Shown here piece by piece: positions 1-57,220 of a stretch of 57,220 nt of DNA. The notes beneath the pieces were generated by a model, which was given only the letters and a program-made list of their open reading frames with translations, was not told the DNA's origin and searched no databases. Each line of letters begins with the position of its first letter. Position 1 is the first letter of the stretch. The DNA is from Bacteroidales bacterium (GTDB lineage Bacteria; Bacteroidota; Bacteroidia; Bacteroidales; UBA932). Both the position numbers and the translations under genes were made by a program. Where the stretch lies: the NCBI GenBank assembly GCA_017437125.1, contig JAFSBV010000005.1:1-57220 (forward strand). The letters run 5' to 3'.

Positions 1-123
1 GGGTTGCCCCATTCGGATATCACCGGATCAATACCTGTTTGCAGTTCCCCGGTGCTTTTCGCAGCTTACCACGTCCTTCATCGCCTCCAGAAGCCTAGGC
101 ATCCGCCGTTCGCTCTTGTAACC
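1..123 (-). rRNA. rrl: 23S ribosomal RNA, 5' end (partial)
   Basis: Read on the minus strand, this segment carries the conserved 23S 5' domain: GGATGCCTAGGC, then GGCGATGAAGGACGTGGTAA, and CCGAATGGGGCAACCC at the window edge. The mature 5' end is placed near 123 by analogy with the usual GGTTAAG...GGATGCC start, so it is accurate to a few bases. The gene runs off the left edge. No 16S rRNA or tRNA sequence lies upstream of it (to the right), which is unusual for Bacteroidales. Confidence 0.93.
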
Positions 124-345
124 TTCTCTCTGAATGAATTTCTTTGAATCACATGCCAAATGTTTACTAACATCTGTCTTGTTTCACTCGTTGCCTTGAA
201 ATTGCAGTCCACAACTACGATTGACTCTCTTTTTAAATCTCTCTTTGTTACAGACTTACTTTCTTATTTTAACTTTACCTCGTTATCTCTCTCAAACTTG
301 TCAATGAACTTCCATCCGAGCCACCGTTGTTTCTCAAATGGGCTG

Positions 346-376
346 CAAAGATACGGACTTTTTTTTAACCTCCAAA
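346..376 (-). promoter_or_regulatory. consensus Bacteroidetes promoter for the 23S transcript
   Basis: On the minus strand TTTG (373-376) is followed after exactly 19 bases by TATCTTTG (346-353), a perfect match to the Bacteroidetes TTTG-N19-21-TAnnTTTG promoter. An A/T-rich block just upstream (377-415) resembles an UP element of a strong rRNA promoter. Transcription would start near 338 and reach the 23S 5' end after a leader of about 215 bases that contains no tRNA. The leader has GTTCATTGACAAG (near 278-300), similar to Bacteroidales rRNA leader/spacer sequence. Confidence 0.8.
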
Positions 377-454
377 TTTTTCTGCAAAAATTTTTCAAAA
401 AATTTCTCTTTTTCTTTCACCATACCATCTAATGTGTTAATATTCAACAATATA

Positions 455-570
455 ACAATCATAGAGCAGCACAAAACACTAATAATCAATCGATTACAAC
501 CAAACCCTGCCGTCCAAACCATGCAGGGTTTTCCATCAACTCACTAATAATCAGTCCAATACGTTGCACA
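455..570 (+). repeat. family A hairpin repeat (REPIN-like), copy 1
   Basis: The core at 503-530 is AACCCTGC-N12-GCAGGGTT with a loop that matches the other copies imperfectly. It is flanked by about 30 bases on each side; CACTAATAATCA occurs on both sides, and the right end is ATACGTTGCAC, the terminal sequence shared by the family. This copy lies between the 23S promoter and the OPT transporter gene. The remaining sequence between 377 and 653 shows no gene. Confidence 0.75.
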
Positions 571-653
571 AGCACATTTTATTAAATTTTCTCGGATATA
601 TTTATTATTTTTGTGATTCCACACAAACGGGAAAATATAATACTATATAATAT

Positions 654-2636
654 ATGGAACAGAAGAAGACACAATTGCCGGAGAACGCCCACAGAGAGCT
701 GAAGCCGGGCGAGGAGTATCAGCCGCTGCTGTCTCCACAGAAGAACTATCCTGAGGTCACACCATGGTCTGTGACCCTCGGACTCATAATGACCGTGGTA
801 TTCTCGGCAGCTGCCGCATATCTCGGACTGAAGGTAGGACAGGTTTTCGAGGCAGCCATTCCGATCGCCATCATCGCTGTCGGCCTTTCAAGCGCCCTCG
901 GAAGGAAGAACGCCCTCGGAGAAAATGTGATGGTCCAGTCAATAGGATCATGCTCGGGAGCCATCGTGGCTGGAGCCATATTCACCCTTCCGGCCCTCTT
1001 CATACTTCAGGACAAGTATCCGGAGCTTACCGTGAACTTCACGAAGGTATTCTTCTCATCACTTCTCGGAGGTATCCTCGGAATCCTTTTCCTCATTCCG
1101 TTCCGTAAATATTTCGTAAAGGAGCAGCACGGAAAATATCCGTTCCCTGAAGCGACAGCCACGACCCAGGTGCTGGTTAGCGGTGAAAGCGGAGGAAAGG
1201 GAGCAAAGACCCTTCTCATAAGCGGACTCATTGGAGGTCTCTACGACTTCATCGTTTCCACATTCGGACTCTGGGGCGAGACCCTTACCACAAAGGTTCT
1301 CCCTTGGGGAGCAGCGATCGCAGACAAGGCGAAAGTCCTTCTCAAGGTGAACACAGGCGCAGCCGTACTCGGACTCGGATATATAGTAGGACTCAAATAT
1401 GCATTCATAATATGCTGCGGAAGCTTCCTCGTATGGCTCGTGATAATTCCGCTCATGAACCTCATCTGGGGCGGTCAGGTCATCGACCTCATGAATACAG
1501 GAGTGACAATGACCATCGGCGAAATGTCGCCTGATCAGATATTCAAGGATTACGCAAGGCATATCGGAATCGGAGGTATCGCTACAGCCGGAATAGTCGG
1601 CATCGTGAAATCCTTCGGCGTGATCAAGTCGGCAGTAGGTCTCGCAGCCAACGAATTCAAGAGAAAGAAGACCGGAGCAGAAGCTGAGGTGATCAGAACC
1701 CAGAGGGACATTTCGATGAAGATCATCGTGATCGGTATCGCCGTTGCACTTCTGGCAGTATTCGCATTCTTCGCATTCGGTGTGGTTGACAACATCTGGC
1801 ACGCAGTGGTAGGCCTTCTTATAGTAGGTATAATAGCATTCCTCTTCACAACCGTTGCTGCTAATGCCATCGCCATCGTGGGTTCCAACCCTGTCAGCGG
1901 AATGACCCTCATGACACTCATCCTTGCATCCCTCATCATGGTTGCTGTAGGTCTCAACGGCACAGCCGGAATGACAGCCGCACTGATCATCGGAGGTGTC
2001 GTATGTACAGCACTCTCGGTGGCAGGAGCATTCATCACCGACCTGAAGATCGGATACTGGATCGGTTCGACACCTAAGAAGCAGGAGACATGGAAATTCC
2101 TCGGCACACTCGTGGCTGCAGCTACTGTCGGAGGAGTCATGCTCGTGCTCAACAAGACATACGGCTTCACAGGTGAAGGCGCACTCGTCGCACCTCAGGC
2201 AAACGCCATGGCTGCAGTCATCGAGCCTATGATGAACGGAGGAAGCGCACCTTGGCTCCTCTACGGAATAGGAGCAGTCATCGCCCTCGTCCTCACATTC
2301 TTCAAGGTCCCTGCACTTCCTTTCGCACTTGGTATGTTCATCCCTATCGACCTGAATATGCCTATGCTCATCGGCGGAGCCATCTCATGGTTCGTAAGCA
2401 GCCGCAGCAAGGACAAGGAACTCAATGCCGCACGCAATGAAAAAGGCACGCTCATTGCTTCCGGATTCATCGCCGGCGGAGCCCTCATGGGTGTAGTCAG
2501 CGCAATCCTCAGATTTGCAGAGGTTGACATGTACATGAAGCCGTCGCCTTGGACAGAGCCTGTTGCGATCATCCCATACACAGCTATCATAGTATATATG
2601 ATCTATGCAGCTCTGAAGGCAAAGAAGGAGGCATAA
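654..2636 (+). CDS. OPT family oligopeptide/metal-chelate transporter
   Basis: This 660-residue, very hydrophobic inner-membrane protein is recognised as an OPT-family secondary transporter, of the prokaryotic type that moves small peptides or metal chelates with protons. The N-terminal stretch (residues 30-80) with YLGLKVGQVFEAAIPIAI and the loop KYPFPEATATTQVL near residue 162 are family hallmarks. Roughly 14-16 membrane segments can be drawn. A possible -7 box TATTTTTG lies at 606-613, about 40 bases before the ATG, without a good -33. The stop codon is one base from the ATG of zupT, so the two are probably co-transcribed, and a metal-linked substrate is possible. The substrate cannot be read from sequence. 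Confidence 0.9.
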   Translation: MEQKKTQLPENAHRELKPGEEYQPLLSPQKNYPEVTPWSVTLGLIMTVVFSAAAAYLGLKVGQVFEAAIPIAIIAVGLSSALGRKNALGENVMVQSIGSCSGAIVAGAIFTLPALFILQDKYPELTVNFTKVFFSSLLGGILGILFLIPFRKYFVKEQHGKYPFPEATATTQVLVSGESGGKGAKTLLISGLIGGLYDFIVSTFGLWGETLTTKVLPWGAAIADKAKVLLKVNTGAAVLGLGYIVGLKYAFIICCGSFLVWLVIIPLMNLIWGGQVIDLMNTGVTMTIGEMSPDQIFKDYARHIGIGGIATAGIVGIVKSFGVIKSAVGLAANEFKRKKTGAEAEVIRTQRDISMKIIVIGIAVALLAVFAFFAFGVVDNIWHAVVGLLIVGIIAFLFTTVAANAIAIVGSNPVSGMTLMTLILASLIMVAVGLNGTAGMTAALIIGGVVCTALSVAGAFITDLKIGYWIGSTPKKQETWKFLGTLVAAATVGGVMLVLNKTYGFTGEGALVAPQANAMAAVIEPMMNGGSAPWLLYGIGAVIALVLTFFKVPALPFALGMFIPIDLNMPMLIGGAISWFVSSRSKDKELNAARNEKGTLIASGFIAGGALMGVVSAILRFAEVDMYMKPSPWTEPVAIIPYTAIIVYMIYAALKAKKEA

Positions 2637-2637
2637 C

Positions 2638-3471
2638 ATGAACGGAATTACAGGAGCATTGATATTGACGTTGATTGCCGGTTCCGCGACCGGCATCGGC
2701 GGTGCTCTTGTGCTCTTCAAGAAGAAGATCAGCAGCAATTTCCTGGCAGGAGCCCTCGGACTCAGCGCAGGAGTGATGATATTCATATCGCTGGCAGAAC
2801 TGTTCCCGGAGGCACAGGCCATGATTGCCGGGACCGGCATGCCCCATGGAAAGGTATTCGTGCTTGTCGCATTCTTCGTCGGAATGGGACTCATAACCCT
2901 CATTGACTTTGCGATTCCTGAATATGAGAACCCTCATGAAGCATCAGGCCTGTCGCTCGATGCAAGGACAGCCGCAGTCGGCGTGCTTGAACAGACAGGA
3001 AGCGAGAAGGCATTGCACCGTCTCGGACTTATGTCGGCCCTGGCAATCGCCGTCCATAACTTCCCGGAAGGAATCGCGACATTCATCGGCGCATTGAACG
3101 ACCCGGAAATGGGAGCCGGCATCACATTCGCCATCGCGATCCATAACATACCTGAGGGCATTGCAGTAGCCATACCTATATATTATGCGACAAAGAGCAA
3201 AGGCAAGGCCCTGCTTTATGCAACGCTTTCCGGAATGAGCGAGCCGGTCGGAGCATTGCTCTGTTACGCCATAGCATCCGTATCCGGCATAGAACTGACA
3301 GGAGGAAGCCCGGCTTTCCCTCTCGTCCTCGCGGCCGTAGCCGGCATCATGATATACATATCCCTCGACGAACTCCTTCCGACAGCGGAGAAATACGGAA
3401 AGCATCACATCGCCATCGCCGGCGTCGTAGGCGGCATGGCCATAATGGGCATCAGCCTGCTGATAATGTAA
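2638..3471 (+). CDS. zupT: ZIP family zinc transporter ZupT
   Basis: This 277-residue inner-membrane protein of the ZIP family imports zinc and other divalent metals. The two signature metal-binding motifs are both present: HNFPEG (about residue 140) and HNIPEG (about residue 168), as in bacterial ZupT. Eight membrane segments fit the hydrophobicity pattern, and the length is typical. It starts one base after the OPT transporter stop codon, so translation is likely coupled. The 21-base gap to pepT suggests the transcript continues into that gene. Confidence 0.93.
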   Translation: MNGITGALILTLIAGSATGIGGALVLFKKKISSNFLAGALGLSAGVMIFISLAELFPEAQAMIAGTGMPHGKVFVLVAFFVGMGLITLIDFAIPEYENPHEASGLSLDARTAAVGVLEQTGSEKALHRLGLMSALAIAVHNFPEGIATFIGALNDPEMGAGITFAIAIHNIPEGIAVAIPIYYATKSKGKALLYATLSGMSEPVGALLCYAIASVSGIELTGGSPAFPLVLAAVAGIMIYISLDELLPTAEKYGKHHIAIAGVVGGMAIMGISLLIM

Positions 3472-3492
3472 CGACAACAAAAAGAACACAAT

Positions 3493-4713
3493 ATGGAAAA
3501 GATTTTAGACAGATTTCTCAGATACGTGGCTGTTGACACGCAGTCCGACCCTGAATCAGACTCGCAGCCAAGCGCAGCGAAGGAACTCAACCTCCTCAAG
3601 ATGCTCCGCGACGAGCTCATCGAAATGGGAGTGGAAGCTACACTCGACGAATACGGCTATGTCATGGCTTCAATACCGTCCAACTGCGGCAAGGATGTAC
3701 CTGCAATCGGCTTCATAGCACACGCAGACACGGCACCTGACGCATCGGGAGACAATATCAAGCCTCAGATCATAGAGAATTACGACGGCGGAGAAATCGC
3801 ACTCAAAGGCGTTCCTGGTCTCAGCCTGAAACCAAGCGAATTCCCTGAACTCGAGCTTTACAAGGGCCAGACCCTCATCACCACCGACGGAACCACACTC
3901 CTCGGCGCAGACGACAAGGCCGGAATCGCAGAGATCATGAACGCAGTCCAGTACATTGTCGAGCACCCTGAATTCAAGCATGGAGACATCAAGATCAGCT
4001 TCACCCCTGACGAGGAGATCGGACGCGGAGTCGTGAAGTTCGACGTACAGAAATTCGGAGCGAAATATGCATATACCCTCGACGGAGGACGCCTCGGCGA
4101 GCTCGAATATGAGAATTTCAACGCAGCAGGAGCAACAATCCGCATCCAGGGCCGCAACGTCCATCCAGGTACGGCAAAGGGCAAGATGAAGAACGCCATC
4201 CTCATCGGAATGGAGCTCAACAGCCTGCTTCCTGTGGAACAGCGTCCGGAATATACAGAAGGCTACGAAGGCTTCTTCCACCTCATCAGCTTCAAGGGCG
4301 AGGTCGAGACTGCTACATTCTCATACATCATCCGCGACCACGACATGGATCTTTATGAGCAGAAGAAGGAATATATGCGCAGATGCGTTGATTTCATCAA
4401 TGCGAAATACGGCGAAGGCACTGCCCTCCTCGAAATGAAGCACCAGTACTACAACATGCGTAAGGAAGTAGAGCCGCATTACCATATCGTTGAGAAGGCA
4501 ATGAAAGCAATGGAAATGGAAGGAATAACCCCAAGAATCCAGCCGATCCGCGGTGGCACGGACGGAGCGAACCTCTCGTTCATGGGACTTCCATGTCCGA
4601 ACATATTCGCCGGAGGCCACAATTTCCATGGAAAGATGGAATATGTACCTCTCGAAAGCATGGAAAAGGCCAGCAAGGTCATCCTGAACATCATCCAGCT
4701 CTACGCCGAATAA
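3493..4713 (+). CDS. pepT: peptidase T (tripeptide aminopeptidase)
   Basis: This 406-residue cytoplasmic M20-family metallopeptidase releases the N-terminal residue from tripeptides. Visible metal-site motifs are HADTAPD (about residue 77), GADDKAG (about 140), TPDEEIGRG (about 173), TLDGG (about 196) and the C-terminal GGHNFHG. Length and motif order are those of canonical PepT. Lying behind an OPT transporter and ZupT, it could cleave imported peptides with a zinc cofactor supplied by its neighbour; that link is inference. Its TAA stop overlaps the ATG of the next gene (TAATG). Confidence 0.95.
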   Translation: MEKILDRFLRYVAVDTQSDPESDSQPSAAKELNLLKMLRDELIEMGVEATLDEYGYVMASIPSNCGKDVPAIGFIAHADTAPDASGDNIKPQIIENYDGGEIALKGVPGLSLKPSEFPELELYKGQTLITTDGTTLLGADDKAGIAEIMNAVQYIVEHPEFKHGDIKISFTPDEEIGRGVVKFDVQKFGAKYAYTLDGGRLGELEYENFNAAGATIRIQGRNVHPGTAKGKMKNAILIGMELNSLLPVEQRPEYTEGYEGFFHLISFKGEVETATFSYIIRDHDMDLYEQKKEYMRRCVDFINAKYGEGTALLEMKHQYYNMRKEVEPHYHIVEKAMKAMEMEGITPRIQPIRGGTDGANLSFMGLPCPNIFAGGHNFHGKMEYVPLESMEKASKVILNIIQLYAE

Positions 4714-6158
4714 TGGGCAGAGCCCTCATAACGGCATTTCTGACTCTCCTTCTCGTGTCATGCTCAGACAGGACCGGGAAGGAGATTGCGGATGCTGTCA
4801 GATATGGAGAGGAACTTCAGGCGGAAAGGCTCTTCAGCGAAGCGATGGAAGTATATTCCGATGCCGAAGCCAAAGCCTTGAAGAAAGGAGATCAGCACAG
4901 TCTGGGAACAATATACCGTCAAATGGCCCGGATATATAATGCGACAGGAAACAATGCCGATGAAATAGCTTACCTTGACAAGGCGATAGAAGCGTTCGAA
5001 GCGGCAGGAAAACCATACAACACTCTCCATGTATATTTCGAAAGCGGAGTCGCGAGGTACAACACCCAGGACTACGCATCTGCGGAAAAGATGTTCCGCA
5101 ACACCATTTTTCATGCCCATCAGGCTGCTGATACCCTCCTTGAGGCGGCCGGACTTGAGGCATATGCCGCCCTCTGCCTTGAAAAGACGGAGCAGGATCC
5201 TGTTCTGGCCATAAACATGCTGGCAAGGGTGGCGAACGAGCTCAAATGCCCTCTTACAAGCGAAGACAGGGGAAGGCTTGCATATGCATATGCCCTTACA
5301 GGAGACCATGACGCAGCATCCGAATGGGTCGTCAAGGCCATGCAGACTGCAGGAACCCCTTCAGAAACAGCTCAGGCCAGATTCCGGGAATATCAGGTAG
5401 AAGTCAGAGCCGGCAATTACCGCAAGGCTCTGGAAGCTCTGGAGGCAGTCATGGAACATAGTAATTCCGTGACCCTGGAATCTCTCAAGCGTTCAGTTTC
5501 TTCTGCGCGTGACGAAAGCCGCGAACACCAGCATGAGCTCACAAGACATAAGCTGAGGGCTACAAGAACGACGGTACTTCTCATCGCACTCGCCTGCCTT
5601 TCGGTCATATTCGCTATGGTCAGCTACATCAGATATCAGAAACTGGAAACAGCGAAGAGGCTTGCGGAAGAGAAGGCTGAAACCGAAAGGTACATGACCA
5701 TTGCGGAAGAACTTCAGGCCAGGCTGAAGGCTGCGTCAAAAAGACTTCCTTCAGAAAAGCATATGTCCATAGCGCGATTCGATCTTCTGGAAAGACTCTG
5801 CGAACAGTATTACGTTTATGAAGGGACGGACAATCTTCAGGGAAAGATCCTGAAGGAAGTGAAGTCTGTTATCGAAGGCCTGCGCGAAGATCCGAAGGCT
5901 ATGAAAGGACTTGAGATGATGCTGGACAGAAACTGCGGAAACCTCGTGGCAAGGCTTCGCGAACAGATGCCGAAACTGAAGCCGGAAGATATCAGACTGT
6001 TCATTTTTGCCGCATGCGGATTCTCCAGCACGACCATATCCACCATCCTTGAGAAGGACAAAGGCATCGTCTATAACCGCATATGGCGTCTGAAAGGCAA
6101 GATATCCGCATCGGACGCACCTGACAAGGAGGATTTTCTTGATTCTATAAACGGTTGA
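4713..6158 (+). CDS. TPR lipoprotein with a transmembrane helix and C-terminal HTH-like domain
   Basis: This 481-residue protein starts at the ATG overlapping the pepT stop; the open frame extends to 4593 inside pepT, but only the 4713 start gives a signal peptide with lipobox (LLLVSC). Residues 25-270 are tetratricopeptide-like helical repeats. A single membrane segment (about 286-308, TVLLIALACLSVIFAMVSYI) is followed by a coiled-coil stretch (310-345) and a C-terminal region (about 420-475, with FAACGFSSTTISTILEKDKG) resembling a helix-turn-helix. Related architectures are known in Bacteroidetes as membrane-spanning one-component regulators. If the helix spans the inner membrane, the repeats are periplasmic and the DNA-binding part cytoplasmic. 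The target is unknown. Confidence 0.75.
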   Translation: MGRALITAFLTLLLVSCSDRTGKEIADAVRYGEELQAERLFSEAMEVYSDAEAKALKKGDQHSLGTIYRQMARIYNATGNNADEIAYLDKAIEAFEAAGKPYNTLHVYFESGVARYNTQDYASAEKMFRNTIFHAHQAADTLLEAAGLEAYAALCLEKTEQDPVLAINMLARVANELKCPLTSEDRGRLAYAYALTGDHDAASEWVVKAMQTAGTPSETAQARFREYQVEVRAGNYRKALEALEAVMEHSNSVTLESLKRSVSSARDESREHQHELTRHKLRATRTTVLLIALACLSVIFAMVSYIRYQKLETAKRLAEEKAETERYMTIAEELQARLKAASKRLPSEKHMSIARFDLLERLCEQYYVYEGTDNLQGKILKEVKSVIEGLREDPKAMKGLEMMLDRNCGNLVARLREQMPKLKPEDIRLFIFAACGFSSTTISTILEKDKGIVYNRIWRLKGKISASDAPDKEDFLDSING

Positions 6159-6267
6159 TTTCCAGCACGTTGCGAAAACGGAGAGAAAACACAGTATCCC
6201 AAGCATACAATTTACTGATTTTCAACACATTACACTTACTGTGGGAGAGATTTTGCAGGCCTGAAAA

Positions 6268-6300
6268 TTTGGTTTCCGGGCTTACGAGGCCGTAACTTTG
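6268..6300 (+). promoter_or_regulatory. promoter of the tonB-like gene
   Basis: TTTG (6268-6271), a 21-base spacer and TAACTTTG (6293-6300) match the Bacteroidetes consensus. Transcription would begin near 6307, about 48 bases before the ATG at 6355. The rest of 6159-6354 shows no gene. Confidence 0.7.
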
Positions 6301-6354
6301 CACCAGCAGCCGGAAGGACTGCCTGGACAAAGTCAAACGTAAAATTCTCTCATC

Positions 6355-7044
6355 ATGGAAAAGAAGAAAAGCGAAAGAGCAGACCTCCAGAACAAGAAGG
6401 TCCTCTTCATGGAAATCGGATGCATCATTGCATTGGCACTCGTATATTTCGGATTCGAATACACCAGCGAGGAAGTCAGGACTGTCGTTCTCGACGACAA
6501 CAGCGTCATCACTGAGATCGAAGATCTGATTCCTATCACATTCGAGACACCCCCGCCACCTCCTGCCGCGCCGAAGATCCCGGTGCTGTCAGACCAGATC
6601 GATATCGTGGATGACGATATAGAAATCGATGACAACATGTTCCTCAAGCTCGAAGACGATCCCGGATCGGGAGTGGAGATCATGGATTACATCGAGGTAA
6701 TCGACGAGGTTGTCGAGGAGGAAGAGATTCCGTTCATGCTGGTAGAAGAGAAGCCGACATTCCAGAAAGGAGACGCAAACCAGTTCTCGAAGTGGGTGAA
6801 TCAGAGGCTTATATATCCGGAAATCGCCAAGGAAAACGGCGTGCAGGGACGCGTCACACTCCAGTTCACCATCGACAAGGACGGTTCGCTCACCAAAGTG
6901 AAGGTCGTACGCGGAGTTGATCCTTCGCTTGACAAAGAAGCAGTACGTGTCGTATCCATGTCACCGAAATGGGAACCAGGCAGACAGAGAGACCGCGCTG
7001 TCCCTGTAACCTATACCTTCCCGGTGATCTTCAAGCTCAGGTAG
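6355..7044 (+). CDS. tonB: energy transducer TonB
   Basis: This 229-residue protein couples the inner-membrane proton gradient to outer-membrane TonB-dependent receptors. It has a short basic N-terminus, one membrane anchor (about 19-39), a Pro-rich periplasmic segment (FETPPPPPAAPK, about 62-73), an acidic linker, and a C-terminal TonB domain (about 145-229) with YPEIAKENGVQGRVTLQF and a final SPKWEPGRQRDRAVPVTYTF motif. No ExbB/ExbD genes are next to it. It is monocistronic, between its own promoter (6268-6300) and a strong hairpin terminator (7066-7096). Confidence 0.93.
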   Translation: MEKKKSERADLQNKKVLFMEIGCIIALALVYFGFEYTSEEVRTVVLDDNSVITEIEDLIPITFETPPPPPAAPKIPVLSDQIDIVDDDIEIDDNMFLKLEDDPGSGVEIMDYIEVIDEVVEEEEIPFMLVEEKPTFQKGDANQFSKWVNQRLIYPEIAKENGVQGRVTLQFTIDKDGSLTKVKVVRGVDPSLDKEAVRVVSMSPKWEPGRQRDRAVPVTYTFPVIFKLR

Positions 7045-7065
7045 GAACCATAAGTTCAACAAAAC

Positions 7066-7104
7066 AGCGGTGCAACCGGATAATGGTTGCACCGCTTATT
7101 TTTA
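7066..7104. terminator. bidirectional terminator between tonB and ostA
   Basis: A perfect 12-bp inverted repeat, AGCGGTGCAACC (7066-7077) and GGTTGCACCGCT (7085-7096), with a 7-base loop, is followed on the plus strand by TTATTTTTATT. The genes on both sides converge on it. Confidence 0.88.
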
Positions 7105-9834
7105 TTACTTTCGGGCTTTCGTGGCCTTTTTAGCGGCCTTGGCAGCCTCTTTGGCTTTCTGCTTCTTATATTGCCTTACGTATTTATCAAGGGTCCTGCT
7201 GTCTTTTTCAGCCTCCTTTGCGGCTTTTTCGAGGGACTTGATCTTACGTTTGCGTTCCTTTTCCTTGCGTTTCTCCTCCTTGGCAGCAGCCTTTTCGGCA
7301 TCACGCTTGTCCAGTTCCGCCCAACGGGCCTCCTTATCCTCCTTACGCTTCTTGCGTTTCTCCTCCAGAGCCTCCTTCTTCTTAGCCTTTTCAGCAGCCT
7401 TCTGAGCCTTTATTTCCTCAGGAGTCAGGATCTTTTCTGCCTTGACCTCACCTGTCGAAACGGAATCCTTGACCGCAAGACTGTCATTCACGGCCAAAGA
7501 ATCAGCTGCAGCCAGACTGTCAAGAGCCATTGAAAGAGAATCAGCCAAAGCAAGACTGTCCCTGACTGCAAGCGAATCCGCCATTGCCAGACTGTCAGCC
7601 AGTGCAAGCGAATCAAGACGGGCCCTTTCAGCTGCCTCCCTTTCGGCAATGGCCCTTTCACGCTCACGCACCGCACGAAGCGAATCCCTTACCTCTATCT
7701 GACGATAGACATCATTCATATATCCAGGGAAATATTTGTCGGTATTGGCAAACTTCGCCCTCGGACGAGCTGCATAACGGAGTCTCTCGCTCGGACGCAG
7801 AGCCAAAGGAGTAACTGCATTGCGATCGGCCGGACGTCTCTCTGGCTGCCAGTTGAAGCCTTTGAGACTACGTTCGTCTTTACGGAGCTGTACTACCGGA
7901 TAACCGTCATTCTTCGCCGTGTCAAAATAATATATCCTCTGGATTTCTCCATCCTTGAATACAGCCGAAAGCATCTTTGACTCGGTTTTGTTCACAGTCG
8001 CAAGAGTTCCGTTCTCCTCAAGATAGAAGAGCGCAGTAGCACCTCCAAGCACATCAAAACGCTCAAGACCACCCTTGTCATCGAAATATGCCAGCATTTC
8101 CGCACCCTTGATCTGATCGTAATGGGTCGTATCTTCCTCAATGGTAATGAATGCATTCGACATAAGGCTGGCCTTCTCCATCGCATTGTTCCTCACCACA
8201 AGGGAAATGCTGTCAGCCGTATATTGACGGGTTATCTCCTGCCATACGAAAGGTTCCTTGAAGAGACGCGCGAGCGAATCCAGATCGCTGTAAAGAAGAG
8301 AATCACATACGACCTGCATATTCTTCTTATACAGCTTGACCTTTCCTATTGCCTCGAGAAAACCTATCTTGGTGGTGTCCAGAGGCACATCAGCCAGACT
8401 GTCTGTCACTTCCAACGAATCGGAAAGCATCAGCGAATCCGCAGCCATGAGTGAATCCGGAAGCATCAATGAATCCCTGATCATAAGAGAATCCGGTGTC
8501 ATCAGAGAGTCAGCTGGTTCCTTCAGTTCCTGAGATACCATCGGCGGTACCGGTCCGGCTGGAGCAAGAGTCTCAGGCGCAAGCATCAGGTTAGCCAGAC
8601 TGTCAACAACAGGAGCCGCATCCGTCGTATCGACACGATGTCTCATTGCAAGGGCATCAGGAGGTGCTGCCGAAAGCTTTCCTCTTCCCACCGCACCGGC
8701 CTCAGCACCCTTAGGACGATAGTTCGGATCATTCTTTCTTGCTTCCTCTGCCGCCTTCGCCGCTTCTTCCGCCGCCTTCTTCCTGAATGTACCGACAGGA
8801 TCCACCTCAAGCGAGCTCAGCCTCTTTCCTGCATCCTCGACAACAGCCGGCGGTATATCGCATTTCTTGAGAGTATAATACACGAGCTTTTCGGCACCGA
8901 GATATACGGTATCGATGGAACCGTCCTGCTCTTCCGCCTGGGAAATCACCGCAGGCTTGCGTGTCATGGTCACCTTTGACAGAGAATCGATATATTCAAG
9001 TCTTCCGGCAAGGGCAAATACATTACGGGTAGTATCGGTGATCTGGGCATTACCGAGCATCTCCACATCAGTCGTATTCCTGTAGAAGAAGAGACTGTCG
9101 CACCATCCTTCCTGATCGACAGACATGACATGCACATCATCGGCAAAGAAGAAAAGCTCCCTGCCTCTGTCATACCATCCTCTGTTGGAAGAAAGCATAT
9201 TGTCATCCTGCCAGGCATCGGTCGCAAAACCGAATGTAGCCAGATTGAGTTCGGACTCATAAACAAGTTCCCTCGTCTTGACAAATATGGAATCCGTGAA
9301 CATGTTCACGTCATTCTCGAAAGTGAACTTCTTGATCTTCGAATCATATGTTCCGTTGCGGCTCTCAATGATCTGTCCGTCCTTGTCACGCATGGATCCG
9401 CCATTCATAAATACAGCCACAGAGTCCTTGGTGTTATAATCCAGATGCCTGGTCCTCAGCGTATTATGATCCTTGTCGGTAAGCTGAACCACAGAACCTC
9501 TGAACTGAGCGAGATCCTCATTGATCAGATATGTAAGATTGTCACTCGTGAGTACCGTCTCATCCTGAAGGATGCTCACCTTTCCCCACGCATCAATGAT
9601 CTGTGTCTCCACATTCCACAATGCGGTATCACATATGAGATATGTATTGTTATGTAGAAATCGTGCCGGTCCTACCACCTTTCTGTAGCGTGCACCTTCC
9701 AGATCCACCATCTGGGCAGACTTGGAACTGAGCAAGACGACAAGACTGTCCCTGTCCTCCTGCTTCTGTGCATGAAGCGAAAGACATGACAGCAAAGCAG
9801 CCGCCAGAAAAACAAGTTTCTTCAAAAGGTGCAT
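7105..9834 (-). CDS. OstA/LptA-like protein with DSL repeats and basic tail
   Basis: This 909-residue exported protein has a signal peptide (cleavage after LSLHAQ) and an OstA-like beta-jellyroll N-terminal half (about 25-310), with repeated patterns such as DTALWNVETQIIDAWGKV and DDVHVMSVDQEGWCDSLFF. This places it with periplasmic LPS-transport (LptA/OstA) proteins of Bacteroidetes. Two low-complexity blocks of repeated DSL-containing pentamers/hexamers interrupt it (about 438-481 and 738-793). The last 110 residues are a Lys/Glu/Ala coiled-coil-like tail. It lies 12 bases behind surA as the last gene of the guaB-surA run. Usual OstA-like proteins are shorter, so the tail is lineage-specific. 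Confidence 0.8.
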   Translation of the reverse strand: MHLLKKLVFLAAALLSCLSLHAQKQEDRDSLVVLLSSKSAQMVDLEGARYRKVVGPARFLHNNTYLICDTALWNVETQIIDAWGKVSILQDETVLTSDNLTYLINEDLAQFRGSVVQLTDKDHNTLRTRHLDYNTKDSVAVFMNGGSMRDKDGQIIESRNGTYDSKIKKFTFENDVNMFTDSIFVKTRELVYESELNLATFGFATDAWQDDNMLSSNRGWYDRGRELFFFADDVHVMSVDQEGWCDSLFFYRNTTDVEMLGNAQITDTTRNVFALAGRLEYIDSLSKVTMTRKPAVISQAEEQDGSIDTVYLGAEKLVYYTLKKCDIPPAVVEDAGKRLSSLEVDPVGTFRKKAAEEAAKAAEEARKNDPNYRPKGAEAGAVGRGKLSAAPPDALAMRHRVDTTDAAPVVDSLANLMLAPETLAPAGPVPPMVSQELKEPADSLMTPDSLMIRDSLMLPDSLMAADSLMLSDSLEVTDSLADVPLDTTKIGFLEAIGKVKLYKKNMQVVCDSLLYSDLDSLARLFKEPFVWQEITRQYTADSISLVVRNNAMEKASLMSNAFITIEEDTTHYDQIKGAEMLAYFDDKGGLERFDVLGGATALFYLEENGTLATVNKTESKMLSAVFKDGEIQRIYYFDTAKNDGYPVVQLRKDERSLKGFNWQPERRPADRNAVTPLALRPSERLRYAARPRAKFANTDKYFPGYMNDVYRQIEVRDSLRAVRERERAIAEREAAERARLDSLALADSLAMADSLAVRDSLALADSLSMALDSLAAADSLAVNDSLAVKDSVSTGEVKAEKILTPEEIKAQKAAEKAKKKEALEEKRKKRKEDKEARWAELDKRDAEKAAAKEEKRKEKERKRKIKSLEKAAKEAEKDSRTLDKYVRQYKKQKAKEAAKAAKKATKARK

Positions 9835-9846
9835 AGGCCTGGAGGA

Positions 9847-11229
9847 TTACTTGCGGAACTTCTCATACCATCCCTCGCGCTGGAATTCGCAGTCCTTGAA
9901 TAGAGGATCAATGATGATGAGTGTGGATTTGATCTTCGAATTTATGAATTCATCGATAGCCTCGTTCTGCTTTGCCGTTCTGGCATCCTGCAGAAGAAGG
10001 GTATAGTCATTGGAGAATGCAGCCGGATGAGCAGGAAGAATCTTGTCAACCTTAATGATCTTGTAAACCGTATTTCCGTTGTTTCCTTCATTGTCAAGAG
10101 ACTCGAAAGGTTCAGAGATCTCACCTGGCTGGAGATCCTTGATAGCCGTATAATCCTGTGGCTTGAGCTGGTCGATCTCAAAATATGTAGATCCCGAATA
10201 CGGATCGGCCATCTGGCCGCCGTTTGTCCTTGTTGCAGGGTCCTCCGAATAGAATCTTGCCGCAAGTTCGAATGTCACGGCCTCATTCGCGAGCTCTGTC
10301 CTGAGGCTGTCGAGCACGCGGAAACCGTTCTCCATATCCTCAGATGTATATTCCGGTTTGAGAAGGATATGACGTGCATTGAACATATCGCCCTTCTTCT
10401 CCAGTACCTCGATGATATGGAAGCCGTCAGGTGTCTCCACGATCTGTGAAACCACACCTGGCTTGAGTGCCATAGCAGCATCGGAGAATGCAGGCCAGAA
10501 GATTGACTTAGAGGCCATTCCGAGCTCGCCACCCTTACGCGCACTGCCCGGATCCTGTGAATATATTCGTGCCAATGTAGAGAATTTCTCACCGTTGATG
10601 ATACGCTCGCGGATTGCGAGAAGACGCTCCTTCACGGCAATGTTCGCAGCCTCACGATCCGGATATATGCATATCTGGCTGAGCTGATACATCTGAGGCA
10701 CTACCGGAAGATCAGCAGGATCGACCGAATCCACATATTTCTGCACATCATATGGAGTAAGCTCCGGTATCTTCCTCATCACCTCTGCCTGCATCTGCTG
10801 AGCGAGAGTCTTGTCAACGAGATCGTTCCTGAGCTCCTGACGAAGCTTATAAAGAGGCTTTCCGTACTGCTTCACAAGACCGTCCTCACCACCATAATAT
10901 GTCATGAGGTTAGCCATATAGTCATCGAGATTGCTCTCAACCATGGCATCGTCAACGACAAGCGAGTCAACGCGCGACTGCATAAGGAAAAGCTTGGTCT
11001 CCATCATTGTCTCGAGAAGCTCGCAACGGCTTGTCTTGTCTGACATATAGCCGAAGCTCTGAGCCTTCATTTCATCCTCGATGTCTGAAAGCATGATGAC
11101 TTCATTTCCTACCACAGCCACGGTCTTGTCGATAAGACCGTTCTGATATTTCTGTGCCGAAGCCGCTGCCGAAAAAGCCAGAACGGCCACAGCAGCAGTT
11201 AAAAACCTCATTATTCGGAGATCCTTCAT
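9847..11229 (-). CDS. surA: periplasmic peptidyl-prolyl isomerase/chaperone SurA
   Basis: This 460-residue protein has a signal peptide (AAVAVLAFSAAASAQ), a SurA N-terminal helical domain (about 25-170) and two parvulin-like domains. The first contains EKFSTLARIYSQDPGSARKG and GELG; the second begins at FNARHILLKPEYTSEDMENG. SurA chaperones outer-membrane proteins and isomerises prolyl bonds in the periplasm. It sits between a related lipoprotein gene and ostA, an envelope-biogenesis grouping seen in other Bacteroidetes. It starts at an ATG 37 bases after the preceding gene's stop. Confidence 0.92.
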   Translation of the reverse strand: MKDLRIMRFLTAAVAVLAFSAAASAQKYQNGLIDKTVAVVGNEVIMLSDIEDEMKAQSFGYMSDKTSRCELLETMMETKLFLMQSRVDSLVVDDAMVESNLDDYMANLMTYYGGEDGLVKQYGKPLYKLRQELRNDLVDKTLAQQMQAEVMRKIPELTPYDVQKYVDSVDPADLPVVPQMYQLSQICIYPDREAANIAVKERLLAIRERIINGEKFSTLARIYSQDPGSARKGGELGMASKSIFWPAFSDAAMALKPGVVSQIVETPDGFHIIEVLEKKGDMFNARHILLKPEYTSEDMENGFRVLDSLRTELANEAVTFELAARFYSEDPATRTNGGQMADPYSGSTYFEIDQLKPQDYTAIKDLQPGEISEPFESLDNEGNNGNTVYKIIKVDKILPAHPAAFSNDYTLLLQDARTAKQNEAIDEFINSKIKSTLIIIDPLFKDCEFQREGWYEKFRK

Positions 11230-11266
11230 ATATTCTTAAATTATCGCCACAAACGCGTGGCTCATG

Positions 11267-12130
11267 TTAGTCAATTATTACCAGTTGTCCGGTTTTGCGC
11301 GCGTCATTGAGCAAATCCTGTTCCAAAGTCGTGATCAGAGTCTGCTTGCGGGCACTTATTATCATATCCTTGATGGCCGGAGAACAATATTCGATCGGTG
11401 CTATATTCCCCTCCCTGATGATTTCGGATATATAGGCAAGGCTGGTAGTGCCCGTCGTGTCTGTGCTTTCTACCCATCCTCCCCTCATCATCGACATCAC
11501 CGAAGCATGGTCAGTCATGAATTCACGGGCCAATGTCGATATGTCGATCCATTCATTCCCCCATGTCGAGAACTTCAGGGCTGATGAATATGCCAGACTG
11601 TCCGCATCCACAAGATCCTGTACCTCCTCGGACGACATCTTCTTGCGTATCTTCGCGAGGCTCGGAGAATCCGAAGCTATCCTCAGATATCTCGCCTTCA
11701 CCACCGGGCGCTGAAGCACGAATTTCTCCCCATGCAAGGCGAAATATTCCTCAACCATCTCATCCGAAACCGCAGTATCAAGCCTTTCGTTGACATACAG
11801 CTGCTCGTATCTGTATTTCAGAAGAGACCTCCTGTAGTCCTCCAGCTCGCGGGTCACATCCTTTTCGGCCTTGGAGAGCTGTTCCTCAGCAATATTGAGG
11901 AAAACCTCATCCAATGCCCATGTATTTATATACTGTCTGGCAAGACGAACACTGTCCTCATAGGATACCCCCTTAGGAATCAATCGATTAAGTTCGCTTC
12001 TATACAATCTGGCCGTTCCGACTTCGGCAACCGCATCGTCATCATTCAAAAAGGATGAAATCGCCCTGCACGACGTCAACGCCGACAGGACGATCCCTAA
12101 GATTGCGATCGTATGGATAATCCGCTTCAT
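11267..12130 (-). CDS. SurA-N/PpiC-like lipoprotein without a clear PPIase domain
   Basis: This 287-residue lipoprotein (lipobox LSALTSC) has the sequence style of SurA/PrsA N-terminal chaperone domains: LYRSELNRLIPKG, then YINTWALDEVFLNIAEEQLSK and a long helical region. The residues after about 170 do not show convincing parvulin active-site motifs, so it may be a chaperone-only paralogue. It lies 7 bases behind guaB and in front of surA, all on the minus strand, so it is likely co-transcribed. A role in outer-membrane protein folding is inferred from family and context. Confidence 0.75.
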   Translation of the reverse strand: MKRIIHTIAILGIVLSALTSCRAISSFLNDDDAVAEVGTARLYRSELNRLIPKGVSYEDSVRLARQYINTWALDEVFLNIAEEQLSKAEKDVTRELEDYRRSLLKYRYEQLYVNERLDTAVSDEMVEEYFALHGEKFVLQRPVVKARYLRIASDSPSLAKIRKKMSSEEVQDLVDADSLAYSSALKFSTWGNEWIDISTLAREFMTDHASVMSMMRGGWVESTDTTGTTSLAYISEIIREGNIAPIEYCSPAIKDMIISARKQTLITTLEQDLLNDARKTGQLVIID

Positions 12131-12137
12131 GAGCAGA

Positions 12138-13697
<1,560 letters not shown>

Positions 13698-13756
13698 TCA
13701 GTTTCCTTGCAGCAGGATTATCTGAAATCGTTCATTGACCGAACGCCGGCGTTTCG

Positions 13757-13863
13757 ATTAGCAACGTAAATCATTTATAATCAACCGATTGCTGCATAAC
13801 CCTGCTGTCCCCGCCATGCAGGGTTATAGCGTATATCACTAATTGTCAGGCGGTTGCATTGCT
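13757..13863 (+). repeat. family A hairpin repeat, copy 2 (3' flank of RAYT 1)
   Basis: The core AACCCTGC-N12-GCAGGGTT (13798-13825) has TGTCCCCGCCAT in the loop. It is flanked by a GCAACGTAAA left end and a right end reading GGTTGCATTGC. The stop codon of the RAYT gene (13839-13841) lies inside this copy, so gene and repeat are physically fused. Confidence 0.85.
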
Positions 13864-14777
13864 CTCAAGCATAGAAACTTCTCGATCTGTCTCATGGAAG
13901 CGGACGTCTTTTGACGCAACTGCTGGGCGATTTCCAGCTTCATCGCTGGTGGAAGGATGGTGACTCTCCTGACCGGCACTATCTGACACTCATTTCTTAC
14001 AACTCTGATCATATCACGATAAACACTGTCTGGTTCCGGATGATACATCTCACGGATATCATGATCTGCACCGGATGTTGACTTCATGGCATGGAACATA
14101 TCCTCACAGCTTTCATAAAACGACAAAAGAGTCTTGGTGTCAAATGGCCAATACTGTCTGATGATATAATCCGTAAGATAGTCCTTTTCATCATTGTCCA
14201 GACGCGCAAACATACGTCCAAGCTGAGCATATGTCAGATATTCATTCTTTCTCCTGCTGCTTCTGACTTCCTGCATGACTTTTCTTAACCTGTTGCTGCA
14301 CAGATTCATAGGGACGGCTTTGGAAAAGGGATTTGCATTGCATATATAAGCCAGGAAATCCCATCTGTACTCCGGTGCATTGCCGCATAACTGCTTTTCG
14401 ACCGGGTTGTTGCCGATATAGACTATTGTCGAGCGTATCTTCTTGCCGCCTTTCTTTGGTGCACTTCCAAAGCTCTTGTGGAACAAAGGTCCATGTCTGC
14501 CCAGACTATGATTATATTCCAGAGCATATTGAGAAGAATAATGCCGGACAAATGAGCTTATCTGCTCCAATGATTCAGCCGACAGCAAAACATGAATGTG
14601 ATCAATCATCAGGCATAGCTCCAGTACGCACACATCGTATAGCCGGGATATTACAGAAAAGATTGTAAAGAAGACTATGAAATCTTCACGATCATAAAAA
14701 ATATTGAATCCAGACACCGTTCTCTGATAGATGTGCATACATTCGCCTGAAAAGAACTTCCTTTTTCTATACTTCAT
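13839..14777 (-). CDS. REP-associated tyrosine transposase (RAYT 1), Y1_Tnp/HUH family
   Basis: This 312-residue protein is a single-strand DNA nuclease of the IS200/RAYT type. The HUH motif is IDHIHVLL (His60, His62), and the likely catalytic Tyr120 lies in IVYIGNNPVEK. The C-terminal 30 residues (KLEIAQQLRQKTSASMRQIE) look like a DnaA-type helix-turn-helix, typical of Bacteroidetes RAYTs. A GTG-initiated extension to 14804 would begin inside the flanking repeat; the ATG at 14777 is preferred. Family A repeats lie at both ends, both in the same orientation relative to the gene. RAYTs are known to act on the palindromic repeats around them and are usually not self-mobile. This one looks intact. 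Confidence 0.88.
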   Translation of the reverse strand: MKYRKRKFFSGECMHIYQRTVSGFNIFYDREDFIVFFTIFSVISRLYDVCVLELCLMIDHIHVLLSAESLEQISSFVRHYSSQYALEYNHSLGRHGPLFHKSFGSAPKKGGKKIRSTIVYIGNNPVEKQLCGNAPEYRWDFLAYICNANPFSKAVPMNLCSNRLRKVMQEVRSSRRKNEYLTYAQLGRMFARLDNDEKDYLTDYIIRQYWPFDTKTLLSFYESCEDMFHAMKSTSGADHDIREMYHPEPDSVYRDMIRVVRNECQIVPVRRVTILPPAMKLEIAQQLRQKTSASMRQIEKFLCLRAMQPPDN

Positions 14778-14792
14778 ACAACTCTTCTTTTT

Positions 14793-14902
14793 GCAGTGCA
14801 ACACAACTTACTACCCCTCAAGCAGTTAGCTCACAACCCTGCTGTCCCAGCCATGCAGGGTTATACGATAACTGTTTGAAAATAAGCAGAATACGTTGCA
14901 CA
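14793..14902 (+). repeat. family A hairpin repeat, copy 3 (5' flank of RAYT 1)
   Basis: The core AACCCTGC-TGTCCCAGCCAT-GCAGGGTT lies at 14835-14862. The left end is GTGCAACACAACTT, the right end GAATACGTTGCAC, so the terminal GTGCAA/TTGCAC sequences are inverted. The start of the RAYT gene abuts this copy. The following stretch (14903-15080) is AT-rich with no gene; it contains AAAGAAAAATGTGACGAATT, which recurs near 18364. Confidence 0.85.
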
Positions 14903-15080
14903 GTTTGGTATTCTGCTCACATGGCGAATGTAGAGCACATAAGTGACAACGTGTTTAAGAAAAAGAAAAATGTGACGAATTTATTTTTAAAATTGAGGAT
15001 GAATTGAAAAAATACTCTATTTTATAAGTTCCCGAATCGATTGTTGCAAAGAACACTTGATACAGCCCCTTCCTCAAAGC

Positions 15081-15183
15081 AGCGCAATCTATTGACAGAC
15101 AGTAACTTAACGGAAAACCCTGCATGGCGAGAACAGCAGGGTTTCATCAAAAGTCACTAAAAATCAGAGAATTACATTGCTCT
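15081..15183 (+). repeat. family A hairpin repeat, copy 4
   Basis: This copy is in the opposite orientation to copies 1-3: core AACCCTGC-ATGGCGAGAACA-GCAGGGTT at 15116-15143. The ends are AGCGCAATCTATTG and ATTACATTGCTCT. It lies just downstream of the radical SAM gene. Confidence 0.8.
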
Positions 15184-15224
15184 AAACAACCGGGATTTTC
15201 ACTTGAGAGTTATTGACAGAAGAA

Positions 15225-16283
15225 TCAGCAGAGCCGTCCCTGCCAGGTCTGGCGTTCCTCAAGGCGCTTTTCGAGGAGACGGAGGAGCTCGACGTTGCGG
15301 ATGAGGCCCCACGGGGTTTCGTTCACGAAGCGCGGCGGAACTTCACCGACAAAACGCTCGATGAAGAGATTCGGACGCAGGCGCTCCAGCATATCGACGA
15401 AGAAATCCAGATATCCTTCAAGAGAAAATCGTTCGAAATCCTGCGGCTTTTCGGCATATTCCTGCTCCATGCGCGTGCCTTTGACGATCTGCAGCTGATG
15501 GAACTTCACCGACCTCAACGGAAGATCGTTGATGAGAGCACACGAATCCAGCATCATCTGACGCGTTTCCCCTGGAAGACCGAGAATGAAATGGGCACCG
15601 ACGTCTATGCCGCGTGACGCGGTCATATGGATGGCGCGACGGGCGGTTTCATAATCATGGCCGCGGTTGATGCGGAGGAGGGTCGCGTCGAAGCATGATT
15701 CAATACCATATTCGACAATCACTATCGGAGCGGTGCGGAGAGACTCCGATGAATCCACCATGCCATTCCCTTCAGCAGTCCGACATTCAGAGGACGATCC
15801 TGCCAGCTGACGACTCCATCCCGGAAGCACTTTCCCTGCTGCCAGATCAGCCAGATAATCAAGCTTTTCCTCATCCACGCAATCGGGACGTGTACCTATG
15901 ACTATGCCCACGACAGACGGATGCATCAGCGCTTCTTCGTACAGCTGACGCAGACGCTCCAACGGCGCATATGTATTTGAAAATGACTGGAAATAAGCGA
16001 GATAGTGTTCGGTAGTGCGATAGCGTACCTTATGGAACTCAATGCCCTCGTCCATCTGCTGATGAAGGCTCTTTCCGGCCGTACTGTACGACGGATGAAA
16101 GGCCGCATTATCGCAATATGTACACCCTCCGCGACCGACTTTTCCGTCACGGTTCGGACATGTGAAGCCCGCGTCAAGCACGATCTTCTGAAGGCGCTCG
16201 CCGTATTTCCGCTTGAAATATCCGACAAACGAATTGTATCTTTTCCCGTCGGGGAAACCGTATGATTCAAACTGTTCCTGCAT
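15225..16283 (-). CDS. radical SAM protein of the YhcC/TIGR01212 type
   Basis: This 352-residue cytoplasmic protein carries the radical SAM cluster motif in the form typical of this family: CPNRDGKVGRGGCTYC with Cys42, Cys54 and Cys57. Further family landmarks are IGTRPDCVDEEKLDYL and VEYGIESCFDATLLRINRGHD, followed by HFILGLPGETRQMM. A TTG start at 16298 is possible, but the ATG at 16283, 11 bases after the nitroreductase stop, is preferred. The family is widespread and its reaction is not firmly known, so no substrate is proposed. It is probably co-transcribed with the nitroreductase upstream. Confidence 0.88.
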   Translation of the reverse strand: MQEQFESYGFPDGKRYNSFVGYFKRKYGERLQKIVLDAGFTCPNRDGKVGRGGCTYCDNAAFHPSYSTAGKSLHQQMDEGIEFHKVRYRTTEHYLAYFQSFSNTYAPLERLRQLYEEALMHPSVVGIVIGTRPDCVDEEKLDYLADLAAGKVLPGWSRQLAGSSSECRTAEGNGMVDSSESLRTAPIVIVEYGIESCFDATLLRINRGHDYETARRAIHMTASRGIDVGAHFILGLPGETRQMMLDSCALINDLPLRSVKFHQLQIVKGTRMEQEYAEKPQDFERFSLEGYLDFFVDMLERLRPNLFIERFVGEVPPRFVNETPWGLIRNVELLRLLEKRLEERQTWQGRLC

Positions 16284-16294
16284 GGATGCGAAAG

Positions 16295-16828
16295 TCAATA
16301 TTCATTCCACGAAGATATTTCCTCCATAGGCTTGCGTACCTTGTTTCGTGTCGGAGCCGCAGGGTAACCCAATGAGATTATCAGCGGAATACGCTTCCCA
16401 CGCGGCACATTCAGTAGCTTCGCGATACGTTTCTCGTCGAACCAGCCCATGATGCATGTACCGAGCCCGAGTTCCGCAGCCTGAAGGCAGAAATGCTCAA
16501 CCGCCATACCCATGTCCAGCATGCAATAATCCTTGTTCTTCACAAGACTTCCCAGTTTTGCACTCGCATTCATCTTCTCCAGAACCACCGCAACAATCAC
16601 CGGCACACCGTGGGTGAACTTGTTCATTCCCAGACCTTCAGCCGCATCTGCCATCTCTGCCAACTTCTCCTTATCATCCACAACCACAAACTTCCACGGC
16701 TGCGCATTGCATGCCGAAGGAGACAATCTCGCCGCCTCCAGACATTTGATGACATCCTCTTTCGCAACCGGATCCGGAAGATATTTCCTGTCGCTCTGCC
16801 TTTTCAAAATAAGCTCTTCGAAATTCAT
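16295..16828 (-). CDS. nitroreductase family protein (FMN-dependent oxidoreductase)
   Basis: This 177-residue protein fits the small nitroreductase fold: RQSDRKYLPDPV near the N-terminus (FMN phosphate contact), LSPSACNAQPWKFVVV, and the C-terminal GLGTCIMGWFDEKRIAKLLNVP with ISLGYPA. Such enzymes reduce nitro- or quinone-type substrates with NAD(P)H; the physiological substrate is unknown. The frame is open to a TTG at 16858, but the ATG at 16828 fits the family start (MNFEELILKRQSDR). A -7 element TATCTTTG lies at 16847-16854 on this strand. A family A repeat lies just upstream. Confidence 0.9.
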   Translation of the reverse strand: MNFEELILKRQSDRKYLPDPVAKEDVIKCLEAARLSPSACNAQPWKFVVVDDKEKLAEMADAAEGLGMNKFTHGVPVIVAVVLEKMNASAKLGSLVKNKDYCMLDMGMAVEHFCLQAAELGLGTCIMGWFDEKRIAKLLNVPRGKRIPLIISLGYPAAPTRNKVRKPMEEISSWNEY

Positions 16829-16876
16829 GTTGATGTTCTTTGTATGCAAAGATAGCAAAAATCATTCAGCTTGACG

Positions 16877-16983
16877 AGTGCAACGTATTTTATTGATGTT
16901 CAGGCGATTAAACACTAACCCTGCATGGCTGGGACAGCAGGGTTTGGCAACAACCATCTGATTATCAGGACATTAAATTGCTC
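16877..16983 (+). repeat. family A hairpin repeat, copy 5
   Basis: The core AACCCTGC-ATGGCTGGGACA-GCAGGGTT (16917-16944) matches the consensus loop. The left end GTGCAACGTATT and right end AAATTGCTC show the inverted termini. It lies between the divergent nitroreductase and C40 peptidase genes. Confidence 0.83.
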
Positions 16984-17136
16984 TGACCAGACAGTCAAGA
17001 TGTAAATATTCCAGAAACCGCGGATGTTTTTCATGATATGATGAAAGAAATTATCTATTTTTGTCAGAAAGAAAGATTCCGAAAACGGTGTTGAGCGGCT
17101 GGCTGTTCATGAGCTTAGCGGGGAGAGGTAGCAAGG

Positions 17137-17243
17137 GAGCAACGCAAGTCGCTGAGACTCAAAGGAATACACCCAAACCCCGCATGGCGGGGACAGCAGG
17201 GTTATACGGTAAGTCATTGATTATAAGGAACATATATTGCACT
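17137..17243 (+). repeat. family A hairpin repeat, copy 6
   Basis: The core (17176-17203) has a C-for-T change in the left arm (AACCCCGC) against an unchanged right arm GCAGGGTT. The right end ATATTGCAC runs directly into the C40 peptidase start region. A -7 like box TATTTTTG lies at 17056-17063 upstream. Nothing else is seen in 16984-17136. Confidence 0.78.
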
Positions 17244-17248
17244 CTGGC

Positions 17249-18325
17249 ATGAGAAGGTTTATTTACATTTTAACAGCATTGTTTCTGGCTGCACCAATCG
17301 GAGCAGAAGCGGAAAACGGCAGAAGGATGGCGGTGGTGGAGCTGTCAACGATATATATGAGGCAGAAGCCGGATTATGAGTCGGCGCTCGAGACGCAGGA
17401 GCTGATGGGAACCGTCGTGGAGATTGTCGGCGAAGAGGGATACTGGAGGGAGATCATCTCTCCGCAGCCATATCGCGCATGGGCGACCGAGAAAGGACTC
17501 GTGGAGATGAGCGAGAAGGAGCTGAAGGCATATATGGAGGCTCCGAAGGTGATCTTCACCGGGCTATACGGACATATATATATGGAGCCGTCGTACAAGG
17601 CTGCAACGTTGTGCGACCTGGTGGGTGGTGACATTCTAAGGCCGGCAGCACAACAGCGGGAGAGGACATCAGCACTTGAAGAAGGAGATGGCAGGATGCA
17701 TGAAATCAGGCTCAGAGGCAGATGGACAGAGGTCATGCTTCCGTCGGGGCGCACGGGATATGTGCCGACAAAGGAACTGAAGCCGCATAAGGGATTCATT
17801 TCCATAGCGCAGGGCGAGGGCTCGGCTGAAAGCATATCTGACGAGACCATGGAGGCTATAATCGCTGAAGCTGAAAAACTGCTCGGAGTGCCGTATCTAT
17901 GGGGAGGCATGTCGGCAAAAGGGGTGGACTGCAGCGGCCTCGTACGCATAAGCCACATAATGAACGGCATCCTGCTGCCTCGAAACGCATCCCAGCAGAT
18001 AAACTGCGGAGACAGGGTGGATATGGATCCGGACATCAGGTATTGGGATGAGGCAAACCGCGCCGATGCAGAAGGAAGATTTTACGATGATTTCATCAGG
18101 GAGATGTCACGAAGAATCGAGAACCTGGAACGCGGCGATCTGGTGTTCTTCGGGACACCGGCAACCCGGCAGGGCGGAAAACCGCGGGTATCGCACGTCG
18201 GCATATATATAGGTAACGGTCACATGATACATTCATCACATATGGTACGCGTCAACTCGCTGATCCCGGGCGATGCAGACTACTATGAAAATGCATGGAA
18301 ACTGCTGGCTGCTGTAAGATTATAA
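17249..18325 (+). CDS. NlpC/P60 (C40) peptidase with SH3-like domains
   Basis: This 358-residue exported protein is a peptidoglycan endopeptidase candidate. It has a signal peptide (cut near GAEA), two SH3b-like segments (about 25-90 and 100-185; the second includes GRTGYVPTKEL), and a C-terminal NlpC/P60 domain. The domain opens with PYLWGGMSAKGVDCSGLV (catalytic Cys about 228) and carries SHVGIYIGNGHMIHSS with the catalytic His (about 314). The ATG at 17249 is preferred over a TTG at 17237. The enzyme would cut stem peptides in the periplasm. It is probably transcribed alone; an inverted repeat at 18359-18406 follows. Confidence 0.92.
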   Translation: MRRFIYILTALFLAAPIGAEAENGRRMAVVELSTIYMRQKPDYESALETQELMGTVVEIVGEEGYWREIISPQPYRAWATEKGLVEMSEKELKAYMEAPKVIFTGLYGHIYMEPSYKAATLCDLVGGDILRPAAQQRERTSALEEGDGRMHEIRLRGRWTEVMLPSGRTGYVPTKELKPHKGFISIAQGEGSAESISDETMEAIIAEAEKLLGVPYLWGGMSAKGVDCSGLVRISHIMNGILLPRNASQQINCGDRVDMDPDIRYWDEANRADAEGRFYDDFIREMSRRIENLERGDLVFFGTPATRQGGKPRVSHVGIYIGNGHMIHSSHMVRVNSLIPGDADYYENAWKLLAAVRL

Positions 18326-18358
18326 GACGCTGACGTTTTAAAAAAAAGAAAAACTTAT

Positions 18359-18406
18359 AAAAAAGAGAAAAATGTGACGAAATTCCTTTAGATTTTTCTC
18401 TTTTTT
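18359..18406 (+). terminator. long AT-rich hairpin, probable terminator
   Basis: A perfect 15-bp inverted repeat, AAAAAAGAGAAAAAT (18359-18373) and ATTTTTCTCTTTTTT (18392-18406), with an 18-base loop, sits 33 bases after the C40 peptidase gene. The T-rich right arm could end the transcript; it could alternatively be part of the leader of the Rpn gene. Confidence 0.55.
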
Positions 18407-18516
18407 AAATTGTTTCCATCAGAAAATCCGTATATTGGCGGGGAATGACAGGGGGAGTTGAATAGTTTTTTAGGGGGCATAATGCCTTATTATCAACCAT
18501 TCAACAAAATTAGATC

Positions 18517-19566
18517 ATGAGTGAAAAATCTAAAAAGACCCCTGCGGGCAAGCTCGTCGAAATTGACGGCATCACTTACCATCTGATTGATGGAAAGTTG
18601 TACAGGTATGCAGACCTGACATTTGACAAAGGATTCAAGATCGTTCTCGGACGTATCGGAAGCGAGGATGTACTGAGGCATCTCCTGAACAGGTTGTTAG
18701 GAACATGCATTGTTCATCTGGAATACAGAAACACCGAGCATCCGGGCATGACAGAAGAAGAGCGTTCATCACGGTTCGATGTCTATTGTGAGGATGAGAC
18801 TGGAAGGTGTTTTCAAGTGGAGATGCAGAACTGGAGCCAGAAACATTTTTACAAAAGGGCGGTTTACTATTCTTCACTGGTACTGATGGATCAGGCAGCA
18901 AAGGCTCAGAAAGAGTTCAGAGAAACTGTCGGCAAAGTAAGCGGAAACGGGTGGGACTATAATTTCCAGCCCCTATATGTCGTAAGCTTCCTGAATTTCA
19001 GCAACTGGACATCAAACACCGAACAGTCTAAAAGAAGGAATCCATACATATCGACATACCGATATATGGATATAGAGACAAAAGAAGAACTGGGGAACAG
19101 TACAAATCTGGTATTCATTGACCTTCACAGCTTCAAGAAGAAGGAAGAAGAGTGCAAGAGTCTTGAAGACATATGGATGTACAGCATAAAGAACATGCAC
19201 AAACTTCTTGTTTGCCCGGAAAATGTCAGAGGTACAGAGATTGAAGAATTATATCTCAAGTCTGAGCTTGCAAAAATGACAGTCGAACAACGTAAAACAT
19301 ACGAGGAAGGGATTATGACACGTAATGACATTCTTAACAGTATCGCAGAACAGGTGGCAGATGCAAGAGCTGAAGCCAAGAAAATCGGAATAGCTGAAGG
19401 ACTGGCAGAGGGCAGAGCGGAAGGAAAAGCCGAAGGAAGAGCCGAAGTAAGGGCCGAGATTATCAGACTGATGCATTCAAAAGGCATGAGCGCAGAGCAG
19501 ATCAGCGAACTGCTCGAAACCGACAGTGCTGAGATCGAGAGGATTATCGGGAATGAAGGCAGGTAA
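18517..19566 (+). CDS. Rpn family recombination-promoting nuclease/putative transposase
   Basis: This 349-residue protein belongs to the PD-(D/E)XK Rpn/PDDEXK_2 group. The nuclease core is visible as RFDVYCEDETGRCFQVEMQN (about residues 86-105), where the Asp and the E-M-Q motif supply the catalytic set. The tail (about 285-325) is a run of AEG-rich repeats typical of the family, then a short helical motif (GMSAEQISELLETD). Members cut DNA and promote RecA-independent recombination in vivo; they are often multicopy in gut Bacteroidales. It is flanked by an AT-rich hairpin upstream and a long inverted repeat (19609-19688) downstream, which may mark the limits of a mobile unit. Confidence 0.88.
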   Translation: MSEKSKKTPAGKLVEIDGITYHLIDGKLYRYADLTFDKGFKIVLGRIGSEDVLRHLLNRLLGTCIVHLEYRNTEHPGMTEEERSSRFDVYCEDETGRCFQVEMQNWSQKHFYKRAVYYSSLVLMDQAAKAQKEFRETVGKVSGNGWDYNFQPLYVVSFLNFSNWTSNTEQSKRRNPYISTYRYMDIETKEELGNSTNLVFIDLHSFKKKEEECKSLEDIWMYSIKNMHKLLVCPENVRGTEIEELYLKSELAKMTVEQRKTYEEGIMTRNDILNSIAEQVADARAEAKKIGIAEGLAEGRAEGKAEGRAEVRAEIIRLMHSKGMSAEQISELLETDSAEIERIIGNEGR

Positions 19567-19608
19567 CCGGTGTCTTCTGTCATCGGCCTTATAAGTCAGG
19601 ACATATAG

Positions 19609-19688
19609 ATTATCCGGCAGCAAACGGTGTCTCGCGGAGTACAACCCCTGATGGGATCAACTCCCGGCTCGTTTCGCTGCCGGATAAT
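19609..19688. repeat. long imperfect inverted repeat behind the Rpn gene
   Basis: ATTATCCGGCAGC (19609-19621) and GCTGCCGGATAAT (19676-19688) are perfectly complementary. The pairing continues inward as AAACG/CGTTT with one bulge, leaving a loop of about 45 bases. There is no T-run, so it does not look like a normal terminator. Confidence 0.6.
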
Positions 19689-19707
19689 TTATCGGAAGTA
19701 TATTGAA

Positions 19708-19948
19708 TTATTGGTTTATAGTATTGGAATGCGATGTTGTCCAATAATTAATATCGGAAACAAATGTCATCATTCCACCAAGAACTTTATCACCTGGCTC
19801 CCAGACGAATCCCATAGGATAAGCCACCCAAGCATACTCACCTGCTGTACTTGGGAACACCTGAGATCCTCCTGCAGTAACAATGTTGATTTTTACAGCA
19901 AATGGTTCATACCACCCCGAAACTGGTTCATTTGCATGAAATCGTCGG
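19708..19948 (-). pseudogene. fimbrillin C-terminal relic
   Basis: On the minus strand, about 80 codons are open from just after a stop near 19949 to TAA at 19708-19710. They encode a stretch with EPFAVKINIVTAGG and YAWVAYPMGFVWEPGDKV. The ...YPMGFVWEPG... pattern is that of the C-terminal strand region of fimbrillin/FimA-like pilins. There is no start codon or signal peptide, so it is read as a decayed fragment rather than a gene. It is antisense to and just upstream of the intact pilus operon. Confidence 0.6.
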
Positions 19949-19977
19949 TTTTAGTGCTGATTTTACCCCCCCCACCA

Positions 19978-20008
19978 ATTGTTTTTTAACAAATTGGTTT
20001 TACCTTTG
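19978..20008 (+). promoter_or_regulatory. promoter of the pilus operon
   Basis: ATTG (19978-19981), a 19-base spacer and TACCTTTG (20001-20008) fit the Bacteroidetes consensus with one -33 mismatch. The predicted leader to the ATG at 20190 is about 175 bases, long enough for post-transcriptional control. An imperfect palindrome around AATTGTT-TTTT-AACAAATT (19977-19996) overlaps the spacer and might be an operator. No gene is seen in the leader. Confidence 0.65.
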
Positions 20009-20189
20009 TATTTGCTGTCTTTAATTGAGAGCTATACTCTTTCGTGAAGACAGCATTATTCGAAGGTTCGGACGACGGAACTTGATGTGTGTGTAAATAT
20101 GTTTTTATCGATCTTCCCTGGTTATACCTGCCGGAATTGTTGTGCATCCACATTGAAAAAATTGTCCGTTAAAAAAGGCGAAATACGGG

Positions 20190-21470
20190 ATGAAACGGTT
20201 ATTAATGTGTGTATTTACGATTGTATGTGCTCTTTCTGCTAATGCAGAAGGTGAACCCGGTCGTCACATTGCAGATTCCGCAAAATCCCACGTAAAGTCT
20301 GAAGAGCCTCTTAAGGAAAACTTCGCCATACATTTGCGCGTCAATGAGACCGTTGTTGACGAGGACTATATGGGCAACAAAGAGCAGATCCACAAGATAA
20401 AGCACTATCTGGTCAATTCTCCGCGCGTTGACAGCATAACAATCTATGCATGGTCATCTCCCGACGGGCTTTACAACAAGAACAGGTCTTTATCACGCAA
20501 GAGGGCAAGCTCGGCTAAGAGACTTCTCCTTCAGCATTCTCCAGACAGCGCCAAGCTGAATTCAGGAAAGATCAAGATAAGCCCTATCGCGGAAAACTGG
20601 GAGGGACTCACCACACTTGTCAAAGAAGGCTATAGCCGAAAAGACCGTGAAAAGGTATTGGCAATTCTCGGTGACGACACTATGGGAAGCGACAACAAGA
20701 AACGCGAGCTCAAGAAATTAGACAAAGGCCGCACATGGAAGTATCTGGCAGACAATTATCTGCCTCAGCTACGAGCAGCTACATGGGTATGCGTTTGGGC
20801 AGAAGTGATTCAGGGCATGCCGGAAGTGGCGGCAGTCATGCAGGACAGTCTGGAACAGCCGTACATCGGCCTGGCTCCCCTGCCTCCATATGACTACAAG
20901 CCGGTGCTTCCTCAGGAAGAATCGCGTACGATCGCGGCCGTCAAGACCAATCTTCTTTATGACGCGGTGACTGCTGTCAATTTTGCTGTTGAGGTGCCGA
21001 TAGGCGAACGTTGGTCGATTGTTGCAGAAGATGTATTTCCATGGTGGTCATGGGGACCGAACCGCAACAAATATGCATTCCAGATGATTGAAATCGGCAT
21101 AGAGCCGAGGTATTGGTTCTATAAAAAAGAAGATGCCGATGTGTTGGAAGGACATTTTGTAGGTGTCTATGGAATGTCAGCCAAGTATGATTTCCAATGG
21201 GACAGAAGCCTCTGCTATCAAGGTGAATACTGGTCAACTGGTGTGACTTACGGATATAGCCTTCCCGTCAAGGAATGGCTCAAATTGGAGTTCTCGGCAT
21301 CAGTCGGCTTCATGCGTAGCAATTACCGCCATTACCAGCCTTCTCCAGAATACGAAAACCTGTATCTGGATGAATATCAGGTCGGTGTGCTGAGCTATTT
21401 CGGGCCTACAAAGGTCAACGTGTCGATGGTAATTCCTTTGAAGTTTGACACACAGAAAGTTATGCATTAG
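20190..21470 (+). CDS. OmpA-like/DUF3575 outer-membrane protein of the pilus locus
   Basis: This 426-residue exported protein begins with a signal peptide ending at LSANAEG. Residues about 50-115 resemble an OmpA-type peptidoglycan-associated domain (SITIYAWSSPDG, then NRSLSRKRASSAKRLL, the usual N-x-x-LS-x-x-RA pattern). Residues about 245-426 form a DUF3575-type beta-barrel (AAVKTNLLYDAVTAVNFAVE, then a W-rich segment). DUF3575 proteins commonly open Bacteroidales fimbrial operons, and this is the first gene of the long operon here. A role in anchoring or secreting the pilus at the outer membrane is inferred from context. Confidence 0.8.
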   Translation: MKRLLMCVFTIVCALSANAEGEPGRHIADSAKSHVKSEEPLKENFAIHLRVNETVVDEDYMGNKEQIHKIKHYLVNSPRVDSITIYAWSSPDGLYNKNRSLSRKRASSAKRLLLQHSPDSAKLNSGKIKISPIAENWEGLTTLVKEGYSRKDREKVLAILGDDTMGSDNKKRELKKLDKGRTWKYLADNYLPQLRAATWVCVWAEVIQGMPEVAAVMQDSLEQPYIGLAPLPPYDYKPVLPQEESRTIAAVKTNLLYDAVTAVNFAVEVPIGERWSIVAEDVFPWWSWGPNRNKYAFQMIEIGIEPRYWFYKKEDADVLEGHFVGVYGMSAKYDFQWDRSLCYQGEYWSTGVTYGYSLPVKEWLKLEFSASVGFMRSNYRHYQPSPEYENLYLDEYQVGVLSYFGPTKVNVSMVIPLKFDTQKVMH

Positions 21471-21487
21471 GTAAAAAGTTGGTTCAA

Positions 21488-22504
21488 ATGAAGCATTTGA
21501 GACTCATATTGTTATTGGTTGTCCTTCCGTTGGCTTTTGCCTGCGAGAGGAGGCCTTTGGTGAGTCCTGACTTCAAGACCCGCATAGATGTAGAGGTGAC
21601 TATCGAAGCCATCGCCAATGTGACCTGCGATGTCTATAATGACAAGATTCCGCCTCAGAAGATCGAACCGGAAGTTCTGCGCGTGATGTTCTTCGGCATG
21701 GAGGATGACAAGATGCTTGGAGAATCGTTCATTTCCAACAGGGCTACGGTCGATTCGATGACAACAGTGATTTCAGGAAGCCTTTCCATCCTGCCTGGCG
21801 ACTACCGCATCCTGATATATGGATTCGGCACAGAAACATCCTTGGTAGATTCTTATGATTCATGGAACAACAGCAAGGTTTACACAAACTCCATTTCAGA
21901 AGAGGCGCTGAAAGCACTGTCACTGAAGGCTCCTGCAGGATCGCAGGCCATTCATTATCAGCCCGATCATATGATTGTAGCGCGAAGTGAACATGAGAAC
22001 ATCCCATGGCATTCCGGATCACACGTGATTCATGCAGAAGCAAAGTCGGTAGTGGAATCGTACTATCTTCAGGTAATGGTGGAAGGTCTGGAATATGTTT
22101 CTTCGGCAAGAGCGGTTCTTTCATCAATGAGCCCGAATGTCGCAATGGTAACTGCTGAACCGGGCATGGACAATCCTGTCTCGATCTACATACCTCTGGA
22201 AAAAAGTGACGACAAGGGAGTGCCGGTCGTATGCAACGTGTTCAATACTTTCGGAAGGATTCCAGACAGCAGCAACAGACTGGAAGTCACATTCGACATC
22301 AAGACTGTTGACGGCAGGACGATTACGAAAGAATTCGAGATATCGGATCTTTTCCTGAGTCAGGAATGCATTGAGCATCATTGGCTTCTTGTCGAGGAGA
22401 CCATTGTGGTTCCTCCCCCTGATCCGGGACCGGGCAGCGGAAGCGGTGGTTTTGACCCAAGCGTAAGCGACTGGGAAAAGGAAGAACATGAAATAGAAAT
22501 GTAA
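21488..22504 (+). CDS. DUF5119/FimB-Mfa2-like lipoprotein, pilus anchor candidate
   Basis: This 338-residue lipoprotein (lipobox LPLAFAC) shows the features of DUF5119/Mfa2-like proteins: a beta-strand start (RIDVEVTIEAI), the segment ILPGDYRILIYGFGTET, then ESYYLQVMVEGLEYVSSARA and a second lipocalin-like half. Such proteins anchor and limit the length of type V pili in the outer membrane. The ATG at 21488 is preferred over a TTG at 21479. The C-terminus has a Pro/Gly-rich linker (PPPDPGPGSGSGG) and a highly charged end. It lies 17 bases after the DUF3575 gene and 34 bases before the first pilin gene. Confidence 0.7.
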   Translation: MKHLRLILLLVVLPLAFACERRPLVSPDFKTRIDVEVTIEAIANVTCDVYNDKIPPQKIEPEVLRVMFFGMEDDKMLGESFISNRATVDSMTTVISGSLSILPGDYRILIYGFGTETSLVDSYDSWNNSKVYTNSISEEALKALSLKAPAGSQAIHYQPDHMIVARSEHENIPWHSGSHVIHAEAKSVVESYYLQVMVEGLEYVSSARAVLSSMSPNVAMVTAEPGMDNPVSIYIPLEKSDDKGVPVVCNVFNTFGRIPDSSNRLEVTFDIKTVDGRTITKEFEISDLFLSQECIEHHWLLVEETIVVPPPDPGPGSGSGGFDPSVSDWEKEEHEIEM

Positions 22505-22538
22505 ACAACTTAAATATAAAACAATTAACCTTTTTATT

Positions 22539-23582
22539 ATGAAAAGATTTTTTCTTGCAGCTTTAGCAATCGCAGCGATTGCATCCTGCGCAAAGAATGA
22601 GGTGGTTTCTGTACCGGAGCAGTCAGAAATCACATTCCAGACAGTTGTCTGACCAGCGACCAAGGCGTTAGGAACCGGAGAAGTACAATTTAGCACAGGT
22701 AATAAATTCTATGCTTATGCATTCTTCCTTCCAAAGGGCAATACATGGGCAACGAATTATAATTCTTCAGAAAAATATATCAACAATTCCCTCGTTGGAT
22801 ATACTGATAATGAGTGGAAGGCTTCGCAGACCTACTATTGGCCAAAGCAAGGTAGCCTTACATTCTTTGCTTGGACAGACAATACCAATGCCCCTTTAGT
22901 AGCAGGTTCTACTGCAGCTATTATTTGCGAAGCAGACAAAGGTATGCAGTTCCTTAACTATGACGTCACTTCAAACCCTAACAAGGATATGATGGTTGCA
23001 GAAATGGCGGAAAATATGATCGAGAACCAGGACACTTATTTGAAAACAGGTGTTCCAACTCTTTTCAACCACGTTCTTTCACAGATACAGTTCAAGATAA
23101 AGACAAAGGAAGACTATTCAGCTTCAGCAACATTTGCTCTTAAGTCTCTTACTATGAAGAATGTATATGCAGAAGGAGACTATACTCAGGGTTCTCCTAC
23201 AGCCTTTGATGTTGCAAATATCTGGGACGGATATGCTAAAACAACAGATCTTTCGGTTTATACAAATGCCGGTTTTCCTGTTACTAATACTTCAGATGCT
23301 AATGCACTGACTCCAGCTGCCAACGACTACTATATCATGCTTCCTCAGGAATTCACAGACGATACTCCTAAGCTGGAGATTGTGTATACAATTACAACAA
23401 ATTATACTGGACTAGAAGTGGTTGAGACGGTAACAGAAGAGGTAAAACTTCAGACAGTTTATGACGCTTGGATACCAGGAAAGACTCACGTGCTTACAAT
23501 CACTTTGGCGATGGACGAGATTCTTTGGGATCCTGCTACTGTTGATTGGGTAGAATATAATACTCCAACAGCTTCGCTCTAG
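22539..23582 (+). pseudogene. fimbrillin-family pilin interrupted by an in-frame TGA
   Basis: The frame from ATG 22539 to TAG 23580-23582 encodes 347 residues if one codon is ignored: TGA at 22650-22652 (residue 38). Before it are a clear lipoprotein signal (AAIASC) and SEITFQTVV; after it, PATKALGTGE and the complete fimbrillin body, including the TYYWPKQGSLTFF motif shared with the next two genes. No frameshift is present. A single G-to-T change (GGA to TGA) would explain it. The next in-frame ATG is at 22944 and lacks any signal peptide. This is the position of the major pilin in such operons. Options are a true null, a consensus error, or recoding. Confidence 0.72.
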
Positions 23583-23595
23583 TAACTTACAACTT

Positions 23596-23617
23596 CTCAG
23601 AGCCTGACCGCTCTGAG
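23596..23617 (+). promoter_or_regulatory. intercistronic hairpin in the pilus operon
   Basis: CTCAGAG (23596-23602) and CTCTGAG (23611-23617) form a perfect 7-bp stem with an 8-base loop, 14 bases after the first pilin gene. There is no T-run, so it may stabilise the upstream message or attenuate expression of the minor subunits. Confidence 0.4.
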
Positions 23618-23637
23618 GGGTTCCAAACAAAACCAAC

Positions 23638-24765
23638 ATGAAACATCTGTCATACATACTGGGAGTCGTTGCGATGCTGTCTCTGATGCCGTCTTGCGCA
23701 AAGATCGAGCGGAAAGACGACGGTGTTGAAGACATGCAGATATGCTATGATGTGATCCAGGACAGGTCTGCCGTTACAAAGGCGGCGGGTGTCTATCCGA
23801 CAGGAGAGAGCTTTGCATCATATGCATGGTATCTTCCTGACGGCATGGATTGGAACAGCTATAGGGCTTATGCAGAACTGTATATAGACAAGGCTGAGAT
23901 TTCATATAACAGTTCAAGGAACAGCTGGTACGACCAGACAAGGACATACTACTGGCCTAACACAGGTTCATTGACATTCTTCTCAATAAGCCCGGCAAGC
24001 GTAGCCGAGTCGGCTGAACTTACCAAAGACGACGGATTCTTGATTTCTTCATGGGATGTCGCTGCCAATCAGGATAAAGACATAATGGTAGCAGATATCC
24101 AGACAGACAAGAATGCTAACGAAACGGTGGGATCATTTACGGGAGTGCCGACCATTTTCCGCCATAAACTCGCCATGATTGAGGGCTTCACGTTCAATAC
24201 ATTCAAGGACTATGCTCCGGGAAAATCAGGAGATACATATAAAGACGACGACAAGAGATTCTTTATCCAGAGCATCAAGGTCAACAATCTGAAGCAGGAA
24301 GGACAATTCGTGAGCGGTAATGCTCCCAGCTCTACCAGCATCGGACAATGGCAGGTTTCAGGAACATCTGCTGAGACAGATTATACATGGTTTTCAGAAT
24401 TCGAGGAAGTCGTATATAATTCTTCCGGATCAGAGCCAATACCAGCAAACAATCTCGGAGGAAAAACTTCTATCCTCGTGCTGCCTCAGACCTTCACGAA
24501 TCCGGATGATGCAGATCTGGAGTATGAGCCTAATATAGAGATCACTTACGTAACATGGGAGTACACCAATGATTCCGGGGCATATAAATCTTACGAAACT
24601 ACGGCTCGGGCATCACTTTACAGTATTCTGGCAAGTGTTGGAAACAGACTTGACATGAACAAGAAGATAACCTTCAATATCACGATAAACCTTAATTCCA
24701 ATCTTATAATCTGGGCTCCGGATCAGAATGATTGGACTGATGACGATTTCAATATAAGTATTTAA
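23638..24765 (+). CDS. fimbrillin-family lipoprotein, pilus subunit
   Basis: This 375-residue lipoprotein (lipobox LMPSC) is a fimbrillin-type subunit. After the signal come YDVIQDRSAVTKAAG (the Arg/Lys-containing region where trimming proteases of the Rgp type act in related pilins), FASYAWYLPDGMDW, the shared motif YYWPNTGSLTFFS (about 105) and GVPTIFRHKLAMIEGF (about 170). The C-terminal beta-strands end in NLIIWAPDQNDWTDDDF. It is paralogous to the interrupted pilin before it and to the gene after it. A minor or alternative subunit is likely. The next gene begins 13 bases downstream. Confidence 0.78.
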   Translation: MKHLSYILGVVAMLSLMPSCAKIERKDDGVEDMQICYDVIQDRSAVTKAAGVYPTGESFASYAWYLPDGMDWNSYRAYAELYIDKAEISYNSSRNSWYDQTRTYYWPNTGSLTFFSISPASVAESAELTKDDGFLISSWDVAANQDKDIMVADIQTDKNANETVGSFTGVPTIFRHKLAMIEGFTFNTFKDYAPGKSGDTYKDDDKRFFIQSIKVNNLKQEGQFVSGNAPSSTSIGQWQVSGTSAETDYTWFSEFEEVVYNSSGSEPIPANNLGGKTSILVLPQTFTNPDDADLEYEPNIEITYVTWEYTNDSGAYKSYETTARASLYSILASVGNRLDMNKKITFNITINLNSNLIIWAPDQNDWTDDDFNISI

Positions 24766-24778
24766 GAAACAGGCCTGA

Positions 24779-25780
24779 ATGAGGATAAACCTTCATATTT
24801 TATCAGTTATGACCTTAGGTGTGCTGACAATCGGCTGTGCTAAGATAGAGCATAGTCCGACTCCCTCTTCTCAGCATCTGATCGGTTATGAGGTGATTGA
24901 AGACAAACCTGCGTCGAAAGCGGCATTCCCTACTACTGAAAAATTCATGTCAACTGCTTACAAACTTGGAAGCGGTCTGTCTTGGGATGCGGACAAAGCG
25001 TACGCCACACAATATTTTGACTATCTTCAAGAGGAAGTCAGTTACGAAGATCTTTACTGGAAGACCGGTAAAGAATATTATTGGCCGTATGATGGCGGGT
25101 CACTTACATTCTTTTCATATACGCCTACATCTGTCGGGGCAACAATATCCACAGACGGAGTCAGCGTAACAGGATGGAATGTGGTCTCGGAACCTGGCAA
25201 GGTCATTCTTGTTGCAGATATAGCTAAGGACAAGACCAAGAATGAAAGTTATGCAGGTTTTTCAGGTGTTCCTACACTCTTCAGACATAAACTTTCAAAG
25301 GTATCGTTCCGGGTAGCAAAGTCTTCATTTGCAGAGGAAGGGGTAGATGTAAGTATAAAGTCCATAAAGATTGTTGACATCTATGTACAAGGCAACTATT
25401 CAAGGGGCGGATACAGTAATGATGCGTGGTCCGACTGGAGCGGATTAAGGGACGAGGATGATCCATACGTGGTCTATGACAGTGCAGGAGAAATGCTTGA
25501 CAAGACTCCCGTACAGAAAGGAACGGACATGATCATGATCCCTCAGATGTTGAGTGCAGAGGGAGACCGTCATCCGAGAGTCCTTGTGGAATATACTACT
25601 GATGGAACAATAAAATCAGCAGAATGCTTTTTCGTAGAAAATTTCCGTTCCGGACAGTGGGCAAAGGGACAGCATTATACTTATACTATATATATAGGCG
25701 TTGGACAGTATCCGATAGAGTTTGATGGTGGAGTATCCGAGTGGGAGTCAAGCGATCTGGGATCGGTAACGGTGGATTAA
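24779..25780 (+). CDS. fimbrillin-family lipoprotein, pilus subunit
   Basis: This 333-residue lipoprotein (lipobox LTIGC) is the third member of the tandem paralogue set. It repeats the order seen in the previous gene: IGYEVIEDKPASKAAFPT, then FMSTAYKLGSGLSWDADKAY, the motif YYWPYDGGSLTFFSYTP, GVPTLFRHKLSKVSFRVA and a C-terminal strand region. The conserved core with diverged surface segments suggests tandem duplication followed by divergence. Its TAA overlaps the next ATG by one base (TAATG), so the two are translationally coupled. The exact place of this subunit in the pilus is not known. Confidence 0.77.
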   Translation: MRINLHILSVMTLGVLTIGCAKIEHSPTPSSQHLIGYEVIEDKPASKAAFPTTEKFMSTAYKLGSGLSWDADKAYATQYFDYLQEEVSYEDLYWKTGKEYYWPYDGGSLTFFSYTPTSVGATISTDGVSVTGWNVVSEPGKVILVADIAKDKTKNESYAGFSGVPTLFRHKLSKVSFRVAKSSFAEEGVDVSIKSIKIVDIYVQGNYSRGGYSNDAWSDWSGLRDEDDPYVVYDSAGEMLDKTPVQKGTDMIMIPQMLSAEGDRHPRVLVEYTTDGTIKSAECFFVENFRSGQWAKGQHYTYTIYIGVGQYPIEFDGGVSEWESSDLGSVTVD

Positions 25781-26661
25781 TGAAAAGGATTGCTACACAT
25801 ATATTGATGATAGTTGCGGCAGGCATCCTGTCGATCGGATGTGCATCCAATCATCTGAATGAAGTAAAACTTCCACGAGAATTTCATTTCAAGGTTGCAG
25901 TCAACCCTTGCACTAAAGCGGTGCAGGAAGATGATATATTGATGCATCCGGCCGATGTTCCATTCGGAGTATGGTCGTTAGAGGAGGGAGGATCCATCTA
26001 TCTGGACAATGAGAAGGTCATATGTGCCGGAGAAGACAATTGGGTGCCTTTGGTAAACAGGATATGGGATGCAGACGTAGATGAAATGAGTTTTCTGGCT
26101 TACTCGCCTTATGGAAGAGCCTGTTATGATAAAGAACGCGGCATATGCATTCAGTCATATGACATAGAAGAAGACTATGACTTGATGTACAGCCATCCGC
26201 TGCTGCATCAGAAAAAGGACAGTTCACAGGAAATCATACATATAAGTCTTGACAGGGCTCTTGCCTTGGTAAAGCTAAGAGTAAGAGTGGCTGTACCTGA
26301 TTATGTCAGGATTGTGGTGAAGAATGTATGTATCGACGGCATTATGGGGAAAGGTGATTTCCATTCCTTGCCAGAACCGGAATGGAATAATTTATCGGAT
26401 GGCCGCAGTATATGCTTCTTTGAAGGGCACGAGGAGTTGAGCGGGGATATCATGCTGGCTTGCGAGGATCTGTATATGCTGCCTCAGGCGTCGGACCTCA
26501 AGATCAATCTGTTGTGTGATATAGGATCAGGTGAGTATGTGTTGAGGGATCAGGTGTTGAGTCAGGATTTCTATGTGAGCTGGAAACCAGGCAGGATTTC
26601 GTCATATATTGTGAAGATCGACGGAAATCTGGATATTGCTGTAGATAAGGATAAAGAATGA
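25780..26661 (+). CDS. fimbrillin-like lipoprotein
   Basis: This 293-residue lipoprotein (lipobox LSIGC) starts at the ATG overlapping the previous stop; the frame is open to 25741 inside that gene, but only 25780 gives a signal peptide. It has the fimbrillin layout: FHFKVAVNPCTKAVQED, PFGVWSLEEGG, a strand with MSFLAYSPYGRACY, then ISLDRALALVKLRVRVAV and the closing SWKPGRISSYIVKI, which corresponds to the W-x-P-G-K-x-Y-x-Y motif of fimbrillins. It lacks the YYWP motif of its three upstream neighbours and is therefore a more distant paralogue. The next gene starts two bases after its stop. Confidence 0.72.
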   Translation: MKRIATHILMIVAAGILSIGCASNHLNEVKLPREFHFKVAVNPCTKAVQEDDILMHPADVPFGVWSLEEGGSIYLDNEKVICAGEDNWVPLVNRIWDADVDEMSFLAYSPYGRACYDKERGICIQSYDIEEDYDLMYSHPLLHQKKDSSQEIIHISLDRALALVKLRVRVAVPDYVRIVVKNVCIDGIMGKGDFHSLPEPEWNNLSDGRSICFFEGHEELSGDIMLACEDLYMLPQASDLKINLLCDIGSGEYVLRDQVLSQDFYVSWKPGRISSYIVKIDGNLDIAVDKDKE

Positions 26662-26662
26662 T

Positions 26663-27691
26663 ATGACAGGAAGATATATACATATATTATTGATTTCATT
26701 GCTGACAATGGCATCATGTCAGAAGCCTGATGGTCCGGATCAGAATGAAACTGCAGTACCATTGTCGTTCTCTGTTAGTGCAGAGGATGCCGTGGCTGCC
26801 AAAGCTGGAGCAGGCTCGGAAGTGACCAATAATTCGAATCTGACCGACAAGCCGTTCGGCATTTATGGAATATATACAGCGACAGAAAATGAAGATGAAG
26901 GAACGAATGTATTTCTTTCGTCATCGGCCATGGAAGTAAGACATGACGGAACTCAGTGGACTTATTCACCAACCGCATACTGGAATATAAATCAGTTCTA
27001 TCGTTTCAGGGCATATCATCCTTATTCGGGGGATGCATTTATCGTAAATCCGTCTTCGAATACACATAGGCTGATGATAGAATATAAGATTGCTTCAGGA
27101 CAGGAAGATCTTCTTGTGGGATTTAAATCAGTAGAGGCGAACGTGACCAATATCCGTACAAAGGTTCCTATCACTTTCAGACATGCCCTTTGCGCACTTC
27201 AGTTCAAGATTGCGTTCGAAAATTCAAATGATATTCCGGATGATTATACGGATGATATAACTAATTTCCATCTTCATGGAATCATACCGACAGGAACACT
27301 TGTTTACGGTCATGAGGAGGGTGATTATCATAGCGAAGAATTGAAGTGGATTGCTACTTACTATGATGCTGCGGATTATTATGAGTGGAGCGGTTTGAAG
27401 ACTTTCGGAAAATATGACGAAAGCAATGCCGTCACAATATTCGACGGAGCGGAAGGTATTGTATTCGCCATACCTCAGACGATCAGCAGCACTCCGGAAA
27501 AGTTAACATCGGTTCATTTCAAGACAAGCAGAGGAGGTGCAGCTGATCACCAAGCGATTCTCCCGTCAACGACTTGGGAGCCAGGAAAGATATATACATA
27601 TACATTCTTGATTAAGAAGTCTGATATAGAGGTGTGGTTAAGTATCAAGGATTGGAATGAAATTCAGTCCAACGAGAACATATACATATAA
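26663..27691 (+). CDS. fimbrillin-family lipoprotein
   Basis: This 342-residue lipoprotein (lipobox LTMASC) has all the fimbrillin landmarks: PLSFSVSAEDAVAAKAGAGS, DKPFGIYGIYTATEN, TYSPTAYWNINQFYRFRAYHP (the strand where most Bacteroidales fimbrillins carry Y-W-P), KVPITFRHALCALQFKIAF and TTWEPGKIYTYTFLIKKSDI near the C-terminus, ending in WNEIQ. This is the classic fimbrillin family, probably a minor pilus subunit. Spacing to the genes on both sides is one base, which argues strongly for one transcript. Confidence 0.82.
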   Translation: MTGRYIHILLISLLTMASCQKPDGPDQNETAVPLSFSVSAEDAVAAKAGAGSEVTNNSNLTDKPFGIYGIYTATENEDEGTNVFLSSSAMEVRHDGTQWTYSPTAYWNINQFYRFRAYHPYSGDAFIVNPSSNTHRLMIEYKIASGQEDLLVGFKSVEANVTNIRTKVPITFRHALCALQFKIAFENSNDIPDDYTDDITNFHLHGIIPTGTLVYGHEEGDYHSEELKWIATYYDAADYYEWSGLKTFGKYDESNAVTIFDGAEGIVFAIPQTISSTPEKLTSVHFKTSRGGAADHQAILPSTTWEPGKIYTYTFLIKKSDIEVWLSIKDWNEIQSNENIYI

Positions 27692-27692
27692 G

Positions 27693-29255
27693 ATGAAGTC
27701 TATTCAAACCATATTTTCATTGATTGTTTCTGTACTGCTGACCTGCGGTTGCGGACGCGAGCTGCCATTCGACGATCCTCAGAAGGGAAATGGCAAGGAA
27801 TCGATATGCATTTCATTGAACACTTCAAATATAGCGGAGACAAAGGCAGGTACAGCTAAAGATGGAGATGTAATGAACAATATCTACATATGGATTGCAG
27901 ATGGTTCGGACAATATAAAATATTCAGGCAGTTATGCTGATGGCAGCTCGGAGGGATGCAGTTTTGAACTTGCTGATGACGGAAAGACCGCGACTGCTAC
28001 GTTCACAAATGTGGAACGTGGTGATTATACTTTATATGTCATAGCCAACCTTCCTCCGGCCTCCTTGTCGAAACTGACTTCAAAAACAACAGCAGATAAC
28101 GAGTTCAAGAATGCTGTTCTTCCCGATCTGGTTGCCAATAAACCTCCTTTTACAGATGCCGATGGAATGCCACTCTCGATGCGACAGTCCATACATGTCG
28201 GACCAGGAATGAATACCGTGGAGACGCACCTTGTGAGAGTGTGCGGAAGGATCAGGGTAACCGTCAGGAATATGACTACAGATAAAAACATCTTTATCCA
28301 GTCATTCCAGCTTACTGACAAGAATCCGTCCACAGGATATATATTCCATAAGGATGATCATGGAACACCCGCCGGAATTACTTTCGGCGCATTCGACAGT
28401 TATGAACTTACCGGTTCGCAGGCCACACGTTATATCGCACCGGGAGGAGAGGATACATATATCGACCAGTATCTTTATGAGACCGGACTTACCGGAATGG
28501 GCAAGCTTGGATTTGAGATTGTGGGGGGAATATATGAAGATGAAGTTACTGAAGCCAATCTGACAGAAGTTGTTGTTTCTACAACATACTCAGAAGGTTC
28601 TATAATTACTACAGGGCATGATACGGAGACACAATATCTGATAGTGAACGGCGGTGGTTTATATTACCTCTATGAAGATGGTACAACCCCGAAACTTGAA
28701 TTTATGTCAGATGCAACTAAGTCAGTTTTGATTAGTTCAGGAAATAATAATGGAGTAAACATAAACAAGTATCTATGGACATTTACCTCAACAGGCAATA
28801 CAAGTGGACTCAGGAACGTATCAGACGGAAGTTACATTGTAATAAACAATAACAGTGTAACTCTCTCTGCAGTTTCAAATACATTTAATGTTGATGTAAA
28901 TGCTACTTCCGGTTTCAGATTCTTTTCGGGGGATTATTACATGTATTCAGATAGTGGAACTCTGGGTCAAAGCAAGAAGGATAACACCCAAAGCAACCGT
29001 TATTGGAAATTAATACCTGTGACAGAAACAAAGGTAACCGAGAAACAGCTTGATGGTGCTTTAAATAACTTCAGCAAGACTAATGAATCTATCACATACA
29101 TCGACCAATATGGACTACCGGTCACATTGGAGCACATCTGCAGAAATGATGACATCAATGTAGTGATAAACGTATTCTACAGTCCTGAGTCAGGAGTTCT
29201 TTACTTCAGAGTCGAAGATTGGACGGATGTCAGCAATAATACAACATTCGATTAA
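27693..29255 (+). CDS. FimB/Mfa2-like lipoprotein with an inserted domain
   Basis: This 520-residue lipoprotein (lipobox LLTCGC) begins at the ATG one base after the previous stop; the longer frame from 27657 has no signal peptide. The N-terminal half (about 30-270) has the Mfa2/FimB pattern: SICISLNTSNIAETKAG, NNIYIWIADGSDN, FTNVERGDYTLYVIANLPP and HLVRVCGRIRVTVRN. Between about 325 and 445 an extra module interrupts it (YLIVNGGGLYYLYEDG, KYLWTFTSTGNTSGLRN, RYWKLIPV). This looks like a small all-beta, possibly ligand-binding, domain. The Mfa2-like fold then resumes and ends with YFRVEDWTDVSNNTTFD. It precedes the adhesin gene and may connect the tip to the shaft. Confidence 0.68.
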   Translation: MKSIQTIFSLIVSVLLTCGCGRELPFDDPQKGNGKESICISLNTSNIAETKAGTAKDGDVMNNIYIWIADGSDNIKYSGSYADGSSEGCSFELADDGKTATATFTNVERGDYTLYVIANLPPASLSKLTSKTTADNEFKNAVLPDLVANKPPFTDADGMPLSMRQSIHVGPGMNTVETHLVRVCGRIRVTVRNMTTDKNIFIQSFQLTDKNPSTGYIFHKDDHGTPAGITFGAFDSYELTGSQATRYIAPGGEDTYIDQYLYETGLTGMGKLGFEIVGGIYEDEVTEANLTEVVVSTTYSEGSIITTGHDTETQYLIVNGGGLYYLYEDGTTPKLEFMSDATKSVLISSGNNNGVNINKYLWTFTSTGNTSGLRNVSDGSYIVINNNSVTLSAVSNTFNVDVNATSGFRFFSGDYYMYSDSGTLGQSKKDNTQSNRYWKLIPVTETKVTEKQLDGALNNFSKTNESITYIDQYGLPVTLEHICRNDDINVVINVFYSPESGVLYFRVEDWTDVSNNTTFD

Positions 29256-29266
29256 AGAAAAACGGT

Positions 29267-32200
29267 ATGAAACAACATATATTTAATCTCATTCTGCTTG
29301 TATGCAGTCTTGCAATCGGATTGTCTTCGTGCATGAGAGAAGATGTTCCGAAGGGAGATGGTCTGTCTGAAGGTGAAGGATGGCTGTATATTCCTTTCAA
29401 TGCATCTGAAAATATTGAAGTCCATACTAAGGCAACTCTCGATTACAGTTACGAAAATACGATCCGCAACATATATGTATTCATATTTGACGCCAGCGGC
29501 AACAAGATTTACGGCAACTGGCTGACAGTGGATGATCTGCTTCCTGATGAAGATGCTGTACGAGCATCTTCAGAAGACAGCTGGTGGGTGGTCAACAGTT
29601 CAACAGACGGAGAAAAAACTAAAGGAGGACTGAAGGTCAAGGGCTCTGCAGGAACTGGTTTCAAGGTTTATCTTATGACAAATCTTGATGCCGACATGGT
29701 AAAGCTTTCATCGGATCTTCTTGCCCACAACATCAGTAATGAGCAGGACCTGAAGGATTTCAAGGTATATATGAATGTGGAGAGTGTAAACCGTAACGGT
29801 CAGTTCCCTATGATCGGAATGATTGGCAATGTTACCATTGAGGAAGGAAGTACAGCGAATATGAATGATACATCTGACGCCAAGGTACTGAAACTGGAAA
29901 GATTGGATGCAAAGATCCGCTTCGTGTTCAAGACAGGAAACCGTGAGGATGAAAATGGACAGGTGATCAAGTCATTTACTGCAAAGCAGTGGCGTGTAAT
30001 CAATGTACCGACTACCTCTTTTGCTGTTCCGAGAACTGATGATTCGAGGGAAGTTGATCCTGAAGATGTTGATTATCTTGCGAATGCACCGTTCTTCTTC
30101 GATACTCCATGGCGAAATTTCGAGGATTTTCCGGATGAGACACAATCTGGATTTTCGTTCTATATGCTGGAAAACAGACTTACTCCGAAGAATTCATCAT
30201 TCACTTCATATAATGATAGAAGCCGTCAGGTAAAGAACAGTTCCGGACTTAATGAAAACGTTACTGTAGAATATGTCAATTCCCTTGGAAAGACTATTGA
30301 AAAGAATTTCAGAAAGTTTAAGAACGCAAATGATTTCTCCACTTATGTTCTTGTATCCGGACGAGTAGATATGGATCTTATCAATGATGACGCAGGACAG
30401 ACATTGGGTGCTGACGTACAGTATCTGATTCATCTTGGTAATTGGAGCATGGATGCATCTGGCACACATTGGGATGATGATGTGTATTCGAATATTGCTA
30501 ATTATGACACCGAAAGAAATCACAGCTACACTTATACCGTCACCATCAATTCTGTCAACAATATCCGCGTAGAAGTGGAGTCCAGCAGAGATTCAGCACC
30601 GGGAGATATAGAAAACCAGCCGGGGGCTTCCGGTGAGGTTGTGATTGCAAAGGAGGAGATCGCTCTTTGTGATGCCCACTATGTGTCGAAAACAATGACC
30701 TTTCATGCCGGCAACTTCATCATGCAGCAAAACGACGGTTCTTTTATTTCAACTGCTGACAGACTTACCTGGAAGGTGAAGACGCCATTCGGCGAGGGTG
30801 CTCCAATCATAGAAAATGGAGTGGATATTGCCGACCACCTTGATTACAAATGGGCGGTATTCCGTTTGAACAAGCAGGATGTAGGTGGCTCATATTATTC
30901 AGACAAACGAAGGAAATTCACTGAGCGAGTATTCGAGTCCAAGGTCGTCATACAGGACAACAAGGAAGATGACGGCTCCGATGGTTTACGCGGCTTTCAC
31001 AATGACGGTTGCATGGATATCATCGCTCTTGTCAAGTATATCAAAGAACAGGCACAGCTATATGTCGATTATCAGAATGAACTGAGAACAAATTCTGGAG
31101 CTGTCAACAGAAGTGACTTTGATAATGGTAAGATTGATGGAGAAGATGATCCTCTCGGGCCAAAGATATGTATGACGGTGTTTGTCAATGAATATTATTA
31201 CGAAGAGCATCCGATAACTCATCAGAAAGACCCTGTTCTCTGGAAGAGATTCGTAAATCAGAACGACAGGACAATGCACATTCTATGTGATTCCAATTCC
31301 AGCACGGATATGGAGTCAACCGCGACAGGTTCTGTGATTACTATCCAGCAGAAGGCCATCAAGACCATATATAATACAAGTCTTGATTATGATGTATTGC
31401 AGACTGCTTGGGGTACAGAGTCGGTGCAGGAGTATGAGAATGGAATTACTCATTATAATAAAACAACAAACAACTATTATGACAGTAATAAAAATACAGA
31501 CCAGGAGAATGGAAGGGCAAATTCGGTCTTTGAATGGGGCATCGCTCCTGACGGCGTTGATGTGAATACAATTGACGATATCAAAGCCGATCAAGAATGG
31601 AGTACTTATCTTGATTTTGAGGTCGATAATGAAACTCCTGAGATGGCAGATGAATACAAGGCATTGAGATATATATGCATGTCTCGTAACAGGGATAACA
31701 ATGGAGATGGAAAAATAACGAAAGATGAAGTGAGATGGTATACTGCATCCATCAGACAACTTAATGGTCTTTTTGTGGGTAACGGCCTGTTGGATCCGAC
31801 TTCAAGACTTTACAACAGAAGTGCTGCAGACCAGACCGATATTCTGCTATGGAAACAGATTGTGGTATCCAGCACTCATAACCATAAAAACGAATCAGGG
31901 ACCGGTCCTGTATCTTTATGGGCTCATGAAGGTCTGTCGACCTCAACTTACAAAGAAGCCGTAGAATGGAGTGAACTTCCCAAATACAGCGTAAGGTGCG
32001 TCAGGAATCTGGGTATAGATAAGGATGCACCTATCAGCAAAATTCCTCAGAATTTCATTGAACATGAAGAACTGGAAGATCCGGTTTCCGGTAATACATA
32101 CCATGTATTTACATGTACACATTTGAATTATTCATCACTTCGGGATTATAATTCCGGAGAACTGACATATGGTGATGAAAGATCCCCGCAGAATCAGTTG

Positions 32201-32539
32201 TACAAGAAATTTGAGACATGTCCTACACAAATCAATCATGGATACCTGACATTTACAGAATTCAATGAAAAAATCGAAAGCAATAACAAATCATCTGTCC
32301 AGGCCGGAATATGCCCGCCAGGATATAGAGTGCCTAGTCAGATTGAAATGACCATGATGAATCTGTACAATGCTGATGGTAATTTCACGCAGCATACAAG
32401 AACATATTGGTCATTCGGAAGCCTTGGAACAAACAAACAGAGTAATGCTGGTTTTTCTCTGCTTGACAATGGTAATATGACAGTAGGTGCAGATGGAGCA
32501 TATTCAGTCCGCTGCGTACGTGATATCCGAGTGGAATAA
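29267..32539 (+). CDS. large DUF4906-type pilus tip adhesin candidate
   Basis: This 1090-residue lipoprotein (lipobox GLSSC) is the last and largest gene of the pilus operon. Its N-terminal part has the fimbrial pattern YSYENTIRNIYVFIFDASGN and GFKVYLMTNLDADM. The middle (about 260-470) has long beta-rich stretches with YETERNHSYTYTVTINSVNN-like strands, as in DUF4906 proteins. The C-terminal end (CPPGYRVPSQIEM, YWSFGSLGT, YSVRCVRD) is the paralogous domain found at the ends of many Bacteroidetes surface proteins. An EF-hand-like loop (RDNNGDGKITKDE, about 807) suggests calcium binding. Size, position and domain content match tip adhesins of Mfa/Fim pili; the ligand is unknown. Confidence 0.76.
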   Translation: MKQHIFNLILLVCSLAIGLSSCMREDVPKGDGLSEGEGWLYIPFNASENIEVHTKATLDYSYENTIRNIYVFIFDASGNKIYGNWLTVDDLLPDEDAVRASSEDSWWVVNSSTDGEKTKGGLKVKGSAGTGFKVYLMTNLDADMVKLSSDLLAHNISNEQDLKDFKVYMNVESVNRNGQFPMIGMIGNVTIEEGSTANMNDTSDAKVLKLERLDAKIRFVFKTGNREDENGQVIKSFTAKQWRVINVPTTSFAVPRTDDSREVDPEDVDYLANAPFFFDTPWRNFEDFPDETQSGFSFYMLENRLTPKNSSFTSYNDRSRQVKNSSGLNENVTVEYVNSLGKTIEKNFRKFKNANDFSTYVLVSGRVDMDLINDDAGQTLGADVQYLIHLGNWSMDASGTHWDDDVYSNIANYDTERNHSYTYTVTINSVNNIRVEVESSRDSAPGDIENQPGASGEVVIAKEEIALCDAHYVSKTMTFHAGNFIMQQNDGSFISTADRLTWKVKTPFGEGAPIIENGVDIADHLDYKWAVFRLNKQDVGGSYYSDKRRKFTERVFESKVVIQDNKEDDGSDGLRGFHNDGCMDIIALVKYIKEQAQLYVDYQNELRTNSGAVNRSDFDNGKIDGEDDPLGPKICMTVFVNEYYYEEHPITHQKDPVLWKRFVNQNDRTMHILCDSNSSTDMESTATGSVITIQQKAIKTIYNTSLDYDVLQTAWGTESVQEYENGITHYNKTTNNYYDSNKNTDQENGRANSVFEWGIAPDGVDVNTIDDIKADQEWSTYLDFEVDNETPEMADEYKALRYICMSRNRDNNGDGKITKDEVRWYTASIRQLNGLFVGNGLLDPTSRLYNRSAADQTDILLWKQIVVSSTHNHKNESGTGPVSLWAHEGLSTSTYKEAVEWSELPKYSVRCVRNLGIDKDAPISKIPQNFIEHEELEDPVSGNTYHVFTCTHLNYSSLRDYNSGELTYGDERSPQNQLYKKFETCPTQINHGYLTFTEFNEKIESNNKSSVQAGICPPGYRVPSQIEMTMMNLYNADGNFTQHTRTYWSFGSLGTNKQSNAGFSLLDNGNMTVGADGAYSVRCVRDIRVE

Positions 32540-32543
32540 GAAA

Positions 32544-32576
32544 GTTGCATTGTTTAAATATATTTTACTACCTTTG
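32544..32576 (+). promoter_or_regulatory. promoter of the small conserved gene at 32610
   Basis: GTTG (32544-32547), a 21-base spacer and TACCTTTG (32569-32576) match the Bacteroidetes consensus with one -33 mismatch. It lies immediately behind the adhesin stop codon, and the leader is about 27 bases. Confidence 0.65.
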
Positions 32577-32609
32577 CCTACGTTATAACAAATTAAATAC
32601 GTATTTACT

Positions 32610-32885
32610 ATGAACCTTAGAGTTTTTAAGAAAGACATCGAGTATTTCGTTGGTGAATTCATTGATGATTGCGCTCTTTTCGTTGCGCTCAACCCACACA
32701 AGGATGCTGACGAGATTGCACAGATAATCGACGAGGCTGTGGACCTTTACAACGACCTCAAGCAGCGCTCAAACCATCCTGAGGGAAACAAGAGGGCTTT
32801 CTACAATGGTCTTACAAAGGAGATGTTCGAGAAGCTCGACACTCTCTGCGAGAAGCTCAGCGCAGTGGTTTCAAAGCAGGCGTAA
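32610..32885 (+). CDS. small conserved protein of unknown function
   Basis: This 91-residue acidic, helical protein has no signal peptide or membrane segment. Visible features are DIEYFVGEFIDDCALFVALNP near the start and KRAFYNGLTKEMFEKLDTLCEKLSAVV at the end, giving a coiled-coil or helical bundle. Similar short proteins are common as single genes in Bacteroidales, but no function is known to me. It has its own promoter and a clear hairpin terminator, so it is a stand-alone transcription unit. Codon use is even and GC-balanced, like the housekeeping genes and unlike the AT-richer pilus genes before it. Confidence 0.85.
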   Translation: MNLRVFKKDIEYFVGEFIDDCALFVALNPHKDADEIAQIIDEAVDLYNDLKQRSNHPEGNKRAFYNGLTKEMFEKLDTLCEKLSAVVSKQA

Positions 32886-32940
32886 TCGTCTCAAGATTCG
32901 ATGTCTCGAATTTTCGGGATGTCATTTAGAAACAGATTCA

Positions 32941-32976
32941 GAACCGGTTTCAGACTACCTGAGGCCGGTTTTTGTT
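32941..32976 (+). terminator. rho-independent terminator
   Basis: AACCGG (32942-32947) and CCGGTT (32965-32970) pair, with an additional CAG/CTG pairing inside the loop, followed by TTTGTTTT. It ends the transcript of the small gene at 32610. Confidence 0.85.
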
Positions 32977-33062
32977 TTCAGACGGGGCTGAGATTGAGAG
33001 ATTTTTGAGGAGTTTCCTGACGCTCCGTTGTTCGTAATGGTTCATGCCTCGATGGTTCATGT

Positions 33063-33423
33063 CCCGTTGAGCGGGGAATTCCGCATTCGAGACGCTCACC
33101 CGCTCATCGGTGTCCATTTCATACCCGTTGAGCGGGGAATTCCGCATTCGAGACGCTCACCCGCTCAATGGCACCAAAAGTCCACCCGTTGAGCGAAGAA
33201 TTCCCCAGCCCAAACTTCTAACCGCTCATCAGGACCAAGTCCCCATCCCCACCCTTTGAGCGGAAATCTATTCATTCAAGACTTCCAGCCACTCAACGGT
33301 GTCAATTTCATACTCGTTGAGCGAAGAATTCCGCATTCAAGACGCTCATCCGCTCAACGGAACCAAAACTCACCCTTTGAGCGGCGGGAAAGGATTTAGC
33401 ACAATTTTTTCCGCTCAACGGGT
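33063..33423 (+). repeat. family B hairpin repeat array, left (six units)
   Basis: Six tandem units begin at 33065, 33126, 33187, 33254, 33315 and 33375. Each is a ~47-bp imperfect hairpin with arms CCGTTGAGCGG and CCGCTCAACGG, separated from the next by 12-15 bases, giving a period of about 61. The interior sequence is similar between units (AATTCCGCATTCGAGACGCT in units 1, 2 and 5); unit 6 has a different interior that matches the second subtype of the right-hand array. All units are in the same orientation. The stretch 32977-33062 contains no gene. Confidence 0.9.
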
Positions 33424-33554
33424 ATAAAGATTTGGATATAAGCATCTGATTTATAACCTTTGCAACAGACTTCTGATTCCACTTGAGGGTCTGGGTGGAG
33501 GGTGAGGAGTGAGTTTGAGTTGCAGACCCGAGTGTCTAAAGATTGAGGAGAAGG

Positions 33555-34433
33555 ATGAGGACAGAAGATCAAAATGGATTCTTCCATGTATGTACAAACG
33601 GTACAGTTCTGCCATGGATGTTTAAAGACAATGAAGATTTCATCTTCGGCATCACCCGTATCGGTATATGCTGCTTGCTGACAGACATATCCGTATTGGT
33701 TTATACGTTAATGGACAATCATGCCCATTTTCTTCTTTATGGAACAAAAAAGAACTGCCGGAAATTCATCAATAAATATAAACTTCTGACCGGCAAGTGG
33801 GTGTCACACAAATATGGAATATCCAAATATCTGAAACGACTTCCTGTGTCAATCATACCGTTAAAGACAGAAGAAGATATTCTTGAGGCTGCGGTTTACA
33901 TTGACAGGAATGCAATCATGGCTGGTTTTACCGGAATGCCTTATGAATATCCATGGAGTTCTTGCAGTCTGATGTTCAGGAAATCAGCAGACAAGTCTTG
34001 CAGATGGAATATAATCAAGGACTTCACAAGAAATGAGCTTCGAGGACTTCTCAAAAGTAGAGTCAAGTTTCCGGAAGACTGGTCATTCGATGATAATGGA
34101 ATGTTGAATCCTCTGTGTTTTACTGACATAAACAGAATTGAACGGATTTTCAAGAGTCCGGCCAGATACCTGTTTTACCTTGTAAAGAAACTGGAAGGAA
34201 AGATCAATCAGACGTTAGAGGAGCATGATAGGCCATTTGTTTCCGACAAGGATCTTAGGGATATCGCCTCAGATATGGCTGTTCAGACCTATGGATCAAA
34301 AGACATCAGAACCTTGAATGTCAAGTCTCGTCTGATAATTGCCAGAAAGCTTAAAAATGATTATGCTTCTTCGACCAAACAATTATCCAGGGTGTTGAAT
34401 CTCGATGCTTCAATCTTGAAAGATTTCATTTAA
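33555..34433 (+). CDS. REP-associated tyrosine transposase (RAYT 2), Y1_Tnp/HUH family
   Basis: This 292-residue protein has the HUH motif MDNHAHFLLYG (about residues 53-63) and the catalytic Tyr in AAVYIDRNAIMAGF (about 116), close to the Y-I-x-R-N-P pattern of Y1 transposases. The C-terminal 30 residues (KLKNDYASSTKQLSRVLNLD) again look like a helix-turn-helix. It shares family and layout with RAYT 1 but little obvious sequence. The ATG at 33555 is preferred over a TTG at 33543. A weak promoter (TTTG near 33431, AACCTTTG near 33456) lies in front. Family B repeats are on both sides, so it probably acts on or arose with them. Confidence 0.86.
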   Translation: MRTEDQNGFFHVCTNGTVLPWMFKDNEDFIFGITRIGICCLLTDISVLVYTLMDNHAHFLLYGTKKNCRKFINKYKLLTGKWVSHKYGISKYLKRLPVSIIPLKTEEDILEAAVYIDRNAIMAGFTGMPYEYPWSSCSLMFRKSADKSCRWNIIKDFTRNELRGLLKSRVKFPEDWSFDDNGMLNPLCFTDINRIERIFKSPARYLFYLVKKLEGKINQTLEEHDRPFVSDKDLRDIASDMAVQTYGSKDIRTLNVKSRLIIARKLKNDYASSTKQLSRVLNLDASILKDFI

Positions 34434-34482
34434 GGAAGCCTGATTTATATCCACAGAGCTGAATCTATCAGGTTACCGTTTG

Positions 34483-35076
34483 TCCGTTGAGCGGAGATCT
34501 TGCCAGCAGGGATTTGCACCCGCTCAATGGTGCAAAGCTCTCACCCGTTGAGCGGAGGGAAGGATCTCGCACTAATTTTTGCGGCCAACGGGACAAACCT
34601 GAAAACGTTGAGCGGAGATCTTGCCAGCAGGGACTTGCACCCGCTCAATGGCGCAAAGATCCAACCCGTTGAGCGGAGGGAAGGACCTCGCACTGAATTT
34701 TGCGGCCAACGGGACAAACCTGGAAACGTTGAGCGGAGATCTTGCCAGCAGGGACTTGCACCCGCTCAATGGCGCAAAGTTCCCACCAGTTGAGCGGAGG
34801 GAAGGATCTCGCACTGAATTTTGCGGCCAACGGGACAAACCTGGAAACGTTGAGCGGAGATCTTGCCAGCAGGGACTTGCACACGCTCAATGGCGCAAAG
34901 TTCCCACCCGTTGAGCGGAGGGAAGGATCTCGCACTGAATTTTGCGGCCAACGGGACAAACCTGGAAACGTTGAGCGGAGATCTTGCCAGCAGGGACTTG
35001 CACCCGCTCAATGGTGCAAAGCTATCACCCGTTGAGCGGAGAATCCATCAATCGAGCCCCCGAGCCGCTCAATGGC
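34483..35076 (+). repeat. family B hairpin repeat array, right (ten units, 121-bp dimers)
   Basis: Units start at 34484, 34546, 34606, 34667, 34727, 34788, 34848, 34909, 34969 and 35030. Two subtypes alternate: one with interior GAGATCTTGCCAGCAGGGAC and one with GAGGGAAGGATCTCGCACTG, so the array is four ~121-bp dimers plus two single units. The dimers are almost identical, which points to recent amplification or homogenisation. Arms are again GTTGAGCGG and CCGCTCAA or the weaker CGGCCAACGG. Apparent reading frames of 60-100 codons across the array are a by-product of the repeat. A short CCTGAT/ATCAGG hairpin lies just before it (34446-34472). Confidence 0.92.
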
Positions 35077-35087
35077 ATAGGTGATTA

Positions 35088-35332
35088 GTCCGGAAACTGG
35101 TGTTCCGGACGGACACCGCAGCCGGAATATACGCAATCCGGCTGCTACAGATCAAGCGCTGCGGGCGGCTCGACCAAAGGGCCGTCCTCGCGCTTGACTG
35201 TTGCCCGAAATCGTCCAGGTGCCCCCAAAAAAAACAGGCGGCAGACAGCCCGCACAACGCGTGCAAGACCATTCCGCCACCCAATCTGAATCATAACCCG
35301 GATCCAGGCAAGCCCCACGCTACCGGGATCCG
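35088..35332. repeat. cluster of four strong inverted repeats
   Basis: Four hairpins follow one another in the gap between the repeat array and galE: GTCCGGAA/TTCCGGAC (35088-35110); GCAGCCGGA/TCCGGCTGC (35118-35145); TCAAGCGC/GCGCTTGA (35152-35197), enclosing GGGCGGCTC/GGGCCGTCC, which pair fully when G-U pairs are allowed; and CGGATCC/GGATCCG (35299-35332). The DNA is GC-rich and has no convincing gene. It may be a structured RNA or a terminator region for galE. Confidence 0.6.
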
Positions 35333-35346
35333 ATCCTGTTCCGAGC

Positions 35347-36426
35347 CTATTTCCCCGCCAGGTATTTCTCCCAGGCCCAGGCCGAAGCCAATGTGTCCTC
35401 CACAGAACGTTCCGCCTTCCAGCCGAGTTCCTCGTTTGCGAGACTGGTGTCAGCCCAGATGGCCACGACATCACCCGGACGGCGTGGAGCGAACTTATAG
35501 TTCAGTTTCAGGCCGTTGACCTTCTCGAAGGCAGTCACGAGCTCGTGTACCGAAACAGGACGACCTGTTCCGACATTGAAGATCTCATAGCCTTCCTTCA
35601 TCCTGCCGTCTATCATTCTTGAGACAGCCGCCACATGAGCCTTGGCAAGATCCACGATGTCGATATAGTCACGGAGACATGTTCCGTCCTCGGTCGGATA
35701 GTCGTTGCCGAAGATGCTGAGGCACTCGCGCTTACCTATGGCTGTCTGAGTTATGAACGGTACGAGATTATTAGGCACACCGCGCGGAAGCTCTCCGATC
35801 AGTGCTGACGGATGGGCTCCTATAGGGTTGAAATAGCGGAGGGCGATTCCCTTCACCGGGCCCTGACCGCCGGCAGCAACTCCGGCATCGGAATCACCGG
35901 CACCGCCAAAGCCCGCTGTAGCCAGCACCACATCCCTGAGGATATCCTCGCACATCTGCTTTGTGTTTCCGTATGGAGAGGTAGCCGGCAGACGAGGAGT
36001 CTGTTCAGTCACAGGAAGATCCTCCGCCTCGCCATAAACAGTAGCCGATGATGAGAAGAGGACATTGCATCCTCCATGATTCTTTGCCGCCTCGAGAATA
36101 TTGAGGAAAGAGACGAGGTTGTTCCTGTAGTACATGATAGGCTCGGCAACCGATTCACCGACTGCCTTGAAGGCCGCGAAATGAATGACAGCATCTATGC
36201 CCTGCTCATCGAACAACCGTGTAACAGCCTCATAATCACAGCAATCTATCTGATAAAAAGGTATATCATCACGACCGGTGATCTTCTTGACACCCTCAAA
36301 ACATGTCATATCGCAGTTGGACATATTGTCCGCAACAACCACTTCATAGCCTGCCCCTATAAGCTCGACTGTAACATGGCTGCCGATATAGCCGGCACCG
36401 CCGGAAACAAGAACTCTCTTTGCCAT
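35347..36426 (-). CDS. galE: UDP-glucose 4-epimerase
   Basis: GalE interconverts UDP-glucose and UDP-galactose for capsule, LPS and galactose metabolism. The 359-residue protein begins with the NAD-binding motif VSGGAGYIGSHVTVELIGAG and has the catalytic pair in SSSATVYGE and SPYGNTKQMCE (Y-x-x-x-K replaced in the usual GalE way by YGNTK). The C-terminal part has DGTCLRDYIDIVDLAKAHV and FNVGTGRPVSV. A -7 element TATATTTG lies at 36454-36461. A short Gly/Ala-rich insertion (about 170-185, AGFGGAGDSDAGVAAGGQG) is unusual for the family. It diverges from dacB. Confidence 0.95.
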   Translation of the reverse strand: MAKRVLVSGGAGYIGSHVTVELIGAGYEVVVADNMSNCDMTCFEGVKKITGRDDIPFYQIDCCDYEAVTRLFDEQGIDAVIHFAAFKAVGESVAEPIMYYRNNLVSFLNILEAAKNHGGCNVLFSSSATVYGEAEDLPVTEQTPRLPATSPYGNTKQMCEDILRDVVLATAGFGGAGDSDAGVAAGGQGPVKGIALRYFNPIGAHPSALIGELPRGVPNNLVPFITQTAIGKRECLSIFGNDYPTEDGTCLRDYIDIVDLAKAHVAAVSRMIDGRMKEGYEIFNVGTGRPVSVHELVTAFEKVNGLKLNYKFAPRRPGDVVAIWADTSLANEELGWKAERSVEDTLASAWAWEKYLAGK

Positions 36427-36525
36427 TTTGACGAATTTTTAAATCATATCATACAAATATAGGCATATTTCCTCAATCCGATTACATGAAAATATATTAA
36501 TTTTGCCGGAGTCAGACAAAACATC

Positions 36526-38019
36526 ATGAAAAGAATACTCCTCTCAATACTTGCCGCAGCTGCGGTCTCATTCCCCGGAATATCGGCATCCGCCCAGACG
36601 TCATCACCAACAGAAAGCCTCCAGAAGGCCACTGAAGGCATTATTTCCGACCCCGCCCTCAAGGAAGCCGTCATAAGCATATCCGCCAGGAAGGGTGACG
36701 GAACCGTACTCGTTGACATCAATGCCGAAGACATGGTCATCCCCGCTTCAAACATGAAGCTGATCACGACAGGAGCCGCCATGTATGCATTCGGGCCGGA
36801 TCACAGATTCGAGACATCGATAGGCTATGACGGTGAGATAAAGGACGGTGTTCTCGACGGAGACATATATATCATCGGAGGTGGAGACCCTACCATAGGT
36901 TCGAAGGATTCGATTGCAACGGCACTGGAGACGGTTTTCGGACAATGGGAGGAATTCATCCGTAATGCCGGAATCAGGCGCGTCAACGGCAGGATCATCG
37001 GTGACGGAAGATATTTCGACGGAATGGCGGAGCATCCTTCATGGATGTGGGAGGATATAGGAACATATTACGGTGCTGGAGCTACCGGGCTTATGTTTTA
37101 CGAGAACATGCAGTCTTTCTCGGTAAGTGCCGGGGCGGCTGTCGGAGCACCCGTGAACATAAAACCGTCTTTCCCGGAAGCGCCGTGGATGGAATTCAGA
37201 TATGCCTGCGAAACCGGGAAAGCCGGCACTGGAGATCAGCTTTACCTGTATGCCAGCGACCTTGCTCCTGTAGCCGAGGTCAGAGGTACATTCGCTGTCG
37301 ATAGGGCTGCAAAGAGGATCGACTGCAGCAACAAGTTTCCGGAATATACCTGTGCAAGCTATTTCACGGACTATCTCAGATCTCATGGAATCCCTTGTTC
37401 CGGAGGCCCTGCCGATTTCCGTCTTTGCACAGGCCACACCCCGGCCGACAGTCTGACCACAATCGGTACTACCCGGTCCCCTTCCCTCGGAAGGATCATA
37501 TTCGAGACCAATCATGCAAGCAACAATCTGTATGCGGAAACGCTTCTCAGGCATCTTGGAAGGTCTTTCAAGGGCAGTGCATGCTATGATTCGAGCTATG
37601 TTGCCCTCAGCGATGTACTCAAGAAGATGACGGTGGATCCTAAGGGAGCCAGCATAGCAGACGGAAGCGGTCTTTCGAGACAGAACAATATTTCAGCTGA
37701 TTTCTTCTGCCGTTTCCTGGAAGCCATGATGTCATCTCCATGCTTCGAAGATTATGTCTCGACTCTCCCTTCTCCCGGCTCGAAAGGAACCCTTGCTGGA
37801 AACATGTCCCAAAGTCCTTCCGAGGTAAAGGAAAGGATCAAGGTCAAGAGCGGTTCCATGAGCGGAGTACGCTGCTATAGCGGATATGTCATCCCTACAG
37901 AAGGCTGCAAGGATGACACCATAATCTTTTCCATCATGATCAACAACTGCACTTCCCCATCCTGGAAGATGCGCCAGCTGCTGGATAAAATAATGGCAGC
38001 CTTTGCGGCTGCCAATTAA
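36526..38019 (+). CDS. dacB: D-alanyl-D-alanine carboxypeptidase/endopeptidase (PBP4, S13)
   Basis: This 497-residue periplasmic enzyme removes terminal D-Ala or cleaves cross-links in peptidoglycan. It has a signal peptide ending at SASAQ and all three penicillin-binding motifs in PBP4 order: SNMK (S-x-x-K, about residue 73), SNN (S-x-N, about 330) and KSGS (K-T/S-G, about 450). The large insertion between the first two motifs is the PBP4 hallmark. A -7 like element TAATTTTG lies at 36498-36505, about 20 bases before the ATG. A hairpin formed by its last codons (37994-38014) probably terminates transcription between it and the converging gene. Confidence 0.93.
   Translation: MKRILLSILAAAAVSFPGISASAQTSSPTESLQKATEGIISDPALKEAVISISARKGDGTVLVDINAEDMVIPASNMKLITTGAAMYAFGPDHRFETSIGYDGEIKDGVLDGDIYIIGGGDPTIGSKDSIATALETVFGQWEEFIRNAGIRRVNGRIIGDGRYFDGMAEHPSWMWEDIGTYYGAGATGLMFYENMQSFSVSAGAAVGAPVNIKPSFPEAPWMEFRYACETGKAGTGDQLYLYASDLAPVAEVRGTFAVDRAAKRIDCSNKFPEYTCASYFTDYLRSHGIPCSGGPADFRLCTGHTPADSLTTIGTTRSPSLGRIIFETNHASNNLYAETLLRHLGRSFKGSACYDSSYVALSDVLKKMTVDPKGASIADGSGLSRQNNISADFFCRFLEAMMSSPCFEDYVSTLPSPGSKGTLAGNMSQSPSEVKERIKVKSGSMSGVRCYSGYVIPTEGCKDDTIIFSIMINNCTSPSWKMRQLLDKIMAAFAAAN
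37994..38014. terminator. hairpin between converging dacB and DUF5723 genes
   Basis: TGGCAGCC (37994-38001) and GGCTGCCA (38007-38014) form an 8-bp stem with a 5-base loop. It overlaps the end of dacB and is followed by ATTAAA and CTATTT. It could serve both converging transcripts. Confidence 0.5.
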
Positions 38020-38024
38020 AGGTT

Positions 38025-39413
38025 CTATTTCTTTCCGAGTGCGACTGCAAGTCCGAAATGGAGGTTGAATCGCCATGACATCGGAATATACTCAAGCGGG
38101 AAGTTCTCCGGAGCCTTAGCCCTTGACAGGAAGAAGTGGTCGCTTCCGATAAAGAAGCATGGGCCGCTCTTCGGTGTCAGCTCTACAATCCATCCTATTG
38201 TCTTTGTCGTGTTCAGGAACGAATAGTTGAGTCCTGCCGAAAGCCAGTTGAAAGGACTTGCGTTGTAAGAAAGCGTGAGCTCGTTTCTGCTTGCGAAATA
38301 GCTCTTTCTTGACGAGAAGAGAGCTCCTACGCTCATCTTGTTGTCCATGAAAGGCATCTCCGCACCTATGTAGAAGCTAGGAAGAGTAGAACGTGAGAAT
38401 GATGCATCAGCATGCTTGTTGAGAGACAGAAGGTTGCCGAATTCATTCTTGAGCTCATCCATTGCACCGTCCATGGCACCTTCCTGAAGAGATATGCTGA
38501 GACCTGTCCAGTCCATCTGGCCGTTGGTACGGTACTGCACACCTGCACTGTAGCTTACTATTCCGAGGTCAGTAAGGGCTGCAGAAACTGAAACTCCGTT
38601 GATGAAGCCGTCAAGTTCATATGTATACTCTGCTCCGAGGTCGAATGAGAATCCGAAGCCTGCAAGGCCCATAGGACCGTTCATCGTCGGCCTCAGCTTG
38701 CCGTCAGCGCCTGTCATTTCAAGACCCTTGACTGCTGTATTGAGGTTTCCGTCTGTCGCAACAATCCACTTCTCAGGACTTGTGCTGAGGCTCACCTCAG
38801 TAAGGTCGAGGCCTGCATATGCCACAGGAAGGATGGCACGTACCTTAGCACCGGCCCTGAGGCCTGGAACAAGGTCTGAAAGATCCCTTGAATATCCGAC
38901 AGCTGCCTGAACCGAAGCGGCTGCATTTGCCTTTACCGCGCCGATATTATATGTGCCGGCTGTTCCGGTTCCCTTCTTCATGAATGTGAAGAGGTCCCTT
39001 GGAAGATCTGTATCGACATTGATCCTCACTCCGAGGTCAACAGTCCAGAATCCCTTTTCACCGCCTTTCCATCCGAGGTTGATGAGGTTCACATCAGCAG
39101 CCATATCGAAATGTGGCTTGTCCGCCAATGCCGCATCAAACTGCTCCAAAGTGACATTCTTGTTGAGGAATGTATAAAGCTGACCGTTCATAGGATACAT
39201 GAAGGTCTGGAGATCAAGGTTACTCATCAGTCCTACCGATGTATTTCCCACTACAGGAATCTGGAAATAAGACGACTGCGGCGCGAAAGCAGGATTGAGC
39301 TTGTTTCTGTTCAGAGAGTTATCCAGAAAATAACTTCCCTTCAATGTCTGCGCTCCCATCATGAGAGGCATCAGGAGCATCATTGCTGCAACTGCAAAAA
39401 ACTTTCTGTTCAT
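38025..39413 (-). CDS. DUF5723-type outer-membrane beta-barrel protein
   Basis: This 462-residue protein has a signal peptide (ending MMGAQ) followed by LKGSYFLDNSLNRNKLNPAFAP, the typical start of DUF5723 proteins. The rest alternates short amphipathic strands (for example FWTVDLGVRINVDTDLPRD, YELDGFINGVSVSAALTDLG), as in an outer-membrane barrel of FadL/OmpP1-like shape. It lies 12 bases behind the giant lipoprotein gene, an arrangement that implies a joint function at the outer membrane. The function of the family is unknown to me. Confidence 0.78.
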   Translation of the reverse strand: MNRKFFAVAAMMLLMPLMMGAQTLKGSYFLDNSLNRNKLNPAFAPQSSYFQIPVVGNTSVGLMSNLDLQTFMYPMNGQLYTFLNKNVTLEQFDAALADKPHFDMAADVNLINLGWKGGEKGFWTVDLGVRINVDTDLPRDLFTFMKKGTGTAGTYNIGAVKANAAASVQAAVGYSRDLSDLVPGLRAGAKVRAILPVAYAGLDLTEVSLSTSPEKWIVATDGNLNTAVKGLEMTGADGKLRPTMNGPMGLAGFGFSFDLGAEYTYELDGFINGVSVSAALTDLGIVSYSAGVQYRTNGQMDWTGLSISLQEGAMDGAMDELKNEFGNLLSLNKHADASFSRSTLPSFYIGAEMPFMDNKMSVGALFSSRKSYFASRNELTLSYNASPFNWLSAGLNYSFLNTTKTIGWIVELTPKSGPCFFIGSDHFFLSRAKAPENFPLEYIPMSWRFNLHFGLAVALGKK

Positions 39414-39425
39414 ATTTCTCTGAAT

Positions 39426-42400
39426 TTACTTGTCATCATTATTCATAATTTCACTGAGATCCACTGTAAGACCCTCAGGAAGCACGAGCTGAAGCACTGC
39501 CTGGAGATATGCGTCCTCTGTCACAGGGATTCCGGCAACTCCGGCAGCGTTCGCATTGAACTCGAGCTGGAGGGATGCGATATCCGGTGCTGAAACACCT
39601 TCCTTGAGACCGATCACGATATCGAGAGGAGTCTTTGATGCCGATGCATCGAGGTTACATGCAGCGATGCTCTGTACTCCGCAACCCTCTGCGAGAGGAA
39701 CGACGTTTCCGTTCGAATCGAGGAAGTTGAGTCTGAGATCAAGGCAGAGAGGAAGTGAGTTCACGATCTCACCTGCAAGCTTGACCTTGCTGCCCTTTGA
39801 AAGGAGGGATCCGATGATAGCAGGAAGCTCAGGGATTTCAGTCTTGTAAGTGATCTCGAAATCTTCACCGAACTCAAGAGGGAGCTCGAAGAGATATACA
39901 GCTGAAAGAATATAGTCAGCAGATGGCTCGAGAACGCTCTCACGCTCTGGATCTGTTCCAGCATTGAGTCTGAACTCAAGCTTTTCAGGCATATCGTTGA
40001 GAATGCTGAGGATGTCAGCCTTCACGAATGTATAGCCTGCAGGCATTCTTTCATCATTGTTTGCAAGCCAGAACTTAGACACCACGATCTGATCTGCAGA
40101 CTCGGCAGGCTGGAGAACGAGGGTTGCAGGAACTGTCTTTGAAGCATCTGCCTTGCCGTTGTAATATGGAACAAGCTCCACTTCAGCCTCAACCGGAACG
40201 CCGAGGTTTGTAGTTACTTCGAGAGCGAGGTGTGCATGATAGAAATCGAAGTTAGCCTCAGCACCCATGTCTCCGAGAGCCGATGAGAAGTCGCTCAGGT
40301 CAACTGACTCTACGACAGGATCCACCTTATAGTCAACCTTTCCGGAAAGCTTGGCAATCTCGATATCCTTGAGGCCGGCCTTGAAATCGATTTCAAGATC
40401 CTTCTTGAGCCACTCGTCGATGTCAAGAGAAGCATCGGAAAGCTTCACTGTACCATCGATGATGACAACGTCCTTGATACCGTTCTTGAGATCCATGCCT
40501 GTGAGGTCAAGAGCCTCGACCTTGACAGGGTCGATGACGATCATTCCCTTGTCATCGATCTTACCTGAAAGCTGGAGATTTCCGGATGCATCAGCACCAG
40601 TCACCTTGATCATGTCAGGAAGATCCACTGCGAGATCCACAGAAAGCGATGCAGAACCGAGCTCAGGAAGAGCGGATGCATCGAGAGATATGTTGATGAG
40701 CGCATTGTCAAGCTCGATCCTGCCAAGAGCTACAAGCTCGGCCGGCATATCCTCGGCAGAAAGGATGTCAAGGACAACCTCCTCCCTGATGCTGGTCTCG
40801 AAGCTGTCGAGAGCGATGGTTGAAGGAACGATTTCAGGAACATGAGCCACAACGGAGATCTTCTTGCCCGGTGCAGTCAGAGACTCGACTTCAGCCTTGC
40901 TGAGCACGCCGGCTACCATAGATACGCCGCCGTTTACACATACATCACCTTCTGCATACCACTTGCCGTCAGCAGGATCCTGAACAGGTACGAGAACGAG
41001 TTTCTCTACAGGAAGCTCCACTTCTGCAGGGAATGTTCCGCGAAGAGTGATGGAATTGGTTGCAAGGTCATAGTTATATGATGCAGGAAGCTCCTTGAAT
41101 CTGAGGATCTGAGGGAATGAGATATTAAGTCCCTCGGCAGATGGAGCCACATCGAGTGCAAGTTCAGGAATATCGAAGCTGATGGTAACCACAGGTGTTC
41201 CCTCAGGATATACGACGATCTCGTCAAGATCAGCGATAGCCTCAGGAATCTCCACCTTTATAGAGTTAGGCTCGATGTCGAGATCGTAGTCATATCCGCT
41301 CATAGCCACCTTATAATCAGCAACCTCAAGGGAAGAAACCACATCAACAAGCACCTTTACATCATCAGCAGCCTTTGCAGGAAGGTCAGCACTGTGAACC
41401 TTTCCACCGGCATTTGCAAGAGCCTTCACCTCGATATCCTTGTTGAATGAAATCTTTCCGTTTACAGGATCAGGAAGAGCGATGCCGCTGATCTTCACAT
41501 GTCTGGTCACACCCTTTGCGAGATCCACATCGCGTACGACCACCTTGTTGTCAGAATCAGCACCTTCCACCTTGAGCTCCTTAGGGAAGCTTATCTCGAG
41601 TGTCTCGAGCTCTGCCTCAAGGCCCTTCACCTTATCAATGTTCTGTGCCTTCACGACGATGTCAAGACCGGACTCTGCTGTGAAAGTCACATCTGTGATT
41701 TCCTTGATTTCCTCAGGAACCTCAAGATTGTCGATAGACATGGCCACATTGTTGTTCTGAGAGATCTCGATAGGATCAACACCCATCACGATGTCGTCGA
41801 TCTGGAGATTGATGAATTCCACTGTAAACTCCATATCGATGCTTCTGTCATATTCGATATGTCTTGTAGTGGTCATGAGGTCCTCGAAAATGATTTCACC
41901 TGTTGCTGGAACCTCGAACTCCTTGTCAAGAACAAGTTCGCTGTCAGCATTCTTGCGTACCCAGTCATTGTCTGTCACCGCCATGGATGCAATGCCGTAT
42001 GTCTTTGTCTGGCTATAACCGTTTTCCTCGGAAAGGATGAAATCCTGTGCAAGATGAGCGACATCTCCGCCGTAGCTTTCCTCAAGATGGAAGATATTAT
42101 GGAGATCCACGTCGATCTTAGGGATGAGCTTTCCGGAATGGAGGAAATTGCCCTTGAGAGCAAGCGTAACCTTCATGCCAGCACCTTCGTGGAGAACGAT
42201 GTCCTCGACTGAATTGATACCCTTTGGAAGAGATATCTTCAACGGAACCATCTCGTGAAGCTCGAATGCCGAATCAGTGGTCAGGTGATCACCGAGAAGG
42301 TCACCCTCAACAGGGATAGGAATGTCGTTGATCTGGTCTGCAGGAATATGAAGATCTTCCGAAATGGACATGAAATGATCCTCATGTCTGATAGGCTCGA

Positions 42401-42923
42401 AGTCAAGCTTGAGCTCAGACGCGTCAGGAACATATCCGTTCAGGCCGGCTGCGATTTCAAATTTTTCCGAAACGGAAGGAACAGATACTTCCGGAGCCTC
42501 GACAGAAGCCGAGAGTTCATGATCGAAAGCATAGTCCTGAGCATCCACCTTGACGTCAGAAACGTCAACGTCATTCAGCTGAAAGCTTACCTTCTGTGAA
42601 AAATCTACATCAGGAATCTCGATGAGATCTGTAAGGGAAGAAAGCTGATCAGTCATGTCGAATGAATCATTGAAACTGATGGAATACGCTCCGTTCTCGC
42701 CGACGCCGAGAATATCGGCATCAACGTCCTTGAGAAGTTCTTTCAGTTTGATCGGGGCTGTGCTTCCGAGCGGAAGGGTCAATCCGTCCTCGAAAGGAGT
42801 GACCTCAAGATTCAGGTTATCCTCCGACATGTCATACTCTTCATTTACACATGAAGCTGTCAAAAATGACAAAAGAAGAAGCGATGACAAGGCCATCACT
42901 CCAGACAGTCTAAATCTTACCAT
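39426..42923 (-). CDS. giant repetitive beta-rich lipoprotein
   Basis: This 1165-residue lipoprotein (lipobox SFLTASC) is built from many similar segments, each with short alternating strands such as SLTDLIEIPDVDFSQKVSFQL, LDLDIEPNS-like and KLSDASLDIDEWLKKDLEI. It is very acidic and poor in Cys after the lipobox. The pattern suggests a long solenoid of beta-sandwich or jellyroll units rather than an enzyme; motifs of known enzymes are absent. The ATG at 42923 is preferred because a TTG at 42947 falls inside the -7 box TACCTTTG (42945-42952). It is co-transcribed with the DUF5723 barrel gene. Possibilities are a surface-exposed fibre or a periplasm-spanning bridge; neither can be decided here. 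Confidence 0.72.
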   Translation of the reverse strand: MVRFRLSGVMALSSLLLLSFLTASCVNEEYDMSEDNLNLEVTPFEDGLTLPLGSTAPIKLKELLKDVDADILGVGENGAYSISFNDSFDMTDQLSSLTDLIEIPDVDFSQKVSFQLNDVDVSDVKVDAQDYAFDHELSASVEAPEVSVPSVSEKFEIAAGLNGYVPDASELKLDFEPIRHEDHFMSISEDLHIPADQINDIPIPVEGDLLGDHLTTDSAFELHEMVPLKISLPKGINSVEDIVLHEGAGMKVTLALKGNFLHSGKLIPKIDVDLHNIFHLEESYGGDVAHLAQDFILSEENGYSQTKTYGIASMAVTDNDWVRKNADSELVLDKEFEVPATGEIIFEDLMTTTRHIEYDRSIDMEFTVEFINLQIDDIVMGVDPIEISQNNNVAMSIDNLEVPEEIKEITDVTFTAESGLDIVVKAQNIDKVKGLEAELETLEISFPKELKVEGADSDNKVVVRDVDLAKGVTRHVKISGIALPDPVNGKISFNKDIEVKALANAGGKVHSADLPAKAADDVKVLVDVVSSLEVADYKVAMSGYDYDLDIEPNSIKVEIPEAIADLDEIVVYPEGTPVVTISFDIPELALDVAPSAEGLNISFPQILRFKELPASYNYDLATNSITLRGTFPAEVELPVEKLVLVPVQDPADGKWYAEGDVCVNGGVSMVAGVLSKAEVESLTAPGKKISVVAHVPEIVPSTIALDSFETSIREEVVLDILSAEDMPAELVALGRIELDNALINISLDASALPELGSASLSVDLAVDLPDMIKVTGADASGNLQLSGKIDDKGMIVIDPVKVEALDLTGMDLKNGIKDVVIIDGTVKLSDASLDIDEWLKKDLEIDFKAGLKDIEIAKLSGKVDYKVDPVVESVDLSDFSSALGDMGAEANFDFYHAHLALEVTTNLGVPVEAEVELVPYYNGKADASKTVPATLVLQPAESADQIVVSKFWLANNDERMPAGYTFVKADILSILNDMPEKLEFRLNAGTDPERESVLEPSADYILSAVYLFELPLEFGEDFEITYKTEIPELPAIIGSLLSKGSKVKLAGEIVNSLPLCLDLRLNFLDSNGNVVPLAEGCGVQSIAACNLDASASKTPLDIVIGLKEGVSAPDIASLQLEFNANAAGVAGIPVTEDAYLQAVLQLVLPEGLTVDLSEIMNNDDK

Positions 42924-42944
42924 ATGTGAATAGTTTAGTTTTGA

Positions 42945-42952
42945 CAAAGGTA
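42945..42952 (-). promoter_or_regulatory. -7 element of the giant-lipoprotein operon
   Basis: TACCTTTG on the minus strand, with CTTG about 20 bases upstream as a -33 candidate, fits the Bacteroidetes consensus. The predicted leader is about 15 bases, and this fixes the start codon at 42923. Confidence 0.65.
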
Positions 42953-43011
42953 AAATAAAAAATACAAGATTACAAGAAGAAAATATCCCTCCACTGAAAT
43001 CTCATGCTTCA

Positions 43012-44400
43012 TCAGTCTTCAGGCTTGAAAAGTGTTCTGCACAAGGCAGGTACGTCTCCCACCTTCACCACCTCGATGTTGCCCATATCCATGTCCGAAA
43101 GCCCCTCGAGACTGCTGAAGCCCGATACGAACACCTTCCTGAATCCAAGGCGCGCCGCCTCTATTATCCTTCTCTCTGTCTGAGCTACCGGACGTATCTC
43201 CCCGCTGAGGCCTATCTCGCCTGCAAAACACACATCGGCCGGGATGGCGAAGTCGAAGTTGGACGAAAGCACGGCTGACACGACGGCAAGGTCACATGCG
43301 GGATCGCTGACCTTGAGGCCACCGGCCATATTCAGGAACACGTCCTTGACCCCGAGCTTGAATCCGGCACGTTTCTCCAGAACGGCAAGGAGCATGTTGA
43401 GGCGTCTCACGTCAAAGCCTGTAGCACTGCGCTGAGGCGTACCGTAGGCGGCAGAGCTCACTAACGACTGCACTTCTATCAGGAAAGGCCTGGTTCCGTC
43501 CAGCATGGCGCTTACAGCCACTCCGCTGAGACCTTCCTCATGCATCGGGATCAGCATTTCCGACGGATTGCTGACCTCCCTGAGACCCTTGCCTGTCATT
43601 TCGAAAACGGCCAGTTCGGAAGTGGAGCCGAAACGGTTCTTTATGCTTCTGAGCAGACGGTATGTACCCCTGTTGTCTCCCTCGAACTGAAGCACCACGT
43701 CAACGATATGTTCCAGGATCTTAGGACCGGCGATGCTTCCTTCCTTGGTGATATGGCCTATGAGGATGACCGGCACACCTGTCTCCTTTGCAAATCTCAG
43801 GAGCATGGCGGCTGTTTCCTTGATCTGCGTTACCGATCCGGGCGACGACTCCACATTCTGCGAGAACATGGTCTGCACGGAATCCACGACCATCAGATCC
43901 GGCATCATTGCGCGGGCCTCGGCGATTATGTTCTCCATCAATGTCTCGCTGTATATCATGCAGTTGGAATCGTCTCCACCAATTCGGGCGGCACGCAGCT
44001 TGACCTGTTTCGCGCTCTCCTCACCCGTCACATAAAGGGTCTTGAGCTGCGGACAATGAAGAGGGATCTGAAGCGACAATGTTGACTTTCCTATGCCCGG
44101 CTCGCCTCCGATCAGCACGAGCGAACCTTCCACAAGACCGCCGCCCAATATCCTGTCAACCTCCCCGTTATTCAATGAAATGCGGTTCTCAACCGATGAA
44201 TCGATATGGGACAAAGGCATCGGCTTATGGCCTGAACCCGGCACAGAGACAGCTGCAGAGGCATTTTTCTTTCCCGTAGCCACGGTCTCTTCGACCATGG
44301 TGTTCCATTCGCCACATGCCGGGCACCTGCCCATCCACTTAGGGCTTTCATTTCCGCATGCCTTGCAGAACCATACTGTCTTTGTCTTTGATGTCGCCAT
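43012..44400 (-). CDS. radA: DNA repair protein RadA (Sms)
   Basis: RadA is a RecA-related DnaB-type helicase that extends recombination intermediates. The 462-residue protein has the N-terminal zinc finger CKACGNESPKWMGRCPAC, the Walker A motif GEPGIGKST, the RadA-specific KNRFG motif (LRSIKNRFGSTSE) and a C-terminal Lon-like domain. The frame is open to 44454, but the -7 box TAAATTTG (44419-44426) and the family start MATSKTKTVWFCKACG fix the ATG at 44400. It begins just downstream of the terminator of the Cys-rich gene, so it is transcribed alone. Confidence 0.95.
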   Translation of the reverse strand: MATSKTKTVWFCKACGNESPKWMGRCPACGEWNTMVEETVATGKKNASAAVSVPGSGHKPMPLSHIDSSVENRISLNNGEVDRILGGGLVEGSLVLIGGEPGIGKSTLSLQIPLHCPQLKTLYVTGEESAKQVKLRAARIGGDDSNCMIYSETLMENIIAEARAMMPDLMVVDSVQTMFSQNVESSPGSVTQIKETAAMLLRFAKETGVPVILIGHITKEGSIAGPKILEHIVDVVLQFEGDNRGTYRLLRSIKNRFGSTSELAVFEMTGKGLREVSNPSEMLIPMHEEGLSGVAVSAMLDGTRPFLIEVQSLVSSAAYGTPQRSATGFDVRRLNMLLAVLEKRAGFKLGVKDVFLNMAGGLKVSDPACDLAVVSAVLSSNFDFAIPADVCFAGEIGLSGEIRPVAQTERRIIEAARLGFRKVFVSGFSSLEGLSDMDMGNIEVVKVGDVPALCRTLFKPED

Positions 44401-44427
44401 ATCTTTCCGTTTACCCCACAAATTTAA

Positions 44428-44458
44428 CAAAAAAAAGATATTGTCCTGAGACAATATC
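44428..44458 (-). terminator. rho-independent terminator of the Cys-rich gene
   Basis: On the minus strand GATATTGTC/GACAATATC (44437-44458) forms a 9-bp stem with a 4-base loop, followed directly by eight Ts (44429-44436). It is a textbook intrinsic terminator and separates this gene from the radA promoter. Confidence 0.9.
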
Positions 44459-44489
44459 CTATAAAATATCCGAAGGAAAGAACCTTCCG

Positions 44490-44837
44490 TTATTCGGCCT
44501 TCTTGCAGTCAACGCATGTGCTGTCGCAACCTGCCTTCTTCTCGCAGCACTGCTTGTCACCATGCTTCTCGCACTTCTTGTCGCAGCCCTCTGCCTTCTC
44601 GCACTTCTTGTCGCAAGCATTGTCGCAAGATTTATCGCATGCCTTGTCACATGCCTCATCGCATGTTCCAGCAGCGTCACAGCAATCATCAGCAGCCTTA
44701 GTGCATCCGTCGCAATCAGCGCAGTCAGCACATTCGGTCTTATCGCATGCAGCCTTGTCAGAACCATTGTTGCATGCACATGAAACAGCAGCCACCATTG
44801 CAGCCGCCATAGCCAGAGTCATAAGGAACTTCTTCAT
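44490..44837 (-). CDS. cysteine-rich lipoprotein, metal-binding candidate
   Basis: This 115-residue protein has a lipoprotein-like signal (MAAAMVAAVSC) and a mature part with about 22 Cys residues, mostly in C-D-K-x-C, C-x-x-C and CC patterns (for example CADCADCDGC, CDKACDKSC). Lys and Asp/Glu fill the gaps and hydrophobic residues are almost absent, so the mature protein cannot have a normal hydrophobic core. This suggests a metallothionein-like metal binder or a disulfide-rich surface peptide. I do not recognise a named family. It has its own promoter (TATATTTG at 44879-44886, CTTG 20 bases upstream) and terminator. The ATG at 44837 is preferred over one two codons earlier. Confidence 0.75.
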   Translation of the reverse strand: MKKFLMTLAMAAAMVAAVSCACNNGSDKAACDKTECADCADCDGCTKAADDCCDAAGTCDEACDKACDKSCDNACDKKCEKAEGCDKKCEKHGDKQCCEKKAGCDSTCVDCKKAE

Positions 44838-44878
44838 AATCACTACATTTTTAATCGTTTGACTTAAACACTATCTGA

Positions 44879-44910
44879 CAAATATAGAAACTTGTCAGCA
44901 AAATCACAAG
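44879..44910 (-). promoter_or_regulatory. promoter of the Cys-rich lipoprotein gene
   Basis: CTTG (44907-44910), a 20-base spacer and TATATTTG (44879-44886) on the minus strand match the consensus with one mismatch. The leader is about 35 bases. Confidence 0.6.
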
Positions 44911-44928
44911 AAAGAGGCGGCAAAATAT

Positions 44929-45420
44929 CTAACGGTCAAGCTCGAACACCTCCATATCATGGATTCTTCCGTCATCGATATGGAACCGCAAGGCAGTCCT
45001 GACGACATGGAATCCCTGGATTCCGGCAGCACCCGGATTTATCACCAGCATATCCCTTTTCGGATCACGTACGACCTTCAGGATATGGGAATGGCCGCAT
45101 ACGAATATGTCCGGCCTGTATTCGTCGATGAGCCTGCGCGCCCTCGGGTCATATCTTCCGGGATATCCGCCGATATGGGTCATAAGCACCTTCATTCCTT
45201 CACATTCGAAGAAGCGGTGGAGAGGATGAGTGAAGCGGAGATCGTGGTTGTCGCAGTTTCCCGCCACGCCTTTGAGAGGCTTGAAGGCGGCGATGGCGGC
45301 AGCCAGGTCAAGCCCTCCCCCGAAGTCTCCCGCGTGCCATATTTCATCCACCGGCTGGAGGAATTCCCTGAAAGGCTCGTCGAAGACCCCGTGCGTATCG
45401 GATATGAGACCTATATACAT
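44929..45420 (-). CDS. YfcE/MJ0936-type metallophosphoesterase
   Basis: This 163-residue cytoplasmic protein has the full set of calcineurin-type metal-binding motifs: SDTHG (about 7), AGDFGGG (about 30), GNCDNHD (about 54), THIGG (about 80) and GHSH (about 108). Proteins of this size hydrolyse phosphodiesters or cyclic nucleotides in vitro; the natural substrate is usually undefined. It starts two bases after the NagX-like gene upstream, so the two form an operon. There is no signal peptide. Confidence 0.92.
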   Translation of the reverse strand: MYIGLISDTHGVFDEPFREFLQPVDEIWHAGDFGGGLDLAAAIAAFKPLKGVAGNCDNHDLRFTHPLHRFFECEGMKVLMTHIGGYPGRYDPRARRLIDEYRPDIFVCGHSHILKVVRDPKRDMLVINPGAAGIQGFHVVRTALRFHIDDGRIHDMEVFELDR

Positions 45421-45422
45421 GA

Positions 45423-46508
45423 TTACAAGCTGATTACGATCTTCTTCTTATAGAGTATGATGCCGACGGCCATATGCAGAAGCATGAACAGCACGGCATA
45501 GAGCAGCGACATCCACTCATTCACGCCGAATATGGCGGAATAGTTCCATCCGATGATCGAAGATATGGTAATGGAGAGGATAATGGACATGACATACAGA
45601 GGGAGAGGGTTCATTCCCATCGCCCTGAACGGCATGAACGGCTTTTCCCATCCCCTCCTGTCTATCAGGTAAGAAAGAACCGACAGGACCAGATATGCCC
45701 AGCCGGCTGTGAGGCATACATATGAAACGGACCACAGAGGCTTGTTTACAGGAATCCAGATCTTCAGTATCTGAGACAGGACGAGAAGGACGGCTGCAAA
45801 AGTCGCGAGACGGACTTCGACAGACACCTTGGAAGAACTCTGATTACGGACGATATGTCCTGTCAAGAAGCCGAGAAGGGCGGTACATGTGCCTGTAAGC
45901 ACTCCCAGAAGGCCTTCAGGATCGAAAGGAGCCCTCGTGCCGTCTGCGAATGAATAACCGTGGTAAACATGATTCTCTCCTATCAGGGCTACATCAAGCC
46001 TGCGGGCGAAGCATCCCTCGAGGGTGAATGCTCCCTCAGGTCCGGCAAAGGCCAGAAGCAGGCCGACATGAGCAGCAGCAAGGCATATCATCGCTGCAAT
46101 GATGCGCGCAGGGGTCTTGAGCCACAGGGCAAGGAAGGAAGCGGCTACATAACAGAGAGCGATTCTCTGAAGCACGCCGAATATCCTCAGATGCTCCAGC
46201 CAGCCGGCAGGATAGAACGGGAAGGCATTGAGAAGGACTCCTATAAGGAATATCAGCGCTCCCCTCTTGAGGATCTTCTTCGAGGCATCCGCATTGACCG
46301 ACTTATATTTCGAAAGCGAGAATGCCATGGACGTTCCCACACAGAAGAGGAAGAACGGAAAGACAAGGTCGGTCGGGGTGCAGCCGTCCCATGCGGCATG
46401 ACGCAGAGGCGGGAAGATGCAGCTCCATGATCCGGGATTATTGACGATGACCATCAGAGCGACAGTAAGTCCCCTGAGGACATCCAGAGAAACGTATCGA
46501 TTTTTCAT
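45423..46508 (-). CDS. NagX/heparan-alpha-glucosaminide acetyltransferase-like membrane protein
   Basis: This 361-residue protein has about ten membrane segments. The N-terminal motif MKNRYVSLDVLRGLTVALMV, then NNPGSW and TPTDLVFPFFLFCVGTSMAFSL, is the signature of the DUF5009/HGSNAT family, in which NagX-type proteins acetylate or transport amino sugars such as GlcNAc. The frame extends to 46538 with a non-ATG start, but the ATG at 46508 begins the family motif. A -7 element TATATTTG lies at 46534-46541. Its promoter is divergent to that of rsmE, whose own box TATCTTTG is at 46566-46573. It is co-transcribed with the phosphoesterase. Confidence 0.87.
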   Translation of the reverse strand: MKNRYVSLDVLRGLTVALMVIVNNPGSWSCIFPPLRHAAWDGCTPTDLVFPFFLFCVGTSMAFSLSKYKSVNADASKKILKRGALIFLIGVLLNAFPFYPAGWLEHLRIFGVLQRIALCYVAASFLALWLKTPARIIAAMICLAAAHVGLLLAFAGPEGAFTLEGCFARRLDVALIGENHVYHGYSFADGTRAPFDPEGLLGVLTGTCTALLGFLTGHIVRNQSSSKVSVEVRLATFAAVLLVLSQILKIWIPVNKPLWSVSYVCLTAGWAYLVLSVLSYLIDRRGWEKPFMPFRAMGMNPLPLYVMSIILSITISSIIGWNYSAIFGVNEWMSLLYAVLFMLLHMAVGIILYKKKIVISL

Positions 46509-46591
46509 AAGCGCAGGTTTTGTCAAACACTTCTGCAAATATAACGTTTTGCCCGAAACAATTTCTATCTTTGCCGTTCAAATGTACAGGC

Positions 46592-47350
46592 ATGGAACTT
46601 TTCTACTCTAACGACATAAACGGCAGCATATGCCGCCTGAATCAGGATGAATCAGGACACTGCGTGAAGGTACTGAGACATCGCTGCGGTGATGAGATAT
46701 CGGTGATCGACGGCTGCGGCACTCTCTTCAGATGCCGCATCACTTCGGACAGTCCGAAAGGAGTCGAGGCCATGGTACTTTCTTCGGAAGAAGGCTGGGG
46801 CTCGCATCCTTACCGCCTCCATATGGCCGTATGCCCGACCAAGAACAACGACAGATACGAATGGTTTGCTGAAAAGGCCTGCGAGACGGGTATAGACGAG
46901 ATCACCCCTGTCATAGGCGAGCATTCGGAAAGGCGCGTGTTCAAGACAGCACGACTCGAGAAGATCCTTATCAGTGCGGCAAAGCAGTCGCTGAAGGCCG
47001 CCATACCTGCCGTACATGAACCGATGTCCGTAAAGGAATTCATCTCCACATACGGCTGCTCCGAGCCCGCTTCTGACCGGAGCGGAGAGCCGCTGAAAAT
47101 GATTGCATATTGCTTTGAAGATGAGAGGATTCCGCGCAGAAGCATCCGGGAGGTACTTGAGGAACATGCCCGCAACAACGGTACCGGTGAGATCATCATC
47201 CTGATAGGACCGGAAGGTGATTTCTCGCACGCAGAAGCTGAGATGGCCCTTGCTCACGGATTCATTCCTGTTCACCTCGGGGCATCACGTCTCCGCACCG
47301 AGACCGCAGCCCTCACCGCTGTCTCAGCCGTATATTTCCAGAATATGTAA
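46592..47350 (+). CDS. rsmE: 16S rRNA (uracil1498-N3)-methyltransferase RsmE
   Basis: RsmE methylates U1498 of 16S rRNA in the assembled 30S subunit, using S-adenosylmethionine. The 252-residue protein shows the N-terminal PUA-like domain (HCVKVLRHRCGDEISVIDGCG) and the SPOUT knot with IILIGPEGDFSHAEAEMA and LGASRLRTETAALTAVSAVY. The ATG at 46592 is preferred because the -7 box TATCTTTG lies at 46566-46573, downstream of the earlier frame start. It converges with tsaC, the two stop codons being adjacent. Confidence 0.94.
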   Translation: MELFYSNDINGSICRLNQDESGHCVKVLRHRCGDEISVIDGCGTLFRCRITSDSPKGVEAMVLSSEEGWGSHPYRLHMAVCPTKNNDRYEWFAEKACETGIDEITPVIGEHSERRVFKTARLEKILISAAKQSLKAAIPAVHEPMSVKEFISTYGCSEPASDRSGEPLKMIAYCFEDERIPRRSIREVLEEHARNNGTGEIIILIGPEGDFSHAEAEMALAHGFIPVHLGASRLRTETAALTAVSAVYFQNM

Positions 47351-47914
47351 TTACTTTCGGATTATTTCGATGGAATAGTCCAGGCCGACCTTTATGATCG
47401 AAGAGGCACGGCCGGTGGAACCACGTTCCAGGGAAGGATCGACGATATGGTCAACTGAGGATCTGATCTCCTCGGATATTTCGCCGAATTTTTTTGGAGC
47501 AGGCTCTCCCGATATGTTCGCCGATGTTGACACCAGCGGACGGCCGAGCTTGTAAACAAGCTTCTGACAAAAGTCCATCATCGGGATGCGGATGCCGACA
47601 GAACCGTCCTCGGCCACTGTGTTGGGCGCAAGGCCGACCGCACCTGGATATATGATGGTCATAGGCTTGTCATTGACCTCGACCAGCTGTACGGCCATTT
47701 CGGGAACTTCCTTTACATATCGGCATATCATATCCATATCGCTTGCAAGAAGGACAAGGGACTTGCTGTCCGCACGACGCTTGATTTCATATACCTTCGC
47801 CACAGCTGACTCGTTTGTCGCATCGCAGCCGATTCCCCACACGGTGTCTGTAGGATAGAGTATGATTCCTCCGGAGCGGAGTACTTCCAGGGCTTTGTTT
47901 ATTGCTTCCGTCAT
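47351..47914 (-). CDS. tsaC: L-threonylcarbamoyladenylate synthase (YrdC/Sua5)
   Basis: This 187-residue cytoplasmic enzyme makes threonylcarbamoyl-AMP from Thr, bicarbonate and ATP for the t6A37 tRNA modification. It has the YrdC core: GGIILYPTDTVWGIGCDATNESAV, KRRADSKSLVLLA, then GSVGIRIP and RPLVSTSANISGEPAP. The length is that of a stand-alone TsaC without the Sua5 C-terminal domain. Its ATG overlaps the stop of the EEP gene by four bases (ATGA), so translation is coupled. Confidence 0.93.
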   Translation of the reverse strand: MTEAINKALEVLRSGGIILYPTDTVWGIGCDATNESAVAKVYEIKRRADSKSLVLLASDMDMICRYVKEVPEMAVQLVEVNDKPMTIIYPGAVGLAPNTVAEDGSVGIRIPMMDFCQKLVYKLGRPLVSTSANISGEPAPKKFGEISEEIRSSVDHIVDPSLERGSTGRASSIIKVGLDYSIEIIRK

Positions 47915-48996
47915 ATTTCGATTTCAGTTATTACAGGATAATGGTCGGAGAACGGCACACGAGGAATGTCATGCGACACGGCCCGGTAATGGTCAGGGAA
48001 AAGGACATAGTCGATCCTGAGCATAGGCCACAGAAGGGCGTATGTAGCACCCATGCCGTCACCGGCTTCGACGAAGGCATCCTTCCTGCCGCGTGTCATG
48101 CGATAATATGTGTATGACATCGGATTGTCATTGAAATCGCCGCAGACGAATGACTCGACCGGGCAGTTCTCGATATCTTCGAAAACCTTGTCCACCTGCT
48201 TCGGACGACGGGTGATGGAACGTTTCATCTTGGTTCCCGTTTCCGCCACAAACGTGCTGTCATGATCCGCCAGGGCCCTGACAAGACCGGTGAGAGAGAT
48301 GTTGTAGCTCTCGAAATGGCAATTGTACATCCTGAATCTGCGGTCATGCACCTCATAATCGGTATATATCGCAAGGTTCGCGCTTTCGTCAAACTTTATC
48401 TTTCCTTTTCCTTTCACCGGGAAACGGCTCAATGTCACGTTTCCGCTCGAACCTCCGTGTTCGGTGAAGAGGTAATATTCGGCATTATAGTCGCGGAAAT
48501 GCCTTGCAAGATAGTCTCTTATCCTGGCCGCATCCCTGACATGGAATTCCTGCAGGCAGATAATGTCGGCCTCCTGTTCCCTGATGAAACGGAATACCGA
48601 ATCGATGCAGTCCTTGCGGCTGTCTATCCCGGCATCCTTGTCCTGCATGGCGAAACGGCCCACGTTCCATGTCATGACCTTGACCATCCTTTCCGAAACA
48701 GGCTGGTCGATGGCTTCATCAGAATTGAATTGAAGATAGCGTCCTATGAAGAAGAATGAAGGCAGGAGGGCCAGAAGCGGAATCACGAACGAGCGTGACT
48801 TCCTCTTGACCGCCCAGAGCAGTAGAAGCAGGTTCAGCGTCATGAGGGGCACGAAGAATATGCCGGAAAGCGAAACCAGCCATATCTTCGCAGGATTTAT
48901 GACAATGGACAGGTACGACAGCGCGAGAAGCGCCGCCACGATCAGCATCAGGAAACGTGACGTGATGCCGAAAAACCTGTTCCTTTTCTTCGCCAT
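47911..48996 (-). CDS. membrane-anchored endonuclease/exonuclease/phosphatase family protein
   Basis: This 361-residue protein has three N-terminal membrane segments (about 12-90) and a C-terminal EEP hydrolase domain. Domain landmarks are MTWNVGRF, IICLQEFHV (metal-binding Glu), CGDFNDNPMSYTYYRM and the final DHYPVITE with the catalytic His. EEP proteins of this membrane type probably cleave phosphodiester or phospholipid-like substrates, but none can be named. It lies upstream of and overlaps tsaC, and follows the rhomboid gene, which ends 7 bases upstream of it. Confidence 0.88.
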   Translation of the reverse strand: MAKKRNRFFGITSRFLMLIVAALLALSYLSIVINPAKIWLVSLSGIFFVPLMTLNLLLLLWAVKRKSRSFVIPLLALLPSFFFIGRYLQFNSDEAIDQPVSERMVKVMTWNVGRFAMQDKDAGIDSRKDCIDSVFRFIREQEADIICLQEFHVRDAARIRDYLARHFRDYNAEYYLFTEHGGSSGNVTLSRFPVKGKGKIKFDESANLAIYTDYEVHDRRFRMYNCHFESYNISLTGLVRALADHDSTFVAETGTKMKRSITRRPKQVDKVFEDIENCPVESFVCGDFNDNPMSYTYYRMTRGRKDAFVEAGDGMGATYALLWPMLRIDYVLFPDHYRAVSHDIPRVPFSDHYPVITEIEI

Positions 48997-49003
48997 ATAT
49001 CCG

Positions 49004-49708
49004 TCAGTCCATCCTGCTGTAGAGGGTTCTTTTCTTCTTCCAGTACCATATGAGGAGGAATCCGAAGATCAGTCCTCCGAGGTGTGCGAAATGGGCGATT
49101 CCACCGCCTGTTCCTGTCACTCCGGTAAGGAGTTCGATGCCGGCGAATATGAGGACGAACCACTTGGCCTTCATCGATATAGGCGGGAATATGAGAGTGA
49201 GGACAGAGTCAGGATAAAGCATCGCATATCCCATGAGCACTCCGTAAATGGCTCCCGAAGCACCTACAGTAGGGGTCATCTTCACGGCATGGATGGCAGA
49301 AAGGGCTGCTCCGGAACCTTCCGCAGCCTGACTCATGTACGACTGCATCTGTATCCATTCGACACCTGTATGGATGAGGGCTGCGCCTATGCCGGTCACG
49401 AAATAGAATATGAGGAACTTCTTCGTGCCCCAGACTCTTTCAAGCACGCTTCCGAATATGTACAGGGTGTACATATTGAAGAAAAGATGCCAGAATCCGC
49501 CATGCATGAACATGTGCGTCACCGGCTGCCACCAATGGAAGAAAGGTGAAGTCGGGTAAAAGAGTGCGAATGTCTCATACATGAAGTTCTCGTTCAGAGA
49601 AGTCATTATCATGATGAGCACATTGATGATGATGATGTTCTTTATCGCTGTCGGTACATTGGCCATGAAGCCTCTGCCGCCTCGGTTGTCATATGAATAA
49701 TAGCTCAT
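49004..49708 (-). CDS. rhomboid family intramembrane serine protease
   Basis: This 234-residue protein has six membrane segments and the rhomboid active site: GASGAIYG with the catalytic Ser (about 145) and the C-terminal IAHFAHLGGLIFG with the catalytic His. The first loop contains HMFMHGGFWHLFFNMYTLYIFG, the typical H-x-x-x-x-H-x-x-x-N pattern. It is intact and likely active against membrane proteins. The ATG at 49708 lies 8 bases after the mutL stop; an earlier in-frame start would overlap mutL. It is part of a minus-strand run with mutL and the EEP gene. Confidence 0.93.
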   Translation of the reverse strand: MSYYSYDNRGGRGFMANVPTAIKNIIIINVLIMIMTSLNENFMYETFALFYPTSPFFHWWQPVTHMFMHGGFWHLFFNMYTLYIFGSVLERVWGTKKFLIFYFVTGIGAALIHTGVEWIQMQSYMSQAAEGSGAALSAIHAVKMTPTVGASGAIYGVLMGYAMLYPDSVLTLIFPPISMKAKWFVLIFAGIELLTGVTGTGGGIAHFAHLGGLIFGFLLIWYWKKKRTLYSRMD

Positions 49709-49715
49709 GTCTATA

Positions 49716-51611
49716 TCAGAATTTCTTGTCAATTTCCTCAACAGGAATCAGGGACATTATCCTGCGTCCCGTACTGGTGTATTCTGCGTTTTCGCATTCA
49801 AAAAGACTGTCAATCAATCTCTGTGCCTCTGCCGGATCAGTGACAGTATCGCCGCTCAGAGCGCCAAGTCTGGCAAAACGTGATGCCATATTGGCAGCCA
49901 TCATTTCCGGAAGGGATGCATGATCCTCCGCAAGAATCAGCAGAAGATCCCCTATCATGGTCTGGACCTTTCCCGCCTCCGCACTGTAGCCTTCAGGCAC
50001 TCCGTTCACGACAAGGGTGTCAGTTCCGAACGGGGCGATGTCGAATCCGAGATCCGCAAGCATCTGCGAATGTTCGCTTATCAGGCACATGTTCTCCACT
50101 CCCACCTGCACGGTCACAGGGAAGAGTGCCGTCTGGGTGACATGCTCGTTTCCGGACATTGCCTTGAGGAAACGGTCGTAGAGGATACGTTCCATCGCAC
50201 GGCTTACATTGATGACCATCAGGCCTGAACGGCCGGTGGTGACGATATATTTGCCCTGAAGCGTCAGTATCGATCTGCCCGGCATGAGCTTGTCCTCGAA
50301 AAGCTTTCCGTAGTCATCTCTCTTCTCGATGAAACGGCCGGCTCCATATCCGCTGCCATGCCTTGCAGGCTCTTCGTCAAAGCCCTGACCGGAACGGGTC
50401 CAGTCATTACTGAAGAGCTCCCTTCCAGGCGCACTTCCAGCCCCTGGTACGAATGAATTGTCGAACGGCGATGATTCTGACGGAAAGCCGTCGTTGTCGA
50501 ACGGATTATATGAACTGTCAAGCCCCGGCTGCGGTTCGCTGACAGGACGGAATTCGTCGAAATTCTTTCCGAACGCCGGTATGTCCGGAACTCCCTCACG
50601 GTCGAAGTCTATGCTTTCCCCGAAGGAATTCTTTCCGAGGGTCTCCCTTATGCAGGCGTACAGCACCTGGAATATGACACTGTCATCCTCGAACTTTATC
50701 TCTGTCTTGGTAGGATGGATATTCACATCCATCGACTGAGGATCCACATTCAGATATATGAAATATGTCGGAGTCAGACCCTCCGGGATAAGGTTCTCAT
50801 AGGCCTTCATCACTGCCTTGTGGAGATACGGGCTGCGGAAATAGCGTCCGTTGACGAAGAAATACTGGTTGCCGAGACCTTTCTTCGCTGAATCGGGACG
50901 GCCCACAAATCCGTATATCTGCGTCACCGAAGTGTCTGCGCTTATATCGACCACCTCCTTCGCCACATTCGGTCCAAGGATATCCTGGATCCTGAATTTC
51001 AGGGACTTGGCCGGTCTGAGCACATATATGTCCTTGCCGTTGTGGGTAAGCGTGAGGCCGATCTGCGGTACTGTCAGGGCGACATGTATGAATTCGGTCA
51101 CGATATGCTTGAATTCCACATTGTCCGATTTAAGGAACTTCCGTCTTGCGGGAACATTGTAGAAAAGGTTCCTTACGCTGAAGTTCGCGCCTCGCGGTGC
51201 AGCGGTCTCGATTGTGGAAAGATGCTGAGAATCAGCGAAATCCACCTGACACCCCACCTCATCATCCTCACGACGGGTCTTGAGAGTGACTTCCGCTACA
51301 GCGGCTATGGAAGCCAGCGCTTCGCCTCGGAAGCCGTAGGTCATAATATTCTGCAGATCCTCCGCACTTCTGAGCTTCGACGTCGCATGTCTCTCGAAGC
51401 AGAGCACTGCCTGATCAGGAGACATTCCGCATCCGTTGTCAATGACCTGGATAAGCGTCCTTCCGGCATCCTGGATCACCACTGTGATCTGATCGGCACC
51501 GGCATCGACGGCATTCTCCATAAGCTCCTTCACCACGGACGCAGGTCTCTGCACGACCTCTCCCGCGGCGATCATGTTAGCTATATTGCTTGGTAAAATC
51601 CTTATATCCAT
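49716..51611 (-). CDS. mutL: DNA mismatch repair protein MutL
   Basis: MutL links mismatch recognition to strand incision and excision. The 631-residue protein has the GHKL ATPase motifs ELMENAVDAGADQITVVI, VIDNGCGM, ATSKL and YGFRGEALASI, then GTIVxVRDLFYNVPARRKFLKS-like sequence in NFSVRNLFYNVPARRKFLK. A C-terminal dimerisation domain follows a variable linker of about 330-430 rich in Pro/Ser/Gly. The endonuclease motif DQHAAxERIxYE is replaced by VINVSRAMERILYDRF, so nuclease function should be judged carefully. It follows the small membrane protein gene by one base and precedes the rhomboid gene. Confidence 0.94.
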   Translation of the reverse strand: MDIRILPSNIANMIAAGEVVQRPASVVKELMENAVDAGADQITVVIQDAGRTLIQVIDNGCGMSPDQAVLCFERHATSKLRSAEDLQNIMTYGFRGEALASIAAVAEVTLKTRREDDEVGCQVDFADSQHLSTIETAAPRGANFSVRNLFYNVPARRKFLKSDNVEFKHIVTEFIHVALTVPQIGLTLTHNGKDIYVLRPAKSLKFRIQDILGPNVAKEVVDISADTSVTQIYGFVGRPDSAKKGLGNQYFFVNGRYFRSPYLHKAVMKAYENLIPEGLTPTYFIYLNVDPQSMDVNIHPTKTEIKFEDDSVIFQVLYACIRETLGKNSFGESIDFDREGVPDIPAFGKNFDEFRPVSEPQPGLDSSYNPFDNDGFPSESSPFDNSFVPGAGSAPGRELFSNDWTRSGQGFDEEPARHGSGYGAGRFIEKRDDYGKLFEDKLMPGRSILTLQGKYIVTTGRSGLMVINVSRAMERILYDRFLKAMSGNEHVTQTALFPVTVQVGVENMCLISEHSQMLADLGFDIAPFGTDTLVVNGVPEGYSAEAGKVQTMIGDLLLILAEDHASLPEMMAANMASRFARLGALSGDTVTDPAEAQRLIDSLFECENAEYTSTGRRIMSLIPVEEIDKKF

Positions 51612-51612
51612 A

Positions 51613-51921
51613 TCACTTGGTCATGGAATCGATCAGGAGAGGAAAATATCTGTAAACCAGATATACAACCGCAAAAAGAAGGATCATGGTAACGATGCCT
51701 ATGACCTTCTGATTACGTCCTATCTCCTTGGTTCTCTGATAGTTTCCATCACGGAAGCTACCCTTCACATGCTGTCCCGGAACATATTTTCCTTCTTCCT
51801 TCGGCTTTGTGAAGTCTCCGTACTTCTTTCTTCTCTCTTCTGCCTCCGGATCATAGAAGCGCGGCCTGTAGTTGAACTTGCGCACCTCCTGCGTTCCGAA
51901 AAAATTGAAGCTGAATCCCAT
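51613..51921 (-). CDS. small membrane protein of unknown function
   Basis: This 102-residue protein has a charged, Tyr-rich N-terminal part (KFNYRPRFYDPEAEERRKK) and one C-terminal membrane segment (VIGIVTMILLFAVVYLVYRY). Similar small proteins sit in front of mutL in other Bacteroidales, but no function is known to me. It is the first gene of the mutL run; the gap to mutL is one base. A -7 element TAAATTTG (51971-51978) lies about 50 bases upstream. Confidence 0.8.
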   Translation of the reverse strand: MGFSFNFFGTQEVRKFNYRPRFYDPEAEERRKKYGDFTKPKEEGKYVPGQHVKGSFRDGNYQRTKEIGRNQKVIGIVTMILLFAVVYLVYRYFPLLIDSMTK

Positions 51922-52066
51922 AATATAATGTCTTTAGTTTCTTATCAACCCATTCACGTGGTATAAAAAGCAAATTTAAGGTTTTTTATTTACATTTGTG
52001 GAAATTATTTGAATTGATGAGCCATATGGAGACAGGTTTGCTCTATATGGATTTAAATTTACCGCT

Positions 52067-52561
52067 ATGGATTTAAGGATAGGAAACGGATATGACGTAC
52101 ATGCCCTGGCACCGGGGCTGCCACTCTGGCTTGGTGGGATACAGGTGGAAAGCCCTATAGGATGCATCGCTCATTCTGACGGCGATGTCGCGATTCATGC
52201 ATTGTGCGACGCGATTTTAGGATCTCTCGCACTTGGAGACATAGGCAAGCATTTCCCCGACACATCAGACGAATTCAAAGGCATCGACAGCAAGATTCTG
52301 CTGCGGAGAGTCATGGAGCTGATAACGAAGGATGGCTGGCATGTGGTCAATGCCGACATCACCATAGCCATGCAGAAGCCGAAGCTGGCTCCTTACATCG
52401 TACCTATGCGCGAGTGTCTCGCCTCTGTGATGGGATGCTCTGTCGGACAGGTATCCGTAAAGGCCACAACAACCGAAAAGCTCGGATTTGTCGGACGAAG
52501 CGAGGGCTGCGAGGTATATGCAGTCGTGCTTCTCGGCAGATATGACGAAACCTTTGAATAG
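52067..52561 (+). CDS. ispF: 2-C-methyl-D-erythritol 2,4-cyclodiphosphate synthase
   Basis: IspF closes the cyclodiphosphate ring in the MEP pathway of isoprenoid synthesis. The 164-residue protein has the metal-binding DVHALAPG and HSDGDVAIHALCDAILGSLALGDIGKHFPD block, and the C-terminal ATTTEKLGFVGRSEG. Length and motif order are canonical. A -7 element TACATTTG (51991-51998) is nearby and divergent to that of the gene at 51921. The deformylase gene starts 6 bases after it. Confidence 0.95.
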   Translation: MDLRIGNGYDVHALAPGLPLWLGGIQVESPIGCIAHSDGDVAIHALCDAILGSLALGDIGKHFPDTSDEFKGIDSKILLRRVMELITKDGWHVVNADITIAMQKPKLAPYIVPMRECLASVMGCSVGQVSVKATTTEKLGFVGRSEGCEVYAVVLLGRYDETFE

Positions 52562-52567
52562 ACCATC

Positions 52568-53173
52568 ATGAAAAGAAGCACATTGTTCCTGATACTGGCG
52601 ATAGCACTATTCATCATCGTGAGAGGTTATATGCCGGACAAAGGCCCGGGAGGGTTCACCCCCGAAGAACGCTCGTTGATCAACGGCACAGACAGCATAT
52701 TCAGAGTCCTGACCATAGAGGACAGCCTTGACTATGCCGTGCTCCGTGCACCCAGCACCGATCTTTCACCGAGGACCATCAGGTCAAACGACTTCATGAC
52801 ACTCTGCCGGCTCATGCTCAGGACTGTCACCCACCCGTCGCAGGACGGAGTCGGCCTGGCTGCACCTCAGATAGGAATCAACCGCAGGGTGATCGCAGTC
52901 CAGCGCTTCGACAAGCCGGGAGAACCGTTCGAAGTCTATCCGAACATCAAGATCGTCTGGGCCTCGGACTCGCTGGCATACGGACCCGAGGGCTGCCTCT
53001 CTGTTCCTGACAGACGCGAGGAGGTCTTACGTTCACAGGAGATCATAGTGGAGTACGCCCTGACCCAGCATCCGAAATGGTCTGTGCGCGACACCGTCCG
53101 CGGATACACGGCCGTCATCTTCCAGCATGAAGTCGATCATCTTGACGGAATTCTCTACACCGACAGGCTGTAG
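52568..53173 (+). CDS. peptide deformylase-like protein with N-terminal signal anchor
   Basis: This 201-residue protein has all three deformylase motifs: GVGLAAPQ (motif I, about 95), EGCLSVP (motif II, about 143) and QHEVDHLDG (motif III, about 186), so the metal site is complete. Unlike cytoplasmic Def, it opens with LFLILAIALFIIVRG, a hydrophobic segment like a signal anchor, followed by about 60 extra residues. It would then act at the outer face of the inner membrane, where formyl-Met proteins are not expected; a different formyl or peptide substrate is possible. Alternatively the segment is a start-site artefact, but no ATG downstream precedes motif I closely enough. Confidence 0.8.
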   Translation: MKRSTLFLILAIALFIIVRGYMPDKGPGGFTPEERSLINGTDSIFRVLTIEDSLDYAVLRAPSTDLSPRTIRSNDFMTLCRLMLRTVTHPSQDGVGLAAPQIGINRRVIAVQRFDKPGEPFEVYPNIKIVWASDSLAYGPEGCLSVPDRREEVLRSQEIIVEYALTQHPKWSVRDTVRGYTAVIFQHEVDHLDGILYTDRL

Positions 53174-53215
53174 GTCTGGGTGGAAGAGGTGAGGGTCTGC
53201 GGTGAAGTTCTCGGC

Positions 53216-53259
53216 GAGGTTCTGCTGTGAGGTTCTGCTGTGAGGTTCTGCTGTGAGGT
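53216..53259 (+). repeat. 13-bp tandem repeat, 3.4 copies
   Basis: GAGGTTCTGCTGT is repeated directly at 53216, 53229 and 53242, followed by a partial copy. It lies between the deformylase gene and the tRNA genes. The rest of 53174-53472 shows no gene. The neighbouring GGTCTGGGTGGA also occurs upstream of RAYT 2 (near 33489). Confidence 0.85.
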
Positions 53260-53472
53260 GATTGAGCGACGACGGAGACTACGCGTAAATCACAAACAGC
53301 TGACAGTCAAGAAATTAACCGCCTATTGGTCAGCATTTTCACCCACCAACAGCCGAGCAAAACATTGATCTTCAGGCACTTACGCAACACACCCCCGATA
53401 ATCGAGCAACTGCCCCCAAAAGCCCCATTTATGTCTGACTATCTGATTTTTTCAAAATATTTAAACAAAAAT

Positions 53473-53503
53473 TTTGCATTTTAACAAAACATTCATACCT
53501 TTG
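53473..53503 (+). promoter_or_regulatory. consensus promoter of the tRNA operon
   Basis: TTTG (53473-53476), exactly 19 bases, then TACCTTTG (53496-53503): a perfect Bacteroidetes consensus. It lies about 30 bases before tRNA-Gln, in AT-rich DNA. Confidence 0.85.
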
Positions 53504-53533
53504 CAATCCCAAATTAAAAACGGGAAGCCAAAT

Positions 53534-53604
53534 TGAGATATGGTGTAATGGTAGCACTACAGATTCTGGCTCTGTCAGTGAGGGTTCGAGTCCTTCTATC
53601 TCAA
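53534..53604 (+). tRNA. tRNA-Gln (CTG)
   Basis: The 71-base gene folds as a cloverleaf: acceptor TGAGATA/TATCTCA, D-loop with GTAATGGTAGC, anticodon stem ACAGA/TCTGT with loop TTCTGGC (anticodon CTG), and T-arm with GGTTCGAGTCC. CCA is not encoded. Confidence 0.93.
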
Positions 53605-53626
53605 CAACATTTTGACTAACGGTCAC

Positions 53627-53700
53627 GGCGGGATAGCTCAGCTGGTTAGAGCGCATGATTCATAATCATGAGGTCCGCAGTTCAATCCTGCGTCCCGCTA
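53627..53700 (+). tRNA. tRNA-Met (CAT)
   Basis: The 74-base gene has acceptor GGCGGGA/TCCCGCT, D-loop AGCTCAGCTGGTTAGAGC, anticodon stem CATGA/TCATG with loop TTCATAA (anticodon CAT) and T-arm with GTTCAATCC. CAT can also mark an Ile tRNA with modified lysidine. Its 3' end is repeated at 53961-53977. Confidence 0.92.
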
Positions 53701-53708
53701 CAAGAAAG

Positions 53709-53733
53709 CACAGCAAACCGCTGTGTTTTTTTT
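53709..53733 (+). terminator. terminator behind tRNA-Met
   Basis: CACAGC (53709-53714) and GCTGTG (53720-53725) form a perfect 6-bp stem with a 5-base loop, followed by eight Ts (53726-53733). Confidence 0.9.
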
Positions 53734-53743
53734 CGTTTATGGG

Positions 53744-53859
53744 CATCAGGCCAGCCCGCAGGGGCCTGGACATTGACGTTTCTGGCGCTGAAAGCTTGCT
53801 TTCAAAGCGCCAGAAATGGCGATGGACAGACCGGGAGCGCAGCGACCGGTGGCCTGATG
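53744..53859 (+). ncRNA. highly structured ~116-base element, function unknown
   Basis: A closing stem CATCAGGCCA (53744-53753)/TGGCCTGATG (53850-53859), a perfect 11-bp hairpin TTTCTGGCGCT (53779-53789)/AGCGCCAGAAA (53806-53816) with inner GAAAGC/GCTTTC, and an ACCGG/CCGGT hairpin (53829-53850 region) give a multibranched fold. No open frame fits. It may be an RNA or a folded DNA site used in recombination. Confidence 0.5.
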
Positions 53860-53986
53860 TACCTAAAATAAAAATCTAACAGTGATTCCCTCAAAAGCTT
53901 TCTTGGGTACAATGCGAACGGACATAAAGGATTAGAAGGAGCCCACCGGGCGACTGAAACATCCTGCGTCCCGCTACTTGAAAATC

Positions 53987-54017
53987 AAGCACTTACGATT
54001 CTTTCGTGAGTGCTTTT
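53987..54017 (+). terminator. terminator behind the second tRNA-end copy
   Basis: AAGCACTTACGA (53987-53998) and TCGTGAGTGCTT (54004-54015) pair with one mismatch, followed by TTTTTG. It is probably the original terminator of tRNA-Met before the insertion. Confidence 0.75.
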
Positions 54018-54099
54018 TTGTTTGTGAGGAACACAAATTTGCCCCTATTTTGACAGGTTGTTTACATACTATGTTAGCAGATATGTTAGCAAAATCATT

Positions 54100-54369
54100 A
54101 TGTTAACTACCTCAGTAGAAGCCATTTGCTTCAATTATCGTCCGAAAAAGGACAACACTTATCCAATTATGCTCCGTTTAACCAAGTCTGGAAAGCGGAA
54201 ATATGTCTCTCTCGGAGTGGCTGTAAAGGAAGAACATTGGGATTTCAAGAAGAACACCCCGAAGCGAAACTGCCCCGATAGGGATTTCATTCTATCTATC
54301 ATTGAGAAGCGTGTCGCGGAATATAGGGCACGGATAAATGAGTACAGGCTGGAGAACAAAGACTACTGA
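54100..54369 (+). pseudogene. truncated tyrosine-type integrase, N-terminal arm domain only
   Basis: The 89-codon frame encodes the start of a Bacteroidetes mobile-element integrase: MLTTSVEAICFNYRPKKDN, then YPIMLRLTKSGKRKYVSLGV and EEHWDFKKNTPKRNCPDRD, the arm-type DNA-binding domain. It stops at TGA (54367-54369), before the core-binding and catalytic domains, which are absent. This is the remnant of an element that used the tRNA-Met site. It lies just outside the 276-bp insert, which lacks any integrase of its own. Confidence 0.85.
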
Positions 54370-54458
54370 AGCAAGAATCTTATCCAAGCCAGATTGATTA
54401 AACCTTTGTTCACAATTATTGATTAAGCCATTAGCCAATTGCAGATGCATATTAGCAA

Positions 54459-54626
54459 TTAATATATATCAGAATATATCTCCAATCTTTTTTGAAGTAT
54501 CAAATTAGAATATTGAGATTTAATTTCTTTGTTTTTTATGTATATAGTTAAAGCGGCAGATAAAATACCGACGATAATTGGAACAATCAACGAATCCAAG
54601 AATTTTATGATGTCTTCAAAACTCAT
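54459..54626 (-). CDS. short membrane protein candidate
   Basis: This 55-codon frame runs from ATG 54626 to TAA at 54459; an in-frame ATG two codons earlier (54632) is also possible. It has an amphipathic start (MSFEDIIKFLDS), one clear membrane helix (LIVPIIVGILSAALTIYI) and a charged tail (KNKEIKSQYSNLILQKRLEIY). The composition is protein-like and resembles the start of larger membrane-anchored proteins of mobile islands, so it may be a truncated relic. No promoter of the standard type is visible. It is downstream of the AAA ATPase gene on the same strand. The rest of 54370-54690 is AT-rich with nothing recognised. Confidence 0.45.
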   Translation of the reverse strand: MSFEDIIKFLDSLIVPIIVGILSAALTIYIKNKEIKSQYSNLILQKRLEIYSDIY

Positions 54627-54690
54627 CTCCATCTTTGTATATATTTATCCATAACTACCATATATCTTAATTGTATGTATCCCTTATAAC

Positions 54691-55968
54691 CTACGCCTCT
54701 CTGGTAAGCCACTCCCAGATAGGAATTACCTGAATTGTATATCCGTCTTCTTCTATGACCTCGCTTTCGTGGTCTGTAATCAGGAAGAGATTGTCACACT
54801 TTGTTGCTTTGGCTCCTGCTATGCATCCTTTGATCTCACGTTTCCTGGTTTTATCGTTGGAAATGTCATAACTTACCTGATATACAGCAAGCGTCTTGTT
54901 GCCGTCACATACCACGAAATCAGCTTCTGCACTTCTGCCTTGATAATAGTATATGTCATTTTCAGTACCAGCTTTTCTTCGTAGCAGTTCAAGATATACG
55001 ATAGTTTCTAATCTCCAGCCTAAGTTTTCACCGGAGAAAGCATTCTCACGTTTGTCCATAAAGGCGACATCGATTGCATACGATTTCTCATTTCTTGCTC
55101 GCTCTCTGCTTCTTGAAGAGTACTTGCTTATGGTTGAAATCAGATAGGTCTGATTCAAGTACATAAGATAATTGCCGAGAGTTCGCTCGCTCTTAATGCC
55201 GATGATATTTTGGAGTGTGTCCTTGACGATAAGAGTAGGAGTCTCGTTCAAAATATGATGGGCAAGCCTCTTCAAAGCATCAATATTACGTATTTTGTAG
55301 CGTTTCTTGATGTCCTGGCTGATGATGTTGTCAATAAGAGTGCTGATATATTCCTTAGGGTTCTCCTCTCCAGATATCAATTCTGGGAAACCACCTTGGC
55401 GGAAATACTCATCATAAGCCTTTGACAGCAGTCCTTTGTTCTTGGTGGTTAGTCGGGTATAATCCACCTCCTTGATAGAGCACCAATCCTTGAATGAAAA
55501 TGGGAACAGTTCGATCTTGTGATGACGTCCAGTAAGGTGCGTAGCCAATTCGGTACTCAAGAGTTTTGCGTTGCTTCCGGTAATGATGATATGTATCCTC
55601 TGTCTTAACAGACGGTTTACAAACAATGGCCATCCGTCAATATTCTGGATTTCATCCAAAAACAGATAGTCGAACTTACCATAGATCTTATATAGCGTCT
55701 GAAGAACATTGTCAAGATCCTGTGTCTCCAGCTCCTCCAGACGCTCGTCGTCAAAGTTGGCATAGGCATAATGCACACCAGCTTTTCTAAGCGCGTTGAA
55801 GCAAAGAGTGGACTTACCGCTTCTTCTGACACCGATAACAACTTGTGCAAGTTTGCTTTTCAGGTTTATAAGGTCTTCTTCAGGGCGATGTATCAACACT
55901 TCTCCTTCGAGGGCTTCAAGTTCATCCTGCTGCTCAAGCAATACTTTCTCTATATCTGAAATTTTCAT
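54691..55968 (-). CDS. AAA ATPase with DUF4143 nuclease-like domain
   Basis: This 425-residue protein has an N-terminal AAA domain with Walker A (GVRRSGKST), Walker B (FDYLFLDEIQ) and sensor (IIITGSNAKLLS) motifs. The C-terminal DUF4143 part contains AEADFVVCDGNKTLAVYQVSYD, which resembles a PD-(D/E)XK nuclease core. The family is abundant in Bacteroidetes and archaea and its role is unsettled. The frame is open to 56013, but the ATG at 55968, after the -7 box TATATTTG (55994-56001), is preferred. Three evenly spaced TACGGATAA repeats lie in front. It probably belongs to the tRNA-linked island. Confidence 0.88.
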   Translation of the reverse strand: MKISDIEKVLLEQQDELEALEGEVLIHRPEEDLINLKSKLAQVVIGVRRSGKSTLCFNALRKAGVHYAYANFDDERLEELETQDLDNVLQTLYKIYGKFDYLFLDEIQNIDGWPLFVNRLLRQRIHIIITGSNAKLLSTELATHLTGRHHKIELFPFSFKDWCSIKEVDYTRLTTKNKGLLSKAYDEYFRQGGFPELISGEENPKEYISTLIDNIISQDIKKRYKIRNIDALKRLAHHILNETPTLIVKDTLQNIIGIKSERTLGNYLMYLNQTYLISTISKYSSRSRERARNEKSYAIDVAFMDKRENAFSGENLGWRLETIVYLELLRRKAGTENDIYYYQGRSAEADFVVCDGNKTLAVYQVSYDISNDKTRKREIKGCIAGAKATKCDNLFLITDHESEVIEEDGYTIQVIPIWEWLTREA

Positions 55969-55993
55969 ACCTTGACTTGTTATAATCCACTTG

Positions 55994-56092
55994 CAAATAT
56001 AATATTTATTCACATAATACGGATAAATGACATATTTTTTACTTATCTAATACGGATAATATGCAAATAAAGCAATTTCTCAGTACGGATAA
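55994..56092 (-). promoter_or_regulatory. promoter with three 33-bp-phased TACGGATAA sites
   Basis: The -7 box TATATTTG (55994-56001) is preceded by three direct copies of TACGGATAA at 56018-56026, 56051-56059 and 56084-56092, each exactly 33 bp apart (about three helical turns). The first overlaps the -33 region. This looks like an operator for a cooperative repressor or an iteron-like site. Confidence 0.6.
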
Positions 56093-56161
56093 ATCACCGA
56101 TATCTACTCACATATCCGTTTTTCTCGCCCTATTCCACATGATGAATTTCACATAATAAAA

Positions 56162-56189
56162 GCCATGTCAATCCGAGAACTGACATGGC
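56162..56189. repeat. 9-bp inverted repeat
   Basis: GCCATGTCA (56162-56170) and TGACATGGC (56181-56189) are perfectly complementary with a 10-base loop. It lies in the 390-base gap between the two ATPase genes; no gene was seen in the gap. Confidence 0.6.
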
Positions 56190-56303
56190 AAATCAAACAG
56201 GTTGTTTCCGAAGCGCAAAATTTTACAGGTTTTTAGCCCAGTTTTCACTGTTTCAGTCTGAAAATCTATGAAATTTCAGACTTGGACAACATAAAAAACA
56301 CTC

Positions 56304-56350
56304 GCATCTCGGCGGAAAGTGTCTTAATCAGTTAGATTCCGCCGAGATGC
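56304..56350 (-). terminator. 14-bp hairpin behind the second ATPase gene
   Basis: GCATCTCGGCGGAA (56304-56317) and TTCCGCCGAGATGC (56337-56350) are perfectly complementary with a 19-base loop. On the minus strand it follows the gene at 56360 and leads into GTGTTTTTTATG, fitting a terminator. Confidence 0.7.
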
Positions 56351-56359
56351 TAACTATTT

Positions 56360-57220
56360 TTATAAAAATAAAGCATCTGCATGTATGATTTTCTGAAACT
56401 CATCAGAGTAGTCATTCCTATGCACTTCGCTCGCTGAAATCAGTATCAGATGAATTGCCTGATCAGGTTTAAGTTCCTCTATAAATCGAGCGCGCTTATT
56501 CTGGATATTCTCGTTATACTCTGCACTTATAGTGAATTTCTCTTTGGTATATTTGATTTCACAAAGGTCAATCACATTATCGTTACGTTCAATAACCAAG
56601 TCTATTTGTGCGCCTTTTATATTTGAGTCGATAGATTCACTCTTCCAAGAACACACGTTGCTGATGATGCCCTCAATGCCAAGTGCTGCTTTAATCTGTG
56701 CAACATGGTGAAGACATACTCTTTCGAAAGCAAGGCCACACCAGTTATAATACAATGGGGTTCCCTGATTGTGTGACCAAAAATGTTCATCATTCCTCTC
56801 ATTATTCTGCATAAACTTAAAGTAGAAGAGAGTGAACGGATCCATCAACTGGTAAATTGCATTCTTCTTCTTAAAACCGATATGGTTATACTTTCTTATG
56901 AACCCACAGTACTCCAGATCTTCGAGCATTGTACTGACATTACCGTTATCTGGTACACCAGCTGCAGAAATTATTTCATCACGGGACAGGCCTACGCGTT
57001 TGGTTCCAAGAGCGCCTATAATCTTGATATATGGGTCTGGATTTCTAAACAATGAAGCATACAGGTCATCATATTCATTATGAAGGTCTCCATCAGGATT
57101 AAAGAACATATCATCGATATTCTGTGCAAGACTCTTGCCCCTGTCAATAAATGTCCAATAGAATGGAACTCCACCCATAATCATATAGGATTCCAGAATC
57201 TGACGTCTGCTCATGCCTAA
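56360..57220 (-). CDS. AAA ATPase, DUF234/nuclease-like C-terminal part (partial)
   Basis: The frame is open to the right edge, so the N-terminal AAA domain lies outside the window. The visible 286 residues contain ILESYMIMGGVPFYW, a winged-helix segment (about GLSRDEIISAAGVPDNGNVS) and a C-terminal domain with KGAQIDLVIERNDNVIDLCE and IKYTKEKF, a PD-(D/E)XK-like pattern (D-x(n)-E-x-K). This matches ATPases of the DUF234 type common in Bacteroidetes. It is on the same strand as, and about 390 bases upstream of, the other ATPase gene. The domain order and gene pairing suggest an accessory island, but function is unknown. Confidence 0.83.
   Translation of the reverse strand, partial: LGMSRRQILESYMIMGGVPFYWTFIDRGKSLAQNIDDMFFNPDGDLHNEYDDLYASLFRNPDPYIKIIGALGTKRVGLSRDEIISAAGVPDNGNVSTMLEDLEYCGFIRKYNHIGFKKKNAIYQLMDPFTLFYFKFMQNNERNDEHFWSHNQGTPLYYNWCGLAFERVCLHHVAQIKAALGIEGIISNVCSWKSESIDSNIKGAQIDLVIERNDNVIDLCEIKYTKEKFTISAEYNENIQNKRARFIEELKPDQAIHLILISASEVHRNDYSDEFQKIIHADALFL

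Follow-up and report, generated by a model that had tools for sequence, protein, structure and literature searches.

Single-stranded hairpins are the substrate of the TnpA_REP and IS608 enzymes known so far. Among the described systems, the closest to the locus analyzed here are the RAYTs (TnpA_REP) with their REPINs in Pseudomonas fluorescens SBW25 and E. coli, for which the cited parts of the papers describe a single-copy HUH/Tyr enzyme with cognate inverted repeats that both adjoin the gene and are dispersed (PMC3116915, PMC6006769). Several RAYTs per genome, each with its own repeat and with tandem clusters adjoining, are likewise known (PMC3116915, PMC6006769, PMC8266576), and in SBW25 three RAYTs adjoin tandem REPIN clusters, the REPIN type differing from one RAYT to the next (PMC3116915). 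TIRYTs are RAYT-like too, but their inverted repeats are of another kind and come in dimers or groups (PMC3733652); TIRYT/TIRtron and the TnpA_Y1 of subclass 2.1 are described as having a long C-terminal extension, flanking non-REP inverted repeats in dimers or groups and sometimes a dispersed family (PMC3733652, PMC6006769). For subclass 2.1, no REP-like sequences were reported by Quentin et al., and helical spacing goes unmentioned in the cited parts of these papers (PMC3733652, PMC6006769). The spacing rule described below is a strong functional clue to how RAYTs move or use their repeats and to why genomes keep them.

The window, that is, the whole analyzed stretch of 57,220 nt from a Bacteroidales bacterium, carries the RAYT-B gene at 33543..34433 on the plus strand, encoding 296 aa from TTG 33543 or 292 aa from the probable ATG 33555. 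The initial annotation had placed this gene between six upstream and ten downstream palindromic units, which was confirmed. The upstream array (33063..33422) consists of six units, each with an 11-nt arm, a variable stretch of ~25–26 nt and a second 11-nt arm, at a spacing of 60–61 bp except for one 67-bp junction (33186 to 33253), while the downstream array (34483..35076) contains ten units arranged as five pairs with a double period of 121 bp. The arms are CCGTTGAGCGG/CCGCTCAACGG, and the basic unit of the array is a palindrome pair, namely two palindromes in tandem that provide four alternating inverted sites. The double period equals 11.6 turns, so that the helical phase drifts along the array. 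Both the pair unit and the helical spacing had been missed in the first reading. A CRISPR-like array was considered in view of the variable stretches of fixed length, and was dropped as successive units face opposite ways and a Y1 gene lies between them. Upstream of RAYT-B lies a small conserved gene (32610..32885, plus strand), a homologue of which occurs in the fetched locus of 8/16 other orthologues, and on the other side is a galE-like gene (35347..36426, minus strand), whose homologue adjoins the RAYT in 8/16 other orthologues. Elsewhere in the window, at 53188–53259, there is a 13-bp tandem repeat, GTGAGGTTCTGCT, in 5.5 copies.

A fold search showed that RAYT-B has the Y1 HUH fold, including the two His and the single Tyr, and its model closely matched the structure of TnpA_REP with a REP hairpin. 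Residues H56, H58, Y115 and N119 (numbered from 33555) were invariant in 17/17 orthologues; the Y---NP motif was incomplete, as N119 was present in all 17 but NP in only 5/17, the window protein having NA. RAYT-B scored 19.4 bits against NCBIfam REP_Tyr_transpos, below the 80-bit cut-off, and 33/33 members of set A2 matched this family at E<=0.1. Where TIRYT/subclass 2.1 enzymes carry a C-terminal helix-turn-helix domain, the RAYT-B model has helices at residues 231–246, 256–269, 274–281 and 285–291; the fold search, in which matched rows span residues 1–205, gave no identification for this helical domain, and weak Pfam HTH matches were found in 5/33 members (E 0.03–0.08). Searches of the protein against PHROGs gave no match, and a sequence search of the PDB gave nothing useful.

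RAYT-B thus resembles the RAYT/REPIN systems in its single-copy HUH/Tyr enzyme, in its adjoining and dispersed inverted repeats, including pairs dispersed without the enzyme at seven sites, as in REPINs, and in the low copy number with divergent copies (nine divergent genes in the genome) that is found in class 2 TnpA_Y1. It differs from RAYT/REPIN in that the B arms showed neither a GTAG nor a GTGG foot adjoining a short hairpin when the array and the dispersed sites were read by eye, in the long inter-arm stretch that is variable but fixed in length, in having the palindrome pair as unit, in the whole-turn spacing, and in its seven dispersed sites rather than hundreds of copies. With TIRYT and subclass 2.1 it shares the features listed above, but unlike in TIRYTs, no GGGGWSAS was seen by eye in the B arms (CCGTTGAGCGG and variants). 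The likeness to IS200/IS605 lies in the Y1 HUH fold and the palindromes on both sides; the multiple near-identical copies of those mobile elements were not found, as the B gene gave one match per genome in 17/17 at E<=1e-55. The B system has RAYT/REPIN anatomy, yet its NP motif is incomplete, its NCBIfam score is below the cut-off and no GTAG foot was seen. RAYT-B is best explained as a domesticated, vertically kept REP-type Y1 transposase with a cognate non-autonomous repeat.

B-type enzymes, 43–65% identical to that of the window, occurred in 17/400 congener genomes. The full pair with four alternating inverted sites was present on both sides in 14/17 orthologues, G381 and G326 showed three of the four sites on each side, and G223 only the upstream element, so elements stood on at least one side in 17/17. 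Sites in the orthologues were spaced S-25-S, with S values of 36/37 or 48/49; the values 37 and 49 are combined in a single element of G339. The arms of distant orthologues were unrelated, e.g., CCGTTGAGCGG, CCACTGAGCGG, CCGATGAGCAC, CCTTAGGCCAC and CCTTGGAACAC. Neighbours that are galE- or dacB-like were common to the window and 9/16 other orthologues, and none was found in the fetched stretches of 7 orthologues at 43–48% identity. At one orthologous locus (L088, 6100–6620, in G024), a second array adjoins the B-type RAYT, with CGACACACC every ~72–93 bp, which does not resemble the B arms.

The exact pattern GTTGAGCG-N24..44-CGCTCAAC was found in 16/400 genomes, 9/17 with the B enzyme vs. 7/383 without it (Fisher p 3.7e-10, relatedness ignored), and none of the listed genomes matched the reversed control pattern. 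Five of the seven pattern-positive genomes without the enzyme are 61–83% complete, and the others 89% (G043) and 95% (G432). These results uphold the earlier claim that the palindrome goes with the enzyme: neither are B repeats widespread in genomes without a B-type RAYT, nor are B-type homologues without such elements. The 52 B elements examined (from 56 listed forward places, of 108 counted, after removal of an exact duplicate and of three G209 copies that were nearly identical) comprised 29 of 43–44, 22 of 54–56 and one of 46 in length, within an allowed range of 40–60. The jump between the two length classes is 11–12 bp, slightly more than one helical turn.

The window probably comes from the genus Candidatus Cryptobacteroides, as the locus of congener G053 is duplicated in the named record L194. 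The genome of the window (2.8 Mb, 99 contigs, 90.9% complete) contains nine RAYT-like genes, the other eight being 23–26% identical to B. An own palindrome word at score >=6 was found for 6/9 of them: TCCGTAAAA, AGCGAAGCG, CACGAAGTA, TCACTAGAA, GCAGGGTTA (family A) and CGCTCAACG (B). Two different RAYT/palindrome pairs within one window, as initially proposed, were therefore supported, but a genome with just two such systems was not borne out. The decamer CGTTGAGCGG occurred 27 times in the genome, 13 of them within the array, and the 14 others were assigned to seven sites, each with two palindromes ~61 bp from each other, and to three isolated matches that look like chance. No RAYT lies within the intergenic space of the pair at these seven sites (on C32 a RAYT is ~2.7 kb away), and two of them, on C62 and C74, have flanks in common. 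The idea that clustered arrays set this family apart from scattered REPs elsewhere was thus not supported as stated, as B is also scattered as single pairs, and REPIN clusters have been published for SBW25 (PMC3116915).

The spacing was then assayed beyond the B type, by searching the 650-nt flanks of 110 discovery RAYT loci for 9-mers that the two flanks share and that occur in both orientations. A score of >=6 was obtained in 66/110 loci vs. 0/330 shuffles, and among control placements in real DNA away from RAYTs, 6/60 reached this score and 1/60 had a repeated period. The discovery periods were 51–53, 61–62, 71–74 and 82–84 bp. Period bins, covering 13/41 integers (32%), were fixed before the held-out loci were fetched; 26 and 58 new loci brought the total to 194, after 7 of 33 Bacteroidales loci, and also L266 and L296, had been dropped as duplicates. 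A repeated period was found in 67/194 loci, with 62 different arm words, and 62/67 periods were near 52, 62, 72, 83 or 104 bp, i.e., 5, 6, 7, 8 or 10 helical turns. In the 48–88 bp range, 42/45 discovery loci and 17/18 held-out loci fell in the bins, or 14/14 of the held-out loci at <60% identity. The remaining 127/194 loci had no repeated period or a score <6, and include all 29 held-out A-type loci, many of which have one short palindrome per side.

The pooled loci at <60% identity gave R=0.79 at 10.5 bp (n=50; 0/20,000 uniform draws), with the best period at 10.4 bp, and a scan over all periodicities gave 0/300. At <40% identity, the pooled values were R 0.76 and scan p=0.003 (n=19), with p=0.063 for the discovery loci alone and p=0.57 for the held-out loci alone (n=6), while single-linkage clustering at 45% identity left 19 clusters, 14 of them with repeats, and scan p-values of 0.021 (n=19) and 0.18 (n=14). 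Stricter identity thinning of related loci thus weakens the periodicity signal. The class means were 51.9, 61.5, 72.3, 82.8 and 104.0 bp, with class assignment here and for the tree using 70–74 and 103–105, wider than the prefixed bins; a fit of 10.33 n + 0.08 is descriptive only, as it uses the 62/67 loci already sorted into classes. Exceptions to the classes were L033 (88), L172 (86), L152 (70), L290 (99/49) and L293 (49), as well as the 67-bp junction in the window. In L290 and L293, the site order is direct, direct, inverted, inverted, with sites 49–50 bp apart, which breaks the spacing rule. L275 (39 bp) is outside the 45–115 range of the Rayleigh test; its sites are ~71 apart by eye, the shorter value being caused by a near-palindromic word. 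Among more distant Y1 relatives with approximate gene starts (L219–L265, mostly of other phyla, three of Bacteroidales), a period was found in 0/47 and a score >=6 in 6/47.

These results indicated that, despite changing letters, the spacing of the palindromes is kept to whole B-DNA turns across numerous RAYT families of the Bacteroidales studied. Such a helical spacing rule for RAYT repeats was not found in the open-licence literature, among the matches listed. The nearest parallel in geometry is the Paramecium IES with the domesticated transposase PiggyMac, where substrate lengths follow a 10.2-bp helical repeat that was read as a bending constraint in the cited part of the paper (PMC3520747); enzyme and organism are unrelated to those of B, and the analogy concerns geometry only.

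Proteins bend A-tract DNA, and in the variable stretch of B elements, A/T-rich and G/C-rich segments alternate about once per turn, with p-values that are overstated because of the common ancestry of the elements. This alternation suggests a wrapped or bent duplex, and the whole-turn spacing maintained despite changing letters points to recognition of the repeats as an intact duplex. Arm words were shared by 70% of RAYT pairs at 60–90% identity, 38% at 50–60% and 3–4% below 50% (r 0.29 between sharing and identity, 0/2,000 permutations), and because the arm words follow RAYT identity, the RAYT itself may be the binding protein.

We propose, from these sequence comparisons, that these RAYTs, or a partner, act on the intact duplex, binding paired sites along the same helix face and mobilising the pair. 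The sites would be read in double-stranded DNA, and the RAYT or its partner would occupy those on one helix face and bend the DNA between them, so that selection would act on spacing and not on letters. The HUH/Tyr active site would then cut at the outer arms once single strands become available, the pair would be moved or copied, and duplicated pairs would give rise to the arrays that adjoin the gene. Taken as a whole, a domesticated RAYT with phased palindrome pairs, duplex reading and mobilisation of the pair is the best explanation, in which our confidence is evenly balanced. More tentatively, and short of probable, a large Bacteroidales RAYT branch may recognise repeats in duplex form, as multi-site complexes in helical phase, with geometry alone conserved; the recognised letters would then turn over almost fully by ~50% protein identity, giving many mutually blind enzyme/repeat pairs per genome. 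If true, this would be a duplex-reading, assembly-controlled mode within a family whose known substrates are single-stranded hairpins. A single purified protein and naked DNA suffice to test a spacing rule that persists through full turnover of the repeat letters; the rule also offers a route to cognate repeats that share no sequence similarity, and the many natural enzyme/repeat pairs provide material for learning how recognition changes.

An ordinary REPIN/REPtron, in which RAYT-B recognises single-stranded arm hairpins and the spacing is merely inherited, indels being rare in short elements, is unlikely. It would account for the close structural match to the TnpA_REP hairpin complex and for inverted-repeat pairs, dispersal and a single-copy enzyme like those described for REPINs (PMC3116915), and the period class is indeed inherited along the RAYT tree, with 16 changes vs. 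34.7 in shuffles. However, inheritance leaves unexplained that these 16 changes land on whole turns, and also the jumps of 11–12 bp with the same arm word inside one locus, found in five loci (L061 and L294, both 72/83; G339, 61/73; L268, 82/93; L172, 75/86). Moreover, loops of 26–40 nt are long for hairpins, and self-pairing of the stretch between the arms, measured as mirror complementarity, was not beyond column expectation, despite fold energies slightly below those of shuffles (z -0.53 +/- 0.27 for the short class and -0.26 +/- 0.22 for the long class). On this mirror complementarity, each palindrome as a plain stem-loop was rejected. A long single hairpin, with outer arm pairing with outer and inner with inner, was rejected as a general structure owing to unequal halves, 37/49 in G339 and 56/44 at G021 C11; within a single element the half lengths can be about one turn apart, so the halves need not pair with each other.

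It is still less probable that the phased pair is bound by a host regulator or architectural protein, with the RAYT only mobilising it. The alternation of A/T-rich and G/C-rich segments each turn is what a bending protein would favour, and known BIMEs bind host proteins, according to the cited part of the paper (PMC2817692), but the arm words follow RAYT identity and differ among the nine RAYTs of one genome, and a shared factor would not need 62 different arms. Very improbable is that the pairs are operators for self-repression of the RAYT, with the dispersed copies as relics: pairs flank the gene, but they are equally present downstream of it and at the seven RAYT-less sites. Repressor site pairs on one DNA face are common. 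An analysis artefact, in which the word search picked up chance repeats and the classes are a few related families, is the least probable and already disfavoured, in spite of the 6/60 control placements and the two 45% single-linkage p-values, by the discovery score against shuffles, the single repeated period among controls and the bins fixed before the held-out loci.

The movement of the pair in the proposed mechanism was evaluated in G209, where the exact pattern stands at 21 places, many of them nearly the same inside. The sequence that copy L338 has in common with the others begins at the left outer arm (10/10 comparisons), and that of L336 ends at the right outer arm (8/10, the other two reaching contig ends). 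These borders fit, short of proof, a movement of the pair that may be bounded by its outer arms. Most G209 copies share longer flanks, so that the pair is not the sole unit copied, and larger units are copied too. Across L326–L339, the B pairs lie inside larger repeats of mosaic make-up that have several kinds of border; L338 is near a tRNA-Val and a tmRNA gene, and L336 near a tRNA-Ser.

The family A system of the window, outside the B system, served as comparison. Its RAYT is at 13839..14804 on the minus strand, and its palindrome, AACCCTGC-N12-GCAGGGTT, is at 13798..13825, with others at 503–530, 14835–14862, 15116–15143 and 16917–16944. The genome has 23 such palindromes, with a 12-nt loop in all of them though 6–18 was allowed, and the half sites look modular, with GCATGG, GCTGTC, GCCTTC and GCCGTC on either side. 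At L341 (G000:C3:9500-28500), family A palindromes are ~2.5 kb apart along seven ABC-transporter-permease-like paralogues (named by eye), all of which have the start MKSYLRFLSRNKLYTAIEVVGLS in common.
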